Below the pieces are notes generated by a model. It had not been told where the DNA came from. It saw nothing but the letters and a program-made list of their open reading frames with translations, and did not search any database. The translations under genes were made by a program, and so were the position numbers. A stretch of DNA of 64,000 bases from an uncultured Rhodospirillales bacterium (GTDB taxonomy: Bacteria; Pseudomonadota; Alphaproteobacteria; ATCC43930; CGMCC-115725), in assembly GCA_903822185.1 (NCBI GenBank), contig CAIJOA010000014.1, positions 124,001-188,000 of the forward strand, in the 5' to 3' direction. Below, piece after piece: positions 1-64,000 of the stretch; position 1 is the first letter of the stretch; each line of letters starts with the position of its first letter.

Positions 1-3000
1 AACCGCGGTTTCAAAGTTCAAAGCAAAGGCAGCGTCTTCGACACCAACGGCCTGACCTCGTCATGGGGCGCGTTCGTCGATACGCAGCGGCCGGTGACGA
101 TCGGCAATAACAATGCCGGCACCTCGGGCGCGGCGACTTTCAGCTCGCTCGAAATCGGCGGCGCGGTCGAGCTGACTGTCAATGGCGGCAGCGGCGCGAC
201 CGCAACGGCGATGACGCTCACCAACGGCATCATCCGCGATCCGGGCGGCACGCTGTTCCTCAACCCAACCAGCGGCAGCTTCGGCACGCGCGAAAAGATT
301 CTTTCCACCACCGCACCGACCTTGACCAACGGCATCGCGCCGGTCTGGACGCTGATCGATAGCGCGGCGGCGAACAATCCCTATGACTTCGCGACCTATG
401 GCGCGAACGGCTACACCGCGTTCGCCGGCTATAGCACGGACATCACCGCCGCCAACGCGACCAGCGTCGTCAAGCAAGGCGCTTCCGCGACTCTTGCCGC
501 GAGCGTCAGCGCGGGGGCGTTGAATATTCAGAAGGGCTTCAACATTACGGCGACTGGCCGCACGCTGACGCTGGGCGACGGCACCAATCCGGCGGGCCTT
601 ATCCTCAATGGCGGCAGCGGCTCGGGCATCACCGGTGGCACGCTCGCTTTCGGCGGCAGCGAAGCCGTTATCGCCATCAACGGCAGCAGCACGATCTCGT
701 CGGTCCTCACCGGCACCGGCGGCCTCACCTTGACCGGCACCGGAACGCTGACGCTCAGCACGGCGATGACCAATACCGGCCCGGTGACGATCGATTCCGG
801 TTCGCTCGCGATTTCGGCGGTCGATGCGCTGAAGACCAGCACCGCCGGCGTCACCCTTGCCGATACGAAGAATCTTCTCGCCAGCACGGTGCCGACGCTC
901 GCGGTCACGGCCAACAACACCGTCACCGCGATCAACGACGCAGGTGGCAATGGTGAAGTCGATATCAGCAACAACGCCAAGCTGACGATCGGCGACAGCA
1001 CCAATCTCGACTCGGTTCTCGCGGCCACGGTCAAGGAAACCGGCACTGGCCAGGTCGGCGCAATCACGAAGAACGGCACGGGGCTGCTCGATCTTTCCGG
1101 TTCGGGTGGCGTTACCATCGCCAGCGGCGGCACGATCGCGGTCAATGCCGGCGCGGTGCGTATCGGCAACGGCGTGATGAAGAACGCGAATGCGATCAGC
1201 GTCGCCAGTGGGGCCGAGCTGCAATATAGCGGCAATGGTGGCGCGCAGCTGTCCAACCCGATCACCGGCGCGGGCATCTTCCATCTGCTCGCCGGCACGG
1301 TGCAGCTCAACGGCACGGCGGGTTCCAACACCTACACCAGCGGCACGGTGATCGAGCAGGGGACGATCCTCGATGTGACGACCGGTACGATCTCGACTGG
1401 CAACGCCAACATCACCAGCGCCGGCGGCACGGTCGTCTTCGACCAGAACACCAACGGCACTTACAGCGGCGTGATCAGCGACGGCCAGCAATCGGGCGGC
1501 CTCAGCAACCTGCGCAGCATGGCGGCTCTCGCCAGCGGCCCGACCCTCTCGGGCAACCTGATTAAAGACGACAGCAGCAGCACGGCAGTCAACGCCACCA
1601 ACAGCAACGTCACGCTTAGCGCGGTGCAGACTTATACCGGCTATACCGTGGTCGAAGCCGGCACGCTGACCCTCGGTGCAACCAACGCCATCGCGACCAG
1701 CAGCCTCGTCGATCTCGGCCGCATCGGCGGCGCGCAGACCACGGGCGGTTCGGCTCAAACGGCGACCCTCGCACTCGGCGCCGACAACACCATCAAAGGG
1801 CTGATGAGCGAAACAGGCAATACGACGGCCATCGCGCTCAACGGTCACGCGCTGACCGTCAGTCCGACGACGGCGGCCACGACGACCTTCAGCGGCAATA
1901 TCGGCGACACCGGCGCCGGCAGCCTCGTCAAAGCGGGGATCGGCACGTTGATCCTCAACGGCGCCAACACGGTCGGCGGTACGACCACGATCAGCGGCGG
2001 CACGCTCGCCGTTGGCGATGAGGCGACACCGGGCGCGACCCTCACCAGCACCGGCGGGGTTACGGTCGGCGCGGCCGGCACGCTGATGGGCCATGGCACC
2101 ATTACCGGTGCGATTACCAACAGCGCCGGCGGCGTCGTCTCGCCGGGCGGCTCGATCGGCACCATGTCGGTCAGCGGTACCTACAGCCAGGCATCCAACA
2201 GCTCGCTCGCCATCGCCATCAGCCCCACCACCAGCAGCCAACTGGCTGTCTCAGGCACGGGCGGCACGGCCAGCCTTGCCGGCACGCTCGCCATCGTACC
2301 CCAGGCGGGCACCTATGTGCGCGGCACCAGCTTCCAGGTCGTCACCGCGACCGGCGGCGTCACCGGCACGTTCGACAAAGTCACCGGCTCCGTGCCGCAA
2401 CTTCTCTTCGCCACGACCTATAAGGCGAACGAGGTCGATGTGATGCTGACCGGTTTCCAGGCGGCCAATAACTTCAGCGGTAACCAAGCGGGCGATTTCA
2501 ACGCTCTCTCCAAAGCGCCAATCGGCAGTGCGACGGACGCGCTCCTCAACACCATCGGCAGCATGTCCGGCACCGCGCAGCAGCAGGCACTCGACCAGCT
2601 CAATCCCTATGCCGGGCTCAGCAACCAGGCCAGCTTCACCGTCGGCATGCAAGCGTTCCAAGAAACGATGGGCGGCCGTGCTTCCGCCGATCCGGGACCG
2701 GCCTCGGCGGTGCAGACCGCGCAATTGGTCAGCGGCGGTGGCATGTCGGTGCCGTTCGGTTCTTACACGGTCTGGGCGCAGGGCTTCGGTCAGTTCTCGA
2801 CCATCGACGCGACCAACGCCGCGCCCAGCCAATCGACCAACGTTGCCGGCGGCGCGTTCGGCATGGAAGCGCCGATCGATCCGCATACGCGCATCGGCGG
2901 CTCGGTCGCTTACTCGAACAGCAGCACCTCGGTTGCCAACCTCGCCCAGACCGGTAACGCGGGTTCCTATGCGCTCGGCTTTTACGCCGGCCGCTGGTAT

Positions 3001-3600
3001 GGCGATTTCGAAGTCGATGGCGAAGTCACCGCGGCCTACAACCAATCGAACACATCGCGGTTCGTTTCAGCCAATGGCCTCACCGCCAAGGGCAGCACCG
3101 ATGGATTCGGCGGCGGTATCAGCGGCGCGGCAAGCTATCGCCTGACGCTCGGGCCGGCGGTGCTGAAGCCGCGCGTCGGTCTCGAATATGATTACAACAC
3201 CAGCAACGGCTACACCGAAACCAACGGCGGCGTCGCCAATCTGCAGGTCGCGTCGAATAGTCAAAACACGCTGCGCAGTGCCGTCGGCGCCACGCTCTCG
3301 CAAAAGATTTCCGACGGCGGCGGCTATTCCATCGCGCCGGAATTCCGCGCCGCCTGGCTGCATCAATGGTTGAACACGACGCCGCAAAGCAACGAACGCT
3401 TCGCGGCGACGCCGTCGGCGGCCTTCTCGACCAGCGGCTCGAACGTCGGACGCGAAGCCGCCTTGATCGGCGCCGGCCTCAGCTTCAGCCCGCCGCCGGG
3501 CCTCGGCACCAACGTCATCTTCTTCGCCGAATACGACGCGACCCTCGCCAAGCACGAAACCGATCATGCCGTGCGCGGCGGCCTTAAGGTTTATTGGTAA
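1..3600 (+). CDS. Autotransporter, beta-helix passenger plus beta-barrel (5' end missing)
   Basis: Type V secretion protein whose C-terminal barrel would sit in the outer membrane and carry the passenger to the surface. The frame is open from base 1, so the signal peptide and start lie outside the window; 1199 residues are visible. The first ~850 are a low-complexity Gly/Thr/Ser/Ala/Asn-rich passenger with many autotransporter-associated strand repeats, for example GIGTLILNGANTVGG and TISGGTLAVGD. The last ~280 residues have the alternating pattern of an autotransporter beta domain and end in an aromatic residue (KVYW). There are almost no cysteines, as usual for exported passengers. The passenger function (adhesin, enzyme or other) cannot be read. 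It converges on the Mo-hydroxylase gene with only six bases between stops. Family call is firm. Confidence 0.9.
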   Translation, partial: NRGFKVQSKGSVFDTNGLTSSWGAFVDTQRPVTIGNNNAGTSGAATFSSLEIGGAVELTVNGGSGATATAMTLTNGIIRDPGGTLFLNPTSGSFGTREKILSTTAPTLTNGIAPVWTLIDSAAANNPYDFATYGANGYTAFAGYSTDITAANATSVVKQGASATLAASVSAGALNIQKGFNITATGRTLTLGDGTNPAGLILNGGSGSGITGGTLAFGGSEAVIAINGSSTISSVLTGTGGLTLTGTGTLTLSTAMTNTGPVTIDSGSLAISAVDALKTSTAGVTLADTKNLLASTVPTLAVTANNTVTAINDAGGNGEVDISNNAKLTIGDSTNLDSVLAATVKETGTGQVGAITKNGTGLLDLSGSGGVTIASGGTIAVNAGAVRIGNGVMKNANAISVASGAELQYSGNGGAQLSNPITGAGIFHLLAGTVQLNGTAGSNTYTSGTVIEQGTILDVTTGTISTGNANITSAGGTVVFDQNTNGTYSGVISDGQQSGGLSNLRSMAALASGPTLSGNLIKDDSSSTAVNATNSNVTLSAVQTYTGYTVVEAGTLTLGATNAIATSSLVDLGRIGGAQTTGGSAQTATLALGADNTIKGLMSETGNTTAIALNGHALTVSPTTAATTTFSGNIGDTGAGSLVKAGIGTLILNGANTVGGTTTISGGTLAVGDEATPGATLTSTGGVTVGAAGTLMGHGTITGAITNSAGGVVSPGGSIGTMSVSGTYSQASNSSLAIAISPTTSSQLAVSGTGGTASLAGTLAIVPQAGTYVRGTSFQVVTATGGVTGTFDKVTGSVPQLLFATTYKANEVDVMLTGFQAANNFSGNQAGDFNALSKAPIGSATDALLNTIGSMSGTAQQQALDQLNPYAGLSNQASFTVGMQAFQETMGGRASADPGPASAVQTAQLVSGGGMSVPFGSYTVWAQGFGQFSTIDATNAAPSQSTNVAGGAFGMEAPIDPHTRIGGSVAYSNSSTSVANLAQTGNAGSYALGFYAGRWYGDFEVDGEVTAAYNQSNTSRFVSANGLTAKGSTDGFGGGISGAASYRLTLGPAVLKPRVGLEYDYNTSNGYTETNGGVANLQVASNSQNTLRSAVGATLSQKISDGGGYSIAPEFRAAWLHQWLNTTPQSNERFAATPSAAFSTSGSNVGREAALIGAGLSFSPPPGLGTNVIFFAEYDATLAKHETDHAVRGGLKVYW

Positions 3601-3606
3601 TCGGGT

Positions 3607-5928
3607 TTAGGTCTTCGCGCCCTGTATCGCCTGCCAAACCCGCTCCGGCGTTGCCGGCATTTCGATGTCGGTAACGCCCAGCGGGGCCAGGGCGTCGAGG
3701 ATGGCGTTGATGATGGTCGGCGGTGTGGCGATGGCGCCAGCTTCGCCGATGCCTTTGACACCCAAGGGGTTAGTCCGGCAAACGACTTCTTCGAACCCGA
3801 CGGCGAAGTCGGGCATCATGTCGGCGCGCGGCATGCCGTAATCCATGAAGCTACCGGTTAATAATTGTCCCGATGATTTTTCATAGATAACCGATTCGAG
3901 CAGCGCTTGGCCGATGCCCTGTGCCAGGCCGCCATGCACTTGGCCTTCGCAAATCATCGGATTGATCAGGACGCCGGCATCGTCGATCACGCTATAGCGC
4001 ACGATGGTGGCGGTGCCGGTTTCGGGGTCGATCTCGATTTCGCAGACATGGCAGCCGTTCGGATGATTGGGCGGCTCGGTGCCGTAGGTGCCGCTAGCTT
4101 CGAGGCCAAGGCCGAATTGATCGGTGATGCCGCCGGGCCGGTAGAAAGCTTTGGCGACCTCGGTCAATGCGATCTTGCGATCGGTGCCGGTGATGTGGAA
4201 GGCGCCGTCGCTGAAGGCGATATCGGCTTCGGCAGCCTCCATCAGAACGGCGGCCATCGGCTTCGCCTTCTCGACGATCCGTGCTGCTGCGACTTTCAGC
4301 GCGACGCCGCCGACCATCGAGCTACGCGCGGCGAAGGTGCCTCGCCCGAAGGCAACGGCGTCGGTATCGCCTTGTACAAAGCGGATATTCTCGATCGGCA
4401 GACCCAGCCATTCGTTGATCATCTGGGCATAGGTCGTGGCGTGACCCTGGCCGTGCGAATGGGTGCCGGCGACGATGGTTGCGCCGCCGCCGGGATCGAA
4501 GCGCACTTCCATCCGGTCGTTAAAATTACCGCCTTGCTCGATGTAATAACCGATGGCGCGGCCGCGCAGACGGCCCCGGCTTTCGGATTCGGTGCGGCGC
4601 ACGGCAAAGCCGTCCCAATCGGCCAGCGCCATGCAGCGATCGGTGACGCGCGCAAATTCGCCGCTGTCATAAACATATTGGGTTTGCGTTGCATACGGCA
4701 TAGCGGCGGACGGAATGAAGTTCCGCCGCCGAATTTCGGCCGGATCGAGATTCATCGTACGCGCGGCTTTGTCGAGCAGCCGTTCGATGAAATAGATCGC
4801 CTCGGGCCGCCCCGCGCCGCGATAGGAAGTCACCGTTGTGGTGTTCGTGAAGACCGCCTGTGTTTCGAGATCGACCGTCTTGATGTCATAGACGTTTGGA
4901 ATGAAACGCATCGAAAAATAAAGTGGAATCACCGCCGTCGCGAAGATGTAAGACCCGACGGCATGCAGCGCCTTGGCGCGCACGGCAAGGATTCGGCCAT
5001 CGGCATCGAGCGCCAGCGATCCGGTGATGACCTGATCGCGGCCATGATGATCGCCCATCAGGCTTTCGGACCGTGTGCCGTTCCATTTGACCGGCCGCCC
5101 GCATCGCTTTGACGCCCACAACACCAGCCCTTCTTCGGGATGAATATTGCCTTTGAGCCCGAAGCCGCCGCCGACATCTGGTGACACAACCCGGATTTTG
5201 GTTTCGGGAATACCGAAGACCGCATTGGCCAGCATGGCGCGGTTGCCGTGCGGATTCTGAGACGCGTTGTAGAGCGTGAAGCTTTCGTCGGCGATGTTGT
5301 AATCGCCGATCGCGGTGCGCGGCTCGACCGGACAGGCGGCGAGGCGATTGTTGCGCAACTTCAGAGAAACGATATGCGCGGCATTGGCGAAGGCGGCATC
5401 GGTGGCGGTCTTGTCGCCGAACGATAGGGTGAAGGAAACGTTGCCGGTTGGGCATTCGTCCCACAAGCGAGGCGCGGCGGTATCCACCGCGCTCTCGACA
5501 TCAACCACGGCAGGTAACGGCTCGTAATCGACCTCGATCGCTTCGACGGCATCGCGCGCCTGCGCCGCCGTGTCGGCAACGACGAAGGCGACACGCTCGC
5601 CGACGTGGCGCACGCGGTCGATCGCCAATAAAGGACGCAGCGTACGAAAGCCTTTGGGACCGCCCAGATGTTCCGGCATCAACGCGGGTGGAATCGAACC
5701 GATGCCGTCGTCGGCGAGATCGGCACCGGTCAGAACGCAAACAACACCGGGCATTGCCCGCGCCGCCGCCGTGTCGATGGCTTTGATCATCGCGTGCGGG
5801 TGCGGCGACATCAGGCAGACGCCATAGGCCTGCCGTGGAAGGTTGATATCATCGACATAGCGGCCGCGCCCGATGAGGAAGCGTTTGTCCTCAACGCGGC
5901 GTACCGGCTGGCCGATGCCGAAACGCAT
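3607..5928 (-). CDS. Xanthine dehydrogenase-family molybdopterin-binding subunit (CoxL-like)
   Basis: Large, Mo-cofactor-binding subunit of a xanthine dehydrogenase / aldehyde oxidase / CO dehydrogenase-type hydroxylase, 773 aa. Visible are the N-terminal a/b-hammerhead (from IGQPVRRVEDKRFLIGRG), the GGGFG cofactor loop near 253-257, an SYRGAGRPE segment at ~368-376 and the C-terminal GIGEAG motif with the presumed catalytic Glu near 729. The active-site loop is of the AYRGAGR type, not the AYxCSFR type of true CO dehydrogenase, so CO oxidation is unlikely. The ATG at 5928 was chosen because the family's conserved N terminus starts there; the longer open frame upstream overlaps the binding-protein gene. 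Substrate is unknown. No FAD-binding (CoxM) or 2Fe-2S (CoxS) partner lies in the window. Probably cotranscribed with the binding protein 23 bases upstream. Confidence 0.9.
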   Translation of the reverse strand: MRFGIGQPVRRVEDKRFLIGRGRYVDDINLPRQAYGVCLMSPHPHAMIKAIDTAAARAMPGVVCVLTGADLADDGIGSIPPALMPEHLGGPKGFRTLRPLLAIDRVRHVGERVAFVVADTAAQARDAVEAIEVDYEPLPAVVDVESAVDTAAPRLWDECPTGNVSFTLSFGDKTATDAAFANAAHIVSLKLRNNRLAACPVEPRTAIGDYNIADESFTLYNASQNPHGNRAMLANAVFGIPETKIRVVSPDVGGGFGLKGNIHPEEGLVLWASKRCGRPVKWNGTRSESLMGDHHGRDQVITGSLALDADGRILAVRAKALHAVGSYIFATAVIPLYFSMRFIPNVYDIKTVDLETQAVFTNTTTVTSYRGAGRPEAIYFIERLLDKAARTMNLDPAEIRRRNFIPSAAMPYATQTQYVYDSGEFARVTDRCMALADWDGFAVRRTESESRGRLRGRAIGYYIEQGGNFNDRMEVRFDPGGGATIVAGTHSHGQGHATTYAQMINEWLGLPIENIRFVQGDTDAVAFGRGTFAARSSMVGGVALKVAAARIVEKAKPMAAVLMEAAEADIAFSDGAFHITGTDRKIALTEVAKAFYRPGGITDQFGLGLEASGTYGTEPPNHPNGCHVCEIEIDPETGTATIVRYSVIDDAGVLINPMICEGQVHGGLAQGIGQALLESVIYEKSSGQLLTGSFMDYGMPRADMMPDFAVGFEEVVCRTNPLGVKGIGEAGAIATPPTIINAILDALAPLGVTDIEMPATPERVWQAIQGAKT

Positions 5929-5951
5929 GGCTTCTTCTTTGCCCACCCGCG

Positions 5952-6911
5952 CTACTTCGGCAGGAACGCTTCCGTATAGAGCGTCTTCATATCGGGTTCT
6001 TTCTCGACCGTGCCGAGTTCCACATAAGACCGCGCCATTGTGGCGAGCGCCTTGGCGTTGAAATGACCGTCGTCTTTCAGCGTCCGCATCATCACGTCGT
6101 AGCTTTGCGCGGCGATATCGGGCTCGACATGCTGCACCTCGGCGGCGACGGCGACGGCCTTGTCTTTGTTGGCGCGCATGAAGGCGATGGTCTCGAACCA
6201 GCCTTTGAGAAACCCACGCACCGCGTCGGGCTTCGACGCGATGATATTGTCGGTGGCCGAGATGACGTACTGATGAAAATCGGTGACGTAATCGCCGAAC
6301 TTGAGGAACAGTTTGCCCTTGCCTTGCCGCTCGATGTTCAGCGCCGAAGACACGTCGATGGTGATGCCATCGACCTGATGGGTCAGCAGCGCCGGCAGAT
6401 AGCCGCTGACCTGTCCCATCGTCACACGGTTGATGCCGTTCGGCCCCCAGCCTTGCTGACGCGACAATTCCGCGACCAGCCATCCGGTCAAGGATGTCAG
6501 CGACGAAACGACAACGCCTTTGCCTTTGAGGTCGGCGACCGTCTTGATCGTGCTGTCTGCGCCCGTCACCAGCGTGATCTCCAGCGGCGCTCCGGCCATC
6601 GCGGCGACGGCTTTGGTCGGCAGGCCTTTGACGATCAGCGCCATGTCGGCGCCGCTATTGAGGCCGAGATCGGCGCTGCCGGCGGCAAGCGCCTGGTTGA
6701 GCGCGGGCGCGCCGCCGAAATTGATGATTTCGACGTCGATGCCGTTCTTTTTGAAGATGTCGTATTTCACCCCGACATCCAGCGGTACAAAGCCGAAGGC
6801 CTGCGGAACCGACTTGCCGACATGCAGCGTCTCGTTCGCGTTAGCCGGCGTCGCAAAGATTAGGCCGACACCCAAGGCGAGGTACATTGCATGGCGAAAT
6901 GAGGTCGGCAT
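5952..6911 (-). CDS. ABC-type substrate-binding protein, NitT/TauT (SsuA/ThiY-like) family
   Basis: Periplasmic binding protein, 319 aa. A Sec signal peptide (residues ~1-26, ending ATPANA) precedes a two-lobe type II fold with typical phrases VPLDVGVKYDIFKKNGIDVE and VADLKGKGVVVSS. It should capture a small organic ligand and hand it to a membrane permease, but no permease or ATPase gene is nearby. It is a clear paralogue of the protein at 34926-35894: both have LHV(G/A)K at the mature N terminus, VADLKGK in the middle and TEAFLP near the C terminus. It is followed 23 bases later by the Mo-hydroxylase subunit, so its ligand may be that enzyme's substrate (inference). SD is weak. Confidence 0.88.
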   Translation of the reverse strand: MPTSFRHAMYLALGVGLIFATPANANETLHVGKSVPQAFGFVPLDVGVKYDIFKKNGIDVEIINFGGAPALNQALAAGSADLGLNSGADMALIVKGLPTKAVAAMAGAPLEITLVTGADSTIKTVADLKGKGVVVSSLTSLTGWLVAELSRQQGWGPNGINRVTMGQVSGYLPALLTHQVDGITIDVSSALNIERQGKGKLFLKFGDYVTDFHQYVISATDNIIASKPDAVRGFLKGWFETIAFMRANKDKAVAVAAEVQHVEPDIAAQSYDVMMRTLKDDGHFNAKALATMARSYVELGTVEKEPDMKTLYTEAFLPK

Positions 6912-6970
6912 CGTGTTTCTCTCTTTTCAAAGATACGTTTTATAATCGACATGTCGGCGCATCGAATTTG

Positions 6971-7067
6971 CGTCCCTCGACTTCGCACGGGGTGAGGAGG
7001 GGCTGATGCGCGGCATCGGAAATTACAGCACCAGATTTTTCCGCATCCCGAGCGAAGTCGAGGGACA
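6971..7067. repeat. Intergenic palindromic repeat, family C, copy 1
   Basis: About 97 bases whose ends are imperfect inverted repeats: cgtccctcgacttcgc on the left and gcgaagtcgagggac on the right. A second copy with the same ends lies at 18371-18468. It fills most of the gap between the binding-protein gene and the second Mo-hydroxylase gene. It can form a long RNA hairpin; no coding potential is seen. Confidence 0.75.
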
Positions 7068-7090
7068 CTCGATGTAATTGCTATCCATCC

Positions 7091-9430
7091 TTAGTGCCGT
7101 GTTTTGGCAATCGCTTGCCACACGCGTTCCGGTGTCGCCGGCATTTCGATGTGGCTGACGCCGTATTCGGATAATGCGTCGATGACGGCGTTGATCACTG
7201 CCGATGTGGCGGGCGTGATACCGGCTTCGCCCGCGCCTTTAACGCCCAGTGGGTTGCTCTCGGTCGGTACCGCGTTCTGCCGTGTCTCGAAATTCGGCAG
7301 GTCGCCGGCCAGCGGCATGGCGTAATCCATGAAGCTGCCCGAGAGAAGCTGTCCGCCCTTGTCGAAGACGATCGCTTCCATCAGCGCCTGGCCGATGCCC
7401 TGCGCTGCGCCGCCATGGACCTGGCCTTCGACGATCATCGGGTTGATGACACGGCCAGCGTCATCAACCGTCGCGTAGCGGATCACGGTGACCGAGCCGA
7501 GTTCGGAATCGACCTCGACCTCGCAAGCGGCGGCGCCGTTCGGATGCGCATGAAGACGCGTGTTGAGGATCGATGTCGCGGCAAGCGGCCCGCGCAGGTC
7601 TTCGGGCAGACGCGAATCATTCGCCATGCTGGCGAGTTCGAAGAGCCCAACGGAGCGGTCCGTGCCAGTGACGGTGAAGCGGCCATCGGCGAAGACGATG
7701 TCATTTTCGGCGACTTCCAGCTTCACCGCGGCCAGTTTCTTTGCGCGTACCACGATCTCGTTCGAGGCGCGCACCAGAACCGCACCGCCCAACCGCATCG
7801 AACGATCGGAATGTGTGCCACCGCCCGAAACCGAAACAGCCGTGTCGCCGAACAGCACCGAGACGCTTTCCGCCGGCACTTGCAGAATCTCGGCGACCAC
7901 TTGGGCGAAGCTCGTTTCGTGGCCCTGGCCCGAGGCCTGCGTGCCGATCGCTGCATCGATGCGGCCTTCGGCGAGGACGCGGATATCGCTGCGCTCATCG
8001 ACGAAACCGGTCGGCGATTCGAGATAATTCACCACGGCGATGCCGCGCTTCAAACCTTTGGCGCGGGCGGCATCGCGGCGTGCCGGAAAGCCGGCCCAGT
8101 CGATAAGGCCCAGCACGGTTTCGAAATTCTCGGCGAACGCGCCGCAGTCATAGCAATGGCCGAGCGGCGATTGATAGGGCAGGGCCTTGGTCGGGATGAT
8201 GTTACGCCGGCGCAATTCCTCGCGCGCGATTCCCATCTCGGCGGCGGCGAGATCGATCATGCGTTCGAGGATGAAATTCGATTCCGGTCGGCCGGCGCCG
8301 CGATAGACCGACATCGGCACGGTGTTGGTGGCGACGCCTTTCACGCGGACATGCTGCGCCGGGATGTCATAGACGTTACTCGCCATGCGCGTGACGTTGT
8401 TGAGCACCGCATAGGACACCGGATAGGCGCCGAGATTGCCGGCATAGGAAAGCTGCAGCGCGAGGAACTTGCCGTCTTTGTCGAGCGCCAGCGCGCCTTC
8501 GATTTCGACGTCGCGCGCTTGATAATCGGCAAGGAAGGCCTCGGCACGGCTTGAATTCCATTTGACCGGCCGGCCGATCTTGCGCGCCGCCCAGGCCAGT
8601 GCCGCACATTCCGGATAGACCGACGAACGCACGCCGAACCCGCCGCCGACATCGCCGGTGATGACGCGCACCTTGTCCATGCCGACGCCGAGGCAGGAGG
8701 CGACGGTGAATTTGATGCGATGAACGCCCTGGCTCACCGAATGAATGGTGTAGCTCTCGCTTGCTTGGTCATATTCGGCGATGGCGCAACGCGGTTCCAT
8801 CGGTACGCCGCTGACGCGCTGATTGTGGCTCTCCAGCCGGATGATCTTGTGCGCGCGCGCGAAGGCGGCGTCGGTCGCGCCGCGATCGCCATTCTGAGAT
8901 TGGACGAGCAGATTGCCACCACGCTCGTCCCACAGCCGCGCGGCATCCGGCGCCAGCGCCGCACTGATATCGACGGCGGCGGGCAGCATGTCGTAATCGA
9001 CATCGATCTGCTCGGCGGCGTCGCGGGCATCGTCGAGCGTCTCCGCGATCACGTAAGCGACAGCCTCGCCGACATAGCGCACCTTGCCGTCGGCGATCGG
9101 CGGCTGTCCCGGCGGGGGACCGAAGGGCATCGCCTCCGGGCCGAAGGCGGGCTTGGTAATTTCGAAGTGATCCTGGCCGCTCGGCCCATGCTGCATCGGC
9201 TTCAAGCCGTCGGCGGCATAGTCGGCGCCGGTCAGGATGGCGAGCACGCCGGGCAGGGAAGCCGCCGCGCGTGTATCGATCGAGACAATGCGCGCATGCG
9301 CATGCGGCGAGCGCAGGATCACGGCATAGGCTTGATTCGGCACAGTGAGATCGTCGGTGAAGCTGCCCTTGCCAAGCAGCAGGCGGCGGTCTTCCTTGCG
9401 CAGGATGGATTGGCCGATCAAACCGGTCAT
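7091..9430 (-). CDS. Xanthine dehydrogenase-family molybdopterin-binding subunit, second copy
   Basis: Large subunit of a molybdenum hydroxylase, 779 aa, paralogous to the protein at 3607-5928. It has the a/b-hammerhead start (IGQSILRKEDRRLLLGKG), GGGFG at ~272-276, VYRGAGRPE at ~385-393 and GAGEAG with the presumed catalytic Glu near 735. Both proteins end in a shared IEMPATPERVWQAI segment. The ATG at 9430 has AAAGGAA upstream. The Rieske gene is 31 bases upstream on the same strand, suggesting a shared transcript. As with its paralogue, no CoxM or CoxS genes are adjacent, so electron transfer must use partners encoded elsewhere or an atypical route. Substrate unknown; a hydroxylated N-heterocycle or aldehyde is plausible from the family. 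Confidence 0.9.
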   Translation of the reverse strand: MTGLIGQSILRKEDRRLLLGKGSFTDDLTVPNQAYAVILRSPHAHARIVSIDTRAAASLPGVLAILTGADYAADGLKPMQHGPSGQDHFEITKPAFGPEAMPFGPPPGQPPIADGKVRYVGEAVAYVIAETLDDARDAAEQIDVDYDMLPAAVDISAALAPDAARLWDERGGNLLVQSQNGDRGATDAAFARAHKIIRLESHNQRVSGVPMEPRCAIAEYDQASESYTIHSVSQGVHRIKFTVASCLGVGMDKVRVITGDVGGGFGVRSSVYPECAALAWAARKIGRPVKWNSSRAEAFLADYQARDVEIEGALALDKDGKFLALQLSYAGNLGAYPVSYAVLNNVTRMASNVYDIPAQHVRVKGVATNTVPMSVYRGAGRPESNFILERMIDLAAAEMGIAREELRRRNIIPTKALPYQSPLGHCYDCGAFAENFETVLGLIDWAGFPARRDAARAKGLKRGIAVVNYLESPTGFVDERSDIRVLAEGRIDAAIGTQASGQGHETSFAQVVAEILQVPAESVSVLFGDTAVSVSGGGTHSDRSMRLGGAVLVRASNEIVVRAKKLAAVKLEVAENDIVFADGRFTVTGTDRSVGLFELASMANDSRLPEDLRGPLAATSILNTRLHAHPNGAAACEVEVDSELGSVTVIRYATVDDAGRVINPMIVEGQVHGGAAQGIGQALMEAIVFDKGGQLLSGSFMDYAMPLAGDLPNFETRQNAVPTESNPLGVKGAGEAGITPATSAVINAVIDALSEYGVSHIEMPATPERVWQAIAKTRH

Positions 9431-9461
9431 CGATGGTTCCTTTATGGCGGCGACTTGCCGC

Positions 9462-10703
9462 CTATTTGGCGAAAGCCGGCTCTTTGATCCGAACGAAGTC
9501 GTGCACGCCTTCGCTCAGCGGTTTGCCTTTCGCCAGGGTGAAGCGGCCCGATCGTACGCGATAGCTTTTGGCGTCGAGCCCCGGCGGCGTGCCGCCGTCG
9601 GCGACGTCTTTGAGGATACGCAGCAGCATTCGGCGGATCTGGATGATCGAGGTGTCGCTGACGCCCAGATGCTCGATGGTGCGATCGGCGACCGGTCCCA
9701 TCGATTCCTGAATGCCGCAATCCTGCACCCCAAGGCCGAAGATGCCGGTATAGGAATGGCCGCTCTTCTGCAGGCTGCGATCGACCAGGTAGTCGTTGTC
9801 CTTGTTGAGGACGGCGCGGTCGCTGCCGGGCAGCAGTTCGGGATGGATGAAGCTGTAGTCTTGTGACTCGGCCAGCTCTTCCGCGTTCAGCGGCCGGTCG
9901 GGCCAATATTCGACGCTGTAATTCATCGTCTCGTTGTCATCCACCGGTACCCAGACGTGCGCGCCGATGGGCGATGTCGAGATCAGCTTGTGAAACGGCA
10001 TCAACATGACGTTGGCGGCGAGGGCGCTGTTGCCGTCGGGGAGATCGCGGCCGGTGATCGACACCATGCCGTAATCGGTCGGCACGACTTCATAGCGCGT
10101 CGGGATCGCGATCGGCCGGCCATCGGGACCATCGGCGGTGCCTTGATGCAGGAAGCTCAGATGGCTGACATCGAAGCCGCCTTCCAACGCCTGCAGCCAG
10201 TTGCAGTCCTGCAGATGGCGCGTGACGTAACGGTGCGAGTCCGGCACCAGCGTCCATTCGATCTCGGGAAATTCCGGCTTTAGGTCAGGCGGACCCATAT
10301 AGGTCCAGACCATGCCGCCGCGTTCGAGGCACGGGTAAGCTGTGATCTTTATCTTGCGCTTGAAGTCTTTGTCCCACGGCTCGCTGGGCAAATCGACGCA
10401 ATTGCCTTCGACGTCAAATTTCCAGCCGTGATAGACGCAGCGCAGGCCGCATTCCTCGTTGCGGCCGAAGAACAGCGACGCGGTGCGATGTGGGCAACGC
10501 TCGTCGAGAAGGCCGACACGGCCTTCGGTGTCGCGAAACGCGACCAGCTTTTCGCCCATCAATTTGACGCGCACGGGTGCGCCGTCGGGCTCGGGCAGTT
10601 GGTTGGAAAAGAGGGCGGGTATCCAATAGCGCCGCATCAGATCGCCCATCGGCGTACCGCGGCCGGTCCGCGTCAGCAGCTCGTTATCTTCGCGCGACAG
10701 CAT
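9462..10703 (-). CDS. Rieske non-heme iron oxygenase, oxygenase subunit (phthalate dioxygenase type)
   Basis: Terminal oxygenase of a ring-hydroxylating or demethylating system, 413 aa. The Rieske 2Fe-2S motif is intact (C70-P-H72, C89-x2-H92), and the mononuclear iron site shows D178-x2-H181-x4-H186 in the segment DVSHLSFLH. Family members hydroxylate or O/N-demethylate aromatic acids with O2 and electrons from a separate reductase; no reductase is encoded nearby. The ATG at 10703 (MLSREDNELLTRTG) is preferred over an upstream in-frame start because the family begins this way and GGAAGGA lies just before it. It leads a minus-strand group with the Mo-hydroxylase gene. Confidence 0.9.
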   Translation of the reverse strand: MLSREDNELLTRTGRGTPMGDLMRRYWIPALFSNQLPEPDGAPVRVKLMGEKLVAFRDTEGRVGLLDERCPHRTASLFFGRNEECGLRCVYHGWKFDVEGNCVDLPSEPWDKDFKRKIKITAYPCLERGGMVWTYMGPPDLKPEFPEIEWTLVPDSHRYVTRHLQDCNWLQALEGGFDVSHLSFLHQGTADGPDGRPIAIPTRYEVVPTDYGMVSITGRDLPDGNSALAANVMLMPFHKLISTSPIGAHVWVPVDDNETMNYSVEYWPDRPLNAEELAESQDYSFIHPELLPGSDRAVLNKDNDYLVDRSLQKSGHSYTGIFGLGVQDCGIQESMGPVADRTIEHLGVSDTSIIQIRRMLLRILKDVADGGTPPGLDAKSYRVRSGRFTLAKGKPLSEGVHDFVRIKEPAFAK

Positions 10704-10776
10704 TTCCCACCCGTTCCTTCCGTGGGGCATTCGAGGCCCCGCATGGGCCAAAAATGCTACCGCCGGGACGGGGGTG

Positions 10777-12063
10777 TCAACTGACTCGGGCGGTCGGCCC
10801 GATCGCCGCGAGACTGGGCCGGATGCGATAGAACAGCAGCGATGCGGCGATCAGCAGCATCGCGGCGCTGCCAGCCAGGGACCAGTGAACCCCGACGAAG
10901 CTGCCGCCAACGCCGATGGTAATGCCACTGAAGGCCCGGAAGCCCTGCGAGAACATATTGTAGAGCCCGATCACCCGCCCGCGAATCTCGGTCGGCGCGT
11001 TGAGCTGGACCAGCGTTGTGTTCATCGAGTCGTAGGACAGCCCCAGGAACCCGGCAACGACCATCAGCCCGACGGCCAAGGCGTAAGTGCTGGTCAGGGC
11101 AAAACAGATCAGCACGCCGCACCAGAGGATGACGAGGACGAAGGGCGTAATCGGGCGCGGCAGCATCAGGCCGGTGGCTTCGAGGACGAAGCCGGCGGTC
11201 AGCGCCCCGACGGCGTTTGCGCCCAGCAGCATTGAATAGAAGAAACCGGCATCGCCATGGCCCAAATCGAGGGCGAAATTCGGCATTTGCGCCTGATAGC
11301 CGCTGGCGACGAAGGCCGACGAGCAGGAAGCGAGCAGGATCATCGAGACGATGATGCGGTTGCCCTTGATGCTTTTCATCGTGCCGACGATTTCGGACAG
11401 GCCGCGGATCGGGCGCGGCGGACGCTGCACTTTCTGGAATTTCGGGCCGTAGGGCGCTTTCCACAGGAAGAAAGCCAGCGGCAGGAAGGACAGCACGTTG
11501 ATCAGGATGCCGTGCGCGGGTCCAAAGACGATCAGGATGATGCCGCCGATCGCCGGCCCGCCCAACTGGCCGAGAACGCGCGACGTGGAATTGAGCCGTA
11601 CCGCGCTGGGCAGCAGGTCCTTGCCGACCATGTCATAGAGCAGCACTTGGCCCGGCGTGCCCCAGAAGACCCCGGCCATGCCATGCAGCGTCAGGATCAC
11701 CAGCGCGTGCCACATCTGCAGCGAATCGGTCAGGAACAGCACGCCCCAGGCGACCGAGCACAGCGCGAACAGCACCATGCCGATTTGAACGAGGCGGCGC
11801 GGATCGTAGCGATCGGCCAAGGCGCCCGAGAGGACGCCGAAGAACAGAAACGGCAGCCAATGCGACAGGATGGCAAAGCCGCCCAGCGCCGGTGAATGGA
11901 ACTTCTGGAAGATGATCCAATAGCTGATCACATGCTCGATGCTGTCGCCCATCATGGCCAGCGCCGAGGTGATGAAATAGCGGCGATAACCCTGGTGATG
12001 CAGCGCGGCGAACGAGCGGCGTGGCGTCGGGGCGGGTGCCGCGGCGGCTGGTGTCTCGCTCAA
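10777..12063 (-). CDS. MFS transporter, first of three tandem paralogues
   Basis: Major facilitator protein, 428 aa, of the MFS_3 / enterobactin-exporter-like family (PF05977 type), with about 10-12 hydrophobic spans and the loop 2-3 signature GVLSGALADRYDPRRL. Expected to be a proton-driven inner-membrane exporter of a small organic compound. The start is TTG at 12063 (reading SETPAAAAPAPTPRRSFAALHHQGYR) with GGGGA about nine bases upstream; the gap to the next paralogue is only 16 bases. It is the most divergent of the three copies. Substrate cannot be inferred from sequence; the neighbouring catabolic genes suggest aromatic acids, which is weak evidence. Confidence 0.88.
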   Translation of the reverse strand: MSETPAAAAPAPTPRRSFAALHHQGYRRYFITSALAMMGDSIEHVISYWIIFQKFHSPALGGFAILSHWLPFLFFGVLSGALADRYDPRRLVQIGMVLFALCSVAWGVLFLTDSLQMWHALVILTLHGMAGVFWGTPGQVLLYDMVGKDLLPSAVRLNSTSRVLGQLGGPAIGGIILIVFGPAHGILINVLSFLPLAFFLWKAPYGPKFQKVQRPPRPIRGLSEIVGTMKSIKGNRIIVSMILLASCSSAFVASGYQAQMPNFALDLGHGDAGFFYSMLLGANAVGALTAGFVLEATGLMLPRPITPFVLVILWCGVLICFALTSTYALAVGLMVVAGFLGLSYDSMNTTLVQLNAPTEIRGRVIGLYNMFSQGFRAFSGITIGVGGSFVGVHWSLAGSAAMLLIAASLLFYRIRPSLAAIGPTARVS

Positions 12064-12079
12064 TTCGTCTCGTCCCCGA

Positions 12080-13354
12080 TTAGGTCAATCGCCCATGCGC
12101 GACGGCCGATTGTACCCGCGCCCGCAGCAACAGGGTAATGCATAACAACAGCCCACCGCTGAGGGCCAGTGACCAATGAATGCCGATCAATGCACCGCCG
12201 AGGCCGACGGTGATGCCGCTGAAGGCGCGCAGGCCCTGTGCCGCGACGTTGTAGAGGCCTAGGACACGGCCGCGGATCTGTGGCGGCGCATTCAACTGGA
12301 TCAGCGTCTGGTTCATCGAATTGAACGACAATTCGACGAAGCCGGCGCAGAACAGCATCAGCAGCGCCACGGGATAGATGTTGGTCATCGCGAAGACGGC
12401 GAGGACGCAGCACCAGATCATCACCAGAATGAACGACGTCGTCGGCTTAGGCTGCAGCCAGCCGCTGCTTTCCAGCACAAGCCCGCCGGTCAGCGCGCCC
12501 GCCGCGTCGGCGGCCAGCAGCATCGTATAGAGAATGCCCTCGCCACCATGACCCAGGTCGTTGGCGAAATTCGGCATCTGAGCCTGATAGGCGTTGCTGA
12601 TGATCGCCGCCGCCGCGCCGGTCAAAAGCAGCATCGAGACGATGACCGGATCGCTGCGGATGTCCTTTATGGTCGAGACGATATCGCCGAAGCCGCGCAC
12701 CGGGCGCGGCGGCAATTGCTCTTTGCGGTATTTCGGTCCGTAGGGCGCTTTCAACAGCCACAGCGTCAGCGGCAGGTAGAAGCACACATTCAACAGGATG
12801 CCGTAGGTCGGGCCGAAGGCGAGCAGGATCGCGCCGCCGACGGCGGGGCCGGCGAGAAGGCCCAACTGGCGCGAGGTCGAGTTGAGCCGGATCGCGCTGG
12901 GTAAGTTCTCACGCCCGACGATGTCGTGCAGGATGACCTGGCTGGCCGGGCCCCAGAAGACGCTGGCGAAGCCATGGACGGTCAGGATCGCCGCCGCGTG
13001 CCATTCCTGCAGCGAATCGGTCCAGAACAACACGCCCCAGGCGGTCGAGCAGAGCATGAACAGGACCATGCCGATTTGGATGAGGCGGCGCGGGTCGTAA
13101 CGATCGGCCAGCGCGCCGGACAGGACGCCGAAGAACAGCATCGGCAGCCAGTGCGACAGCACCGCATAACCGCCGAGGGCCGGCGAATGGAAATGCTGGA
13201 ACACCACCCAATAGGAAATCACATGCTCGACGCTGTCGGCCATCATGGCCAGGGCCGAGGTGATGAAGTAAGCGCGGAAACCCGCGTCATGCAGTGCCGC
13301 GAACCGGCGTGAAACCGGAACGGGTCCGGAGGATGGAGGTTGCTGTGTGCTCAA
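12080..13354 (-). CDS. MFS transporter, second tandem paralogue
   Basis: Major facilitator of the same MFS_3 family, 424 aa from the chosen start. It shares long identical runs with the third copy, such as FGVLSGALADRYDPRRL and LPPRPVRGF, and both end in GRLT. The open frame could begin at GTG 13360, but TTG 13354 is preferred: aligning upstream DNA with the third copy superimposes the shared cttcgaaag block and places TTG opposite that copy's GTG start, giving both proteins 424 residues. All three copies thus use non-ATG starts. Inner-membrane exporter is the likely role. Confidence 0.87.
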   Translation of the reverse strand: MSTQQPPSSGPVPVSRRFAALHDAGFRAYFITSALAMMADSVEHVISYWVVFQHFHSPALGGYAVLSHWLPMLFFGVLSGALADRYDPRRLIQIGMVLFMLCSTAWGVLFWTDSLQEWHAAAILTVHGFASVFWGPASQVILHDIVGRENLPSAIRLNSTSRQLGLLAGPAVGGAILLAFGPTYGILLNVCFYLPLTLWLLKAPYGPKYRKEQLPPRPVRGFGDIVSTIKDIRSDPVIVSMLLLTGAAAAIISNAYQAQMPNFANDLGHGGEGILYTMLLAADAAGALTGGLVLESSGWLQPKPTTSFILVMIWCCVLAVFAMTNIYPVALLMLFCAGFVELSFNSMNQTLIQLNAPPQIRGRVLGLYNVAAQGLRAFSGITVGLGGALIGIHWSLALSGGLLLCITLLLRARVQSAVAHGRLT

Positions 13355-13433
13355 AACCACTCTTTCGAAGGGACAGTCGTCAAAGAAATATGCCCGATTC
13401 TAGCATGATCGGACGCAGCATGTGTCGTTTCGG

Positions 13434-14708
13434 TCAGGTCAGTCGCCCATCGGTGATAGAGGAACGGACCCTGAAGCGCAGGAAAAAAGTGATCGACAGC
13501 AGCAGCCCCGCGCTGATCGCCAGCGACCAATGCACATTGAGCAGCGCGCCGCCGATTCCGACGAAGATGCCGCTGAAGGCGCGGAGACCCGCGGCCGCCA
13601 TGTTGTAAAGGCCAAGCACGCGGCCGCGTATCTCGGTCGGTGCGTTCAATTGTATCAGCGTCTGGATCATCGAATTAAACGACAGCTCGACGAACCCGGC
13701 GCAGAACAGCAGCACCAGCGCCAACGGATAGACATTGGTCATCGCAAAGGCGGCGAGGGCGCAGCACCACAGCATGACGAGGATGAAGGCGGTTGAAGGC
13801 TTCGGCGTCAGCCAGCCGCTGCTTTCGAGAACGATGCCGCCGGTCAATGCGCCGAACGCATCGGCGCCGAGCAGCATGGTGTAGAGGACGCCTTCCTCGC
13901 CATGACCGAGATCGGTCGCGAAGTTCGGCATCTGCGCCTGATAGGAATTGCTGACCAACATCGAGGTCGCGCCGGCCAACAGCAGCATCGAGGTGATGAC
14001 GATATTGCCGCGCACGCCCTTGATCGTCAGGACGATGTCGGCAAAGCCGCGCACCGGACGTGGGGGTAATTGCTCTTTGCGGTATTTCGGCCCGTAAGGC
14101 GCTTTCCACAACCACCAGACCAGCGGCGCGTAAAAGGCCACGTTGACCAGGATGCCATAGACCGGGCCAAGGGCGAGGAGGATCGCGCCACCGATGGCGG
14201 GGCCGGCGAGCAAGCCCAGTTGACGCGAGGTGGCATTGAGCCGCACGGCGCTGGGCAACTGCTCGCGCCCGACGATGTCGTAGAGCATGACCTGGCTCGC
14301 CGGCAGCCAGAAGACGGCGGCGAAACCGTGAATGGTGAGGATGGCCGCCGCGTGCCATTCCTGCAGCGTGTCGGTCCAGAACAGGATGCCCCAGGTCAAC
14401 GAGCAGAGCATGAAGAGGCCCATGCCGATCTGAATGAGGCGGCGCGGGTCGTAGCGGTCGGCCAGCGCACCCGAGAGAACGCCGAAGAACAGCATCGGCA
14501 ACCAGTGGGACAGCATGGCGTAACCGCCCAGCGCCGGCGAATGGAAGCGCTGGAACACGACCCAATAGCTGATCACATGTTCGATGCTGTCGGCCATCAT
14601 CGCCATGGCCGAGGTCAGGAAATACGCGCGGAAACCGGGATCTTGAAGGGCCGCGAATTTGCGCGGCGACTGGACGGCCCCATCGACTGGGGTTTTTGAA
14701 CTACTCAC
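13434..14708 (-). CDS. MFS transporter, third tandem paralogue (promoter-proximal)
   Basis: Major facilitator of the MFS_3 family, 424 aa, with GTG start at 14708 (VSSSKTPVDGAVQSPRKFAALQD). A shared cttcgaaag block precedes this start and that of the second copy. The topology and the loop motif GALADRYDPRRL match its neighbours, and residue conservation with the second copy is very high along the whole length, which points to a fairly recent tandem duplication. It is the first gene of the minus-strand trio; 155 bases without coding sequence lie upstream and should hold the promoter. Confidence 0.88.
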   Translation of the reverse strand: MSSSKTPVDGAVQSPRKFAALQDPGFRAYFLTSAMAMMADSIEHVISYWVVFQRFHSPALGGYAMLSHWLPMLFFGVLSGALADRYDPRRLIQIGMGLFMLCSLTWGILFWTDTLQEWHAAAILTIHGFAAVFWLPASQVMLYDIVGREQLPSAVRLNATSRQLGLLAGPAIGGAILLALGPVYGILVNVAFYAPLVWWLWKAPYGPKYRKEQLPPRPVRGFADIVLTIKGVRGNIVITSMLLLAGATSMLVSNSYQAQMPNFATDLGHGEEGVLYTMLLGADAFGALTGGIVLESSGWLTPKPSTAFILVMLWCCALAAFAMTNVYPLALVLLFCAGFVELSFNSMIQTLIQLNAPTEIRGRVLGLYNMAAAGLRAFSGIFVGIGGALLNVHWSLAISAGLLLSITFFLRFRVRSSITDGRLT

Positions 14709-14863
14709 TGATACGCTTTCGAAGGGAATAACCTAGCGGGTGAGTATGAAATTTAGCAGCATCCGGCCCGATGCTGCGGCGCAAACTCCCCAACGCGTCC
14801 ATGCGCTGAGGTCATAGCAAAGGGCCGGATTTCCCTGTTTGGTCGTTGGATTCAGCCAAAAGC

Positions 14864-15427
14864 TCAGTGCGGCCGCACGTCGTTGTTGGTGTGGTGGTCG
14901 CCTTTTAGCCAGCGGGCGAGCTCGCTATGGGCGTCGGACCGGCGCTGAGCGTTGATCGCCTCGACATGGGCGGCATCGACGGTGAACTCGACCCGCAAGC
15001 CGTCGGGGCTGGTGATGTAGAGCGACAGGCAATAGCCGTGATCGGTGACGCGATGGGTAATGCCGTGCGTCTTGCTCCGGGCCAGCAACTCGTCGAACGT
15101 CGTCCGCGTCGATTTCAGCGCGATATGCCAGGTGCCGCCGTTGGCCGGCAGGATCGCCTTCGATGTCTCATAGACCTCGTCGTCGGCGAACTGGAAGAAG
15201 GCGAGGGCGCTGCCGTCGGCAAGGCCATAGAAGGTGTGGCAATATTCGATCTCGCGGCCCAGATCGGCGAAATGCGCTTTCTCGCACCAGGTCGCAATCA
15301 GCGGCATTCCCAGAATGTCCTCGAAGAAATGCCGGTTCGCTTCCTGGTCCTTGATCGCATAGGCGTTGTGATGCAGCCGCAACGGCAACTGGGACAGCAA
15401 AGCGGGTTTGTTATCGGTGTCGGGCAT
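14864..15427 (-). CDS. VOC-family (glyoxalase/extradiol dioxygenase-like) protein
   Basis: Vicinal-oxygen-chelate protein, 187 aa, with two beta-alpha-beta-beta-beta modules. The usual metal ligands appear conserved: a His near 19-20 (RLHHNAY), a His in the WHIAL strand and a Glu in the C-terminal VEF strand. It resembles the catalytic part of catechol 2,3-dioxygenase-type enzymes and uncharacterised VOC proteins of catabolic clusters. ATG at 15427 has GGAGG upstream; an in-frame upstream extension lacks such a site. It is divergent from the glutathione transferase gene, with 77 bases between starts. Ring cleavage is possible, but a non-redox VOC role cannot be excluded. Confidence 0.8.
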   Translation of the reverse strand: MPDTDNKPALLSQLPLRLHHNAYAIKDQEANRHFFEDILGMPLIATWCEKAHFADLGREIEYCHTFYGLADGSALAFFQFADDEVYETSKAILPANGGTWHIALKSTRTTFDELLARSKTHGITHRVTDHGYCLSLYITSPDGLRVEFTVDAAHVEAINAQRRSDAHSELARWLKGDHHTNNDVRPH

Positions 15428-15504
15428 CGTCGCCTCCGTCGCAAGGCGCGTATGATATAACGGGGCCGGGCGACAAGAAACCATTCCCCGTTGGAGGAAC
15501 GATC

Positions 15505-16221
15505 ATGGCCTACGAACTCTATTACTGGCCTTCGACGCCCGGCCGCGGCGAATTCTTGCGTTTGGCGCTCGAAGCAGGCGGAGCCGATTATGTCGATGTC
15601 GCGCGGCGTAAAACCGGCATGGCGAAGATGATGAAGCTGATGAACGGGCCGCGCGTGACGCAACCGCCCTTCGCGCCGCCGTTTCTGAAATCGGGTAAGC
15701 TGCTGGTTAGCCAGACCGCGAACATCCTGATGTATCTTGGCGGCGAGTTGGGCCTCGCCCCGGCGACCGTGGCGGGCAAGCTGTGGGCAAACCAACTTCA
15801 ACTCACCATTGCCGACTTGGTGAAAGAGGCGCACGACACGCATCATCCTGTCGCCACGTCGCTCTATTACGAAGACCAGAAGAAAGAAGCGAAACGCTAC
15901 AGCGAGAATTTCCGCAAGGAACGCATCCCGAAATATCTCGGCTATTTCGAGAAGGTCATCGCGCGCAATCCCTCGGGTGATCGTTATGCGGTCGGCGCGC
16001 GGCTGTCCTATGTCGATACGTCGTTGTTCGAAGTGATCGAAGGGTTGAACTACGCGTTCCCCAAGGCTTTCGCCAAACAGGCGAAGAAATATCCGCTGCT
16101 GATGGCGCTGCATCGCCGAGTGCGGGAAAAGCCTCTGATGGCGGCATATCTCGCGTCGTCACGCCGCCTGCCCTACGACCAAGTTGGGATTTTCCGTCAC
16201 TATGCCGAACTGGACGGGTAA
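15505..16221 (+). CDS. Glutathione S-transferase family protein
   Basis: Cytosolic GST, 238 aa. The N-terminal thioredoxin-like domain begins AYELYYWPSTPGRGEFLRL, with Tyr at 6-7 as the candidate glutathione-activating residue, and has the GSH-binding SQTANIL segment (equivalent of SNAIL) near 70; an all-helical C-terminal domain follows. The pattern is closest to sigma/alpha/pi-like GSTs. The ATG has a strong GGAGGAAC site. It may detoxify electrophiles formed in the catabolic pathways around it; the second thiol-transfer enzyme follows after a palindromic repeat. Confidence 0.88.
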   Translation: MAYELYYWPSTPGRGEFLRLALEAGGADYVDVARRKTGMAKMMKLMNGPRVTQPPFAPPFLKSGKLLVSQTANILMYLGGELGLAPATVAGKLWANQLQLTIADLVKEAHDTHHPVATSLYYEDQKKEAKRYSENFRKERIPKYLGYFEKVIARNPSGDRYAVGARLSYVDTSLFEVIEGLNYAFPKAFAKQAKKYPLLMALHRRVREKPLMAAYLASSRRLPYDQVGIFRHYAELDG

Positions 16222-16231
16222 ATTCTTTCAT

Positions 16232-16311
16232 CGTCATTCCCGCGAAAGCGGGAATCCATGCATCAACGCGTATGATGCAGGCATGGACCCCCGCTTTCGC
16301 GGGGGTGACGA
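16232..16311. repeat. Intergenic palindromic repeat, family A, copy 1
   Basis: Eighty bases bounded by cgtcattcccgcgaaagcggg and an inverted counterpart ending cgcgggggtgacga; the two arms can form a long hairpin around a variable centre. Further copies are at 19669-19747 and 60457-60535. This resembles repetitive extragenic palindromes. It lies between the two glutathione-transferase genes and may act as a transcript end or processing site. Confidence 0.85.
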
Positions 16312-16333
16312 ATAAAAAAGATTGGAGAAAAGC

Positions 16334-17302
16334 ATGGGCGTTCTGGTCAATGGCGTGTGGCGCGACGAAGAACTGCCGCAGGAAGCGACGAAGACGGGCG
16401 AGTTCGCGCGCATCGACAGCGCCTATCGCGATCGTGTCACCGCCGACGGGTCATCGGGCTTCAAGGCCGAAGCCGGGCGTTATCATCTCTATGTCGCACA
16501 TGGCTGTCCCTGGGCGCACCGCACGCTGATCTTCCGCGCGTTGAAGAAGCTCGAAGGCGCGATTACCGTCGCCTATGCCATCCCTGGCCTCAAGGCCAAT
16601 GGCTGGACCTTCGAGAACCATCTGGCTTTTCCCGAATGTATTCCCGATACGGTGAACGGCTTTCATTATCTCTACGAAGCTTATGCCGCGACCAAGCCGG
16701 ATTACACCGGCAAGGTCACGGTGCCGGTCTTGTGGGACAAAAAGACCAAGCGGATCGTCAATAACGAATCTTCCGAGATCATCCGCATGCTCAACGCCGA
16801 GTTCGGTGGCATCGCCGGTGACGATACGGATTATTATCCGACCGCCTTGCGGCCCGAGATCGATCAACTCAACGATCGTATTTATCGAACCGTCAATAAT
16901 GGCGTCTATCGCTGCGGCTTCGCGCGCTCGCAGGAAGCTTATGAACAAGCCTATGACGCGTTGTTCGAAACCCTCGATGATCTCGAGGCGCGGCTGGGGC
17001 GGCAGCGCTATCTTGTCGGCCGGCAATTGACCGAGGCGGATTGGCGATTGTTCCCCACCTTGGTGCGCTTCGATGTGGCCTACAACTCGATCTTCAAATG
17101 CAACAAGAAGCGGATCACCGATTATCCGAATCTGCTGAACTATATGCGTGAACTTTACGCCGTGCCCGGCATCGCCGAGACGGTGAAGGCGCGGCATTAC
17201 GTCATCAATTATTGGTCGATCCCGCGCGTCAATACGACCGGCGTCATCCCGAAAGGCACGCCGGTCGATTACACGCAGCCGCATGATCGCGCGCGGTTTT
17301 AG
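16334..17302 (+). CDS. Xi-class glutathione transferase (glutathionyl-hydroquinone reductase)
   Basis: Reduces glutathionyl-(hydro)quinones to hydroquinones using glutathione (YqjG/EcM4 family), 322 aa. The family hallmark HGCPWAHR, with catalytic Cys58, is intact, and conserved phrases TVPVLWDKKT and NNESSEIIRMLN mark the thioredoxin domain before the helical domain. The ATG at 16334 sits seven bases after GGAG; an in-frame TTG four codons earlier lacks a site. In this window a role in recycling quinone adducts from aromatic oxidation is sensible. A strong family call. Confidence 0.92.
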   Translation: MGVLVNGVWRDEELPQEATKTGEFARIDSAYRDRVTADGSSGFKAEAGRYHLYVAHGCPWAHRTLIFRALKKLEGAITVAYAIPGLKANGWTFENHLAFPECIPDTVNGFHYLYEAYAATKPDYTGKVTVPVLWDKKTKRIVNNESSEIIRMLNAEFGGIAGDDTDYYPTALRPEIDQLNDRIYRTVNNGVYRCGFARSQEAYEQAYDALFETLDDLEARLGRQRYLVGRQLTEADWRLFPTLVRFDVAYNSIFKCNKKRITDYPNLLNYMRELYAVPGIAETVKARHYVINYWSIPRVNTTGVIPKGTPVDYTQPHDRARF

Positions 17303-17320
17303 CCTCGCCCTTTTTCTTCG

Positions 17321-17432
17321 CCTCGCCCCCTTGGGGGAGAGGCCGACGCGCAGCGGCGGGTGAGGGGGCATGCCGCAGATTCGGTATGTGTTGTTTCCCC
17401 CTCACCCCGCCCTCTCCCCCAAGGGGGCGAGG
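17321..17432. repeat. Intergenic palindromic repeat, family D, copy 1
   Basis: Inverted arms cctcgcccccttggggga and its counterpart ending ccccaagggggcgagg flank a pyrimidine/purine-skewed centre. Similar C/T-rich and G/A-rich palindromes occur at 22328-22470, 27170-27303, 30946-31015 and 39948-40068. It fills the 260-base gap before the DUF3750 gene; no coding sequence is seen there. Confidence 0.7.
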
Positions 17433-17562
17433 GAGAAGAGTAGAGGGCGCGTTACTTTTTTGATCGAGACAAAGTGAGCTTCCGCGTCTTGCGTCGTGCG
17501 TTATCCTTCCCATCTAGGAGCGGTCCCTTCCTCTCCGCATCCCGCCGGAGAGATTTTCCCTC

Positions 17563-18339
17563 GTGAAGAAAAACGTGCGCCTCATCAGCTTATTTCTGCT
17601 TTTGTTTGTCCTCCCCTTCTTGGTCAGTGCCTGCGGCATGGGGGGTCGCGATAGCAGCCGTCCGTGGAATGAGCAGCGCCGAGATACCTCGGGCCTTGCG
17701 CCCGATCCGGTGAAGACGCGCGAAGCGGTGATTCAGGTCTATGCCGCGCGTGCGGTTTCCTGGCGCGGCATCTTCGCGGTTCATACCTGGATCGCGGTGA
17801 AGCCGAAGAATGCCGATCGTTTCGCACGCTACGAGGTCGTCGGCTTCGGCGTTTCTGAAACCGTCTCCTCGATCCGGCAGGACCGAACCGGTCCCGACAA
17901 TTACTGGTTCGGCGCAAAGCCGGACTTGATCCTCGATCTGCGCGGCGACAGCGTCGAGGCGCTGATCCCCAAGGTTGAGGCGGCGGTGGCGAGCTATCCC
18001 TATCCGCACGAATACACGGCCTGGCCCGGTCCCAACAGCAACACCTTCATCGCCCATATCGCGCGCCAGGTGCCCGAACTAGGCCTCGCGATGCCGTCGA
18101 ACGCGATCGGCAAAGACTACCTGCCGGGCGGCGCGGTCTTCGCGAAGGCGCCCAGCGATAGCGGCTATCAGGTTTCGTTGTTCGGCGTGCTGGGCTTGAT
18201 GTTGGCGCGCGATGAAGGGATCGAGATGAATCTCCTCGGCTTCGATCTCGGCGTTGGCTTGAAGCCGCTGGAACTGAAACTGCCCGGTGTGGGCGGCGTG
18301 GGTTTGCCGCGCGCAGAGGTTGCGCCGGCGGCAGGCTGA
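17563..18339 (+). CDS. DUF3750 domain lipoprotein
   Basis: Conserved protein of unknown function, 258 aa. The N terminus is a hydrophobic signal with a lipobox-like LVSAC (Cys24), so it is probably a membrane-anchored lipoprotein facing the periplasm. The remainder matches DUF3750: VQVYAARAVSWRGIFAVHTWIAVK near 50-75, then a Tyr/Pro/Trp-rich core (PYPHEYTAWPGPNSNTFIAH) that in this family suggests a papain-like fold, with H66 and the N-T-F-I-A-H segment as possible functional residues (inference). The start is GTG at 17563, with GGAGAG about 13 bases upstream, a slightly long spacing. Flanked by repeats on both sides, so probably its own transcript. Confidence 0.82.
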   Translation: MKKNVRLISLFLLLFVLPFLVSACGMGGRDSSRPWNEQRRDTSGLAPDPVKTREAVIQVYAARAVSWRGIFAVHTWIAVKPKNADRFARYEVVGFGVSETVSSIRQDRTGPDNYWFGAKPDLILDLRGDSVEALIPKVEAAVASYPYPHEYTAWPGPNSNTFIAHIARQVPELGLAMPSNAIGKDYLPGGAVFAKAPSDSGYQVSLFGVLGLMLARDEGIEMNLLGFDLGVGLKPLELKLPGVGGVGLPRAEVAPAAG

Positions 18340-18370
18340 CCCTATCGCTTAAGGCGCGCGTGACATCGTG

Positions 18371-18468
18371 CGTCTCTCGACTTCGCTCGGGATGAGGGCT
18401 GAGAGGTGCGTGGCGTCATTCAATGCAGCGCAAAATCTCACCTCATCCCGAGCGAAGTCGAGGGACGC
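18371..18468. repeat. Intergenic palindromic repeat, family C, copy 2
   Basis: Second copy of the family seen at 6971-7067, with ends cgtctctcgacttcgctc and gagcgaagtcgagggacg. The arms are nearly perfect inverted repeats around a roughly 60-base centre that is not conserved with copy 1. It lies between the DUF3750 and LLM genes. Confidence 0.78.
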
Positions 18469-18586
18469 ATGGGCGCATTGCAGTCCTGTGTGATGGCCCG
18501 AATTACCGTTAGAACGTCGCTCGCCGCTGCGCTATTTTGATCCGAAAGCGGCGCCCCGAAGTTTGGCGCTGGGAGGATCAAGGCTC

Positions 18587-19660
18587 ATGGAATTCGGCAT
18601 TCAGTTTTTTCCGGACGTTGGGCCGGACGAGAAGTCGGCGCAGGATTATTGGAACGAAAGCCTCTATCTCGCCGAGAAGGGCGAGGCTTACGGCTACGGC
18701 CATGTCCGGACGGTCGAGCATTATTTCCATCCCTATGGCGGCTACAGCACCAACCCGATCGTCTTTCTGGCGGCGGCGTCGCAGCGCACCAAGACGATGC
18801 GGCTCATCACCGGCGCAGTGTTGCCGATCTTCAATCATCCCTTAAAGCTCGCCGGCGAAATCGGCATGCTGGACGCGATCTCGAACGGTCGGCTGGAAGT
18901 CGGTTTCGCGCGCGCCTTCATGGCGCATGAGTTCCGCACGCTGGGCCGCAGTATGGATGAAAGCCGCGCCCGCTTCGCCGAAGGTGTCGAGCAGATCCGG
19001 CGCTTGCTGGAAGAAGAAAACGTCACCAGCCACGGGGAATTCTACAGCTTCGACAAGGTGACCTCGCTGCCGCGCCCGACGCAAAAGCCGCGTCCGCCGT
19101 TCTGGATCGCGACGACGGCCAGCGCCGAATCGCAGATCGCGGCGGCCAAGGGCGGCCATTCCATCATGACCGTGCCCATCGGCGGGCCGGGCCAAGCGCG
19201 CAAGGTGATCGATACCTATCGCGAGGCCTGGACGGCGGAAGGCCGGCCCGGCAAGGGCCGGGTGATGATCGGCCTTCACATGTATTGCGCCCCGACCCAG
19301 GAAGAGGCCGAACGCCGCGCCAAGCCGCGGGTCGAGAATTATTTCAAGACGCTGCTCGACGCGCATTTGTCCTATCAGGGGCCGGTTTCGAAGGACTATC
19401 CGGCCAACGACAAGATGGTCGATGCGATGCGCCGCGCGACGTTCGAGGACCGCATGAAGAACGGCGTTGTCTGGGTCGGCACACCGGCACGTTTGCGCGA
19501 ACAGATCGAAGGTTTCGTCGAGGAATGCGGCGGCATCGACAAGATCAGCCTGCAGATCAATTTCCACGACATGCCGGCGGATGAAGCCGAGGCTTCAATG
19601 CGGCTCTTCGGCGAAGAGGTCATTCCGTATTTCAAAAAGAAGTACGGCGACGCGCCGTAA
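18587..19660 (+). CDS. LLM-class flavin-dependent oxidoreductase
   Basis: Bacterial-luciferase-like monooxygenase, 357 aa, TIM-barrel fold using FMNH2 supplied by a separate flavin reductase. Typical segments are MEFGIQFFPDVGPDEK at the N terminus, VEHYFHPYGGY near 45, the LDAISNGRLEVGFARAF barrel strand at ~97-113, and TQKPRPPFWIATTAS. The ATG at 18587 has a strong GGGAGGA site ten bases upstream. It leads a plus-strand group with an aldolase, an FAH hydrolase and a VOC protein, which suggests oxidative attack on a cyclic or aromatic acid followed by hydrolysis. The FMN reductase at 26055 could supply flavin (inference). Confidence 0.88.
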   Translation: MEFGIQFFPDVGPDEKSAQDYWNESLYLAEKGEAYGYGHVRTVEHYFHPYGGYSTNPIVFLAAASQRTKTMRLITGAVLPIFNHPLKLAGEIGMLDAISNGRLEVGFARAFMAHEFRTLGRSMDESRARFAEGVEQIRRLLEEENVTSHGEFYSFDKVTSLPRPTQKPRPPFWIATTASAESQIAAAKGGHSIMTVPIGGPGQARKVIDTYREAWTAEGRPGKGRVMIGLHMYCAPTQEEAERRAKPRVENYFKTLLDAHLSYQGPVSKDYPANDKMVDAMRRATFEDRMKNGVVWVGTPARLREQIEGFVEECGGIDKISLQINFHDMPADEAEASMRLFGEEVIPYFKKKYGDAP

Positions 19661-19668
19661 CGTCTCTC

Positions 19669-19747
19669 CGTCATTCCCGCGCAAGCGGGAATCCATGGTG
19701 CATCACGTTTGCTGCTGGCATGGACCCCCGCTTTCGCGGGGGTGACG
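19669..19747. repeat. Intergenic palindromic repeat, family A, copy 2
   Basis: Second copy of the family at 16232-16311: cgtcattcccgcgcaagcgg on the left, ccgctttcgcgggggtgacg on the right, with a variable centre. It starts nine bases after the LLM stop and could terminate or stabilise that transcript. Confidence 0.85.
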
Positions 19748-19878
19748 ATCGGAGTCTGTGCCGTCTGGATTCCTTTTCAGAAAGAATCCCCGAAAGGCTG
19801 AATTGCGGTCATAATTTCGCCGCGGTATCCCGGCTAATTTCTGCCCGTGTTTTGGGCAGTGATGGACGGGAGATCAAC

Positions 19879-20142
19879 ATGACCGAGGGAAGCAGCGCAT
19901 TGTGCTCCGCACAATCACCGCGACGGTCGTCTTACCCCCATACCTTCATGGAAGACAGCCTGCTCGCCCGGCCGCGTTGGTGGGCAGAGGGTGGATTTGA
20001 GCCGCCGCTGGACGAACTTTTGTCCGACTCGGTTATCCAGACGGTGATGCGTCTCGACGGTACGACCCGTAAGCAGATCGAAAAGCTGCTTGCCGGCGTC
20101 CGGAATTCTACAGATACGGACGATCAGCCCAAGGTGGCTTGA
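19879..20142 (+). CDS. Small hypothetical protein, 87 aa
   Basis: I do not recognise this protein. The ATG at 19879 follows GGGAGATCAAC, a good ribosome site, which is the main support for a real gene; the in-frame extension upstream reads through the family A repeat and is rejected. The product has no signal peptide or membrane span. It contains a Trp/Pro-rich middle (LLARPRWWAEGGFEPPLDELL) followed by a predicted amphipathic helix pair (SVIQTVMRLDGTTRKQIEKLL) and a polar tail. Located between the LLM and aldolase genes with 63 bases to the next start. Confidence 0.6.
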   Translation: MTEGSSALCSAQSPRRSSYPHTFMEDSLLARPRWWAEGGFEPPLDELLSDSVIQTVMRLDGTTRKQIEKLLAGVRNSTDTDDQPKVA

Positions 20143-20205
20143 CGCCAGCCTCCGTCCGTACTCCCATGGCGGCAAGCGTGCCGCTGGACGGCCTTGGGAG
20201 GATGC

Positions 20206-20970
20206 GTGGACGATCTCAGAAAACTCGACGTCATCAGCCCCGCTTTGCGGCAGGAGCTGGATAAGCTCGCCAAGGGCGCGCGCATCCTCGAACTCAACGG
20301 CCATGGCGACCGGATTTTCGGCCATGTTGCTCTGCGCGATCCCGAAGGACGCGGCTTCTGGCTCAAGCGGCATAACATCTCGCTGGGCGAGGTGTTCGAT
20401 TCGCGCGATTTCGTCCTGTTGGATTTCGACGGCAATCAAAAACACGGCCCGGGCAAGCGCCACAGCGAATGGCCGATCCATGCCGGCATCTTCCTGGCCC
20501 GGCCCGACCTGAATGTCTCGGCCCACACCCATCCGTTCCATTCGGTGATCTATTCGGCGGTGAAAAAGCCGCTCGGCTCGGTGTCGGGTGCGGGCAAGCC
20601 GCCGCCGCGTTTCGAGGGCACGTCCGAATTCATCGACACGCCGGAACTGGGCCACGCGCTCGCCGCGTCGCTGGGCAAGGATGCCAAGATGGCGCTGATG
20701 CGGCATCACGGGGTGATCTTCGCCGGTCGGACAATCGAAGAAATGGTCCTCGCCGGAATCGAGATCGAGCAGCGTTGCCAACAAATGCTCGCCGTCGCCA
20801 GCGCGGACCTGCCGTTCGAATGGCCGGACGCCGACGAGCTGCAGCGAAAATTCGGCTCGACGGCGAAACGGGTGGGTGGCCCTTCCGGTCTTTGGGACTA
20901 TTATTGCCGCGTTTTGGCGCGCGCCGAATTGCAGGGCGATCCGCGTCTTTCCCACAAATGTTTGCTGTGA
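20206..20970 (+). CDS. Class II aldolase/adducin family protein
   Basis: Zinc-dependent aldolase or decarboxylase of the fuculose-1-phosphate aldolase fold, 254 aa. The metal site is visible: Glu88 (SEWPIH), His107 and His109 (AHTHPFH) and a His in MRHHGV near 167. Family members cleave hydroxy-acids or decarboxylate, for example in aromatic side chain and sugar-acid breakdown. The start is taken as GTG 20206; GGGAGGA lies only three bases upstream, so the true start is not certain, but no better in-frame codon is near. The stop is seven bases before the FAH-family start, so the two are translationally linked. Confidence 0.85.
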   Translation: MDDLRKLDVISPALRQELDKLAKGARILELNGHGDRIFGHVALRDPEGRGFWLKRHNISLGEVFDSRDFVLLDFDGNQKHGPGKRHSEWPIHAGIFLARPDLNVSAHTHPFHSVIYSAVKKPLGSVSGAGKPPPRFEGTSEFIDTPELGHALAASLGKDAKMALMRHHGVIFAGRTIEEMVLAGIEIEQRCQQMLAVASADLPFEWPDADELQRKFGSTAKRVGGPSGLWDYYCRVLARAELQGDPRLSHKCLL

Positions 20971-20977
20971 GTTCCTT

Positions 20978-21937
20978 ATGACCGACGCCTTCAAACTTGC
21001 CACCGTATCCAGCGCCGGCAGCCCGCGCTTCGTCGCGATCGTGCTCGACGATAAGGCGATCGCGCTCAATGCCGTGCTGCCCTATCTGCCGGCCGCGTCC
21101 GCGCCCCGCGATTCCAGCACCATGCTGGGGCTGCTGAACGACTGGGAGCATAGCTTCGCCACGCTCAAGGCCGCGGTGGCGTTGCTGCGCAAGGGTGGTC
21201 TCGACGACAAGCGCTGGCGCGATGCCGTGGCGCCGCTGTCGGCGGTAAAGGTTCATGCGCCGATCACCCGGCCGCCCAAGATGTTCTATGCCGCGATCAA
21301 TTACCCGCGCCCGCCGCGTCCTGGCGATGAGAACAAGAAGAAAGACGACAGCATCGTCCGCCGTCCCTACATGTTCGAAAAGACCGCGAACACCGTCGCC
21401 GGTCCTTACGACGACGTGCTGAAGCCGCACGGCTATGACGATATCGATGGCGAGGTCGAACTGGGCGTCGTCATCGGCAAAACCGGCAAGCGCATCCCGG
21501 TCGATAAGGCGATGGACTATGTCGCCGGCTTCATGATCTGCAACGATCTGACCGTGCGTAATTATCGCAAGCCCGGCGAACTGCCGACCCCCGGCCCCGA
21601 CTGGTTCGGCACCAAGTGCCACGAGGATTTCGCGCCGTTGGGGCCGTTCTTCGTGCCGCGCGAATTCGTGCCCGATTGCCGCAATCTGCGCCTGGTGCTG
21701 CGGGTCAATGGCGAGATTCGCCAGGACGGCAACACGCGCGACATGATCCATTCGCCCGAGGCCCAGATCGCGCATATCTCGAACCAGGTCGTGCTGGAAC
21801 CCGGCGACGTGATCTCGACCGGCACGCCGAACGGCATCGGGCTTCAGACCGGCCAGTTCATCCTCGCCGGCGACATCGTCGAAGCCGAGATCGACCTGCT
21901 GGGCACGCAGCGCAATCGTCTTGTGGTGGAACGCTAA
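20978..21937 (+). CDS. Fumarylacetoacetate hydrolase family protein
   Basis: Hydrolase, hydratase or decarboxylase of the FAH fold acting on 2-oxo acids from ring cleavage, 319 aa. The divalent-metal ligands are present: Glu159 and Glu161 (DGEVELG) and Asp190 (CNDLTVR). Other family phrases are KMFYAAINYP and LEPGDVISTGTPNGIG. The ATG at 20978 lies seven bases after the aldolase stop; an in-frame extension through the aldolase gene is rejected. No strong SD, consistent with coupling. In this group it could hydrolyse an acylpyruvate or related ring-fission product; substrate is unproven. Confidence 0.9.
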   Translation: MTDAFKLATVSSAGSPRFVAIVLDDKAIALNAVLPYLPAASAPRDSSTMLGLLNDWEHSFATLKAAVALLRKGGLDDKRWRDAVAPLSAVKVHAPITRPPKMFYAAINYPRPPRPGDENKKKDDSIVRRPYMFEKTANTVAGPYDDVLKPHGYDDIDGEVELGVVIGKTGKRIPVDKAMDYVAGFMICNDLTVRNYRKPGELPTPGPDWFGTKCHEDFAPLGPFFVPREFVPDCRNLRLVLRVNGEIRQDGNTRDMIHSPEAQIAHISNQVVLEPGDVISTGTPNGIGLQTGQFILAGDIVEAEIDLLGTQRNRLVVER

Positions 21938-21945
21938 GCGGCATC

Positions 21946-22326
21946 ATGGCGGACGGTAGGGACCAACAACCGGCCATCGCCATCGGCCATGTATTCTTCG
22001 CCGCGCCCGATGTGGCGGCGACGGCGCAATGGCTCGAACGGCTCGGCCTCAAACTCATTGCCTGCGACGAGGCGTATGCCGTGCTGGAATTGCGCGGCGG
22101 CACCCATCTCGTGGTGACCCCGACCGCGCGCCGGCCGTCCCGCGCCGGCGGCGAAGCACCGTTCGATCTGATGGTCGATAATATCGACACTGCGCATCGC
22201 GACTGTACCGCCAAGGGCTTGGTGCCTTCGCCGATTCGGCGTGACACGGTTCATGACGAGTTCCGTCTGACCGGGCCGGACGGGTGCGGCGTGACGGTGC
22301 TGTGTCTGAACGAAGGACGAGGCTAG
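21946..22326 (+). CDS. VOC-family protein
   Basis: Single vicinal-oxygen-chelate unit, 126 aa, reading IAIGHVFFAAPDVAATAQWLERLGLKLI at the N terminus and FRLTGPDGCGVTVL near the C terminus, the two halves of a glyoxalase-like fold. It has His13 in the first strand, but the usual C-terminal Glu appears replaced, so catalysis is not assured. The start is eight bases after the FAH-family stop, making it the last gene of the LLM-aldolase-FAH group. A strong hairpin follows at 22486. A longer in-frame reading inside the FAH gene is a shadow. Confidence 0.8.
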   Translation: MADGRDQQPAIAIGHVFFAAPDVAATAQWLERLGLKLIACDEAYAVLELRGGTHLVVTPTARRPSRAGGEAPFDLMVDNIDTAHRDCTAKGLVPSPIRRDTVHDEFRLTGPDGCGVTVLCLNEGRG

Positions 22327-22327
22327 A

Positions 22328-22470
22328 GCCCTCACCGTCCCATCGCTACGCGACGGGTCCCTCCCTCTCCCGCCAAGCGGGCGAGGGGACTTTTACATCG
22401 CTCTGTCTTCAACCCCTCACCCGTGAAACGGGAGGGAGGGGCCCGCGCTCCGCGCGGGAGGGTGAGGGTT
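22328..22470. repeat. Intergenic palindromic repeat, family D, copy 2
   Basis: C/T-rich left arm (ccctcaccgtcc, ctccctctcccgcc) and matching G/A-rich right arm (gggagggaggggcccgcg, gggagggtgaggg) enclose a short centre. Same family as 17321-17432. Non-coding. Confidence 0.7.
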
Positions 22471-22485
22471 GCTCACCCCAAAAGA

Positions 22486-22514
22486 AAAACCCCGCTTCAT
22501 CGAAGCGGGGTTTT
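22486..22514. terminator. Bidirectional intrinsic terminator
   Basis: A perfect nine-base stem CCCCGCTTC / GAAGCGGGG with a three-base loop, flanked by A4 on the left and T4 on the right, so it can act for both strands. It separates the convergent VOC gene (plus) and the methyltransferase-like gene (minus). Confidence 0.88.
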
Positions 22515-22536
22515 GTGTTGCGGCTTTGCTGTTCGC

Positions 22537-23280
22537 TTAAGGCTTCTGGAATTTCACCACGAAGATATCGATCGGAATCTTCGGATTGAAGACGACGAAG
22601 TCATGCGTGTCCTTGGGATTGCGCAGGAACATGCCCTCATCGACGAACTTGAATCCCGCCGCCAGCATTTCACGCTTCAAGGCTTCCTCGCCGATGCGGT
22701 GATATTTCTTGCCGACCGAGGTGCCGTCGGCAATCGACGCGGCGTAGTCGGCAATGACCACGGTGCCGCCCGGCTTCAGCGCATCGAACATCGCCTTGTC
22801 CATCTTCATGCGATCGACCGGCAGGTAGGTCGTGTCGTGATAGCCGAAGAAGAAGGTGATGAGGTCGAGGTCATGCGTGTCGGCGGGAGCGGGGGACTCG
22901 AACGACCGCTCGATCATGACGGCATGTTTCATCGCCGGACTTTTCATCCGCTCGGTCAAGGCGTCGATCGGTTTTTGCGGCATGCCGGGCGGGTTCTGCG
23001 CATAGACCGTGCCGGGATTCGCGCCGCGCGCCATGATCTCGGTGCTGTAGCCGGCGCCTGCCGCCATATCGAGAACCTTCATGCCTGAGCGCACGCCGGT
23101 GAAGGCGAGCAGTTTCACAGGCTCCCGCCGGTCGTCATTCTTGCGGTCGGCTTCGGTGCGGTCCGGGGCGGCGATGACGGCTGCATAATTGGGCGCGGGG
23201 CCGATCGGCGTCATGCTGCTACAGGCGGCAAGCGTTGCCAGGGTGGCGGCGCCAAGCAGGGCGCGGGCGATTCCTCTCAT
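22537..23280 (-). CDS. Exported methyltransferase-like lipoprotein (COG4798 type)
   Basis: Class I SAM-dependent methyltransferase fold, 247 aa, preceded by a lipoprotein signal (MRGIARALLGAATLATLAAC, lipobox Cys20). The mature part shows the SAM-binding motif I segment VLDMAAGAGYSTEIMAR and later VVIADYAA. Such predicted exported methyltransferases occur in many proteobacteria, but their substrate and methyl donor supply outside the cytoplasm are unexplained. ATG at 23280 has AAGGAA upstream; a long in-frame extension overlapping the dioxygenase gene is rejected. Transcribed after the LigB-like gene, with 94 bases between. Confidence 0.85.
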   Translation of the reverse strand: MRGIARALLGAATLATLAACSSMTPIGPAPNYAAVIAAPDRTEADRKNDDRREPVKLLAFTGVRSGMKVLDMAAGAGYSTEIMARGANPGTVYAQNPPGMPQKPIDALTERMKSPAMKHAVMIERSFESPAPADTHDLDLITFFFGYHDTTYLPVDRMKMDKAMFDALKPGGTVVIADYAASIADGTSVGKKYHRIGEEALKREMLAAGFKFVDEGMFLRNPKDTHDFVVFNPKIPIDIFVVKFQKP

Positions 23281-23374
23281 GGAGATTCCTTTTCTGAACG
23301 GCGAAGCTTGGCGCGATTTAGCGCGCGGTGAAGAAAACCTGCAACCGTGCCAGTTACACGATTGCGTGTGACGT

Positions 23375-24376
23375 TTAGACGGGCGGTTTCCAATAAACGA
23401 AACCCATCGCATTGCCCGTGCCTGCAATCGAACGGTAACAGGGCACGTAATCGACGATCTCCAGCGGATAGCCCAGTTCGGCCATCGCGCCGGCAACCGG
23501 CACCCAATTTTTGATCTCGGACGTACCCGACTGAAAGATTGCCTCACCCAATTCGGCGACCTTGTCGATGTGACGGTCGCGCATCGCGTCTATGAAGGCG
23601 CGATCGACATCCTCGTCGATGACGAAATGGCTGAGCCCGCCCGAGGCGATCAGCGCAACGCGCGCATCGCTGTCCCAGGATTGAATCGCGCGCACGACGG
23701 ATTTTCCGAAATCATAGCAGCGCTTAATCGTCGGCTGGTTCGGCGGATAATAGGTATTGATGGCCAACGGAACGCAGGGGATCGGCTGGTCGCGCATCAA
23801 CTGGCGATAAACGAAGCCATAGGCGTGCGGCGTTTCTTCCGCCGGCAGATTCTTCATCGCCGCGACATCGAAGCCGTCTTCGATGGCCCGCTCGATGATG
23901 TGACGGCCCAGCGCGGGCACGGTTGGATAGGTCGCGCCCTTGGGCGGCACATGGCCGGGCACAGCGATGGCGACACCCGGCGCGGCATTGGCCATGCGTT
24001 CTTCCGGCCAGGGATTGTTGGTGATCTGCTCGCCGCAGAATACGGTGAGGGCCGGCACGGCGGCTTCGCGGAACATCTCCATGTGATCGTTGCCGGCGAT
24101 GACGACGATGTCGGGTTTCACCTCGGCGAAGACATCGGCCAGCTTGTTCAGCGCGGTGCGGCAGGCAGCGTGACGCGCGCGCCATTTCTCGATCGTGATC
24201 TCGTTCTCGAAATGCCCGTCCTTACGCGCCTCGGCCAGCTCGTCGAAGCTCCAGGTTCGGCCCTGCCAATGATGCCGCACGCCGCGATCGAACACCGCGC
24301 GCTGCCCCCATTGATCGGGCGGTGTGGACAGCATCGGCCCGTGCGACGTTCCCATCCCTAAAACGATCTTGGCCAT
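23375..24376 (-). CDS. LigB-like class III extradiol dioxygenase
   Basis: Catalytic subunit type of protocatechuate 4,5-dioxygenase and related class III enzymes, 333 aa. His12 in TSHGPML matches the first iron ligand of LigB; other family segments are VVIAGNDHMEMF near 96, YGFVYRQLM and LIASGGLSHFVID near 245. The enzyme would open a catechol-type ring with Fe(II) and O2. No LigA-like small subunit is adjacent, so it may be a single-subunit member acting on another diol (gallate-like or unknown). The ATG at 24376 has AAGGAGAG upstream. Confidence 0.88.
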   Translation of the reverse strand: MAKIVLGMGTSHGPMLSTPPDQWGQRAVFDRGVRHHWQGRTWSFDELAEARKDGHFENEITIEKWRARHAACRTALNKLADVFAEVKPDIVVIAGNDHMEMFREAAVPALTVFCGEQITNNPWPEERMANAAPGVAIAVPGHVPPKGATYPTVPALGRHIIERAIEDGFDVAAMKNLPAEETPHAYGFVYRQLMRDQPIPCVPLAINTYYPPNQPTIKRCYDFGKSVVRAIQSWDSDARVALIASGGLSHFVIDEDVDRAFIDAMRDRHIDKVAELGEAIFQSGTSEIKNWVPVAGAMAELGYPLEIVDYVPCYRSIAGTGNAMGFVYWKPPV

Positions 24377-24558
24377 GGCATCTCTCCTTGCCAGCATCAT
24401 AGCGTGCGGCGCTCGGGGCGTCTCGGCGGGATGATTGTTCGGCCAGGCCGAATAGTCCGTGCAGTTTCGGTGCGGTTATAAGCCGGGCTTGGCGGGCTTA
24501 TCTCCTTTCACATGAGACGGCCATTCCGGTTCGCCTCGATCTTCGGAGGAGAAAAATA

Positions 24559-24741
24559 ATGCGTACCCTTTCAGTTCTTCGCGCCGGTTCGTTGGCTCTT
24601 GCTTTGACCCTCGCGCTCGGCGCCTCGCATGCGGCTTTCGCCGCCCCGGCCAGCGACGCGTCGCAACAGCAGGCGCAGCAAGGCAGCACGGGCGTCTATG
24701 ACGGCGCCGACTTCCAGGCGGCCAAAAGCTCTTTCAAGTAA
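24559..24741 (+). CDS. Small secreted peptide, 60 aa
   Basis: I do not recognise a family. The ATG follows GGAGGAGAAAAATA, a strong site. The first ~28 residues are a Sec signal peptide (hydrophobic ALALTLALG, cleavage after AFA); the mature product is about 32 residues, Gln/Ser-rich, ending GVYDGADFQAAKSSFK. It has no cysteines. A second 60-residue secreted peptide with a similar layout starts 92 bases downstream, with a hairpin between the two. Confidence 0.68.
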   Translation: MRTLSVLRAGSLALALTLALGASHAAFAAPASDASQQQAQQGSTGVYDGADFQAAKSSFK

Positions 24742-24773
24742 GCGCGATTTGACCCCTGGCTTCTAGGGCTTGA

Positions 24774-24803
24774 TGGGCCGGTATCCTTCGCGATGCCGGC
24801 CCA
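24774..24803 (+). other. Hairpin between two small secreted peptide genes
   Basis: TGGGCCGG (24774-24781) and CCGGCCCA (24796-24803) form a perfect eight-base stem with a 14-base loop. No T-run follows, so a transcript-stability or attenuation element is as likely as a terminator. Confidence 0.5.
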
Positions 24804-24832
24804 CCGTCCCAACTAAGGGAACGGAGACCACC

Positions 24833-25015
24833 ATGAACAACACGCTCTTTTCTTTGCTTTTTATGCTCGCTGTGACGAGCCCCCTCATCACCATGGCCGA
24901 TACGGCACCCCGCCAAACGCCATTGCAGACAGCGCGGACGCAGCAATCGCTCACCGCCGGTGGTTTGTTCGATCCCGGCGCTACGGATCAAGCGCGCCTG
25001 GTCGATTATCGCTGA
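24833..25015 (+). CDS. Second small secreted peptide, 60 aa
   Basis: Unrecognised. The ATG at 24833 follows GGAACGGAGACCACC. The N terminus is a hydrophobic signal segment (NNTLFSLLFMLAVTSPLITMA), followed by a mature part of about 38 residues rich in Thr/Gln, with GLFDPGATDQARLVDYR at the end, which echoes GVYDGADFQAA in the upstream peptide. Its 3' end overlaps the convergent LysR gene by ten bases. Confidence 0.6.
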   Translation: MNNTLFSLLFMLAVTSPLITMADTAPRQTPLQTARTQQSLTAGGLFDPGATDQARLVDYR

Positions 25016-25917
25016 CGGGACTCTTTGGGCGCCGGCTTACGCAGGAAATCGATCAAGGCCTGCAACGCCGCCGGCGTCTGGCGTCGGCTCGGATAATAAA
25101 GGCAGAACGCGCTGCCTTTCGGCATCCAGTCATCCAGCAAAGAAACGCAACGGCCATCCGCGATTGCGTCGGTGACATAGGCACGGGGCAATTGCGTCAG
25201 CCCGACGCCGTCGAGAATCGCCGGTGCCATCAGCGATGTCTCGTTGAGGATGAGCGAGCCTTTGACCGGTACGTCGAACACCTTGCCGTCTTTCTGGAAT
25301 CGCCATGGCAGCAGCGCGCCGTTCGGCAGACGGATGCGGATGCAGTTGTGCTGTAACAAGTCGGTCGGCACTTTCGGCGCCGGATTGCGTTTCAGGTAAG
25401 ACGGCGCACCGACGATCGCGGTCTGCCAGTCGTCGGTGACGCGCACCGCGATCATGTCGCGGTCGATGCGGTCGCCGGCTCGAATGCCGGCATCGAATTG
25501 TTGCGCAACGATATCGACATTGGCGCTGTCGATCGACACTTCCAATTTTATGTCCGGATATTGCGCCATGAATTTCGCCATCATCGGGGCGATAACGGTC
25601 TGCGCCGCCGGCGGTGCGACGGTCAGGCGTAAAAGGCCCGCCGGCTTGTCGCGGAATTCATTCACCGATTCGATCGCGGCATCGTAATCGTCCAGCACCG
25701 GTCGCAGCCGGCTCAGCAACTTCTCGCCGGCCTCGGTCGTGGCGACGCTGCGCGTCGTCCGGTTCAGCAGCCGGACGCCCAGCCGTTCCTCGAAACTGCG
25801 GATGGTCTGGCTCAGGCTCGCGGGTGAGATGCCCAGATTCTTCGCCGCTTTGGTGAAGCTCCGCTGTTCTGCCACCGCCATGAAGGCGCTGAGTTCGCTG
25901 AAATCGCTGCCGCGCAT
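25006..25917 (-). CDS. LysR-family transcriptional regulator
   Basis: DNA-binding regulator, 303 aa. The winged helix-turn-helix is at residues ~5-62 (FSELSAFMAVAEQRSFTKAAKNLGISPASLSQTIRSFEERLG), followed by a LysR substrate-binding domain (~88-300). It is divergent from the FMN reductase gene with 137 bases between starts, the classical arrangement for a LysR protein controlling its neighbour. ATG at 25917 begins the conserved HTH; the open frame upstream of it is not conserved-looking. It resembles the CrgA/DmlR-type group. Ligand unknown. Confidence 0.92.
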   Translation of the reverse strand: MRGSDFSELSAFMAVAEQRSFTKAAKNLGISPASLSQTIRSFEERLGVRLLNRTTRSVATTEAGEKLLSRLRPVLDDYDAAIESVNEFRDKPAGLLRLTVAPPAAQTVIAPMMAKFMAQYPDIKLEVSIDSANVDIVAQQFDAGIRAGDRIDRDMIAVRVTDDWQTAIVGAPSYLKRNPAPKVPTDLLQHNCIRIRLPNGALLPWRFQKDGKVFDVPVKGSLILNETSLMAPAILDGVGLTQLPRAYVTDAIADGRCVSLLDDWMPKGSAFCLYYPSRRQTPAALQALIDFLRKPAPKESRQR

Positions 25918-26054
25918 TGTTGTACCTGCCGGGGATGATCCCCGCCCCATTACTCGAATTTGCTGAAGGATGCATTCGCACCTTTCCGGATTATCGCCGC
26001 GGCGATGGAGGAGCATATCGGGGGCAAGACATCATCATTCAAGGAAACAAGAAC

Positions 26055-26633
26055 ATGGCCTCCCCCCAGAAAGACATCGCCGTCCTGATCGGCAGCCTGC
26101 GCCGCGATTCGATCAACAAGAAAGCTGCGCTGGCGCTCGATCATCTCGCGCCCGACTCACTCCGGCTCAGCCAGGTCGATATCGCCACGCTCGATTATTA
26201 CAATCAGGATTTCGATGCCGATCCGGCCGAAACGCCGATTACTTACCGCGCTTTCCGCGAACGCATCGCCCGCGCCGATGGCGTTCTGTTCCTGACGCCC
26301 GAATATAACCGCACCATCCCGGCGGTGATCAAGAACGCGGTCGATGTCGGATCGCGGCCTTATGGAAAAAGCGTCTGGGCCGGAAAGCCGGCCGGCGTTA
26401 TCAGCATGACGATGGGCGTCCTCGGCGGCTTCGGCGCCAACCAGGATCTACGGCGTCTGCTCGGCAATATGGATATGCGGGTGATGCAGCAGCCCGAGGT
26501 CTATCTCAGCAGCGCGCATGAAATCTTCGGCGCCGAAGGCGTGATCGACAAAGAATCGACCCGCACCTTCCTCAAAAGCTTCATCGATGCTTTCGCGACC
26601 TGGGTTCAACACCATCCGGCCCTCGCGGCTTGA
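26055..26633 (+). CDS. NADPH-dependent FMN reductase
   Basis: Flavodoxin-fold NAD(P)H:FMN or quinone reductase, 192 aa. The FMN phosphate loop is GSLRRDSINKK (13-23), and the isoalloxazine-binding loop TPEYNRTIPAVIKNAVD (~81-97) is typical of the ChrR/SsuE-like group. It may reduce quinones or provide FMNH2 to the LLM monooxygenases in the window. The ATG at 26055 follows AAGGAAAC. Probably controlled by the divergent LysR protein; a strong hairpin terminator follows. Confidence 0.9.
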   Translation: MASPQKDIAVLIGSLRRDSINKKAALALDHLAPDSLRLSQVDIATLDYYNQDFDADPAETPITYRAFRERIARADGVLFLTPEYNRTIPAVIKNAVDVGSRPYGKSVWAGKPAGVISMTMGVLGGFGANQDLRRLLGNMDMRVMQQPEVYLSSAHEIFGAEGVIDKESTRTFLKSFIDAFATWVQHHPALAA

Positions 26634-26644
26634 TGGGTAAGGCA

Positions 26645-26681
26645 GCGAGACAATCCGGCGTCCCCCACCGGATTGTCTCGC
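26645..26681. terminator. Bidirectional hairpin terminator
   Basis: A perfect 14-base stem GCGAGACAATCCGG / CCGGATTGTCTCGC around a nine-base loop lies between the convergent FMN reductase and VOC genes. There is no clean T-run, but position and symmetry fit a shared transcript end. Confidence 0.8.
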
Positions 26682-26696
26682 TTCGCCGATAACGGC

Positions 26697-27092
26697 TTAG
26701 GAAATGCCCTTCCAGGCGTGGTCGGGTTCCGAGATGTCGAAGACGATGCCATGCGGGTCGCGATATTTAATCTCGACGGCCATGCCGGCGCGGCCTTCGA
26801 AATGGAACTTGCCGCCATTGTCTTTGATCGTCTGATCCATCGCCTGGAATTCTTTCGGATCTTCGACGACGAAGCCGATGTGATGGATGCCGACGAAATC
26901 CTTGCCGCGCTCGTCGCCGGCATCTTCGTCGGTCTTGAATTTCAGCAAGGTCACATTGACGACGCCGTCCGACAGGGCGACCGCGACTTCGTTCTCGGAA
27001 TGCTTCGTGAACCCGAAGACATTCACGTAGAACTCGGCTTCTTTCTTCAGATCGCTGACCGTCAGCGCGATATGTCTCAGCTTGGCCGTCAT
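26697..27092 (-). CDS. VOC-family protein
   Basis: Glyoxalase/bleomycin-resistance fold, 131 aa, one two-module unit. The N-terminal module starts KLRHIALTVSDLKKEAEFYVNVFGF with His7; the second has GIHHIGFVVED, and a Glu or Asp in the last strand (IVFDISEPD). Possible metal site H7, H72 and E53 or E107 (inference). ATG at 27092 has GAGGA just upstream. Substrate unknown. It stands alone between a terminator and a family D repeat. Confidence 0.82.
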   Translation of the reverse strand: MTAKLRHIALTVSDLKKEAEFYVNVFGFTKHSENEVAVALSDGVVNVTLLKFKTDEDAGDERGKDFVGIHHIGFVVEDPKEFQAMDQTIKDNGGKFHFEGRAGMAVEIKYRDPHGIVFDISEPDHAWKGIS

Positions 27093-27169
27093 GTTCCTCA
27101 CCCTTCAACTTGTTTCTAATCCCTTGCCGCCATTCTAGCAGAGTGGGCAAGCCCGCTGAAAGTATCTAA

Positions 27170-27303
27170 CCCCTCTCCGCCCTTGGGGGCGGAGAGGGCA
27201 GGGTGAGGTGGGGGGTATCGCGTATTCGATGGTCGCGGCTTTGAACGCTGCCCGACCCACCTCATCCTAAATCCTTCTCCCCCCGCACGCGGGCGGAGAA
27301 GGA
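27170..27303. repeat. Intergenic palindromic repeat, family D, copy 3
   Basis: The left part (cccctctccgcccttggggg, then cggagaggg) and the right part (ctcatcctaaatccttctccccccg, gggcggagaagg) are C/T- and G/A-skewed inverted blocks. Same family as 17321-17432, more diverged. Non-coding gap between the VOC and D-2-hydroxyacid dehydrogenase genes. Confidence 0.6.
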
Positions 27304-27305
27304 CT

Positions 27306-28259
27306 TCAGGGCCGGACGATAAAGGCCAGCTTTTCGCCCTTCAACCGCCGCGCGATATTTTCGCCGACGACCTTGGCCAACCGTTTCCCCATCACCGCGC
27401 CGGATGCCCCCGCGCTATGCGGCGAGATCAGCAGGTTCGGCGCGTCCCACAGGGGATGATCAACAGGCAACGGCTCGGGCTCGGTCACATCGAGACCCGC
27501 CCCGCCGATCGTGCCCTTCTGCAAGGCTTCGGCGAGGGCAAGGCAATCGACGATATAGCCGCGCGCGATATTCACCAGCGCGGTGGTCGGTTTCATCAGC
27601 GCCAGTTCGGCCACGCCGATCAGATGCCGCGTTTCTTCATTGGCCGCGATGGCGATGACGACGCTGTCGGCGCGCGGCAGGACGTCGTGCAATCGCGCCA
27701 GGGCGACAGCTTCGTCGGCATGCGGATGCGGCGTGCCGTGGCGATTGACCGCGACGACATGCGCGCCGAATTCTTTGAGCAGCCGTCCGATCTCTTGGCC
27801 GATATGGCCGAACCCGATTACCACGGCGGTGCCGTCGAACGGAATGCGGCAATGCTCGTTCACCTCGCGCGCCCAGCGATGCTGTTGCTGCGCCCGCAGC
27901 ATCGCCGGAAAGCGCTTTTGCACGCTTAGCAGCAAGGCCATCGCATGGGTCGCGACAGACGGTGCATAGGCATCGCCGGCGTTGGTCAGGATAACGCCTG
28001 GCGGAATGCCGTACCGCAGCGTCGCGTCGTATCCCGCCGACAGCATCTGAATCCAACTGAGGCGCTTTGCCTTTTCCCGCAGGATGCGCGCAACTTCGGG
28101 CGAAGCGGTGGAATCGGGAATGACCAAAGCTTCGGCCTCGGGGATCGCGGCTTCCATCTCGGCATCGTTCGTGACGATCAGCGCATCGTCGCCGACCAGT
28201 TCCCGGACCCGCGCATTGATGACCGGCGCGCCGAAATTCGCCCGCACGACGATCTTCAT
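27306..28259 (-). CDS. D-2-hydroxyacid dehydrogenase, NAD(P)-dependent
   Basis: Cytoplasmic oxidoreductase interconverting 2-oxo and D-2-hydroxy acids, 317 aa. The Rossmann motif is GFGHIGQEIG near 149; the catalytic triad is readable as Arg in VNIARGYIVD, Glu in TEPEPLPVDHPLWD and His in LISPHSAGAS. The ATG overlaps the stop of the binding-protein gene by four bases (ATGA), so the two are translationally coupled. The pairing suggests the binding protein's ligand or a product of it is a 2-hydroxy or 2-oxo acid (inference). Confidence 0.92.
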   Translation of the reverse strand: MKIVVRANFGAPVINARVRELVGDDALIVTNDAEMEAAIPEAEALVIPDSTASPEVARILREKAKRLSWIQMLSAGYDATLRYGIPPGVILTNAGDAYAPSVATHAMALLLSVQKRFPAMLRAQQQHRWAREVNEHCRIPFDGTAVVIGFGHIGQEIGRLLKEFGAHVVAVNRHGTPHPHADEAVALARLHDVLPRADSVVIAIAANEETRHLIGVAELALMKPTTALVNIARGYIVDCLALAEALQKGTIGGAGLDVTEPEPLPVDHPLWDAPNLLISPHSAGASGAVMGKRLAKVVGENIARRLKGEKLAFIVRP

Positions 28260-29290
28260 TTTGCGGGGAGGGGCACGACGAAGCGTTTGTCGAACAATTG
28301 CTCCTCGCTGACCTCGCCCTTCAACATGCCCTGCGACTTGTACCAGGCGATCTGATGCATGATGTCACGCGTGTTCACCCGCATCAGCGGATCGACATAG
28401 GCGATGCCCAGCTTGATTGCTTCCGGCGGCTGGCCGACATATTTGCCGATAATGCCCAGAACCTCTGGCGCGGTCGGGCCGTCTTTGGGAACTTCGCCGG
28501 GGCCGATGAAGGCGGCGCGGTAATCGTCGATGCCCTTGCGATAGGCGCCGAGGAACCGGCCCAGCAATTCGCTGCGTTCGGTGTCGGTCTTGGCCGAGAC
28601 GAAAATCGCGCGGTCTTGAAAATCGAGTTCGTCGCCGACCCAGGCCAGGACGCGCAAATCGCCGCGATCAATCGACGGCATGACCGGCACGGTGACGATG
28701 GTAACGCCGCCATCGGCTTGGCCGCCGATCAGGGCCGAGAAAATATTCGGTATCGATTGCAGCGACAGGACTTTGATGCCGGCCAGATCGACGCCGTATT
28801 TCTCGGCCAAAGCGCCGATGACGTAATGGCCGGGCGCACCGGTTTGCGACACGGCTATCGAATGGCCGGCCACGTCCTTCAATGATTTGAGGCCGCTCTG
28901 ATAGGCGTTGTTCGACACCATGTAGCCCAGATTGTGAAAGCCGGGCGCTTCGCGGCCCTGTCCGCCGATGATGCGAACCGCGCCTTGCGCGGCAAACGCA
29001 TAGAATCCCGCCGTCAGTCCGGTTGAGCCGACATCGACATCGCCTGATACGGTCGCGACCGCGACCGGTTGTGCTGCATCGAAAAACACCAGTTCAGCCT
29101 CGATGCCCGCAGCGGCAAAATAGCCTTTCTCGATCGCGATATAGATCGGCCCGGACGAGGTCGTCTTGATCACGCCCAGCTTGATCTTGTCGGCGGCTGT
29201 CGCCGGCGTCGCGCCGCAGCCGATCGCCAGACCAAGGGTAACGAGCGCCGCCTTTGTGAGATGCCGTACATAACGAGCCGATACCATCAT
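28256..29290 (-). CDS. ABC-type substrate-binding protein, NitT/TauT family
   Basis: Periplasmic binding protein, 344 aa. A signal peptide (1-33, ending ATPATA) precedes KIKLGVIKTTSSGPIYIAIEKGYFAAAGIEAE, the canonical first lobe of SsuA-like proteins. ATG at 29290 has GGGAGGACGGG upstream; a second ATG follows directly. No ABC permease or ATPase is adjacent; the only linked gene is the coupled D-2-hydroxyacid dehydrogenase. It is 60 bases downstream of the MarR gene on the same strand and may be co-transcribed with it, which would put it under ferulate-type control (inference). Confidence 0.88.
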   Translation of the reverse strand: MMVSARYVRHLTKAALVTLGLAIGCGATPATAADKIKLGVIKTTSSGPIYIAIEKGYFAAAGIEAELVFFDAAQPVAVATVSGDVDVGSTGLTAGFYAFAAQGAVRIIGGQGREAPGFHNLGYMVSNNAYQSGLKSLKDVAGHSIAVSQTGAPGHYVIGALAEKYGVDLAGIKVLSLQSIPNIFSALIGGQADGGVTIVTVPVMPSIDRGDLRVLAWVGDELDFQDRAIFVSAKTDTERSELLGRFLGAYRKGIDDYRAAFIGPGEVPKDGPTAPEVLGIIGKYVGQPPEAIKLGIAYVDPLMRVNTRDIMHQIAWYKSQGMLKGEVSEEQLFDKRFVVPLPAK

Positions 29291-29350
29291 CCCGTCCTCC
29301 CTTAAGTTTCGCCGGCCCTGTTATGCAGGGCCAGTCGTCGTGCCCGAAAA

Positions 29351-29839
29351 CTATCTTGCGGTGGCGACCGCCCGCGTGCGCGGGGCCGGCGCTTCCAATG
29401 AGTCGGCCGCCGAATTTTCCCGGCTGTCGCGAATGATCCGCGTCAGCATCGCCCGGAACGCGGTCGTTTCCGCCGCGGACAAGCCGCCGAAAAAGCGGGC
29501 CTCGAACCGCTCGACATCCTTGTTGCATTTATTCAGCAGCGTCGCGCCCTTGGCGGTAAGGCTGACGCGCAGCATGCGGCGGTAGGCGGCGTCCTCGACG
29601 CGGCGAATGAGGCCGCGCTGCTCAAGGCCGGTGACGATCTCGTGACAGGACTGCGGCGTCACGCCCAGCCGCCGCGCCAGCGCTGACGAGAAGACGCCGT
29701 CGCGATGCTCATCGACAACACTCAGCACGATATATTGCGAGGGCGTCAGGCCGAAAACTTGCACGACTTCGTCGAGCTGCTGGTAATTACACAGCTGCGT
29801 CTGGCGCAGCAGATAGCTCAACAAGGCGTTTTTCGGCAT
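29351..29839 (-). CDS. MarR-family regulator, divergent from ferulate-type genes (FerC-like)
   Basis: Winged-helix repressor, 162 aa. The MarR core runs from residue ~30 to ~130 and includes LTPSQYIVLSVVDEH, the recognition region RRLGVTPQSCHEIVTGLEQRGLIRR and the wing. The gene order MarR, divergent hydratase/lyase, NDP-forming synthetase is the ferC-ferBA order of Sphingobium SYK-6, where FerC represses ferBA and is released by hydroxycinnamoyl-CoA; the same control is inferred here. ATG at 29839 follows AGGAG. A palindromic operator lies 33-51 bases upstream of this start. Confidence 0.9.
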   Translation of the reverse strand: MPKNALLSYLLRQTQLCNYQQLDEVVQVFGLTPSQYIVLSVVDEHRDGVFSSALARRLGVTPQSCHEIVTGLEQRGLIRRVEDAAYRRMLRVSLTAKGATLLNKCNKDVERFEARFFGGLSAAETTAFRAMLTRIIRDSRENSAADSLEAPAPRTRAVATAR

Positions 29840-29871
29840 GTCTCGATGCTCCTGCCGCCGCGCTTGACGGT

Positions 29872-29890
29872 CTATCAGGGAACCTGATAG
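29872..29890. promoter_or_regulatory. Candidate MarR operator and overlapping divergent promoters
   Basis: CTATCAGG-GAA-CCTGATAG is a perfect eight-base inverted repeat with a three-base spacer in the MarR/ferB divergent gap. The half element AACCTGxxAGG is repeated directly at 29881-29891 and 29894-29904. Candidate promoters overlap it: on plus, TTGACG (29864-29869) then GATAGG (29886-29891); on minus, TTGACT (29923-29918) then TACAGG (29900-29895). The -10 boxes are weak matches. Position and symmetry strongly suggest autoregulation and control of the plus-strand operon. Confidence 0.75.
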
Positions 29891-30093
29891 GAAACCTGTA
29901 AGGTTGCTACCCGTCGAAGTCAATAAATCGCCGCGGCTTTCCTCGTGGCGGATTTTTGATATAGGTTGGGGAACAAGCCGGGCGCGCGAAACGCCCTGGA
30001 TCGCAAAATTAAATCGCCAACGGGAGCATCGCCGGAATTACCGGCACCGGGTTCAAACCACTACACACGCATCGAACACATAAAGGAATCATC

Positions 30094-30936
30094 ATGGCTG
30101 CAGATAATCTGCCGGGCGGCAAGAACGTCAAAGTCGAATTCGAAGACGGCATTGCCTGGGTCACGCTGAACCGCCCCGAAAAGCGCAACTGCATGAGCCC
30201 CGCGCTCAATGACGAAATGGTCCAGGTGCTGGACGCGCTTGAAATCGACGATCGCTGCAAGGTGCTGGTGCTGACCGGCGCGGGCGAGGCGTTCTCGGCC
30301 GGCATGGATCTGCGCGAATTCTTCCGCGCCACCGATGGCCTGCCTTATGTGCAGCAGATGCGCGTGCGCCGTTCCTCGGCGACCTGGCAGTGGCAGCAAC
30401 TGTCGCATTTCATGAAGCCGACGATTGCCATGGTGAATGGCTGGTGCTTCGGTGGCGCCTTCACGCCTTTGATTTCGTGCGACTTGGCGATCGCGGCGGA
30501 AGAAGCGCAGTTCGGCATTTCCGAAGTGAACTGGGGCATCATCCCCGGCGGCCAGGTGACCCGCTCGCTGGTGCAGGCAATGAGCGTCCGCAACGCAATG
30601 TATTACACGATGACCGCCGAAACCTTCGACGGCAAGCAAGCGGCGCAGATGGGCATCGTCAACGAAGCGGTGCCGAAGGCGAAGCTACGGGAACGCACGA
30701 CGCAACTGGCGAAGATGCTGGTCGCCAAGAATCCCCATGCGCTGCGCGCCTGCAAAGAGGCGATCCGTTCCTGCCTCAGCATCCCGTTCGAAGCTTCGGG
30801 CGATTATCTCGGCGCGAAGAGTTCGCAGCTCCGTCTCATCGACGACGAGAACGGCCGCAACCAGGGCCTCACTCAGTTCCTCGACGAGAAGTCCTATCGT
30901 CCCGGCCTCGGCGCGATGCGCCGCGATAAGGAATAG
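30094..30936 (+). CDS. p-Hydroxycinnamoyl-CoA hydratase/lyase (feruloyl-CoA hydratase/lyase, FerB/Ech-like)
   Basis: Crotonase-fold enzyme, 280 aa, expected to hydrate feruloyl-CoA-type thioesters and cleave acetyl-CoA, releasing vanillin-type aldehydes. The whole length follows Pseudomonas HCHL: NRPEKRNCMSP, LTGAGEAFSAGMDLREFF, KPTIAMVNGWCFGGAF and FGISEVNWGIIPGG with catalytic Glu144 and Trp147. Two positions differ from HCHL as I recall it: its Ser123 is Thr124 here, and its substrate-binding Tyr239 is Gly240 (DYLGAK), so preference for the 4-hydroxyl may differ. ATG follows AAAGGAATC. First gene of a probable operon with the acyl-CoA synthetase. Confidence 0.88.
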   Translation: MAADNLPGGKNVKVEFEDGIAWVTLNRPEKRNCMSPALNDEMVQVLDALEIDDRCKVLVLTGAGEAFSAGMDLREFFRATDGLPYVQQMRVRRSSATWQWQQLSHFMKPTIAMVNGWCFGGAFTPLISCDLAIAAEEAQFGISEVNWGIIPGGQVTRSLVQAMSVRNAMYYTMTAETFDGKQAAQMGIVNEAVPKAKLRERTTQLAKMLVAKNPHALRACKEAIRSCLSIPFEASGDYLGAKSSQLRLIDDENGRNQGLTQFLDEKSYRPGLGAMRRDKE

Positions 30937-30945
30937 CGTTCGCGT

Positions 30946-31015
30946 TCCCCCTCACCCTCCCGCTAACGCGGGTCCCTCCCTCTCCCCGCCGGGGAGAGGG
31001 GTGGGGTGAGGGGGC
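30946..31015. repeat. Intergenic palindromic repeat, family D, copy 4
   Basis: Compact copy: ccccctcaccctcccgctaa on the left, ctccccgccggggag in the middle and gtggggtgaggggg on the right, making nested hairpins. It sits inside the 119-base gap between the hydratase/lyase and synthetase genes and may reduce read-through or tune their ratio. Confidence 0.72.
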
Positions 31016-31055
31016 TCGGCCTATCAATCGCATTAGTCTTTCGCGAGGACACAGC

Positions 31056-33152
31056 ATGACCATCGACATCGCCCGTCTGATGCGGCCGCGTTCCATCGTG
31101 ATCGTCGGCATCTCGCCCGAAAGCACCTCTGCCGGATTCTTGATGCTCAAGAATCTCGAAGAATACAAATATCCCGGTGATATCCATCTCGTCAGCCGCA
31201 ACCGCGATGAGATCGCCGGACGGGCTTGCGTCAAAACCATTGATGACCTGCCCGACGGCGTCGATGCGGCGATGCTGCTCATTCCGCGCGTCGCCATCGA
31301 AGACGCGGTCAAAGCCTGCGCCCGCAAGAAGATCGGCGGCATCATCATCTTCGCCGCTGGCTTCGGCGAGGCGGGCCCTGAATGGAAAATCGTGCAGGAC
31401 CGTATCGCGACCATCGCCGAAGACGCCGGTATCGCCCTGTGCGGTCCCAACTGCCTCGGCCTTGTTGATTTCGTTCATCGCATCCCGCTGACCTTCTCGG
31501 CCCAACTCGGCACGCCGATCGATGTGAAGGCCGGTGTCGTCGTTGTCGCGCAAAGCGGCGGACTTGCCGGTGTCGTCCGCGTCGGCCTGCGTGCCCGCGA
31601 CATTCCCGTCACCTGCTGGGTCTCGACCGGCAACGAGGCGGTGCTGGGGCTCGAGGACTATGTCGGCTATCTGCTGGAAGACCCGACCACCCAGGTCGTC
31701 GCCGCCTTCGCCGAACAAATCCGCAAGCCGCAAAAATTCATCGAAGTTGCGGCCCGCGCCCGCGAACTGGGCAAGCCGATCGTGCTGCTCCATGCCGGGC
31801 GCAGCGCCGCCGCACAGGAATCGGCGCGCTCGCACACCGGCGCGATGGTTGGCGATTACGCCGTCGTGCAGACTATTCTTGCGCATCACGCCGTTGTCCA
31901 TGTCGAAACCCTGGAAGAACTGATCGACGTCTGCGAACTGATGCTGCGCTTCCCGGTGCCGCCGACCAAGGGCTGCGCCATGGTCACGGATTCGGGCGCG
32001 GTCAAAGGCATGACCCTCGATCTGTGCGATGCGCTGGGCCTCGATCTGCCGCCGCTCTCGCCGGCACTCGAAGCGATCTTGCAGAAGGAACTGCCCGAGT
32101 TCGTCGGCGCCAGCAATCCACTCGACCTGACCGCGCAAGCGATCACCCATCTCGACATGTACGAAAAGACCATCGCGCCGATCCTCGCCGACGACGCCTA
32201 TGGTAGCGTGGTGCTGACCGCGATCATCTCCTCGGCCAGCGAGTTCGCGCTGGTGAAGGGCCGCGCTGGCCTCAAACCGATGATCGGTGCGAAGAAGCCG
32301 GTGATCTACGCCATGCTCGGCGACGAGGCCGAAGTGCCGGCGCAACTCATCCCCGAGGTGCGTGCCGCCAACGTGCCGTTCTTCCGCTCGCCCGAACGCG
32401 CCTTCCGCGCACTCGCCCGCATCACCGCCTATGGCCGCGCGCTGGAAAAAGCGCGCCATCGTGTCGTGCCGCCCCGCCTCATGGCGCCGCCGCTCAAGGC
32501 GCACGGCACGCTCGCCGAATATGCCGGCAAGGACTATCTCGCATCCTGCGGCTTGTCGGTGCCGAAAGGCGGCCTGGTCACGACGCTGACCGAAGCGAAT
32601 AGCCTCGCCTCCGAAATCGGCTTCCCCGTCGCCATCAAGATCCAGTCATCGGCCCTCGCGCATAAAAGCGATGCCGGCGGCGTCATCCTCCGCATCGCCG
32701 ACAACGCGCAACTCGCGGCCGCCTGGGAAAAACTGCAACAGATCGCCCGTGACCGCGCTCTCGCGCTCGACGGCATCCTGGTCGAACAGATGTCCCGGCC
32801 CGGCATCGAAATGATCGTCGGTGCCCGCCGCGACCCCCAATGGGGCCCGGTCCTCGCCGTGGGCCTCGGCGGCATCTGGGCCGAAGCCCTCGCCGATATC
32901 CGCATCCTCCCGGTCGGCCTCGATGTTGCCGCGATCGAAGACGAACTACGCAAACTGCGCGGCGCTAAACTTCTCGCCGGCATGCGCGGCTCCCCACCCG
33001 TCGATGTGAAGGCGCTCGCGAAAGCCGTTGCACTGATCGGCGCCGTGATGGAAGCACGGCCCGAGATCAAAGAGATCGACATCAACCCGCTGATGGTGTT
33101 TGCGGCGGGTGACGGCGCGATGGCGCTCGATGCGCTGATTGTTACGGAATAG
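31056..33152 (+). CDS. NDP-forming acyl-CoA synthetase (feruloyl-CoA synthetase FerA-like)
   Basis: Acetate-CoA-ligase family enzyme, 698 aa: N-terminal CoA-binding domain (RPRSIVIVGIS, 11-20), succinyl-CoA-ligase-like domain (~150-290) with the phosphohistidine motif SHTGAMVGDYA (His260), and a C-terminal ATP-grasp domain (~480-698) with FPVAIKIQSSALAHKSDAGGV. In Sphingobium SYK-6 FerA, a member of this ADP-forming superfamily rather than the AMP-forming one, activates ferulate; the adjacent hydratase/lyase and MarR gene support that role. ATG at 31056 follows GCGAGGACACAGC. Other carboxylic acids cannot be excluded. Confidence 0.88.
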   Translation: MTIDIARLMRPRSIVIVGISPESTSAGFLMLKNLEEYKYPGDIHLVSRNRDEIAGRACVKTIDDLPDGVDAAMLLIPRVAIEDAVKACARKKIGGIIIFAAGFGEAGPEWKIVQDRIATIAEDAGIALCGPNCLGLVDFVHRIPLTFSAQLGTPIDVKAGVVVVAQSGGLAGVVRVGLRARDIPVTCWVSTGNEAVLGLEDYVGYLLEDPTTQVVAAFAEQIRKPQKFIEVAARARELGKPIVLLHAGRSAAAQESARSHTGAMVGDYAVVQTILAHHAVVHVETLEELIDVCELMLRFPVPPTKGCAMVTDSGAVKGMTLDLCDALGLDLPPLSPALEAILQKELPEFVGASNPLDLTAQAITHLDMYEKTIAPILADDAYGSVVLTAIISSASEFALVKGRAGLKPMIGAKKPVIYAMLGDEAEVPAQLIPEVRAANVPFFRSPERAFRALARITAYGRALEKARHRVVPPRLMAPPLKAHGTLAEYAGKDYLASCGLSVPKGGLVTTLTEANSLASEIGFPVAIKIQSSALAHKSDAGGVILRIADNAQLAAAWEKLQQIARDRALALDGILVEQMSRPGIEMIVGARRDPQWGPVLAVGLGGIWAEALADIRILPVGLDVAAIEDELRKLRGAKLLAGMRGSPPVDVKALAKAVALIGAVMEARPEIKEIDINPLMVFAAGDGAMALDALIVTE

Positions 33153-33202
33153 GCAAAAGAAGCGCCTCACGGGTCCTTCTTCGAATAGGCATTCAAACCC
33201 TT

Positions 33203-33622
33203 TCAGGGTATTGCTGCCGGGCAATGCTTCAGCGTCGCCAGCTTGATCAGGGTGTCCCGCCGCTCATAAAGCTTCGCATTCTCCGTTCTTTCGGGACCAT
33301 TACTGCCCGCGGCGGCCATCCCGCCATAAGCGATCGGCGCGATGAGCAGTGCCGCAAACATGGCGGCCTCGTCGCGTGAGCGATTGCTCGCGATTACGTC
33401 GTTGGCTTTGCTCATACGATCGGCGATCTGGCGGCGTTCATCAGCAATCTGCTCGCAGGTCATCACCCGCGCCTCGGGCGTGAAATCGTCGAGAGTCAGG
33501 TCACGCGTACGGTTGATAGAGGTCGTGTCGGGGGGCAATGGCGGGGCGGGTGTCGAGCAGCACGCCAGCAGCAACGCCGTAAGGATGACAAACGGCGCGC
33601 GTCTATTTGAAAACGACTGCAC
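33203..33622 (-). CDS. Hypothetical lipoprotein
   Basis: Unrecognised protein, 139 aa. The start is GTG 33622, supported by GGGAGGA eight bases upstream; it overlaps the end of the preceding lipoprotein gene by 20 bases. The N terminus VQSFSNRRAPFVILTALLLAC is a lipoprotein signal with Cys21. Then comes a conserved-looking MTCEQIADERRQIADRMSKANDVIA helix, a hydrophobic stretch AAMFAALLIAPIAYGGMAA (possible membrane-associated hairpin) and a second helix before HCPA. Probably periplasmic-facing. Confidence 0.65.
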   Translation of the reverse strand: MQSFSNRRAPFVILTALLLACCSTPAPPLPPDTTSINRTRDLTLDDFTPEARVMTCEQIADERRQIADRMSKANDVIASNRSRDEAAMFAALLIAPIAYGGMAAAGSNGPERTENAKLYERRDTLIKLATLKHCPAAIP

Positions 33623-33953
33623 GGCCGCGTCCTCCCATTTCGCCCCAGTTGAACAGCCCCATGCCCAACGTGCCATAACGCACCAGGATGACGGCATCCG
33701 CATTGAGGTCTGCCGCCTTTTTCTTCAGCTCTTTGGCGACTTGTTCGCGGGTCGGATCATCGGCAAAGGCGTGCGGCTTCGACACGTTCACGTCGAGGTC
33801 TTTGATAACCTGATAAGGACGGTCAGTGATGTCGTTCTCAGTCAGGATCACGCTGTCTGGCGACTTCTTCACTTGCGGCGGCGCGTGGTCGTTGACGCAA
33901 GCCCCCAAAGCAATGACCATTGAAACCGCCAGGCAAAATCTCTTCGCATTCAT
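33603..33953 (-). CDS. Hypothetical lipoprotein, small alpha/beta domain
   Basis: Unrecognised lipoprotein, 116 aa: MNAKRFCLAVSMVIALGAC gives lipobox Cys19. The mature domain reads ITDRPYQVIKDLDVNVSK, then an amphipathic helix REQVAKELKKKAADL and ADAVILVRYG, a pattern reminiscent of the YbjQ (DUF74) / RcsF-like fold. That similarity is only by eye. Its 3' end overlaps the next gene, so the two are one transcript. ATG at 33953 was chosen at the start of the signal peptide. Confidence 0.65.
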   Translation of the reverse strand: MNAKRFCLAVSMVIALGACVNDHAPPQVKKSPDSVILTENDITDRPYQVIKDLDVNVSKPHAFADDPTREQVAKELKKKAADLNADAVILVRYGTLGMGLFNWGEMGGRGRAVVFK

Positions 33954-34097
33954 CTTTGTCCCCCTCGATCGCGGATGCATTTGCGCTGAATTCACCCCGG
34001 AAGATAGCAATTTCCCCGAAACTGCGGAAGAGAATGCACGTTATCATTGCGCCGGGTGTTTTTGACATCGCTCACACGCGACGGTAATTCAACGGGA

Positions 34098-34201
34098 TTG
34101 GGGAGTAGCATCCGCCTTTCTCCGGCGGGGCCGTGTCAACATACTCGCGCAATGCGCGTGGTACGGCCGGCAGGGATTTGATGCCCTGTTTCGCGAGACC
34201 A
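34098..34201 (+). ncRNA. yybP-ykoY manganese riboswitch upstream of mntP
   Basis: The hallmark sequences are all present in order: ttggggagtagc (34098-34109), gtcaacatactcg (~34134-34146), ggccggcagggatttgatgccc (~34165-34186) and gcgagacca (34193-34201). The class senses Mn2+ and typically switches on Mn exporters such as mntP and alx. Immediately downstream AGTACGC (34201-34207) and GCGTACT (34237-34243) form a perfect seven-base inverted repeat, a plausible part of the expression platform before the mntP ribosome site. It explains the 312-base gap before mntP. Confidence 0.93.
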
Positions 34202-34265
34202 GTACGCAACCGATTCCGTCCGGCGGGAAGCGGTGCGCGTACTGTTCCTGCCCGGTGGATTTTCG

Positions 34266-34829
34266 ATGAGCCTTATCGCGATTATGGTTCTCGCCTTCAG
34301 TATGTCCGCTGATGCGTTCGCCGCTGCGCTAGGCAAAGGGACGGAGCTCGACCATCCGCGTCTTTCCGAGGCGGTGCGTACCGGCTTGGTCTTCGGCACA
34401 ATCGAGGCGATCACGCCACTCATCGGCTGGGTCGGTGGTCTTGCCGCCAGTGCCTATATCACCGCGATCGATCACTGGATCGCCTTCGGCCTTCTGTTCG
34501 CTATCGGTACGAAGATGATCTGGGACAGCGTGCGGCGTGCCGAGACGGCGGAAAAGCCAAAACGCCATTCCTATTTCGTACTCGTGATCACCGCGATCGG
34601 CACCAGCATCGATGCGATGGTGGTCGGGATCACGTTGGCTTTCCTCGATGTGAATATCATCGGCGTCGCCCTCGCGATCGGCGCGGCAACTTTCATGATG
34701 ACGACGCTGGGCGTGATGATCGGGCGGGTGGCCGGCAAGACGCTGGGACGGACGGCGGAAGCGCTGGGCGGCATCGGCCTCATTGTCATCGGCACCGCGA
34801 TCCTAATCGAGCATACGATGCTGTCGTAA
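34266..34829 (+). CDS. mntP: Manganese efflux pump MntP
   Basis: Inner-membrane Mn2+ exporter, 187 aa, with six hydrophobic spans in two repeats. The conserved acidic residue of repeat 1 is Asp16 in SMSADAFAAALGKG; repeat 2 has IGTSIDAMVVG with Asp116. Start at ATG 34266, with GGTGGA upstream; an upstream in-frame start would lie inside the riboswitch leader. The Mn-sensing leader fixes the function. Expected to be induced by excess manganese. Single-gene transcript. Confidence 0.94.
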   Translation: MSLIAIMVLAFSMSADAFAAALGKGTELDHPRLSEAVRTGLVFGTIEAITPLIGWVGGLAASAYITAIDHWIAFGLLFAIGTKMIWDSVRRAETAEKPKRHSYFVLVITAIGTSIDAMVVGITLAFLDVNIIGVALAIGAATFMMTTLGVMIGRVAGKTLGRTAEALGGIGLIVIGTAILIEHTMLS

Positions 34830-34925
34830 TTCCTGACGGGGACGAACGAGCCGATCCGTGCTATTTTTGCGCGAGCGCACAACGCTGCGTCTGATGCTGC
34901 ATAAGATTCGAGGGAGGTCCGTCCG

Positions 34926-35894
34926 ATGTCCGTTTTGCGTTACGCCGCGCGTGCCGTTGTTTTCGCAGTGTCGCTAGGATTGGCCGTTCCGGCCTCTCAC
35001 GCCGCCGACAAACTCCATGTTGCCAAACCCGAAGCCACCACTTTCGCGTTCGCCTTCCTCGATATCGGTATCGGCGCGGGCATTTTCGCCAAGCACGGGC
35101 TCGATATCGAAGTGCTCGATCTTGCGGGTGCAGCCAAGGCGCATCAGGCGCTGATCGCCGGTAGCGCCGAGATCGAATTGGGCTCGGGGGTCGAGCTGAT
35201 CTATCTCGCCAAGGGATCGCCGGCCAAGGGCATCGCCGTCCTCGCGACCGCGCCGCTCGGTATGGGGCTGATGGTGCGTGATGATGGCTCGGTCAAGGAT
35301 GTTGCTGATCTCAAGGGCAAGATGGTCGGCATCTCGACCGTCGGTTCGCTGACCGATTGGCTCGCGACCGAGATGTCGCGGCACGAGGGCTGGGGCAGCG
35401 ACGGGGTGAAGCGCGTTGCGCTCGGCAATCAGGATGCGCTGTCGGCGGCGCTGCTGTCGAAGAATATCGACGCGATCATCGGCGGGACGCAGACCGGCTA
35501 TCGCCTGCAGGAAGCCGGGCGCGGCAAGGTGCTGACGACCTTCGGTCCGCTGGTGCCGCATTTCGTCACTCACATGATTCTCGCCAGCGACGCGATGATC
35601 GCCGCCCATCCCGATCAGGTGAAGACCTTCCTCGCGGCCTGGTTCGACACGGTCGCCTTCGCCAAAGCCAACCGCGCCGAGGCGATCCGTCTGACCATGC
35701 CGCTGACCCGCATGCCGCCCGAAACCGCCGCGCGGATTTACGATGAACAGATCGCGATGATCTCGCCCGACGGCCGCTTCCAGCCCGACGATCTCGCGGT
35801 GATCAAGCAATCGGTGAAAGTGCTCGGCGAATTCGAGAAGCTCCCGCCCGACAACGCGATGTTCACCGAGGCGTTTTTGCCAGGGAAGAAGTAG
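34926..35894 (+). CDS. ABC-type substrate-binding protein, NitT/TauT family
   Basis: Periplasmic binding protein, 322 aa. Signal peptide 1-26 (VPASHA), then KLHVAKPEATTFAFAFLDIGIGAGIF and VADLKGKMVGISTVGSLTDWLATEM. It is a paralogue of the protein at 5952-6911, sharing layout and the ending TEAFLP. ATG follows GGGAGG. It stands alone: no permease or ATPase gene, so it either feeds a transporter encoded elsewhere or serves as a sensor. A family B palindrome follows the stop. Confidence 0.88.
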   Translation: MSVLRYAARAVVFAVSLGLAVPASHAADKLHVAKPEATTFAFAFLDIGIGAGIFAKHGLDIEVLDLAGAAKAHQALIAGSAEIELGSGVELIYLAKGSPAKGIAVLATAPLGMGLMVRDDGSVKDVADLKGKMVGISTVGSLTDWLATEMSRHEGWGSDGVKRVALGNQDALSAALLSKNIDAIIGGTQTGYRLQEAGRGKVLTTFGPLVPHFVTHMILASDAMIAAHPDQVKTFLAAWFDTVAFAKANRAEAIRLTMPLTRMPPETAARIYDEQIAMISPDGRFQPDDLAVIKQSVKVLGEFEKLPPDNAMFTEAFLPGKK

Positions 35895-35902
35895 CGCCTT
35901 AT

Positions 35903-35981
35903 CGTCATTGCGAGGAGCGTTAGCGACGAAGCAATCCAGTGTGCGGACAGACTGGATTGCTTCGCTACGCTCGCAATGACG
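35903..35981. repeat. Intergenic palindromic repeat, family B, copy 1
   Basis: cgtcattgcgaggagcg on the left and cgctcgcaatgacg on the right, with an inner inverted repeat gaagcaatccagt / actggattgcttc around gtgcggacag. A second copy with the same core is at 46109-46175. The element folds into a long hairpin. Confidence 0.85.
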
Positions 35982-36037
35982 GCGGCGTTTATGCGCATTT
36001 CCGTTTAGGCCGATCGTGTCCTAAATTCGCGCCGGTC

Positions 36038-36673
36038 ATGACCTACGCGATCAAAGAAATCTTCTATACGCTGCAGGGCGAGGGCGCGAATGCCGGGCGG
36101 CCGGCGGTGTTTTGCCGTTTTGCCGGATGCAATCTCTGGTCGGGGCGCGAGGAAGATCGCGCAACGGCAGTGTGCCAATTCTGCGATACGGATTTCGTCG
36201 GCATGGACGGCGTCGGCGGCGGACGTTTCGCGACGGCGGATGATCTTGCCGCGGCAATCGTCGCGCAATGGCCGCGTGACGTGAAGCAAAAGCCGTTCGC
36301 CGTGCTGACCGGCGGCGAACCATTGTTGCAGATCGACGAAGCCTTGATCGACGCGCTGCACCGCGCTGGCTGCACCATCGCGGTCGAGACCAACGGCACC
36401 CTCTTGCCGCCGCCGGGGCTCGACTGGATTTGTGTCAGCCCGAAGGCCGGCAGCGAAATGGTGTTGTGCGCGGGCGACGAACTCAAGCTGATCTATCCGC
36501 AGGACGGTATCGATCCGGCCGATTTCGCCGGCCTGCCGTTCCGGAACTTCTTCCTTCAGGCCAAGGACGATCCCAACCGCGCGGCCAATGCCGCCGGGGC
36601 GATCCGCTATTGCCTCGACCATCCGCATTGGCGGCTCAGTGTCCAGACGCACAAGGCGCTCGGCTTTCCTTGA
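36038..36673 (+). CDS. queE: 7-carboxy-7-deazaguanine synthase QueE
   Basis: Radical-SAM enzyme converting 6-carboxytetrahydropterin to 7-carboxy-7-deazaguanine in queuosine synthesis, 211 aa. The 4Fe-4S motif is the QueE-specific CX14CX2C at Cys31, Cys46 and Cys49, and the N terminus YAIKEIFYTLQGEGANAGRPAVFCRFAGCNLW is characteristic. The SAM-binding LTGGEPLLQ segment follows near 90. The ATG at 36038 begins the conserved N terminus; the upstream in-frame stretch runs through the palindromic repeat and is rejected. queC and queD are not in the window. Confidence 0.95.
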   Translation: MTYAIKEIFYTLQGEGANAGRPAVFCRFAGCNLWSGREEDRATAVCQFCDTDFVGMDGVGGGRFATADDLAAAIVAQWPRDVKQKPFAVLTGGEPLLQIDEALIDALHRAGCTIAVETNGTLLPPPGLDWICVSPKAGSEMVLCAGDELKLIYPQDGIDPADFAGLPFRNFFLQAKDDPNRAANAAGAIRYCLDHPHWRLSVQTHKALGFP

Positions 36674-36700
36674 ACCACGCCGTACGGCGCTTATCTATGT

Positions 36701-36720
36701 ACGTTGAAAGCGGTCAACGT
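36701..36720. other. Short inverted repeat between queE and dinB
   Basis: ACGTTGA / TCAACGT, a perfect seven-base repeat with a six-base spacer, in the 174-base gap between the convergent queE and dinB genes. It could end one of the transcripts, although no T-run follows. Nothing else is seen in this gap. Confidence 0.4.
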
Positions 36721-36847
36721 AATCCGAGCAACTGGTGTCGGCAAATCTGAAAATTTCAAAACAAAGCCAATTTTCCAAGCAGTATCAACGCTGCTGCCGG
36801 AAAACGAAGCCAATCCGAAGCCAAATTCGCACGTTTTTGACGGCATC

Positions 36848-38047
36848 TTACGCGAATAAATCGGGCGGATCGGCGCGGTGCGCGGGGACGAGATCGTGTG
36901 CCGTGATCCCGACCAGCCGATAGGCCGTGCCGTCGAGCACGCGCTGCAGCGTCGGGCGGACGGCGGCGAGGATCGTCTCGGCGCGCATCGTCGGATGATG
37001 CAGGCGGCAGGCATGGGTGCGGTTCTGGTGATCGAAACGTTTGAGCTTCAGGGTCAGCGATCCGGCGGCCAGCTCGGTACGGGCCAGCCGTTCGGCGACG
37101 CGGTCGGCGATCTGCGCCAGCTGGACATCGATCTCGTCGAAATCCCGGAGGTCGTGGGCAAAGGTGCGCTCGGCCCCGACCGAGACATTGCGGCCGCGGC
37201 CGTTGCCGACCTTGCGGCCGTCTTCGCCCAGCGCGCGGCTGGAAAGCTTGCGGCCCCAATCGCCGAAACGGTGGATCAGATCGTCGAGCTTTGCTGCGCG
37301 CAATTGCGCGATGGTCTCGTATCCCATCGCGTTGAGCTTCTGCGTCATCACCGGTCCGACGCCGGGCAGGGCCGATACCTTCATCGGCGCCAGCACCTCC
37401 ATCGCATCGTGATGGCCGATGACGTAAAAGCCGCGCGGCTTGCCGAAATCGCTGGCGATCTTGGCGAGCATCTTGTTGGCAGCGAGACCGACGGAAATCG
37501 TCACGCCGACGCGCTTTTCGACCAGCAGCGACAGGCGGGCGAGACTGCGGGCCGCCGGCTCCGTGGCGGCGGTGTCAGAGAAGTCGAGATAGGCCTCGTC
37601 GATCGAGACGGCTTCGACCCGCGCGCCGGTCTCGATCATCAGGTCTTTGATGCGACGCGAATCACGCCGGTATTTTTCCATGTCGGGGCGGATCACGGCG
37701 GCGTCGGGACAAAGCCGGATCGCCCGGCTCATCGGCATGGCCGAGCGCACGCCGAAGCGCCGCGCGATGTAGCAGGCCGTCAGCACCACGCCGCGCACGC
37801 TGCCGCCGACGATCAGCGGCTTGTCGATCAGGTCCGGATGGTCGCGCTTCTCGACCGATGCGTAAAATGCGTCGCAATCGACATGGGCGACGGTCAGGTG
37901 GGCAAGCTCGGGGTGGGTGACGAGGCGGTCCGAGCCGCACTGGCTACATGTTGCGCCCGGCGGCTCATTCGCCTCGCTCAGCCGCCCGCAATCCCGGCAG
38001 AGACAGGTCGAATGGGCCAGCGGCGGGGCGGGCGAGGGGGCCGACAT
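36848..38047 (-). CDS. dinB: DNA polymerase IV with N-terminal zinc ribbon
   Basis: Y-family translesion DNA polymerase, 399 aa. Catalytic residues are intact: Asp57 in VDCDAFYASVE and Asp150-Glu151 in SIDEAYLDF. The fingers/palm and the little-finger domain follow (GVGPVMTQKLNAMGY, then KVGNGRGRNVSVGAERTF). Unusually, the first ~45 residues hold Cys15, Cys17, Cys20, Cys34 and Cys37, a CxxC...CxxC pattern suggesting a zinc ribbon ahead of the polymerase. The ATG at 38047 is weakly preceded, but the ribbon is in frame and continuous with the polymerase. Confidence 0.93.
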   Translation of the reverse strand: MSAPSPAPPLAHSTCLCRDCGRLSEANEPPGATCSQCGSDRLVTHPELAHLTVAHVDCDAFYASVEKRDHPDLIDKPLIVGGSVRGVVLTACYIARRFGVRSAMPMSRAIRLCPDAAVIRPDMEKYRRDSRRIKDLMIETGARVEAVSIDEAYLDFSDTAATEPAARSLARLSLLVEKRVGVTISVGLAANKMLAKIASDFGKPRGFYVIGHHDAMEVLAPMKVSALPGVGPVMTQKLNAMGYETIAQLRAAKLDDLIHRFGDWGRKLSSRALGEDGRKVGNGRGRNVSVGAERTFAHDLRDFDEIDVQLAQIADRVAERLARTELAAGSLTLKLKRFDHQNRTHACRLHHPTMRAETILAAVRPTLQRVLDGTAYRLVGITAHDLVPAHRADPPDLFA

Positions 38048-38188
38048 GCTGGGGCTATAAGGCCGTTCGGCGCGTCGGTCCAGGTTCGCCGCCGTTGCGG
38101 AAAAGCCCTGTCACTGATAGGATTTCCGCAATTCGGTAGTGCTTAAAACAAACGCAACCAAGGGGCGGCTCCCGGGCCGAGAAACGCT

Positions 38189-39208
38189 ATGACCATCGAT
38201 ATGCATTTCCATTGGGGTCCCAAGGGCTTCACCGATGCGCTGCGTCAACGCACCAGCAAGCCGAATATCCGGCGCGGCGACGATGGCGCCGAATATATGG
38301 ATTCGTTTTTCTCGACGACGAAGCTTGCCGCCGATTTCGACGATGTGAGCCCGCGCCTGGCCGATATGGACAAGAACGGCGTGCAGCATGCCGTTTTGTC
38401 GATCAGCCCGGTCACCGGTGTGGAAGCCTTGCCGCTGCAGGAATCGCTGCCGCTCGCGCGCGCCTATAACGACTCCGTTTCCGCGCTTTCGGTGGCCTAT
38501 CCCGATCGCTTCTCGGGCTTCGCGATCCTGCCGGTCAGCAATATCTCCGCCGCCGTCACCGAGTTCGAGCGCGCGATGGATCTGCCGGGCATCGTTGGCG
38601 CCGTGCTGCCGGGCGATGGGTTCCTCTCGAAGAAACGCGCGGAACGTTTCGCGCCGCTGATGGAAGCTGCCAATCGCCGCAACGCAATTTTCCTCGTCCA
38701 TTACGCCAAGCTGTCCGACGATCCGGAAGCGCCGAAGCCCGACACCTCGGACAATGCGCGCGACCGGTTCGGTACGCTCGATATGCAGTCGCGTTTGAGC
38801 TCGAACATGGTCACCTTCTGCATGACCGATTTCTTGAAGCCCTATCCGAACGTGACGATGATGAGCCACAATCTCGGCGGTAACATCGCCTTCGAGGTCG
38901 ATCGCATGGATCACCGCGCGCTGATGGACACCCCAGGCCGCGAGCTGCCGTCGAAGCAGTTCAAGGCCGCGCCGGTCATCGTCGATTGCAACTCGCTGGG
39001 CTCGCGCGCGATCGAACTCGCAACCGAAGTCTATGGCGCCGAGAAGATCGTGTTCGGCTCCGACGGTACCGCGTTCGGCATGGACTGGACCAACAAGGCG
39101 ATTGCCGACGCGCGTATCAGCGAAGCCGACAAAGACTTGATTCGCGGCGGCAATGCCAAGCGTCTTCTGGGCCGCGTTAATGCGCGGTTCGCCAGCGCCG
39201 CTGAGTAA
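38189..39208 (+). CDS. Amidohydrolase-family protein (ACMSD/gamma-resorcylate decarboxylase-like)
   Basis: Metal-dependent amidohydrolase-superfamily enzyme, 339 aa. The beta-1 metal motif HxH is His6 and His8 (MHFHWGP); further family segments are FLVHYAKL, MMSHNLGGNIAFEVDRMDHR with a His, and FGSDGTAFGMDW with the conserved Asp. Closest in style to aminocarboxymuconate-semialdehyde decarboxylase and related non-oxidative decarboxylases of aromatic or unsaturated acids. Start ATG 38189. Followed three bases later by the convergent gph stop. Substrate unknown. Confidence 0.85.
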   Translation: MTIDMHFHWGPKGFTDALRQRTSKPNIRRGDDGAEYMDSFFSTTKLAADFDDVSPRLADMDKNGVQHAVLSISPVTGVEALPLQESLPLARAYNDSVSALSVAYPDRFSGFAILPVSNISAAVTEFERAMDLPGIVGAVLPGDGFLSKKRAERFAPLMEAANRRNAIFLVHYAKLSDDPEAPKPDTSDNARDRFGTLDMQSRLSSNMVTFCMTDFLKPYPNVTMMSHNLGGNIAFEVDRMDHRALMDTPGRELPSKQFKAAPVIVDCNSLGSRAIELATEVYGAEKIVFGSDGTAFGMDWTNKAIADARISEADKDLIRGGNAKRLLGRVNARFASAAE

Positions 39209-39211
39209 GAA

Positions 39212-39874
39212 CTAGATCGACGCCCTGAGGCGCGACGCGATCGCGGGTAAGTCCGCGAAGCGTTGCGCCACGGCGGCCGCGCCTTTGGCCATTGCCGGCG
39301 CACCATAACCCCATTCTGCAAAGACCCCCGGACAGCCGATCCCGACCGCCACCGCGATGTCGTTGGCGTGATCGCCGATCATGATCGCGCAATCGCCGGC
39401 GCCGCCCGCCATCTCGATCGTGCCGCGCAGATGCGCCGGGTCGGGCTTATGCGCGGCGAATGAATCACCGCAGCCCAGCACCGGAAACCAATGCGTCAGC
39501 CCCAGCGCGTTCAGGACCGCCTTGGTCGCGGAAGTCGATTTGTTGGTGCAGATGGCAAAGCGCCAGCCGTCTTTCTGCAACGCGGCCAGCGTCTCATCGA
39601 CATGGGGATAAGCGCGCGTCGCGACCGCGACATGGGCGGTGTAATCGGCAACGAAGGTCTCGTGATCGCCCGGCTGCGGCGCTGAACCGCGCGCGGCAAA
39701 GGCTTTGACGATCAGCTTCGCGGTGCCGTCCCCGATCATCGGTCTGATCTCGTCTTCGGTGAACGGTGCAAGGTCGTAGCGCGCCATCATCCGATCGAGC
39801 GCCGCCGTCAGGTCAGGCAGCGAATCGACCAGCGTGCCGTCGAGATCGAAGACGAGAAGGGGACGCAGCGCCAT
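39212..39874 (-). CDS. gph: HAD-family phosphatase, phosphoglycolate phosphatase type
   Basis: HAD hydrolase, 220 aa, with motif I FDLDGTLVDSLPDL (Asp9, Asp11), motif II ICTNKS with Thr, and motif IV GDHANDIAVA. The cap domain lies between ~20 and ~90. Best match is phosphoglycolate phosphatase, which removes phosphate from 2-phosphoglycolate formed during DNA repair or oxygenase activity; other HAD substrates are possible. Convergent with the amidohydrolase gene; a family D repeat precedes it. Confidence 0.85.
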   Translation of the reverse strand: MALRPLLVFDLDGTLVDSLPDLTAALDRMMARYDLAPFTEDEIRPMIGDGTAKLIVKAFAARGSAPQPGDHETFVADYTAHVAVATRAYPHVDETLAALQKDGWRFAICTNKSTSATKAVLNALGLTHWFPVLGCGDSFAAHKPDPAHLRGTIEMAGGAGDCAIMIGDHANDIAVAVGIGCPGVFAEWGYGAPAMAKGAAAVAQRFADLPAIASRLRASI

Positions 39875-39947
39875 GAAGGTGTTCTAACACCATTCGCGCG
39901 ACGGTGCATGAGTGGATGTGGGATGTCTGATGAGTCGTGCGTGAAGC

Positions 39948-40068
39948 ACCCCTCACCCCAACCCTCTCCCCCAAGGGGGCGAGGGAGTAACTGTGGGGGC
40001 GAGAGCAAGTGAAACCCCTCGCCCCTTGGGGAGAGGGAGGGGCCCGCGTCAGCGGGAGGGTGAGGGGG
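39948..40068. repeat. Intergenic palindromic repeat, family D, copy 5
   Basis: cccctcaccccaaccctctcccccaagggggcgaggga on the left and ctcgccccttggggagagggagggg...gggagggtgaggggg on the right form nested hairpins. Same family as 17321-17432. It fills the 203-base gap between gph and the MetE-like gene. Confidence 0.72.
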
Positions 40069-40077
40069 TAACCTCGA

Positions 40078-41334
40078 TTACCGCGCGGCAGCCTTCTTCT
40101 TCCGCAACGGCGCTTTCGCCTTAGCCTTCGGACGCGCTGCCGTCTTCGCACGGCGCGCTGCCGGCTTCTTCGCCTTGCTCCACAGTTCCTTGCTCGCCAG
40201 CGCGGCGCCGTCGCCGAGGGCTTCCAGCTTCGCCCACATGATGCTGGGGTGGACGCGGTGCATGAACGGGCCTTGCGCGAAGCCGCAATCGGTGCCGGCG
40301 ATGACGTTCTCGCGGCCGAGAGCTTTCGCGTAACGGACCAAACGCTGCGAGATCAACTCGGGATGCTCGACGACGTTGGTTGCATGGCTGATGACGCCGG
40401 GGATGAGGATGCGGCCCTTGGGCATCTTCACGTTCTGCCAGACTTCCCATTCATGCTCGTGGCGCGGGTTGGCGCCTTCGATCACATAGGCGCCTGCTTT
40501 GACGCGCAGGATCAGATCGACGATGTCTTTCAGCGGCACGTCGGTCGTGTGCGGACCCGGCCAGCTGCCCCAGCAGACGTGATAGCGGATCTTCTCTTCG
40601 GGAATGCCTTTGAGCGCGTGGTTCAGCGCCTCCATATGCATCGCGACCCAATTCCGATACTGCTTGAAGGTCTTGGGCGGCACCTGACGGTCATAGGTGA
40701 CGGCGGCGCGCGCATCATCGACTTGCACCAACAGGCCGGCATCGGCGATGGCGCGATATTCGGTGCCCATCGCCTCGGCGATGGCGAAGACCATCTCTTC
40801 TTCGTTCTTATAATACTCGTTCTTGCGATCGGGGATCGCGCTGGCCGGCGCGGCGACCGGCAGGAAGCCTTCGGTCGCGCTGCTGGTGGCGAGCGCCGCC
40901 TTGAAGTTCTTGATGTCGCGCTGGATCTGCGCCTGGCCGGTATAGGTGATCGGTCCGACGACGACGGTATCGCCGCCGCGTGCGCCGCCGTCATGCGCGT
41001 CCAGTTCTTCGTAGAACTCTTTGAACTTCTTGCGGTCGGCGCCATAGGCGTAAGGATCGCCGGAGGCCGCGCGCGATTCGAAACCGGACAAACGTTCCAG
41101 CACATATTGCGACCAGCTGATCTCCTTGCCGAACTCGCCGTCGCTGACGACATCGACGCCGGCCTTCGTCTGTTGGCGGACGATCGTCTTGACGCTTGCC
41201 TTCAACGTGCGCTGATAGGCGGCTTCGTCGTAGGGCTTCTTGGCGCGTTTCGCTTTTAGGAACTCGATCAATTCGGGCGGCCGGATCAGGCTTCCGACAT
41301 GGGTCGTGAGAATACGGCGGTCACTGCGCTTCAC
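40078..41334 (-). CDS. Cobalamin-independent methionine synthase-like (MetE C-terminal domain) protein with Lys/Ala-rich tail
   Basis: Zn-dependent methyltransferase fold, 418 aa: a single TIM barrel equivalent to the C-terminal half of MetE, lacking its N-terminal half. The zinc ligands are readable as His252-x-Cys254 (YHVCWGS), Glu286 (VIEGANP) and Cys350 (TDCGF); the substrate-side VSDGEFGKEISW is near 63-74. Its methyl donor and acceptor are unknown. Residues ~388-418 are almost only Lys, Ala, Arg and Pro, a disordered basic tail absent from ordinary members. GTG start at 41334 with AAGGAG upstream. Lies downstream of the Rieske gene on the same strand. Confidence 0.85.
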   Translation of the reverse strand: MKRSDRRILTTHVGSLIRPPELIEFLKAKRAKKPYDEAAYQRTLKASVKTIVRQQTKAGVDVVSDGEFGKEISWSQYVLERLSGFESRAASGDPYAYGADRKKFKEFYEELDAHDGGARGGDTVVVGPITYTGQAQIQRDIKNFKAALATSSATEGFLPVAAPASAIPDRKNEYYKNEEEMVFAIAEAMGTEYRAIADAGLLVQVDDARAAVTYDRQVPPKTFKQYRNWVAMHMEALNHALKGIPEEKIRYHVCWGSWPGPHTTDVPLKDIVDLILRVKAGAYVIEGANPRHEHEWEVWQNVKMPKGRILIPGVISHATNVVEHPELISQRLVRYAKALGRENVIAGTDCGFAQGPFMHRVHPSIMWAKLEALGDGAALASKELWSKAKKPAARRAKTAARPKAKAKAPLRKKKAAAR

Positions 41335-41378
41335 GCTAAGGCTCCTTCGGCGTCATCAAATTCGAGAGAGGGGAGAAC

Positions 41379-41403
41379 AGGCGTGGCATTCGAGGCCACG
41401 CCT
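41379..41403. other. Perfect hairpin between MetE-like and Rieske genes
   Basis: AGGCGTGGC and GCCACGCCT form a nine-base stem with a seven-base loop, 45 bases upstream of the MetE-like start and downstream of the Rieske stop. There is no T-run, so a processing or attenuation element is as possible as a terminator. Confidence 0.5.
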
Positions 41404-41459
41404 GCATTGGATTCAACCATAAACCGACCCATCGGCGATGGGCAGGAACGAAAAGACGG

Positions 41460-42794
41460 CTAGGCGGGCGAGCCATCAGGTTTGGTCACGCGGCGGATGC
41501 CGGACAAGGCGTCCGAAATGCCGTGATCGTCGTCCATCTTGAGGCCCATCGCATCCTCGTAGGCGCGTTTGATCGCCTCGGGCTGGCCTTCCTGGAAGAC
41601 GAAGCGCGTCGGCGTCACGTTGTCGAAGACGCTGCTGCTCATCAATTGCTCGCGGGTGAAGCCTTCGACGAACTGCTTCTTGCCGACGATCGGCAGCGGG
41701 ATGTCGTTATTGATTTTGGGGTCGCGGATGGTCGCTTTCGGGTCGCCGCCATTCGCCACCGTTTCCATATCCTCGAAGAAACGGTTGCGGATCATGACGA
41801 TGCCGCGATCGCTGCGGGCCAAATGCTCGCCGGTGCGGTCGGCGATCTCGCCCTGTCCGACCCAGGCGGCGAAATCCTGATTCATCACGCCGTTGGTCAG
41901 CCATTCGCCCGTCTTCGGATCGGTGGTCGGTCCGATCCAATAGGGGATCGAGTTCTGGACGTAGGGTTCGCGATCCTTCGGCACGCGGTTGAAGAACCAG
42001 CCGACGCTCAGCGTCTTGGTATCATCGACCGGCACGCGCCATTCGAAATGGCCGCCGGTGAAAAGGCAATTGGGCCACAGGCAGACGCGGCCGATGGACC
42101 AAAGCGGATTGGTCTCGTCGGTGTCCTCGCGCACGCGCTTATAGACCCAGCCATAATCGAATTCATCGAATCCGACCTTGGTGTGACGCGCGCCGTAGGG
42201 GCCGGTCTTGCCTTTGAGCCGCAGGGGCCAGTTGGCGTGCATCCATTCGAAATGGACGGGGTCGATCGAGTTCTCCTGGCACTGGAACCAGTTGCAGGGG
42301 ATTTCGGAAAAGACGATCTGGACGAAGCCGTTCTTCCAATTGAAGGGCTCCCAGTCGGGCAGCAGCGGCGCGGGCTGCGGACCCATATAGGCCCAGAGTA
42401 AACCGGCCTTCGCCTCGACCGGATAGGCCTTGATCGGCGTCTTATCTTTATAGCGCGAGGTGCTATCGACCATGTCGTCGAACGGCTGCTCGAGGCACTT
42501 GCCGTCCTTGTCGAACAGCCAGCCGTGATAGTGACAACGCAGGCCGCACTCCTCGGGATAGCCGAAGGACAGATCCGCGCGGCGGTGCGGGCAATGGCGA
42601 TCGACGAGGCCATAATTGCCGCTGAGGTCTTTGTAGAGAACCAGGTCCTCGCTCAGCAGCCGGACGCGCTTCACCGGCTTTTCCTCAAGCTCGGCAACGG
42701 CGGCGATGGGGTACCAATAGCGGCGCAATAGTTCACCCATCCGGGTGCCCGCGGCGGTTTCGATCAACGATTGATTATTGGCTTCCGTCAGCAT
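41460..42794 (-). CDS. Rieske non-heme iron oxygenase, oxygenase subunit
   Basis: Ring-hydroxylating or demethylating oxygenase, 444 aa. The Rieske cluster ligands are Cys68-x-His70 and Cys87-x2-His90; the iron site has Asp178 and His181/His186 in DPVHFEWMH. The Cys/His spacing and length are of the phthalate/vanillate demethylase-like group. No ferredoxin or reductase gene is adjacent. ATG at 42794 has GAGGA upstream. Divergent from the LLM gene with 130 bases between starts, so a shared regulator is likely. Substrate unknown. Confidence 0.9.
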   Translation of the reverse strand: MLTEANNQSLIETAAGTRMGELLRRYWYPIAAVAELEEKPVKRVRLLSEDLVLYKDLSGNYGLVDRHCPHRRADLSFGYPEECGLRCHYHGWLFDKDGKCLEQPFDDMVDSTSRYKDKTPIKAYPVEAKAGLLWAYMGPQPAPLLPDWEPFNWKNGFVQIVFSEIPCNWFQCQENSIDPVHFEWMHANWPLRLKGKTGPYGARHTKVGFDEFDYGWVYKRVREDTDETNPLWSIGRVCLWPNCLFTGGHFEWRVPVDDTKTLSVGWFFNRVPKDREPYVQNSIPYWIGPTTDPKTGEWLTNGVMNQDFAAWVGQGEIADRTGEHLARSDRGIVMIRNRFFEDMETVANGGDPKATIRDPKINNDIPLPIVGKKQFVEGFTREQLMSSSVFDNVTPTRFVFQEGQPEAIKRAYEDAMGLKMDDDHGISDALSGIRRVTKPDGSPA

Positions 42795-42924
42795 CGCAAT
42801 CCTCGTTTCCTCAAGCGCTTTCTAATAGCCGCCATAGCCTTTCCCGATAATGGCGGCTTAGAACTGGCGTCCCTCAAAATTGCCGCTAGTGTAGCATTCC
42901 AGGCCGTTAGAAGGGATGCGTTAC

Positions 42925-43953
42925 ATGAAAATTGGTTTGTTCGACCATGTCGATCAGAACGACCGCCCTCTGGCCCAACAATTCGACGAACGGCTGCAAT
43001 TCCTGGCTGCCGCCGACGAAGCCGGATTTTACAGCCTCCAGGTCGCCGAGCATCACGGCACCCCCCTCAATATGGTGCCGAACCCGGCGGTTTATCTCGC
43101 CGCCGCCGCCCGGGCCACCAAGCAAATCCGCCTCGGCGCGCTGGTTTTCCTGCTGCCGCTTTATTCGCCCCTGCGCCTGATCGAAGAAATCTGCATGCTG
43201 GACCATCTGAGCCACGGCCGGCTCGATGTCGGCGTCGGGCGCGGCGTCTCGCCGTTCGAGCTCAATTTCCACCGCGTCAATCACGACAAGTCGCGCGAGA
43301 TTTTCCAGGACGCCTATGACTGCATCATCAAGGGCCTGACCAACGACGTGCTGGATCACGACGGTCCGTTCTTCACCTACAATAAGGTGCCGATGGCGAT
43401 GAAGCCGTTGCAGCAGCCTTATCCGCCGATTTGGTACGCCTCGTCGGCCGAAACCGGCTCGCGCTGGTCGGGCGAGCGCGGTGTGCATTTCGGCACGCTC
43501 GGTTCGATGGAAACCGCGAAGAAGAATCTCGATACCTATCGCGCTTCCTATGTCGGCAAGCCGGCGCATCCGAAGCCGGAATTCCCCGGCGGCGTCGCCC
43601 TCTGCGTCAATCGTCAGCTCGTTGTCGCCGATACCATAGCCGAGGCGCGCAAGATTGCCGAGCCGGCGCATCATGAACATCACGAGAAGATCACCTGGCT
43701 GCTGAAGCGCAACGTCACCAGCATCAATTACTCGCAGCACATCATCGGCACCTTCGACGACGCGATCAAAGCCGGCTCGGTGATCATCGGCACGCCGGAA
43801 ACGGTCTATGCCGACATCAAAAAGCAGGTCGAGTTTCTGGGCGTCAACATGATGAATTTCGCCATGTTCTTTGGAAACATGTCGCTTGAAACAGCGCTGC
43901 GCTCGCAGCAGCTTTTTGCTAAGGAAGTGCTGCCGAAGCTCGCCGCCCTCTAG
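42925..43953 (+). CDS. LLM-class flavin-dependent oxidoreductase
   Basis: Bacterial-luciferase-like flavoenzyme, 342 aa, starting MKIGLFDHVDQNDRPL, with AEHHGTPLNMVPNPAVYLAAAARATKQIRLG (barrel strands 2-3), LDHLSHGRLDVGVGRGVSP and PPIWYASSAETG. It needs reduced FMN from a separate reductase. ATG 42925 is preferred over the ATG three codons earlier because AGAAGGGA is seven bases upstream. First of a plus-strand group with the RlpA-like and OYE genes (gaps 21 and 23 bases); divergent from the Rieske gene. Confidence 0.88.
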   Translation: MKIGLFDHVDQNDRPLAQQFDERLQFLAAADEAGFYSLQVAEHHGTPLNMVPNPAVYLAAAARATKQIRLGALVFLLPLYSPLRLIEEICMLDHLSHGRLDVGVGRGVSPFELNFHRVNHDKSREIFQDAYDCIIKGLTNDVLDHDGPFFTYNKVPMAMKPLQQPYPPIWYASSAETGSRWSGERGVHFGTLGSMETAKKNLDTYRASYVGKPAHPKPEFPGGVALCVNRQLVVADTIAEARKIAEPAHHEHHEKITWLLKRNVTSINYSQHIIGTFDDAIKAGSVIIGTPETVYADIKKQVEFLGVNMMNFAMFFGNMSLETALRSQQLFAKEVLPKLAAL

Positions 43954-43974
43954 GCGGCCAACCCAGGAGGCAGT

Positions 43975-44376
43975 TTGCGGCGTCTCACCGGACTGATCCT
44001 CTTTGCGGCTTTGCTGTTGCCCGCGTCGGCGCAGGCGGCGGTTCATCACAAGGCCAAGGCACATCATAGCGCCCCGTCCGACGCCAAACGCGGCGTGGCG
44101 GCGGTCTATGCCGGGCGGCTGGTCGGGCATCGTACGGCCAGCGGCGCCGTGCTGGACCGCGAGCATCTGACCACCGCGCATCGCCAACTGCCCTTCGGCA
44201 CCCGGCTGGAAGTGACCAATCGCAATAACGGACGCAAGGCTATCGTCACGGTCAACGATCGTGGTCCCTTCCGCCGGAATTTTGCGCTCGATCTGTCGCC
44301 GGCTGCTGCCGCCGCGCTGGGTATTGGCCGCAACGCTAGCGCGCCGGTAGAATACCGGATAGCCGCGAAACACTGA
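43975..44376 (+). CDS. RlpA-like septal ring lytic transglycosylase family protein (short form)
   Basis: Periplasmic double-psi beta-barrel protein, 133 aa: a signal peptide (1-20, SAQA), a His/Lys-rich linker and the barrel with HRTASGAVLDREHLTTAHRQLPFGTRLEV and VTVNDRGPF (Asp95 conserved). It would cleave naked glycan strands of peptidoglycan. It lacks the C-terminal SPOR domain of full-length RlpA. TTG start at 43975 with AGGAGG four bases upstream. Its place inside a group of catabolic flavoenzymes is odd. Confidence 0.85.
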   Translation: MRRLTGLILFAALLLPASAQAAVHHKAKAHHSAPSDAKRGVAAVYAGRLVGHRTASGAVLDREHLTTAHRQLPFGTRLEVTNRNNGRKAIVTVNDRGPFRRNFALDLSPAAAAALGIGRNASAPVEYRIAAKH

Positions 44377-44399
44377 CAACACGCGCGGCGGGAGCTGCG

Positions 44400-46103
44400 T
44401 TGAACATCCTTTTGACGCCGGCACGGATCGGGCCGGTCGAAATCAAAAATCGCATCGTCATGCCGCCCATGACGACGCGCGGGGCGGACGAAGAAGGCTT
44501 CGTCACCGACGACACCGTCGGCTATTACATGGCGCGTGTTCGTGGCGGCACCGGCCTCATCACGGTCGAAATGGCCTCGCCGGAACGCGCCGGACGGCAT
44601 CGCCGCCGCGAACTCGGCATCTATGACGACCGCTTCCTGCCGGGGCTACAGCGCCTTGTGCAGGCGATCCACGACGGCGGCGCCAAGGCCTCCATCCAGC
44701 TCGGTCATGGTGGTGGCCATACCCGGCGCGACATCTGCGGCGAGACGCCGGTCGCGCCCTCGGCGATCCCGCATCCGGTGTTCGAGACGACGTTCGAGAC
44801 GATCATTCCCGAAGCGATGACCAAGGTGAGGATCGATGAATGCGTCGCCGCCTTTGCCGAGGCTGCCGCGCGGGCGCAGCGCGCCGGTTTCGATTGCGTC
44901 GAAATCCATGGTGCGCATGGCTATCTCATTTCGCAATTCCTGACCCCGCTCGAGAATACGCGTACCGACGACTATGGCGGCTCGCTCGAAAACCGTGCCC
45001 GCTTCGGTATTGAGGTGCTGCGCGCGGTGAAAGCTGCGGTGCCGGGCATGGGCGTGATCTATCGTATCTCGGTCGATGATTACTTCCCCGAAGGCATGCC
45101 GTGGGAAGAAGGTCGCCAGGCCGCGATCTGGATGGCCGAAGCCGGAGCCGACGCGGTGCATATCGCCGCCGGGCATTATCGCTCGCTTCCCTCTGCAGCG
45201 CGGCAGATGCCGCCGATGACGTATCCTGATGCGACCTTCCTCGACTACGCGGCCAGCATCCGTAAGGCGGTGAAAGTCCCCGTGATCGCCGTCGGCCGTC
45301 TCGGCGATCCTGTCGTCGCGGCGATGGCTGTCGAGAGCGGCAAAGCAGATTTCATCGCGCTGGGCCGCACGTTGCTCGCCGAACCCGACTGGGTGACGAA
45401 GCTGTCGCGCGGCGAGGCGCAACGGCGGTGCCTTTCCTGCAACACGTGTGTCGATGAAATGCGTGCGGGTAATCGGCTCGGCTGTGTCGTCAACGGGAAG
45501 GCGGGTAAGGAAGTGCTCTTCTCGGATCGGCAGACACCGCAAGGCGAACGTATCGCCGTGATCGGTGCGGGGCCGGCGGGTCTTTCCTATGCGTCGCAAG
45601 TCGCCGATGGGAACAGCGTTACGGTGTTCGAGCGCGCGGCTGTCCCCGGCGGCGCTTTTCGTCTCGCCGGCAAAGCGCCGATGTTCCAGGCCGTCGAGGC
45701 CGACGAAGGATCGCTGATGCGCTTCATCGACAGTCTCGTGCGCGCAACGATGGCGAAGGGCGTGCGGTTCGTTTTTAACACCGACGTGCGCACGCAACCG
45801 GACGTGCTGCGTGACTTCGACCGGATCATCATCGCGACCGGCGCCGATTACCGTTTCGGACTAGGACCGCTAACGAAGCTATTCCTCGATAGCGGCATCG
45901 CCCGCTGGCCGGTGATCCGGCAAATCCTGTCACGCGATGCGCTGCGCGACTGGTTCTATTACCGCGCACGGCGCGGATCGGGTGGTACGTTTAAAATGCT
46001 GGCCCGTCCCGATCAAAAAGTCGTCGCAATCGGTGACGCGGTGAGCGCGGGCAAGAGCAAGGCTGCCATCGCCTCCGCTTTTGAAGCGGCGTACTTCTCC
46101 TAA
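44400..46103 (+). CDS. Old-yellow-enzyme/2,4-dienoyl-CoA reductase family FAD/FMN oxidoreductase
   Basis: Multidomain flavoprotein, 567 aa: N-terminal FMN TIM barrel (residues 1-~335, starting NILLTPARIGPVEIKNRIVMPPMTTRG and including FDCVEIHGAHGYLISQFL), a 4Fe-4S Cys cluster (CLSCNTC, then GC at about 341-357), and a C-terminal NAD/FAD domain beginning IAVIGAGPAGLSYASQ near 385. Family members reduce activated C=C bonds, such as 2,4-dienoyl-CoA or enones. TTG start at 44400 with GGGAG upstream. Third gene of the LLM-RlpA-OYE group. A family B repeat follows. Confidence 0.9.
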   Translation: MNILLTPARIGPVEIKNRIVMPPMTTRGADEEGFVTDDTVGYYMARVRGGTGLITVEMASPERAGRHRRRELGIYDDRFLPGLQRLVQAIHDGGAKASIQLGHGGGHTRRDICGETPVAPSAIPHPVFETTFETIIPEAMTKVRIDECVAAFAEAAARAQRAGFDCVEIHGAHGYLISQFLTPLENTRTDDYGGSLENRARFGIEVLRAVKAAVPGMGVIYRISVDDYFPEGMPWEEGRQAAIWMAEAGADAVHIAAGHYRSLPSAARQMPPMTYPDATFLDYAASIRKAVKVPVIAVGRLGDPVVAAMAVESGKADFIALGRTLLAEPDWVTKLSRGEAQRRCLSCNTCVDEMRAGNRLGCVVNGKAGKEVLFSDRQTPQGERIAVIGAGPAGLSYASQVADGNSVTVFERAAVPGGAFRLAGKAPMFQAVEADEGSLMRFIDSLVRATMAKGVRFVFNTDVRTQPDVLRDFDRIIIATGADYRFGLGPLTKLFLDSGIARWPVIRQILSRDALRDWFYYRARRGSGGTFKMLARPDQKVVAIGDAVSAGKSKAAIASAFEAAYFS

Positions 46104-46108
46104 ATCCT

Positions 46109-46175
46109 CGTCATTGCGAGCGAAGCGAAGCAATCCAGTGCGCGGACAGACTGGATTGCTTCGCTCGCAATGACG
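46109..46175. repeat. Intergenic palindromic repeat, family B, copy 2
   Basis: Compact version of the element at 35903-35981: cgtcattgcgagcgaagcg on the left, cgcttcgctcgcaatgacg-type arm on the right, with gaagcaatccagt / actggattgcttc inside. It separates the convergent OYE and FAD hydroxylase genes. Confidence 0.87.
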
Positions 46176-46181
46176 TAGAGG

Positions 46182-47384
46182 TTAAACTTCTTCGCCGGAA
46201 TCGTAATGCTTGCCGGTACTCTCCGCTGACGGCGGTGCGGTGCGCGTCACGTCGTGCGCAAACATCCAGTCGCGGCTGGCGCGCGGCTTCGGTGGGACGG
46301 ATTGATTGAGTTCGAACTGCTCACGTGCCTGCAGCTGCGCCCTTGTCGTGTGCGGCAGGCGTTCGGCTTCGTATTGCCGTAGGCCCTCGTGCATGTCGTC
46401 ACGCTCGGCAAGGCAGCGAGCCAGAGCATAGGCGTCCTCGATCGCCATCGCCGCGCCTTGCGCCAATGTCGGCGGCATCGGATGCGCCGCATCGCCGAGC
46501 AGCGTCACATGGCCGACATTCCATCGCGGCAACGGATCGCGATCGAACACGCCCCATTTGAACCATTGACGCGGATCGACCTGATGGAACATCGCCAGCA
46601 TGGTTTCGTGATAGCCCTGATAGGCAGCCAGAACTTCATCGAGACTGCTGGGGATCGTCCAGGATTCATCGGTCCATTGCGCGCCGACATGGCCGCAGAA
46701 GATATTGAAAATCTTGCCGCCCGAAATCGGATAGCAGACGACGCGTCCCATCGGGCCGAGCCAGTTCACCGCGTCGTCGGTGGTGAAGGTTTCGCCATTG
46801 CCGAAGCCGCGCTGCGTCACCTTTTCGACCGGCAAGGTCGCACGCCAGCATTCCATGCCGGTGTAACGCGGCGCTTCCGCCCCGAAGAGACTGGTCCGCA
46901 CCATCGAACGGACGCCGTCGCTGCCGATGACGATGTCGGCTTCGATCTCGCTGCCATCGGCAAAACGTGCGCTGCCTTTAGCATTCACGCCGAGGCATCG
47001 CTTGCCGAGATGAAGGCAGGACTCCGGGATCGCCCGGGCGATCAGATGCAGCATGTCGGCGCGATGAACGTTGTAATAAGGCGCGCCGAACTGGGCGATC
47101 ATGCCGTCGCGCATATTGCCGCGCGCCAGCGGCGTATTGTCTGTCCAGTTGAGTGTCAGGGCGTTGACCGGCTGCCCGCCGATCTTGCGAAGATCGTCTT
47201 CCATGCCGAGGGCGCGATAAACTTTGACCGCGTTCGGGCCAAGCTGAAGCCCGGCGCCGACCTCGGCGAGTTCCGGCGATTGCTCATGCACGGACACTTC
47301 GAAGCCGCGCTGGCGAAGCGCGATCGCGGCGGTGATGCCGCCGATGCCGCCGCCGATCAGCGCAATGCGTCGTGTTCGAGCCAT
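46182..47384 (-). CDS. FAD-dependent aromatic monooxygenase (salicylate/6-hydroxynicotinate hydroxylase-like)
   Basis: Class A flavoprotein hydroxylase, 400 aa. GGGIGG (11-16) binds FAD; VVIGSDGVRSMVRTSL is the DG motif and LLGDAAHPMPP the GD motif near 282. It would hydroxylate an aromatic acid using NAD(P)H and O2, as salicylate 1-hydroxylase, 3-hydroxybenzoate 6-hydroxylase or 6-hydroxynicotinate 3-monooxygenase do; which one cannot be told. Last gene of a tight five-gene group: only five bases separate it from the LLM gene upstream. Confidence 0.9.
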   Translation of the reverse strand: MARTRRIALIGGGIGGITAAIALRQRGFEVSVHEQSPELAEVGAGLQLGPNAVKVYRALGMEDDLRKIGGQPVNALTLNWTDNTPLARGNMRDGMIAQFGAPYYNVHRADMLHLIARAIPESCLHLGKRCLGVNAKGSARFADGSEIEADIVIGSDGVRSMVRTSLFGAEAPRYTGMECWRATLPVEKVTQRGFGNGETFTTDDAVNWLGPMGRVVCYPISGGKIFNIFCGHVGAQWTDESWTIPSSLDEVLAAYQGYHETMLAMFHQVDPRQWFKWGVFDRDPLPRWNVGHVTLLGDAAHPMPPTLAQGAAMAIEDAYALARCLAERDDMHEGLRQYEAERLPHTTRAQLQAREQFELNQSVPPKPRASRDWMFAHDVTRTAPPSAESTGKHYDSGEEV

Positions 47385-47389
47385 GAAGA

Positions 47390-48565
47390 TTACGCCGCCG
47401 GAGCGGCAGCCTTCGGCGCGTTCGCCGGCATACGGTCACGGAAGTGCGGCAGGATCTCTTGGGCGACGGCCTGGATGTTGGCCCGTGTCATATCGGCGGG
47501 CAAAGTCCCAAACTGTGTCTTGGTCAGGCTGGTGCCGAAACCGGCCATGTCCTGATATTCGGCCAGCTTCTCGCGCACGGTGTTGGGCGAGCCGATCATG
47601 ACGACGCCGAGTTTGATCAGGTCTTCCGCGGTCTGAATCTTGCCGGATGACTGGATTTTGGCGGCGGCGATCTTCTTGATCGATTCGACGCTGGAATAGC
47701 CGGGCGGCAACAGCATCTCGATCGGCATGCCGAGAAGCCGGTTGGCGTAGGCTTCGAGATGCGGCTTCGCTTCGCGCAGTGCCTTGGCGTCGGTCTCGGC
47801 GATATAGATCGAATTGGACCAGGCGAGTTGTTCGGGCGTCGCGGTATAGCCGTTCTTCTCGGCTTCTTCGCGATATTGCTGGAAGACGCGCGCGACCAGG
47901 GCAATCGGCGACAGTGTCTGGCAATAGGTGTAGCGCATCTTCGCCGCCCATTTGATCGTGCTGGTCGATCCTTGCGACGGAATCCAGATCGGCGGATGCG
48001 GCGCCTGATAGGGCCGTGGCCAGGGATTGGCGTAATTGATTTCGAAATGCCGGCCGGCGAAACGGAACGGCCCCGGCTGGGTCCATGCCTTGATGATGAT
48101 CTCGTGCGCCTCGTCGAACCGCGCTTGGCTATCGACGGGATTGATACCGGAGGAATGATATTCGGCGCCGATGCCCCGCACGAAGCCGGCGATGAATCGG
48201 CCGCGTGTCAGGTTATCGAGCATCGCATATTCCTCGGCGACCGCGAGCGGGTTCTGCACCAGCGGCAACGCCCGTCCGAGGATCGCGAGTTTTCCGTTCT
48301 TGATCGAACGGGCGAGAGCACCGGCCAGAATGCCCGGGGCGGGCATGATACCATAGGCATTCTGGTGGTGTTCGTTCAGCACCACGCCGTCGAAGCCGAG
48401 CGAGTCCGCATATTCGAGTTCATCAAGATAGCGGTGATACAGCTCGGCGCCCTTCTTGGGATCGTACTCGCTGTTCGAGAACGTCACCCAAGCCGTGCCG
48501 TTGCGGTGGATCGCATCGAGATCCGCATCGGCATAGGGCATGAGATGAAAGTTGAAGATTTTCAT
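47390..48565 (-). CDS. LLM-class flavin-dependent oxidoreductase
   Basis: Luciferase-like flavin monooxygenase, 391 aa, with LNEHHQNAYGIMPAPGILAGALAR, LDNLTRGRFIAGFVRGIGAEYHSSGINP and PHPPIWIPSQGSTS. It is similar in plan to the protein at 50118-51320 (shared LNEHHQ, YDP(K/V)KGAELY and PWPRPYQ/PHPPIW). Two LLM enzymes in one group suggests two flavin-dependent steps or a two-protein system; the flavin reductase is elsewhere, perhaps the protein at 26055. Ala-rich tail. Twenty-four bases after the M20 gene. Confidence 0.88.
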   Translation of the reverse strand: MKIFNFHLMPYADADLDAIHRNGTAWVTFSNSEYDPKKGAELYHRYLDELEYADSLGFDGVVLNEHHQNAYGIMPAPGILAGALARSIKNGKLAILGRALPLVQNPLAVAEEYAMLDNLTRGRFIAGFVRGIGAEYHSSGINPVDSQARFDEAHEIIIKAWTQPGPFRFAGRHFEINYANPWPRPYQAPHPPIWIPSQGSTSTIKWAAKMRYTYCQTLSPIALVARVFQQYREEAEKNGYTATPEQLAWSNSIYIAETDAKALREAKPHLEAYANRLLGMPIEMLLPPGYSSVESIKKIAAAKIQSSGKIQTAEDLIKLGVVMIGSPNTVREKLAEYQDMAGFGTSLTKTQFGTLPADMTRANIQAVAQEILPHFRDRMPANAPKAAAPAA

Positions 48566-48589
48566 CGGCGTGGTTGCTTTCGAGCGGCC

Positions 48590-50104
48590 TTACTGGAAGC
48601 GCGGAGTCTTGTGGAGATAATGCTTGCTCATCTCCGGCCGGTACTGCGCCATGATGTCCTTATCGAGGTCGGTGTCCGGCTTCGCATCCGGCGGCACTAG
48701 CGAGAAGTACGGCGATTCCTTCGTAGCTTGCTCGAATTCGTCATGCGCCGATTTCAGGACATCGGGCGAAGTCATGAAATCGAGGATGGTTGCGGCGAGG
48801 ACCTTGGCGCCGGCGACTTCGCCCTTATGGGCGATCGTGCTGGTCGGTGTCACGGCAGCCTGCCAGTTGTGATACTGGATGCCGGGGACGCTGGCCGGGA
48901 AGGTATAGACCACCGCCGGGACGACCCACGAGATATCGCCGCTATCGTTTGACGAGGTCGATTGCGGACGCGAACCGCCTTGTTGGGCGACGGTGTTGAG
49001 CCCGACCACCTTTACTTTTTCCGCGGCCTGGAAGTCGCGGGCGAATTTCTGTTCGTCGTCCGTCCATTTCGGCAGTCCGACCGCATCGATATTCTTTTGC
49101 ACGACACCGGCGAGGGCCTTGTTCGACAAGGCCGGCCATGCCGCCGCCTGATAGATGACGTCATGCGTCGTGCCGGCCATCAGGTCGGCGCCGTTCGCGA
49201 TATTCATCAGCTTGTCGTAGGTCGCCTTGGCATCGACCATGTTCGCGTCACGGACGAAGTACCAAATCTTCGTGTAGTCGGGGATGACGTTCGGCTGCAC
49301 ACCGCCGGCCATGATCGAGCGATGGATGCGATAGGTCGGCTTCAACTGTTGGCGCAGGAAGGCGACGCCGTTTTCCATCAGCTCCAACGCGTCAAGCGCG
49401 TTCTTGCCGTCCCAAGGATTGACCGCGCCGTGCGCCGTCTTGCCGTGGAAGACGATCTGCGTACCGATCGCGGCATAATTCTGCAGACCCCAACCGGTCG
49501 TAAGGTTGTCGCCGATATGAAGATAGATCGCGGCATCGACGTCCTTGAAATAGCCCGCCTTCACAATGAACGGACGGCTCGCGATTTCTTCTTCGGCAGG
49601 CCCGAAATTCACGGCGACGGTGCCGGGCAGATGGTATTTTTCCATCACCTGCTTCACCGCGAAGGCCGCGGCGGTTGCGACGCCGCCATGGGTGTTGTGG
49701 CCTTCCATATGGCCGGGCGCGCCGGGGATCAGCGGCTTGTGATCGAACTCAAGCGGGGTCTGCGAGCCGCCGGGCAGGGCGTCGATCTCGCTTTCGATGA
49801 CGATGTAGGGTTTGCCCGAGCCCCATTTGGCCCAGAAATTCGTCGGCATGCCAGCGCCGCCCAACTCGACTTGGAAACCGGCTGCTTCCATCGTGTCCTT
49901 CAAGAGCTTCGTGCTCTCGAATTCCTGCATGCCCATTTCGGCGAAATAATAGATCGAATCGCCGATGTCCCAGATCGCTTGGCTGTTCTTTTCGACGACG
50001 CCATAGGCCATCGTCTTTTGTTCGTCGTTTGCCGCGCGGGCCGTGGGCAGGAATACCAGCAACGCCGCTGCCGCGGCCGAAAGGCTCAACCAATTCTTCG
50101 TCAT
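48590..50104 (-). CDS. Exported M20-family amidohydrolase (AbgB-like)
   Basis: Zinc peptidase/amidohydrolase of the M20 family, 504 aa, with a Sec signal (1-24, TARA). The metal site is visible: HNTHGG with His136 and His139, then GPAEEE with the catalytic Glu171 and metal Glu172, and later metal His in the YHNW region. Related enzymes are AbgB (p-aminobenzoyl-glutamate) and indole-acetyl-amino-acid hydrolases, so it probably releases an aromatic acid or amine from an amide conjugate in the periplasm. ATG at 50104 has AAGGGGA upstream. The two flanking LLM genes are on the same strand. Confidence 0.88.
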   Translation of the reverse strand: MTKNWLSLSAAAAALLVFLPTARAANDEQKTMAYGVVEKNSQAIWDIGDSIYYFAEMGMQEFESTKLLKDTMEAAGFQVELGGAGMPTNFWAKWGSGKPYIVIESEIDALPGGSQTPLEFDHKPLIPGAPGHMEGHNTHGGVATAAAFAVKQVMEKYHLPGTVAVNFGPAEEEIASRPFIVKAGYFKDVDAAIYLHIGDNLTTGWGLQNYAAIGTQIVFHGKTAHGAVNPWDGKNALDALELMENGVAFLRQQLKPTYRIHRSIMAGGVQPNVIPDYTKIWYFVRDANMVDAKATYDKLMNIANGADLMAGTTHDVIYQAAAWPALSNKALAGVVQKNIDAVGLPKWTDDEQKFARDFQAAEKVKVVGLNTVAQQGGSRPQSTSSNDSGDISWVVPAVVYTFPASVPGIQYHNWQAAVTPTSTIAHKGEVAGAKVLAATILDFMTSPDVLKSAHDEFEQATKESPYFSLVPPDAKPDTDLDKDIMAQYRPEMSKHYLHKTPRFQ

Positions 50105-50117
50105 CAAAATCCCCTTG

Positions 50118-51320
50118 TTATTCACTTGCGGCGGCATCCGCCGCATCGCGCCGGCCTGAAATCGCATCGTCCGGAAATTCCTCTTTCAGCCGCGGATAGA
50201 CATGGCGGGCAAAGGACCGGATACCGGCGACCGTCTCCTCATGATCGAGGAAACCGGCCTGTCCCATCAACAGAAGATTTCCAAATCCGCCGACATGATG
50301 ATAGAAATTTTTTATCTGACCAAAGACCTGATCGGGCGTGCCGCAGAACATCGTGCCGTTCGCCATCGCGCCGTCGATCGTCGAATTCGCCCCGAAATTG
50401 CCGAATCCACCGCCCGCGGCGTCTCCCAGCATCATTTTCACGTTCGCCTCGATCGGGCTGTAGCCCGGCGGATTGCGGAACCAAGGTGAAATTTTGTTCG
50501 CGGTTACGTACCACAGCAGCTTCTCGGCCCCGGCCCGTGCTTTCGCCTCGGTATCGGCGACATAGACCATCGCCGCATAGGCAAGCCGGTTGACCGGCAC
50601 GTCGATACCCCTGCCGGCCTCGCGCCAGCCTTTGCGATAAGCGTCATAGATCGCTGGTGTGCCTTTGAAGCCGGTGAGGAATGTCGCCTGGATATAGCCA
50701 TGCGCGCCCACTTGCCCCGCGCCGCCAGGGCTCGTGGTGCTGACCCAGATCGGCGGGTGTGGGCTTTGATAGGGGCGCGGCCAGATATTGATGTTGCGGT
50801 GATGGAAGAACCGCCCTTCGAAACTGGTCGGACCATCATGGCCGGTCCAGGCCTGAACGATCATGTCCAGCGCTTCCCAGTGCCGCTCGTTCATGCGGAC
50901 AGGGTTGCTGTTCGCCGGCAGAAGTTCGGTCGGTACGCCGCGTACAAAGCCCGCTTCGAGACGGCCCTTCGACAGGACATCGATCATCGCCATCTCTTCG
51001 GCGACGCGCACCGGCTGGCGGCGGTTGGCGATCGGGTTGCCGAGGATCAGCAGTCGCGCCTTCGACGTTAGCCGCGCCAGTGCGGCCAGGACCAAAGGCG
51101 CCGTTGGATCGACGCAGGTCGCCGACTGATGATGCTCGTTGAGCATGATGTTGACGCCTTCTTCCTCGGCGATCTGCCATTCGGTGAGGAAGCGGTCGTA
51201 GAGTTCGGCGCCTTTGACCGGATCGTAGAGTCGGTTCGGCAAGGTCACGCGGATCGACTCATACTCGTCGGTCGGCGGGAGGAAAGGATAGGCGTTCTCG
51301 CTGAAATGCCAGGCGCGCAT
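50118..51320 (-). CDS. LLM-class flavin-dependent oxidoreductase
   Basis: Luciferase-like flavin monooxygenase, 400 aa: MLNEHHQSATCVDPTAPLVLAALAR, IDVLSKGRLEAGFVRGVPTELLPANSNP, WPRPYQSPHPPIWVSTTSPGG. Paralogous in plan to the neighbour at 47390-48565. Four bases after the alpha/beta hydrolase stop and 13 bases before the M20 start, so part of one transcript. Enzymes of this class can oxidatively open N-heterocyclic rings or cleave amide and C-S bonds (RutA, DszA), so ring opening of a nitrogen heterocycle is one option (inference). Confidence 0.88.
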   Translation of the reverse strand: MRAWHFSENAYPFLPPTDEYESIRVTLPNRLYDPVKGAELYDRFLTEWQIAEEEGVNIMLNEHHQSATCVDPTAPLVLAALARLTSKARLLILGNPIANRRQPVRVAEEMAMIDVLSKGRLEAGFVRGVPTELLPANSNPVRMNERHWEALDMIVQAWTGHDGPTSFEGRFFHHRNINIWPRPYQSPHPPIWVSTTSPGGAGQVGAHGYIQATFLTGFKGTPAIYDAYRKGWREAGRGIDVPVNRLAYAAMVYVADTEAKARAGAEKLLWYVTANKISPWFRNPPGYSPIEANVKMMLGDAAGGGFGNFGANSTIDGAMANGTMFCGTPDQVFGQIKNFYHHVGGFGNLLLMGQAGFLDHEETVAGIRSFARHVYPRLKEEFPDDAISGRRDAADAAASE

Positions 51321-51324
51321 GTTG

Positions 51325-52104
51325 TCAGGCTCCCCGGCCGAAGAAAGACGTGACCGCCGCGACGAAGGCCTCGGGCCGTTCGATATGCGGCAGATGACCC
51401 GCCTCGGGAATGGTCTCGATCAGCGCGCCCGGCACCAGCTGCGCATAGCGTTCGAGATAATCGGCGGTGACGAGGCCGTCGCTCGCGCCGCGCAGGAACA
51501 GCGTCGGCATGGTCAGGCAATGCAGCCGATGGCGCAGCTTCGGATTGTGCATGTAGGGTTCCCAAACCAGCAGCGACAGCGTCTCCGCGTTGCGGGCGAT
51601 GACGCGCATCTGTTCCTGCGACAGCTTCGACAGATCGACATGCGCCTTGACGGGATCATGGAACCGCATCCGGTTCATTGCTTCCTGGGAAACGGCGAAG
51701 ATGTCGGGAATGTCGAGCTCATCGCGGCGGCCGGTCTTCACGCCCTCGGGTCCGACCACGATAAGCTTGTCGATGCGGCGCATGATCTTGGTCGCTATCT
51801 CGGCTGCGATCCAGCCGCCGATCGAACAGCCGACGATGTGAACGCTTGGTAGGTCGAGCCGGTCGATCAACGCGACATAGACATGTGCGATATCGTCGAT
51901 CGCATCCATCCACTCGGGCAGGCTGGAATAACCGAAGCCCGGATGCGACGGCGCGATCACACGATAATGTTTGGCCAGCATGCCGACATAAGGGTCATCG
52001 GGCGAAAAGCCTTGACCGCTATGGAGAAGCAGGAGCGGCGGTCCTTCGCCGGCCTCGTGCAGTTCGAGATCGATATCGCCGATCTTGATCATGTCCCGCT
52101 TCAC
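51325..52104 (-). CDS. Alpha/beta hydrolase
   Basis: Alpha/beta-fold hydrolase, 259 aa. The nucleophile elbow is GCSIGG with Ser94; the acid is Asp209 (RGASDGLV) and the base His237 (PEAGHLPHIERPE). Such proteins cleave esters, lactones or carbon-carbon bonds of ring-fission products (MhpC/BphD-like). The start is taken as GTG 52104 with GGGAG eight bases upstream; ATG 52092 is the alternative. First gene of the five-gene group that ends in the FAD hydroxylase. Probably acts on a product of the LLM enzymes. Confidence 0.86.
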   Translation of the reverse strand: MKRDMIKIGDIDLELHEAGEGPPLLLLHSGQGFSPDDPYVGMLAKHYRVIAPSHPGFGYSSLPEWMDAIDDIAHVYVALIDRLDLPSVHIVGCSIGGWIAAEIATKIMRRIDKLIVVGPEGVKTGRRDELDIPDIFAVSQEAMNRMRFHDPVKAHVDLSKLSQEQMRVIARNAETLSLLVWEPYMHNPKLRHRLHCLTMPTLFLRGASDGLVTADYLERYAQLVPGALIETIPEAGHLPHIERPEAFVAAVTSFFGRGA

Positions 52105-52158
52105 GGCGACCGCTCCCTTGGCTGTGCGCGGCCTGTTTCGCGCTTTGCCGATACTATT

Positions 52159-52863
52159 TCACCGGGGGTCGGTCGAAGCAAGGCGAGGCGGCGTCGTGCC
52201 GGCTATTTCCGTCACCAGCTTATTGATGATCGCATCGGCGAAATTGTCATAGCTATCGATGCCGACGACGAACGCGCCGAAACCGCCGATTACATTGTCG
52301 CGGTAGTATGAAGCGAGATCGGGTTCGATCCAGGCGATCGGCAGCCCGTTGATGGTAACGCCAGCTTTGACGGCTGCATCGCGTGCGTCGGATGCCGGAC
52401 GTCCGCCATTGTTGGACCCGTCGCCGGAAACGTCGATGACGCGCCGCGCAGCTTTGACCGGATTCGCTGCCAGCAATTCCATGCTGTAATCAATCGCGCC
52501 GCTGAGCGAAGTGCCGCCGCCGAAAAGCCGTCGCGTCGATTGATCGATGGCCGTTGCCAGTGTCGTGGCCGATTCCGCATCCGAGACGTGCATCCAATCG
52601 ACAGTCTGAGCGTGAAGACGCGGCCCGGTCCATTGCACCATCGTCACCGCGATGGTGTGCCGGCTGCCGGCGGTGATGGCTTCGAGCACGCGTGGATCGC
52701 GAAACGCTTCGGCATAGCCGTGCTTCTGCAACTCGAACCGTTCCGGGTTCACGCTGCCCGAGGCATCGACGGCGAGGACGAGAAGAAGATCGACGGCCTG
52801 CGCTCTCGCCCCGAAGGTCAGAAGCGTCAGAAAGGCGATCAGTACAGCGAGCCGAGGCTTCAT
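52159..52863 (-). CDS. DUF1194 (von Willebrand A-like) exported protein
   Basis: Conserved alphaproteobacterial VWA-type protein, 234 aa, with a signal peptide (1-23, RAQA) and the MIDAS motif VDASGSV (DxSxS), then WTGPRLHAQTVDW and DVSGDGSNNGG, which are the usual DUF1194 signatures. The role is unknown; a periplasmic metal- or protein-binding adapter is likely by fold. ATG at 52863 with GGGAG upstream. Separated by 54 bases from the alpha/beta hydrolase and by 24 from the membrane protein, so perhaps linked to the latter. Confidence 0.85.
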   Translation of the reverse strand: MKPRLAVLIAFLTLLTFGARAQAVDLLLVLAVDASGSVNPERFELQKHGYAEAFRDPRVLEAITAGSRHTIAVTMVQWTGPRLHAQTVDWMHVSDAESATTLATAIDQSTRRLFGGGTSLSGAIDYSMELLAANPVKAARRVIDVSGDGSNNGGRPASDARDAAVKAGVTINGLPIAWIEPDLASYYRDNVIGGFGAFVVGIDSYDNFADAIINKLVTEIAGTTPPRLASTDPR

Positions 52864-52887
52864 GCGTGTACTCCCGAACAGGCCGAT

Positions 52888-53367
52888 TTAGCGATGGACC
52901 TCGATCAGCAAGACCCAGGCATCGAGCATCGCGACGGCATAAGCGCAGAACACCGCCGGAACCAGCCAGTAGATGCCTTGACCGCCGGTCATCACCGTGT
53001 GATAGCCGGCGACAACGTAGAGCAACCCGGCGAACTCGCTCATCACCATGCGGCTGGCCGCGCGCAGGAAATACTCTTTGCCGGCGGCGAACAAGGTTCG
53101 GATATCGAAGTAAAGGATCGTCAGCCAGACGAGCGTGCCGATTCCCAGCACTTCGAAACCGACCCAACGCATATCCTGCGGCACCAGCATGAGCGACGAG
53201 ATAATCAGGATTTGCAACAAGAGGACCAATGCGCGGAACGCCAGCGCCGGCAGGGTTTTCGAGCCGATGATCTGGTTAAGACTCAGGGACACGCTGACGA
53301 AGATCAGTCCGGCCAGTGCCGCCGACGCGCCGACCTGGGCCAAGAAAAAGTTCTGCCACGCTTCCAT
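52888..53367 (-). CDS. Small integral membrane protein
   Basis: I do not recognise a family. 159 aa with about five hydrophobic spans (AALAGLIFVSVSLSL, ALVLLLQILIISSLMLV, VLGIGTLVWLTILYF, MVMSEFAGLLYVVAGY, WLVPAVFCAYAVAMLDAWVLL). The ATG at 53367 follows GGGAATC; a longer in-frame reading extends into the pepN gene and is rejected. Convergent with nothing; same strand as pepN upstream (23 bases) and DUF1194 downstream (24 bases), so possibly cotranscribed. Confidence 0.75.
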   Translation of the reverse strand: MEAWQNFFLAQVGASAALAGLIFVSVSLSLNQIIGSKTLPALAFRALVLLLQILIISSLMLVPQDMRWVGFEVLGIGTLVWLTILYFDIRTLFAAGKEYFLRAASRMVMSEFAGLLYVVAGYHTVMTGGQGIYWLVPAVFCAYAVAMLDAWVLLIEVHR

Positions 53368-53390
53368 CGCGAAGATTCCCGTGTCGGGAT

Positions 53391-56054
53391 TTATGCGTTG
53401 AGGCTCTTCGACGCCATCTCGTAGGTGTTCTTGCTGAGATTGGGCAGCGCCAACACGCGTTCCAACTCGCGCTTCATCAGCGCCTGCCGGCCCGCATCGT
53501 GCCGCCGCCATTGACCCAACGGCTGAATGAGACGCGATGCCATCAGCGGGTTGAGCGGGTCGAGCGTGATGACTTGATCGGCGAGGAAGGCATAACCCGC
53601 GCCGCTGCCGTCATGGAAACGAAGCTGGTTGCCTTGGGTGAAGGCGCCGACCAGCGACCGCATCCGATTGGGATTTTTGATGGTGAAGGCCGGGTGATGG
53701 GTCAGTTCCTTGACCCGCGCCAGCGCGCTGGCCTGCGACGACATCGCCTGCAAGCTGAACCATTTGTCGGTGACGAGTTCGTCCTGCTTCCAACGCTCGT
53801 AGAATTTGGCGAGGGCTTCGGTGCGCGCCGGATGATCGGTTTCGCACAGCACTGACAGGGCGGCGAGAACGTCGGTCATATTCGCGTCGGCGTCGAACTG
53901 CGCTTTGGCGCGGGCGATGCCGGCCTCGTTGCCATCGATGGCCAAATAAGCCAACGCGACATTGCGCAGCGACCGCTTGCCGATCGAGGTCCCGTCGATG
54001 CGATAGGGTCCGTTATCGGCCAGACGGTCGTAAACCGCCGTGAGTTCAGCGGCGAGGCCTTTGCCGATAGCGAGACGGGCGGCGTGCCGGGCAGCATGGA
54101 TGGCATCGACATCGACCACGTCCATCTGGTCGGCAAGGAATGCCTCCGACGGCAGCACCATCGATTCGGCGGCAAAGGCCGGATCGCTTTCGGCGCCTTC
54201 CAGCGCGCGTTTCATCTGGGCAACCAGCTCGGGATCGACCACGAGGGCTTCCTTGCCTTGGAAAGCAGCCGCCATGTCGAGCAGGATGCGCGTCGCGACT
54301 TGCTGTCCCGCTTCCCAAAGGGCAAAGGAATCGGTGTCGTTGAGGGCAAGGAACTTCTGCTGATCGAGCGATAGGCCTTTGAGCTTCACCGGCGCGGAGA
54401 AGCCGCGCAGCAGCGACGGCACCGGCTTGGTCGCAACATCGGCGAAGCGGAAGGTCTGGCGCGCTTCGTTGAGGACGAGCACGCGAGTCTTGTCGGTTGC
54501 TTTGGCTTCACCGTCGAGCCGTGTCGCTAGCTCATTGCCGTTCGCGCCTAAAAGGCCCATCGCCACCGGGATCGTCAGTGGTTCCTTGTCAGGCTGGCCC
54601 GGCGTCGGCGCGGTCTTTTGCGACAGCGTCAGTTCATATCTCTTCGTTGCGGCATCGTAACGGTCTTCGACCGTGATCTCGGGCGTTCCGGCTTGCTTGT
54701 ACCAACGCTCGAAATGGCCGAGATCGATCTTGTTGGCGTCGGCCATCGCCGCGACGAAATCCTCGATCGTCACGGCATGACCGTCATGGCGCTGGAAATA
54801 AAGATCCATGCCTTTACGGAAGCCGTCCTTGCCGACCAGCGTCTCGATCATCCGCACGACTTCCGCGCCCTTATTATAGACGGTCGCGGTATAAAAGTTG
54901 TCGATCTCGAGATATTGCGCCGGCTGAACCGGATGGGCGAGCGGGCCGCCATCCTCGGGGAATTGCGCCGCGCGCAGACGACGCACATCGCCGATGCGTT
55001 TGACCGCGCGGCTCGCCATGTCGGCCGAAAATTCCTGATCGCGATAGACCGTCAGGCCTTCTTTCAGCGAGAGCTGGAACCAGTCCCGGCAGGTAATACG
55101 GTCGCCGGTCCAGTTGTGGAAATATTCATGGCCGATGACGGATTCGATACCCTGGAAATCGACATCGGTCGCGGTCTCGGGCTTCGCCAGCACGTATTTC
55201 GTGTTGAAGATGTTGAGGCCCTTATTTTCCATCGCGCCCATGTTGAAGTCGCTGACCGCGACGATGTTGAACACGTCGAGGTCATAGGCGAGGCCGAACT
55301 TGTCCTCGTCCCACTTCATCGAATGTTTCAGCGATTCCATCGCATGTTCGCATTTGTCTTCGTCGCCGCGCCGGACCCAGATGGCGAGCGGGATCGTCTT
55401 GCCGCTGGTGATGGTGTAGCTGTCGCGATAAGCGACCAGATCGCCGGCAACGAGGGCGAAGAGATAAGACGGCTTCGGATGCGGGTCTTCCCACTTGGCC
55501 CAATGGCGTCCGCCGGTGCTGTCGCCGTGATCGACCGGATTGCCGTTCGACAGCAACACCGGGTAGCGCGTCTTGTCGGCGAGGATCGTCGTCGTGTAGC
55601 GCGCCATCACATCGGGCCGGTCGAAGAAATAGGTGATGCGGCGGAAGCCCTCGGGTTCGCACTGAGTGCAGAAATTGCCGCCAGACTTGTAGAGGCCTGA
55701 GAGGACGGTGTTGTTCTGCGGTTCGATCTCGGTCTCGATGTCGAGGGTGAACGCGTCATCCGGCGCAATCATGATGGTCAGCGATTCGGCGTCGGCCTCG
55801 TAATGATTGCGGCCAAGTTCTTCGCCATTGAGCGCCAGCGCTTTCAGCACGACATCGCGGCCCGCGAGTTTCAGCGCGACGTCGCGCTCGGTCGAATCCG
55901 GATTGCGCCGCATGATCAGCCGCGCCTTCACCTGGGTCTTTTCCTCGCCCAAGTCGAACACCAGATCGACGGTGTCGATCAAGAAGGGCGGCACCTTGTA
56001 ATCGGTAAGGTGGATCGGGTGATGGGGAACGAGGTCGCGCGACGCATCAGGCAT
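53391..56054 (-). CDS. pepN: Aminopeptidase N (M1 family)
   Basis: Zinc aminopeptidase removing N-terminal residues from peptides, 887 aa, near the 870 of E. coli PepN. Substrate-recognition GAMEN at 273-277; zinc motif HEYFH (309-313) with the third ligand Glu332 (SLKEGLTVYRD). The N-terminal beta domain, catalytic domain, small beta domain and C-terminal alpha-helical domain are all present. ATG 56054 (MPDASRDLVPHHPIHLTDYKVPPF) was chosen over a GTG five codons earlier. Housekeeping enzyme, cytoplasmic. Confidence 0.96.
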   Translation of the reverse strand: MPDASRDLVPHHPIHLTDYKVPPFLIDTVDLVFDLGEEKTQVKARLIMRRNPDSTERDVALKLAGRDVVLKALALNGEELGRNHYEADAESLTIMIAPDDAFTLDIETEIEPQNNTVLSGLYKSGGNFCTQCEPEGFRRITYFFDRPDVMARYTTTILADKTRYPVLLSNGNPVDHGDSTGGRHWAKWEDPHPKPSYLFALVAGDLVAYRDSYTITSGKTIPLAIWVRRGDEDKCEHAMESLKHSMKWDEDKFGLAYDLDVFNIVAVSDFNMGAMENKGLNIFNTKYVLAKPETATDVDFQGIESVIGHEYFHNWTGDRITCRDWFQLSLKEGLTVYRDQEFSADMASRAVKRIGDVRRLRAAQFPEDGGPLAHPVQPAQYLEIDNFYTATVYNKGAEVVRMIETLVGKDGFRKGMDLYFQRHDGHAVTIEDFVAAMADANKIDLGHFERWYKQAGTPEITVEDRYDAATKRYELTLSQKTAPTPGQPDKEPLTIPVAMGLLGANGNELATRLDGEAKATDKTRVLVLNEARQTFRFADVATKPVPSLLRGFSAPVKLKGLSLDQQKFLALNDTDSFALWEAGQQVATRILLDMAAAFQGKEALVVDPELVAQMKRALEGAESDPAFAAESMVLPSEAFLADQMDVVDVDAIHAARHAARLAIGKGLAAELTAVYDRLADNGPYRIDGTSIGKRSLRNVALAYLAIDGNEAGIARAKAQFDADANMTDVLAALSVLCETDHPARTEALAKFYERWKQDELVTDKWFSLQAMSSQASALARVKELTHHPAFTIKNPNRMRSLVGAFTQGNQLRFHDGSGAGYAFLADQVITLDPLNPLMASRLIQPLGQWRRHDAGRQALMKRELERVLALPNLSKNTYEMASKSLNA

Positions 56055-56148
56055 GGATTTCACCGGCACTTGCGAGGGACAAGGCCGATCCTAGCGCGCG
56101 CCGCCCCTCGTTTGAAGGCGGCGCGCGGCCGGATGTCAGTGCCCGAGA

Positions 56149-56505
56149 TTAGTGATTCAGGATCGGAATATTCGCCGCGGTCGGTGTCGGCCCGGCCGAA
56201 AGCGACTGCAGATAGGCGATGATGTCGTAGGCATCCTTATTCGGAAGGACTTTCTCCGTATAGGGCGGCATCTGGGCGGCGGGGTTGCGGATCTGCTGCA
56301 ACATCGCTTCGGGCGGCAGGCCGTCATGGGCGATGCGCGGTCCTACAAAGCCGCCGCCGGTGCCGGTCGTTCCATGGCAGGCATAGCAGCCGTTGTTAAG
56401 GAACAAATCCTTGCCGTGCGCGGCGTCACCGCTCGGGAAGGTTTGTGCCCCGGCAGTGGCGGTGCCGAGAAGGATTGCGGTCAGGCCGATGAGGATGGAT
56501 TTCAT
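56149..56505 (-). CDS. Exported class I c-type cytochrome
   Basis: Periplasmic monoheme cytochrome, 118 aa: signal peptide (1-20, ATAGAQ), heme motif C40-Y-A-C43-H44 (GCYACHGTTGTGG) and Met79 (AQMPPY) as the likely sixth ligand. ATG at 56505 with GAGGTG upstream. It begins ten bases after the stop of the ThDP enzyme gene, so the two are almost certainly one operon, and the cytochrome is the natural electron acceptor for that enzyme (inference). Also resembles subunits that accompany flavoprotein dehydrogenases. Confidence 0.9.
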   Translation of the reverse strand: MKSILIGLTAILLGTATAGAQTFPSGDAAHGKDLFLNNGCYACHGTTGTGGGFVGPRIAHDGLPPEAMLQQIRNPAAQMPPYTEKVLPNKDAYDIIAYLQSLSAGPTPTAANIPILNH

Positions 56506-56515
56506 GTTGTTCACC

Positions 56516-58462
56516 TCAACGTCCCTGGCAGACGACATCGACGAGCGCGGGCTCGCCGTTCTTGACGACCTCGACGGCTTTCTTGATCGCGGCGCCGAGG
56601 TCTTTGGGATCGGTGATCGGACCCTGGCCATAGACGCCCATGCTGGTCGCCAGCTTGCTGTAATCGATGAAGGGATCGCGGATCGAGGTGCCGATATGCG
56701 TCCGGTCGGCGCCGCGCTGCATCCGGTTGGCAACTTGCTGCAACAGCATGATCTCCTGATGCCAAGCGCGGTTGTTGTGCATCAGATAGAGGATCGGAAT
56801 CTTCTCATGCGCCGCGGTCCAGAGCGACGAGGGGCAGCACATCAGATCGCCGTCGGCCTGGATGGCGACGGTGAAGCGGCCATGCTTTTTGTTGGCAAGG
56901 GCCGCGCCCAGTGCCGCCGGTGCGGTATAGCCGATGCCGTAAGCGCCCGCGTCGCCGATATAGCGATGGTGCTTGTCGGCGGTCCAAAGCTTCTGCGGCC
57001 AGTTCTGTTGAAAGCCAGTGCCGTTGGCGAGCGTCCAATCGAGATCGCGAATCTGCTCGTACAATTCGGCGCAGAGACGCGCTGTCGTGATCGGTTGCGA
57101 ATCCCAGCCTTCGGCTGCCGCGTCGCGCATCTCCAGCATCGTCTTCTTGTGCGCGTCGCCCAGTTTCTTGCCGCGCGCTTCGAAGGCTGATTTCTTGTCG
57201 CTGTCGATCAGATATTTCACCGCTTCGATCAGCGCCGGCAGCGTCGCCTCGGCATCGCCTTCGAGCGCGAGATCCACATCGGGGAAACGCTGAAAGTCCT
57301 GATAGTTGGCGTGGAAGTTCAGATCGACGCCGGTCAGGCTGACTTTCTTCGCTCCCGGTTTCGCAAACGAGCGTGAGCTGTATTCGGTGTGGGGCACGAA
57401 GCTGTTCGTCGTCGTCCAGAAATCGGTCATCTCCATGCCGAGGATCAGGTCGGCGCCGGCGATGACGGCGCGGCCGCGGCTCGACTGGTTCAGCGGGTGA
57501 CGCCAGGGGAAGTTCATCCGCATGCCGCCATCGACGACCGGCGCCTGCAGCAACTCGGCCAGTTCGATCATCGATTGCAGTCCGGCCGGTGTGCGGGCGA
57601 CGCGGTCGCAGGCCAACACCGGCGCTTCGGCAGCGACCAGCATCTTGGCCAATTCGCGCACGGCGTTTTCTTGCGCTTGCGGCGGGGCCAAACGCGGCAG
57701 CTTCGGGATCGACGGTTTCGGCCGATCCTCGATCGGGTCTTCCTGCAGATCGGTCGAGGTGACCATCAACACCGGGCCGCAGGGCGGCGTCATTGCGTAT
57801 TTATAGGCGCGGGTCGCGGACTCGCCCCAATGCTGCAGCGAGGCGGGTTGGTCGTCCCATTTGGTGAAGTCGCGCACGATGGCTGCGCCGTCCTGCACGC
57901 TATGGACAAAAGGGATGGTCGATTTGCGCGTGCGCGTGTCGGGCGATCCCGGCGTGATCAGGAAGATCGGCACGCGGTCGCAATAGGCGTTGTAGATCGC
58001 CATCGAGGCATGCTGCAGCCCGACCGTTTCGTGCATCATCGCGGCCATCGGCTTGCCTTCGATCTTGGCATAGCCGTGACACATCGCGACCGAGACTTCC
58101 TCGTGCATGCAGCTGAGGAAGTCGATATTGGGCTCGGTCACCATGCCGTAATTGATGATCGATTCATGGAGGCCGCGGAAACTCGATCCGACGAAAGCGG
58201 CGACATGCTCGATGCCGAGGCCGCGCATGACGTCGATCATGTAATCGCCGCCGCTCGACGATTGCGTCAGCTCCATCTTGTCCGACGGCGCGCCGCGTTC
58301 GGCTTCGCGGTTGGGAACGGCGGGAATGCTGCTGGCTGGGGCCGGTGCGGTATTCTGCGCGCGGGCATCAAGCGGCGCGGCCAACATGCCGGCGCCGGCG
58401 ATGCCTGCGCCCTTCAGGAAACCGCGGCGCCCGACCGAGCGTTCATCCTTAGATTTCGCCAT
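56516..58462 (-). CDS. Tat-exported thiamine-diphosphate-dependent enzyme (acetolactate synthase / benzoylformate decarboxylase fold)
   Basis: ThDP enzyme, 648 aa. A twin-arginine signal (VGRRGFLKGAGIAGAG, then AAPLDARAQ) predicts folded export to the periplasm. The PYR domain has the catalytic Glu121 (MHEEVSVAMCHGYAK), the central domain follows (~210-350), and the PP domain carries the cofactor motif ADGD...MHNN at ~537-564. Members decarboxylate or oxidise 2-oxo acids; a periplasmic one with a cytochrome next door suggests oxidation of an external 2-oxo acid with electrons passed to cytochrome c. No FAD-binding signature is obvious. ATG at 58462 with GGGAG upstream. Confidence 0.86.
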   Translation of the reverse strand: MAKSKDERSVGRRGFLKGAGIAGAGMLAAPLDARAQNTAPAPASSIPAVPNREAERGAPSDKMELTQSSSGGDYMIDVMRGLGIEHVAAFVGSSFRGLHESIINYGMVTEPNIDFLSCMHEEVSVAMCHGYAKIEGKPMAAMMHETVGLQHASMAIYNAYCDRVPIFLITPGSPDTRTRKSTIPFVHSVQDGAAIVRDFTKWDDQPASLQHWGESATRAYKYAMTPPCGPVLMVTSTDLQEDPIEDRPKPSIPKLPRLAPPQAQENAVRELAKMLVAAEAPVLACDRVARTPAGLQSMIELAELLQAPVVDGGMRMNFPWRHPLNQSSRGRAVIAGADLILGMEMTDFWTTTNSFVPHTEYSSRSFAKPGAKKVSLTGVDLNFHANYQDFQRFPDVDLALEGDAEATLPALIEAVKYLIDSDKKSAFEARGKKLGDAHKKTMLEMRDAAAEGWDSQPITTARLCAELYEQIRDLDWTLANGTGFQQNWPQKLWTADKHHRYIGDAGAYGIGYTAPAALGAALANKKHGRFTVAIQADGDLMCCPSSLWTAAHEKIPILYLMHNNRAWHQEIMLLQQVANRMQRGADRTHIGTSIRDPFIDYSKLATSMGVYGQGPITDPKDLGAAIKKAVEVVKNGEPALVDVVCQGR

Positions 58463-58583
58463 TCTTCGTTTTCTCCCGAACCGCCCTGCGCGATGTCATA
58501 CGCAAAGTCTATGATTGATGGCATTCATCTTCGGCCAATCGCATAGGGCGGTCAATCAAACGCGGCACATGGGAATAGGTATC

Positions 58584-59006
58584 ATGCAGCAACAAATGTC
58601 GCTCATCACGCTGGGCATCGCCGATCTCGCGCGATCACAAAGGTTCTATGGCGGAGGCTTCGGCTGGACGCCGGTGTTCGAGACACCGGGAATCGTTTTC
58701 TATCAGATGAACGGTCTGATGCTGGGCCTCTGGCCGCAGAAGGATTTGGAAGAAGACATGCAGCGTGGCGGACTTGCGCGCCCGGGTGCTTTTGCCTTGG
58801 CGCATAACGTCCCTACTAAGGAAGACGTGCAGATCGTGCTCGATCGTCTTGCGACGGCAGGAGGTCGTATCCTGCGCAACGGCGATGCGCCGCCGCATGG
58901 CGGGTTTCGCGGTTATGTCGCCGATCCTGACGACCACGCGTGGGAGATCGCCTGGAACCCGGCATGGCCGATCGATGCGCAGGGGCACGTCACCTTCGGC
59001 ATTTGA
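58584..59006 (+). CDS. VOC-family protein
   Basis: Vicinal-oxygen-chelate protein, 140 aa. The core reads MSLITLGIADLARSQRFYGGGFGWTPVF, then GAFALAHNVPTKEDV and a C-terminal YVADPDDHAWEIAWNP with Glu. The ATG at 58584 has AGGT nearby; an ATG five codons upstream is a possible alternative. Divergent from the Tat-exported ThDP gene. Lacks a clear first His, so metal binding may differ from typical glyoxalases. Function unknown. Confidence 0.78.
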   Translation: MQQQMSLITLGIADLARSQRFYGGGFGWTPVFETPGIVFYQMNGLMLGLWPQKDLEEDMQRGGLARPGAFALAHNVPTKEDVQIVLDRLATAGGRILRNGDAPPHGGFRGYVADPDDHAWEIAWNPAWPIDAQGHVTFGI

Positions 59007-59122
59007 GGGCGTCATCTTTCCGTAACGTAAGCGGGCTAAGACGGCTTTTCGCCGCAATCGCTTTGCATGGTTCGGCACATCCGGTAAACCGGCGAGGGCC
59101 GGACGATGCGGCGGGGGACTTC

Positions 59123-60442
59123 ATGGCGATGGTGGCGCGTTTTTCGATTCTGATGCTGACGGCGTGCGTCTTCTTTGGCGCTGCGCAGGCGCGTGCCGAC
59201 GATCAAGCGCCGTTCGAACCGGAGGATTGGAGCCTCCACGCACAGACGACCTTCATCGAACAAACCAATCTACGGTTTCACTCGCTCTATCGCGGTCAGA
59301 ACAGTCTCGATCAGGCCCCGCGCGGCCGCGAATCCTGGACCGGCACCTTGTTCCTCGGGCGGCGTCTGCCGTGGCAGGGTGGCGAGTTCTATTTTAATCC
59401 GGAATTCAACCAGGGCTTCGGCCTCGGCAAGACGGAAGGCGTCGCCGGCTATGTGAACGGCGAAGCGCAAAAGGGCGGCTACGATAACCCGAAGGCCAAT
59501 GTCGGGCGTCTGTTCTATCGCCAGACATTTGGTCTCGGCGGCGATCAAGAGACGCTGGCGGCCGGCCCGAACCAACTCGGAACTAAGGTCGATATCTCGC
59601 GCCTGACCTTCACCGCTGGCAAGCTTTCACCGACGGATATCTTCGATACCAACGATTACGCCGACGATCCGCGCGAGACGTTCCTCAACGGCAGCATCTG
59701 GGCGGCTGGCGCGTGGGACTATCCCGCCGACGCAAAAGGCTACAGCGATGGCGCCGTCGCCGAATGGAACGAGGCGCATTTCACCCTGCGTGGCGGCTGG
59801 TTCCTCGAACCCAAGATTGCCAACAACCGCGATCTCGAGCCACGTTTCTGGCACAGCTTCGGCGCGATGACCGAACTCGAGACGCGTTACAGCCTCGGCG
59901 AACGCGCCGGCGTGTTGAAGTTCTTGGTGTTCGCCAATCGCGCGGCGATGGGATCGAACGATCAGGCGGCGGCGAATGGCGGCAACATCGCGATCACCCG
60001 GCGTTCGCGCTGGAAGCCAGGCTTCGTCGTCAATCTGCAGCAAGAAATCATCGACGATCTCGGCGGCTTCGGACGCTTTAGTCTCAGCAACGGCCATACC
60101 GAAAGCTGGGCCTTCGAGGATATCGATCAAAGCACGTCGTTCGGCCTTAGCCTCAAAGGCTCACGCTGGAGCCGACCCAAAGACACAGTCGCGATCGGTT
60201 TCGCGCAGAACGAACTGACGCAGCAGCATCGCAATTACTTCGCGGCGGGCGGGACGGGGATTCTGGTCGGCGACGGTGCGCTGAACTATTCGCCCGAACG
60301 GATCATCGAGACCTACTATCGCGCCCAGATCGTCGATCCGGTGTCGCTGACGCTCGATTATCAGTATGTGACGAACCCGGCTTACAATGCGGCGCGTGGT
60401 CCGGTCTCGATCTTCGGCGCGAGGTTGCACATCGCGTACTGA
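59123..60442 (+). CDS. OprB-family (carbohydrate-selective type) outer-membrane porin
   Basis: Outer-membrane beta-barrel, 439 aa: signal peptide (~1-25, QARA), then alternating aromatic/polar strands. The OprB signature is clear in DISRLTFTAGKLSPTDIFDTNDYADDPRETFLN and GAVAEWNEAHFTLRGGWFLEP. Ends in an aromatic residue (HIAY), as expected for barrel insertion. May import sugars or aromatic acids; specificity cannot be read. ATG at 59123 follows GGGGGACTTC; ATG 59129 is an alternative. Followed by a family A repeat. Confidence 0.88.
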   Translation: MAMVARFSILMLTACVFFGAAQARADDQAPFEPEDWSLHAQTTFIEQTNLRFHSLYRGQNSLDQAPRGRESWTGTLFLGRRLPWQGGEFYFNPEFNQGFGLGKTEGVAGYVNGEAQKGGYDNPKANVGRLFYRQTFGLGGDQETLAAGPNQLGTKVDISRLTFTAGKLSPTDIFDTNDYADDPRETFLNGSIWAAGAWDYPADAKGYSDGAVAEWNEAHFTLRGGWFLEPKIANNRDLEPRFWHSFGAMTELETRYSLGERAGVLKFLVFANRAAMGSNDQAAANGGNIAITRRSRWKPGFVVNLQQEIIDDLGGFGRFSLSNGHTESWAFEDIDQSTSFGLSLKGSRWSRPKDTVAIGFAQNELTQQHRNYFAAGGTGILVGDGALNYSPERIIETYYRAQIVDPVSLTLDYQYVTNPAYNAARGPVSIFGARLHIAY

Positions 60443-60456
60443 CCCACGCTCTAATT

Positions 60457-60535
60457 CGTCATTCCCGCGAAAGCGGCAATCCATATCGACATCGCTCGGT
60501 GGATAGATGGACCCCCGCTTGCGCGGGGGTGACGA
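60457..60535. repeat. Intergenic palindromic repeat, family A, copy 3
   Basis: Third copy: cgtcattcccgcgaaagcgg on the left and ccgcttgcgcgggggtgacg on the right around a variable centre. Lies between the convergent porin and cupin genes and may end both transcripts. Confidence 0.85.
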
Positions 60536-60544
60536 AAGGAGAGG

Positions 60545-61045
60545 TTAGATCGCGCGGAAGCCGAAGCGGCGGACCTTATCGAGGTTGGTGCCTTCGACAC
60601 GCAGCAGCTTGGTTGGGCCATCACGGCGGGGCGAATGGAGATCGCCCTCGTTATAGAGATGCGCCATGCCGGGCTTGAGCGCATAGCTGCGCGCGAACCG
60701 CACCGTGCCGATCTTGCCTTCACCGGCGGGTTCAACCAGCGTCCAATCGCTCATCACCGTCTCACCCTCGGCCTGACCATAGATCGCCCAGGACGTGCCG
60801 TGATTATGCGGCTGGCTTTCGCGTGCATCATGATAGGCGTGGGCGCAGATGCAGAACCCCAATTCCGGATCTTCATAAATGATGTCGCGCTGACCGGTGC
60901 CGGCTGCGAAATGCTGTGCGACGAATTCTTTGTCCTTGCAGGCTTCCTCGACCAGCGCGCAAACCTCGCGTCGTCCAGTCGGACCGGTGTCGGCTTTCAA
61001 GGCGCGATGGCAGGACGCGGCAAGCTGATCCAGCGTGATGCTCAT
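60545..61045 (-). CDS. Cupin-fold protein (cysteine-dioxygenase-like)
   Basis: Double-stranded beta-helix metal protein, 166 aa. The cupin motif 1 is QPHNHGTSWAIYGQAEGE with His80 and His82; a later His in the PGMAHLYNEGDLHSP region completes the site. Pattern follows predicted metal-dependent dioxygenases of the cysteine dioxygenase / COG5553 type. The C at ~66-68 (FCICAH) is striking but unexplained. Its ATG overlaps the stop of the upstream gene by four bases (ATGA), so the two proteins are coupled. Substrate unknown. Confidence 0.78.
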   Translation of the reverse strand: MSITLDQLAASCHRALKADTGPTGRREVCALVEEACKDKEFVAQHFAAGTGQRDIIYEDPELGFCICAHAYHDARESQPHNHGTSWAIYGQAEGETVMSDWTLVEPAGEGKIGTVRFARSYALKPGMAHLYNEGDLHSPRRDGPTKLLRVEGTNLDKVRRFGFRAI

Positions 61046-61491
61046 TCGTCACCCCCGCCGCCAAGGCGATTGCGGTAATAGGGATAGCAACGCTCGCGTT
61101 CCAGATTGAGTTGGAAGTGCATCGCGAGGGCGCTGATCGCATCGGCATCGTCGGCATAAGGATCGCCGTTGCTCGCGCCGACGATGATGATGCGAAAGGT
61201 CGGGTCTTCCTGGCCGCGCGGTGGGAGCATCGCGGTGGCGTGGGCTTTGCCGTCTTCATCGCGCAACGTAAGAAACAGCGGCATCTCATGTTGGATATGC
61301 GCGCGCAATCCGATTTCCTGCTCGAAGAACGCGCCGCCGCCGGGTTGAAAACTTTGCGTGGCCTTCACCTGCTCAAGCCGGAAGTATTTCTCGACAGCGT
61401 GATGCATCAGTTCGGATTCTTGCACCGCCTCGACCTCGGTCTCGAGTCGAAACCAAGTCTTGCCTTTCGGTGCATCGACGACGAATCGCAT
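61042..61491 (-). CDS. Hypothetical protein coupled to cupin
   Basis: Unrecognised, 149 aa, cytoplasmic (no signal). The start reads MRFVVDAPKGKTWFRLETEVEAVQESELMHHAVEKYFRLEQ, then a Gly/Phe-rich PGGGAFFEQEIGLRAHIQHEMPLFLTLR and an acidic turn NGDPYADDADAISALAMHF before the tail YPYYRNRLGGGG. Overlaps the cupin gene by four bases and is translated first, which implies a shared function with the cupin enzyme. Confidence 0.7.
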   Translation of the reverse strand: MRFVVDAPKGKTWFRLETEVEAVQESELMHHAVEKYFRLEQVKATQSFQPGGGAFFEQEIGLRAHIQHEMPLFLTLRDEDGKAHATAMLPPRGQEDPTFRIIIVGASNGDPYADDADAISALAMHFQLNLERERCYPYYRNRLGGGGDE

Positions 61492-61622
61492 GGGTCTCGA
61501 TCCCTTCTCATCCGGTGCGGCACGACACGATGTTACGCGTGCCGGGCGACGACGGAAAGACGCAAACAGTTGACCAAAGCGGACCCCACATTCTATAGCC
61601 GAATCTGTTCCTGGGGCATGAA

Positions 61623-62372
61623 ATGAATGTAACGTCGCATCACGGGCGTTTTGTCGCGCCGCGCGCCGAAGTGCGGGTCGTGCACAGCTCGGACGTCCAT
61701 ATCTGCGAAGGCTTCACCGAACCCGTTCATAACGGCGACGGCACGGCCGGGCTGCGAGTCGTGCTGGCAGCGGCGCGCGCAAACAAGGCCGATGTCGTGG
61801 TGCTGGCCGGAGACACGTTCGAACATAACCGCCTCTCGGCCGACATTCTCGATCGCACGGCGGCGCTGCTGCAGAAGGCCGGCATGCCGGTCGTCATCCT
61901 GCCGGGCAATCATGATCCCGCGATTGCCGATTCGGTGTTCGCGCGCGGCATCGCCGACCTCCCCGATGTATATGTGCTGGGCGTGACGCATGAGGCAGCG
62001 GTGTCCTTTCCCGAACTGGGACTCGATGTCTGGGGCAACGCGCATCGCGACTATGGCGACATGGCGCCGCTCGCGCGCAATCACCCGCGCAACAGCTTCT
62101 GGCAGATCGCGGTGGCGCACGGCCATTACGATCCGAAGCCCGATCTCTCGACCAAGCTGCGGCCGTCCTGGCTGATCAGTGACAAGGAACTGACCGCAAC
62201 CGGCGCCGACTATATCGCGCTGGGTCACTGGAATCGTCCGATCCGCGTCGGGCCGGGACCGATCGAGGCGTTCTATTCGGGTTCGCCCGATCTCGCGAAT
62301 ACCGTCAATCTCGTGCGCCTTGTTTCGACCGGCGAGGTGATCGTCTCGCGCGAAGCGGTGGACTGGACCTAA
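61623..62372 (+). CDS. Metallophosphoesterase (calcineurin-like)
   Basis: Binuclear-metal phosphoesterase, 249 aa. The metal motifs are in order: HSSDVHICEG (Asp24, His26), VLAGDTFEHNR (Asp64), GNHD (LPGNHDPAIADS), and AHGHY near 164. Fits the SbcD/YkuE-like exonuclease-phosphodiesterase family. Convergent with the Pht5-like gene, the stops overlapping by four bases. No nuclease partner (SbcC) is adjacent, so a nucleotide or phospholipid phosphodiesterase is as likely. Start ATG 61623 has only a weak site. Confidence 0.88.
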   Translation: MNVTSHHGRFVAPRAEVRVVHSSDVHICEGFTEPVHNGDGTAGLRVVLAAARANKADVVVLAGDTFEHNRLSADILDRTAALLQKAGMPVVILPGNHDPAIADSVFARGIADLPDVYVLGVTHEAAVSFPELGLDVWGNAHRDYGDMAPLARNHPRNSFWQIAVAHGHYDPKPDLSTKLRPSWLISDKELTATGADYIALGHWNRPIRVGPGPIEAFYSGSPDLANTVNLVRLVSTGEVIVSREAVDWT

Positions 62373-63349
62373 ATCCGGAAGCCGCCGCGCTTTCGACCTT
62401 CGGACACATCGAGGAACAGCTCGTCGAGCGGCAGGCGCCGCTTCGTCAAACCCTGCTCGTGCGAGTAACCGACCAGCGTTTCGAGTGTCTTGATGTTCTG
62501 CGGCGTCAGGCCGTTCTCCCACGGGTCCGGGCCGAGAATTTCCATCTGCTCTTCCCAAGCCTCGCGATACCAGGCGAGCGGCGTGATGCGGGGATTCTCC
62601 ATCCGCTTCGCCGCGATCTTTTTCGAGGCATTGAAAGCTCGATAGAGATTGACCGCCGCCCAGGGATATTTCGCGACGACATCTTCGCGCATGGCGACGA
62701 CGTGCATGATCGGAAAGATGCCGGTCTTGCGGACATAGGCTTGTTCTTCGGCCTTGTGATCAGCAAAGAGCCGCGCGACGCGTTTGTCTTTTTTGATGAA
62801 CGGCTCGATCAGATCGGAATGGAGCACCGCATCCAATTCGCCTTCGGCCAACATCGCCTCGACCGACTGGTCATGGCGCAGCCGCGTCAATTTGAGATCG
62901 GGTGAGGGCGTGAACTCGACGTCCTCGTCGATCTCGGCGTACCAGTCGATCGATTTATGCGGCACGCCATATTCGCTTTCGAGGATGCCGCGCAGCCAAT
63001 GTACGCCCGTCACCTGAAAGGATTTGACGCCGATCTTGCGGCCGATGAGGTCGGTCGGCTTCGTAATGCCTTTGCCGGTATTGATGAAAACAAAACCGTG
63101 ACGAAAGCGGCGATGCGGGAAGACCGGCAAGGCACGGAACGGCAAGCCTTGATCGCGTGCGATGATGTAGGACGAGCAGGAACATTCGGCGACATCGAAT
63201 TCGCGATTGCGCAGGAAACGCCAATGCCGCGTCGATGAATCCATGTCGGTCAGGACATTGAGGTTGATTCCGTCCGGCACGACCACGCCTTCCTTGAGGG
63301 CGCGGTGATGTTCATAGTCGCCGATGGCGAGGGTGAGGTCCGCGCGCAT
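62369..63349 (-). CDS. 4,5-dihydroxyphthalate decarboxylase-like / ABC binding-fold protein
   Basis: Protein of the 4,5-dihydroxyphthalate decarboxylase (Pht5) family, which has a periplasmic-binding-protein-like fold, 326 aa. Typical phrases are LTLAIGDYEHHRALKEGVV, FRALPVFPHRRFRHGFVFINTG and GIFPIMHVVAMREDVV. No signal peptide is seen, which supports a cytoplasmic decarboxylase over a transport receptor. Starts with TAATG overlap from the lyase gene, so it is coupled. In this aromatic setting, decarboxylation of a dihydroxy-phthalate-like intermediate is plausible but not shown. Confidence 0.82.
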   Translation of the reverse strand: MRADLTLAIGDYEHHRALKEGVVVPDGINLNVLTDMDSSTRHWRFLRNREFDVAECSCSSYIIARDQGLPFRALPVFPHRRFRHGFVFINTGKGITKPTDLIGRKIGVKSFQVTGVHWLRGILESEYGVPHKSIDWYAEIDEDVEFTPSPDLKLTRLRHDQSVEAMLAEGELDAVLHSDLIEPFIKKDKRVARLFADHKAEEQAYVRKTGIFPIMHVVAMREDVVAKYPWAAVNLYRAFNASKKIAAKRMENPRITPLAWYREAWEEQMEILGPDPWENGLTPQNIKTLETLVGYSHEQGLTKRRLPLDELFLDVSEGRKRGGFRI

Positions 63350-64000
63350 TAGTGGTACGCCGCCAGAACGCGATCGATCATCTCACCCGCCTGTCCCAGA
63401 TAATTCGCCGGATCGACCAGTTTCGCCAGTTCGTCGCGGCCCATATGCGGTGAAATCTCCGGGTCGGCGACCAGCAGATCGAGGAACGATCCGCCGGTGG
63501 TGATTGCCTTCCTGCAAATGTCATAGACCAGATCATGCGCGCGCTGCCGGCCGAGATAAGGCCCAAGACCCATCATCACGGCTTCGGACACGATCATGCC
63601 GCGCGTGATGTCGAGATTGGCGCGCATCCGCTTCGGATCGACCTCGAGCCCTTCGAGGAGGAACCGCGCCTGATTGAGCGCGCCTGCGGCGAGCAGGAAA
63701 ATCTCCGGCATCGCAATCCATTCGATCTCCCACGGTCCGGTCGAACGTTCGTGATCCTCGACCATCGCGTCCAGTAGTGCCGCCACGTTCTGCCGCACCA
63801 TCGAGGTGCAGGCGACGATGTAATTGCAGGAAATCGGATTGCGCTTTTGCGGCATGGTGCTGGACGAGCCGCGGCCCTCCGCGAAAGGCTCGTACACCTC
63901 TTCGACTTCGGTCTGCATCATCAGCTTCACATCGGTCGCGATCTTGCCCAGCGTGCCGGTGACAAGACCGAGGAAACACCCGACCTCGGCGAAGCTATCG
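63349..64000 (-). CDS. Fumarase/aspartase-superfamily lyase (3-carboxymuconate cycloisomerase-like), 5' end missing
   Basis: C-terminal 216 residues of a lyase, the frame open to the window end. The superfamily signature GRGSSSTMPQKRNPISCNY is intact, preceded by GTLGKIATDVKLMMQTEVEEV. The style is closest to PcaB-type 3-carboxy-cis,cis-muconate cycloisomerase and argininosuccinate/adenylosuccinate lyases; the N terminus that would decide is outside. Coupled by a one-base overlap to the Pht5-like gene, which supports a role in aromatic breakdown. Confidence 0.85.
   Translation of the reverse strand, partial: DSFAEVGCFLGLVTGTLGKIATDVKLMMQTEVEEVYEPFAEGRGSSSTMPQKRNPISCNYIVACTSMVRQNVAALLDAMVEDHERSTGPWEIEWIAMPEIFLLAAGALNQARFLLEGLEVDPKRMRANLDITRGMIVSEAVMMGLGPYLGRQRAHDLVYDICRKAITTGGSFLDLLVADPEISPHMGRDELAKLVDPANYLGQAGEMIDRVLAAYH

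Follow-up and report, generated by a model that had tools for sequence, protein, structure and literature searches.

The analyzed window, a stretch of 64,000 nucleotides from an uncultured Rhodospirillales bacterium, encodes a predicted exported thiamine diphosphate (ThDP)-dependent enzyme followed directly by a c-type cytochrome, and this pair of genes is conserved among distant bacteria. We consider it somewhat probable that the two proteins constitute a periplasmic dehydrogenase, i.e., a 2-oxo-acid:cytochrome c oxidoreductase acting by oxidative decarboxylation, for which we infer substrate, ThDP binding, electron transfer, and product. The narrower proposal of a periplasmic ThDP dehydrogenase for 2-oxo acids (or aldehydes) that would work without flavin, pass Breslow electrons directly to a dedicated c-type cytochrome, and form a previously undescribed respiratory enzyme class is made more tentatively, at slightly less than even chances. 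A conserved pair, a Tat signal, and a single clade, as expected of a periplasmic ThDP dehydrogenase coupled to a cytochrome, are all found. To our knowledge, ThDP decarboxylases and oxidases are cytoplasmic. The features of the locus are as follows.

56149..56505, minus strand: monohaem class I-type c cytochrome with Sec signal (118 residues; one CYACH; Pfam PF13442, PF00034)
56511..56517, minus strand: Shine-Dalgarno-like GAGGTGA, read from the sequence, overlapping the ThDP stop codon
56516..58462, minus strand: predicted exported ThDP-dependent enzyme with benzoylformate-decarboxylase/ALS-type fold (648 residues; Pfam, AF2, Foldseek)
56753..56860, minus strand: predicted Mg/ThDP motif A-D-G-D ... 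H-N-N-R-A-W-H-Q-E, residues 535-570, with invariant residues
58097..58105, minus strand: H120-E121-E122, catalytic Glu region of the predicted ThDP site (H120 and E121 invariant, n=45; aligned with the Glu of benzoylformate decarboxylase)
58355..58462, minus strand: predicted twin-arginine signal peptide, residues 1-36 (GRRGFLK, hydrophobic core, DARAQ), assigned from sequence, Tat rule, RR conserved in the clade, and the low-confidence N-terminus of the model
58940..60442, plus strand: divergent OprB-type porin (Pfam PF04966), possibly for uptake, by association only; porins or TonB receptors occur at other loci

A preliminary description had attributed to this locus a twin-arginine signal on the 648-residue protein, an intact ThDP site (Glu121; ADGD...NN), and a Sec-exported monohaem cytochrome starting ten bases after the ThDP stop, and these attributions stand. 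By a simple Tat rule, as opposed to a trained predictor, the N-terminus of the ThDP protein, VGRRGFLKGAGIAGAGMLAAPLDARA-Q, qualifies as a Tat signal, in that an RRxFLK motif is followed by a hydrophobic uncharged stretch and an AxA-like cleavage site, and export is predicted on this basis. TatC, CcmF, and a haem-copper oxidase are all encoded in the host genome. The Pfam domains PF02776, PF00205, and PF02775 (TPP_enzyme_N/M/C) all score above their gathering cut-offs, and together with the catalytic Glu and the (G)DG...NN motif they assign the protein, as judged from its sequence, to the superfamily of TPP-dependent enzymes. In the AF2 model (pLDDT 83, pTM 0.83) confidence is low up to residue 66, and the ThDP fold extends from there on. 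With this fold, Foldseek retrieves ThDP lyases and decarboxylases, namely 2-hydroxyacyl-CoA lyases, benzoylformate decarboxylases, and benzaldehyde lyase (TMt ~0.8); a viral fold library gives distant superfamily matches only. The closest solved structures by sequence are benzoylformate decarboxylases, which are also among the best by fold.

Residues H120, E121, D537, G538, N563, N564, R565, A566, H568, and E570 are invariant in an alignment of 45 homologues; the host paralogue discussed below lies outside this alignment and has F in place of H568. The first Gly of the GDG motif is replaced by Ala in the window protein, which further on has NNRAWHQE, whereas its Tat-less sisters mostly have NNR followed by xxND.

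The 118-residue partner exceeds the gathering cut-offs of Cytochrome_CBB3 (PF13442) and Cytochrom_C (PF00034) and has the attributes of a class I c-type cytochrome, i.e., one CxxCH, an axial Met, a helical fold, and a Sec signal. Throughout the cytochrome family, CxxCHG and the axial Met as sixth ligand are invariant, and a few partner cytochromes have a second haem site. Fold matches of the cytochrome are generic and weak (best E 0.027), with a weak resemblance of the model to the cytochrome of p-cresol methylhydroxylase (PCMH) and to SorU. The 10-nt gap separating the ThDP stop from the cytochrome start on the same strand and the overlap of the cytochrome's GAGGTGA with the ThDP stop codon suggest, from the sequence, that both genes are translationally coupled. 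As glyoxalase and OprB porin genes upstream of the pair are both divergent and pepN follows about 80 nt downstream, the transcription unit probably consists of the ThDP and cytochrome genes alone; there may be read-through into pepN.

A scan of genome contigs identifies 79 loci from Alpha-, Beta-, and Gammaproteobacteria and from Acidobacteriota, 36-79% identical, and together with relatives and plasmids the exported homologues total 89, the window included, the best ORF per locus being chosen with phmmer. The Tat rule is passed by 81 of these 89; among the other eight, the ORF is cut short or begins at the wrong start, or else the hydrophobic stretch is shorter, and RR occurs in every exported homologue whose sequence includes the N-terminus. 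An adjacent cytochrome gene on the same strand accompanies the ThDP gene at all exported loci with flanking DNA (88/88), upstream in two of them and downstream in the rest; the 89th homologue (L081) stops at a contig end. The conserved synteny that the preliminary description proposed to look for holds across two phyla. None of the three findings that it named as refuting turned up, the Tat rule being passed and the ThDP residues being invariant as well. In the same DNA, an open frame with CxxCHG occurs in 72 of 2576 random 800-nt stretches (2.8%), and against this background chance neighbors are ruled out. None of the loci carries a fused ThDP-cytochrome gene (ThDP ORFs of 537-727 residues). 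In the two loci from Acidobacteria gp5 (L018 and L036) the order is swapped, the ThDP gene being preceded by two genes for monohaem cytochromes; another locus (L087:1862-6015) is a tandem array in which a second Tat-ThDP gene lies 528 nt past the first, with a cytochrome between them. The pair is rare: at E<=1e-120 it is present in 5 of 61 relatives, and 397 genomes of the phylum yield no further exported-type match at E<=1e-60, which points to an accessory trait that is sometimes plasmid-borne. The Caballeronia copy is located on a mobilizable plasmid, where it is annotated merely as 'thiamine pyrophosphate-binding protein' and 'c-type cytochrome.'

As a control, 14 Tat-less relatives were considered, nine from the sister clade and the others from the host genome, and both Tat signal and adjacent cytochrome are absent in all 14, in contrast to the 88 exported loci with a cytochrome. 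In a tree of 101 proteins, built by a quick method and with some long outgroup branches, the exported proteins form a single clade (SH-aLRT 98), and the labels exported and Tat-less require one change, compared with 12.4 in shuffles. Pairwise distances of ThDP proteins and cytochromes are correlated (Mantel r 0.905; maximum 0.108 in 500 permutations), part of which is shared vertical descent. The host genome encodes a second complete Tat-ThDP and cytochrome pair (G000:C32:83929-85881; L002:1122-3534, minus strand) beside ssb. The two ThDP proteins of the host are 54% and the two cytochromes 45% identical, and a congener carries orthologues of both pairs, indicating that ThDP and cytochrome genes were inherited and duplicated as a unit. 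The second pair displays RYYFQE after NN instead of the RAWHQE of the window protein, and from this difference in sequence its substrate may differ as well. Co-evolution and linkage establish a functional partnership rather than electron flow from ThDP.

Evidence of another kind for an oxidizing role comes from neighboring genes. Aldehyde dehydrogenase genes are encoded near six of the nine Tat-less sisters but near only four of the 88 exported loci with flanking DNA examined, where they never adjoin the pair (Fisher p 1.6e-5, or 1e-4 minus one near-duplicate, for nine sisters that are a small and phylogenetically non-independent sample). In a Salipiger sister (L097), two aldehyde dehydrogenase genes flank the ThDP gene, and an alpha-hydroxy-acid oxidase and a tripartite tricarboxylate transporter are encoded there as well, which is the context expected for 2-oxo-acid decarboxylation; in another sister (L099), genes for TctC, the ThDP enzyme, and an aldehyde dehydrogenase lie side by side. 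These contexts follow the logic of a mandelate-type route from hydroxy acid via 2-oxo acid and aldehyde to the acid. As the sisters are accompanied by aldehyde dehydrogenases and the exported enzymes by cytochromes, the oxidizing partner was apparently swapped when cytoplasm and NAD were left behind, and upon export the NAD-linked aldehyde dehydrogenase appears to have been replaced by cytochrome c. This contrast independently favors an oxidizing role on a 2-oxo-acid route. Of the periplasmic 2-oxo-acid oxidizing system conceived in the preliminary description, the oxidizing role has thereby gained support, and substrate, ThDP binding, electron transfer, and entry into the respiratory chain are parts that we infer.

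Outer-membrane channels beside several pairs, i.e., OprB in the window, porins at L030 and L094, and TonB-receptor-type proteins at L026, L028, L048, L051, L076, and L086, fit with substrate uptake into the periplasm. At some loci the neighbors belong to aromatic catabolism (a LigB-like dioxygenase, identified by reading, an FAA hydrolase, MFS transporters, a UbiX-like flavoprotein, and a ring dioxygenase); these neighbors, although not constant, hint at aromatic 2-oxo acids as substrates. No wider conserved operon that would name the substrate was found, neighbor families other than the cytochrome occurring at no more than 13 of about 80 loci (DUF6152) and all others at no more than nine, and the variable surroundings do not pin the substrate down. 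The 13 loci at which a DUF6152 protein of unknown function lies near the pair (L043, L049, L052, L056, L081, and others) come from Gammaproteobacteria and Acidobacteriota, and a secreted phosphatidylethanolamine-binding-like (PBP) protein follows the pair at L019:8377-8934, L020, and L022 in Beijerinckiaceae/Rhizobiales. In the window itself, positions 62369-63930 (minus strand) encode a 326-residue protein without Pfam match that is weakly SsuA-like, beside a fragment resembling by eye 3-carboxymuconate cycloisomerase/adenylosuccinate lyase, possibly for aromatic catabolism a few kb from the pair. Another possible catabolic cluster at 48590-52104 (minus strand) consists of an exported M20 amidohydrolase, a luciferase-like monooxygenase, and a PcaD-like alpha/beta hydrolase in a row.

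According to the mechanism that we propose, the ThDP enzyme would fold with ThDP/Mg in the cytoplasm and then be exported by the Tat system, and the monohaem cytochrome would be exported by Sec and matured by Ccm. A 2-oxo acid, probably aromatic or otherwise bulky, would enter through a porin or TonB receptor and be attacked by the periplasmic ThDP enzyme, yielding CO2 and a Breslow carbanion/enamine. The cytochrome would accept two electrons from the ThDP intermediate, one at a time, the acyl-ThDP would be hydrolyzed to the carboxylic acid, and the reduced cytochrome would deliver its electrons to the terminal oxidase, bypassing NAD and probably without need for FAD. Oxidation of a ThDP-bound intermediate by the cytochrome is the simplest chemistry, and we know of no natural precedent for one-electron oxidation of a Breslow intermediate directly by haem without FAD or FeS.

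Among other explanations, the one that survives best, unlikely as we judge it, is that the exported enzyme acts non-oxidatively, as a decarboxylase, C-C lyase, or carboligase, and that its aldehyde product is oxidized by another periplasmic enzyme, for example a PQQ- or molybdenum-dependent one, served by the cytochrome. Among the proteins nearest to it in fold are benzaldehyde lyase, 2-hydroxyacyl-CoA lyase, and benzoylformate decarboxylase, none of them oxidative, and PQQ-dehydrogenase-like genes are found near four loci; however, the pair has no dehydrogenase as a constant neighbor, and it is the ThDP gene itself that the cytochrome gene adjoins at 88 of 88 loci and with which it co-evolves. 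A further possibility, to which we assign a low probability, is that aldehydes rather than 2-oxo acids are oxidized by umpolung, the aldehyde adding to ThDP, the deprotonated Breslow intermediate being oxidized by the cytochrome, and hydrolysis following, as in a periplasmic aldehyde:cytochrome c oxidoreductase. Such an activity would match the replacement of aldehyde dehydrogenase by cytochrome and make decarboxylation unnecessary, but the Salipiger sister retains the alpha-hydroxy-acid oxidase, which would supply a 2-oxo acid, and we know of no ThDP enzyme with aldehyde oxidation as its main role, which counts against it.

A flavin-containing enzyme resembling pyruvate oxidase, with FAD between ThDP and cytochrome, seems a shade less probable still. 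Fold and middle domain are common to the relatives PoxB and AHAS, but the scores with pyruvate oxidase and AHAS models are far below the cut-offs and the FAD-linked motif GARFDDRVTG is missing. As this AHAS motif is present in the host's own IlvB, encoded by a separate gene (L104), and absent in the ThDP protein, the latter is probably without FAD; the FAD site considered in the preliminary description thus looks absent rather than present, and an FAD enzyme was rejected on this motif comparison. That a mis-targeted or vestigial ThDP protein merely lies beside an unrelated cytochrome gene would suit the generic annotation and the rarity of the system but is highly improbable given the strict linkage over two phyla, the intact catalytic residues, the co-evolution, and the duplication as a unit.

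If the two-protein dehydrogenase that we favor exists, ThDP would join PQQ, FAD, and molybdenum among the cofactors driving periplasmic dehydrogenases, and 2-oxo-acid oxidation would be tied to respiration without NAD. Proteins of soil and marine bacteria annotated just as 'thiamine pyrophosphate-binding protein' acquire a testable function, and the pair is a candidate for natural one-electron Breslow chemistry that would be of use to chemists. In the titles and abstracts of the open-access PMC literature searched, no description of a Tat-ThDP and cytochrome pair was found.

Among known enzymes, benzoylformate decarboxylase (MdlC; 4-hydroxybenzoylformate decarboxylases of Pf-5 and RHA1) shares with the window protein the three-domain ThDP fold, the catalytic Glu, and an aligned active-site His, and the 2-oxo-acid chemistry is likely common to both, although identity is only about 18-20% and NCBIfam PRK07092 gives 143.7 bits versus a cut-off of 493. 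Benzoylformate decarboxylase is cytoplasmic and non-oxidative, with an NAD(P)-aldehyde dehydrogenase downstream in the route. Acetolactate synthase (IlvB/AHAS) has the superfamily and the TPP_enzyme domains in common with the window protein, but TIGR00118 scores 118.5 bits versus a cut-off of 538, and its motif GARFDDRVTG is missing. The best-scoring named model is NCBIfam PRK08327, 'thiamine pyrophosphate-requiring protein' (238 bits, near full length), a model with no assigned function whose cut-off of 456 bits is not reached; nor are the other NCBIfam cut-offs tested, those for benzoylformate decarboxylase, acetolactate synthase, and pyruvate oxidase. PoxB, formerly 'pyruvate dehydrogenase (cytochrome)' (EC 1.2.2.2), carries out a ThDP-dependent oxidative decarboxylation that feeds the respiratory chain without NAD; it acts at the cytoplasmic face, requires FAD, reduces quinone, and has neither Tat signal nor cytochrome partner. 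The pyruvate oxidase model PRK08611 gives the window protein 81.5 versus a cut-off of 742. The proposed pair would thus resemble PoxB in purpose, i.e., 2-oxo-acid oxidation linked to respiration, and PQQ/cytochrome or PCMH pairs in architecture. Similarly to the window pair, PQQ alcohol dehydrogenases, p-cresol methylhydroxylase, and SorT/SorU each consist of an exported enzyme and its own c-type cytochrome; in contrast, these periplasmic pairs employ PQQ, FAD, or molybdenum, whereas the catalytic partner in the window pair is a ThDP enzyme.
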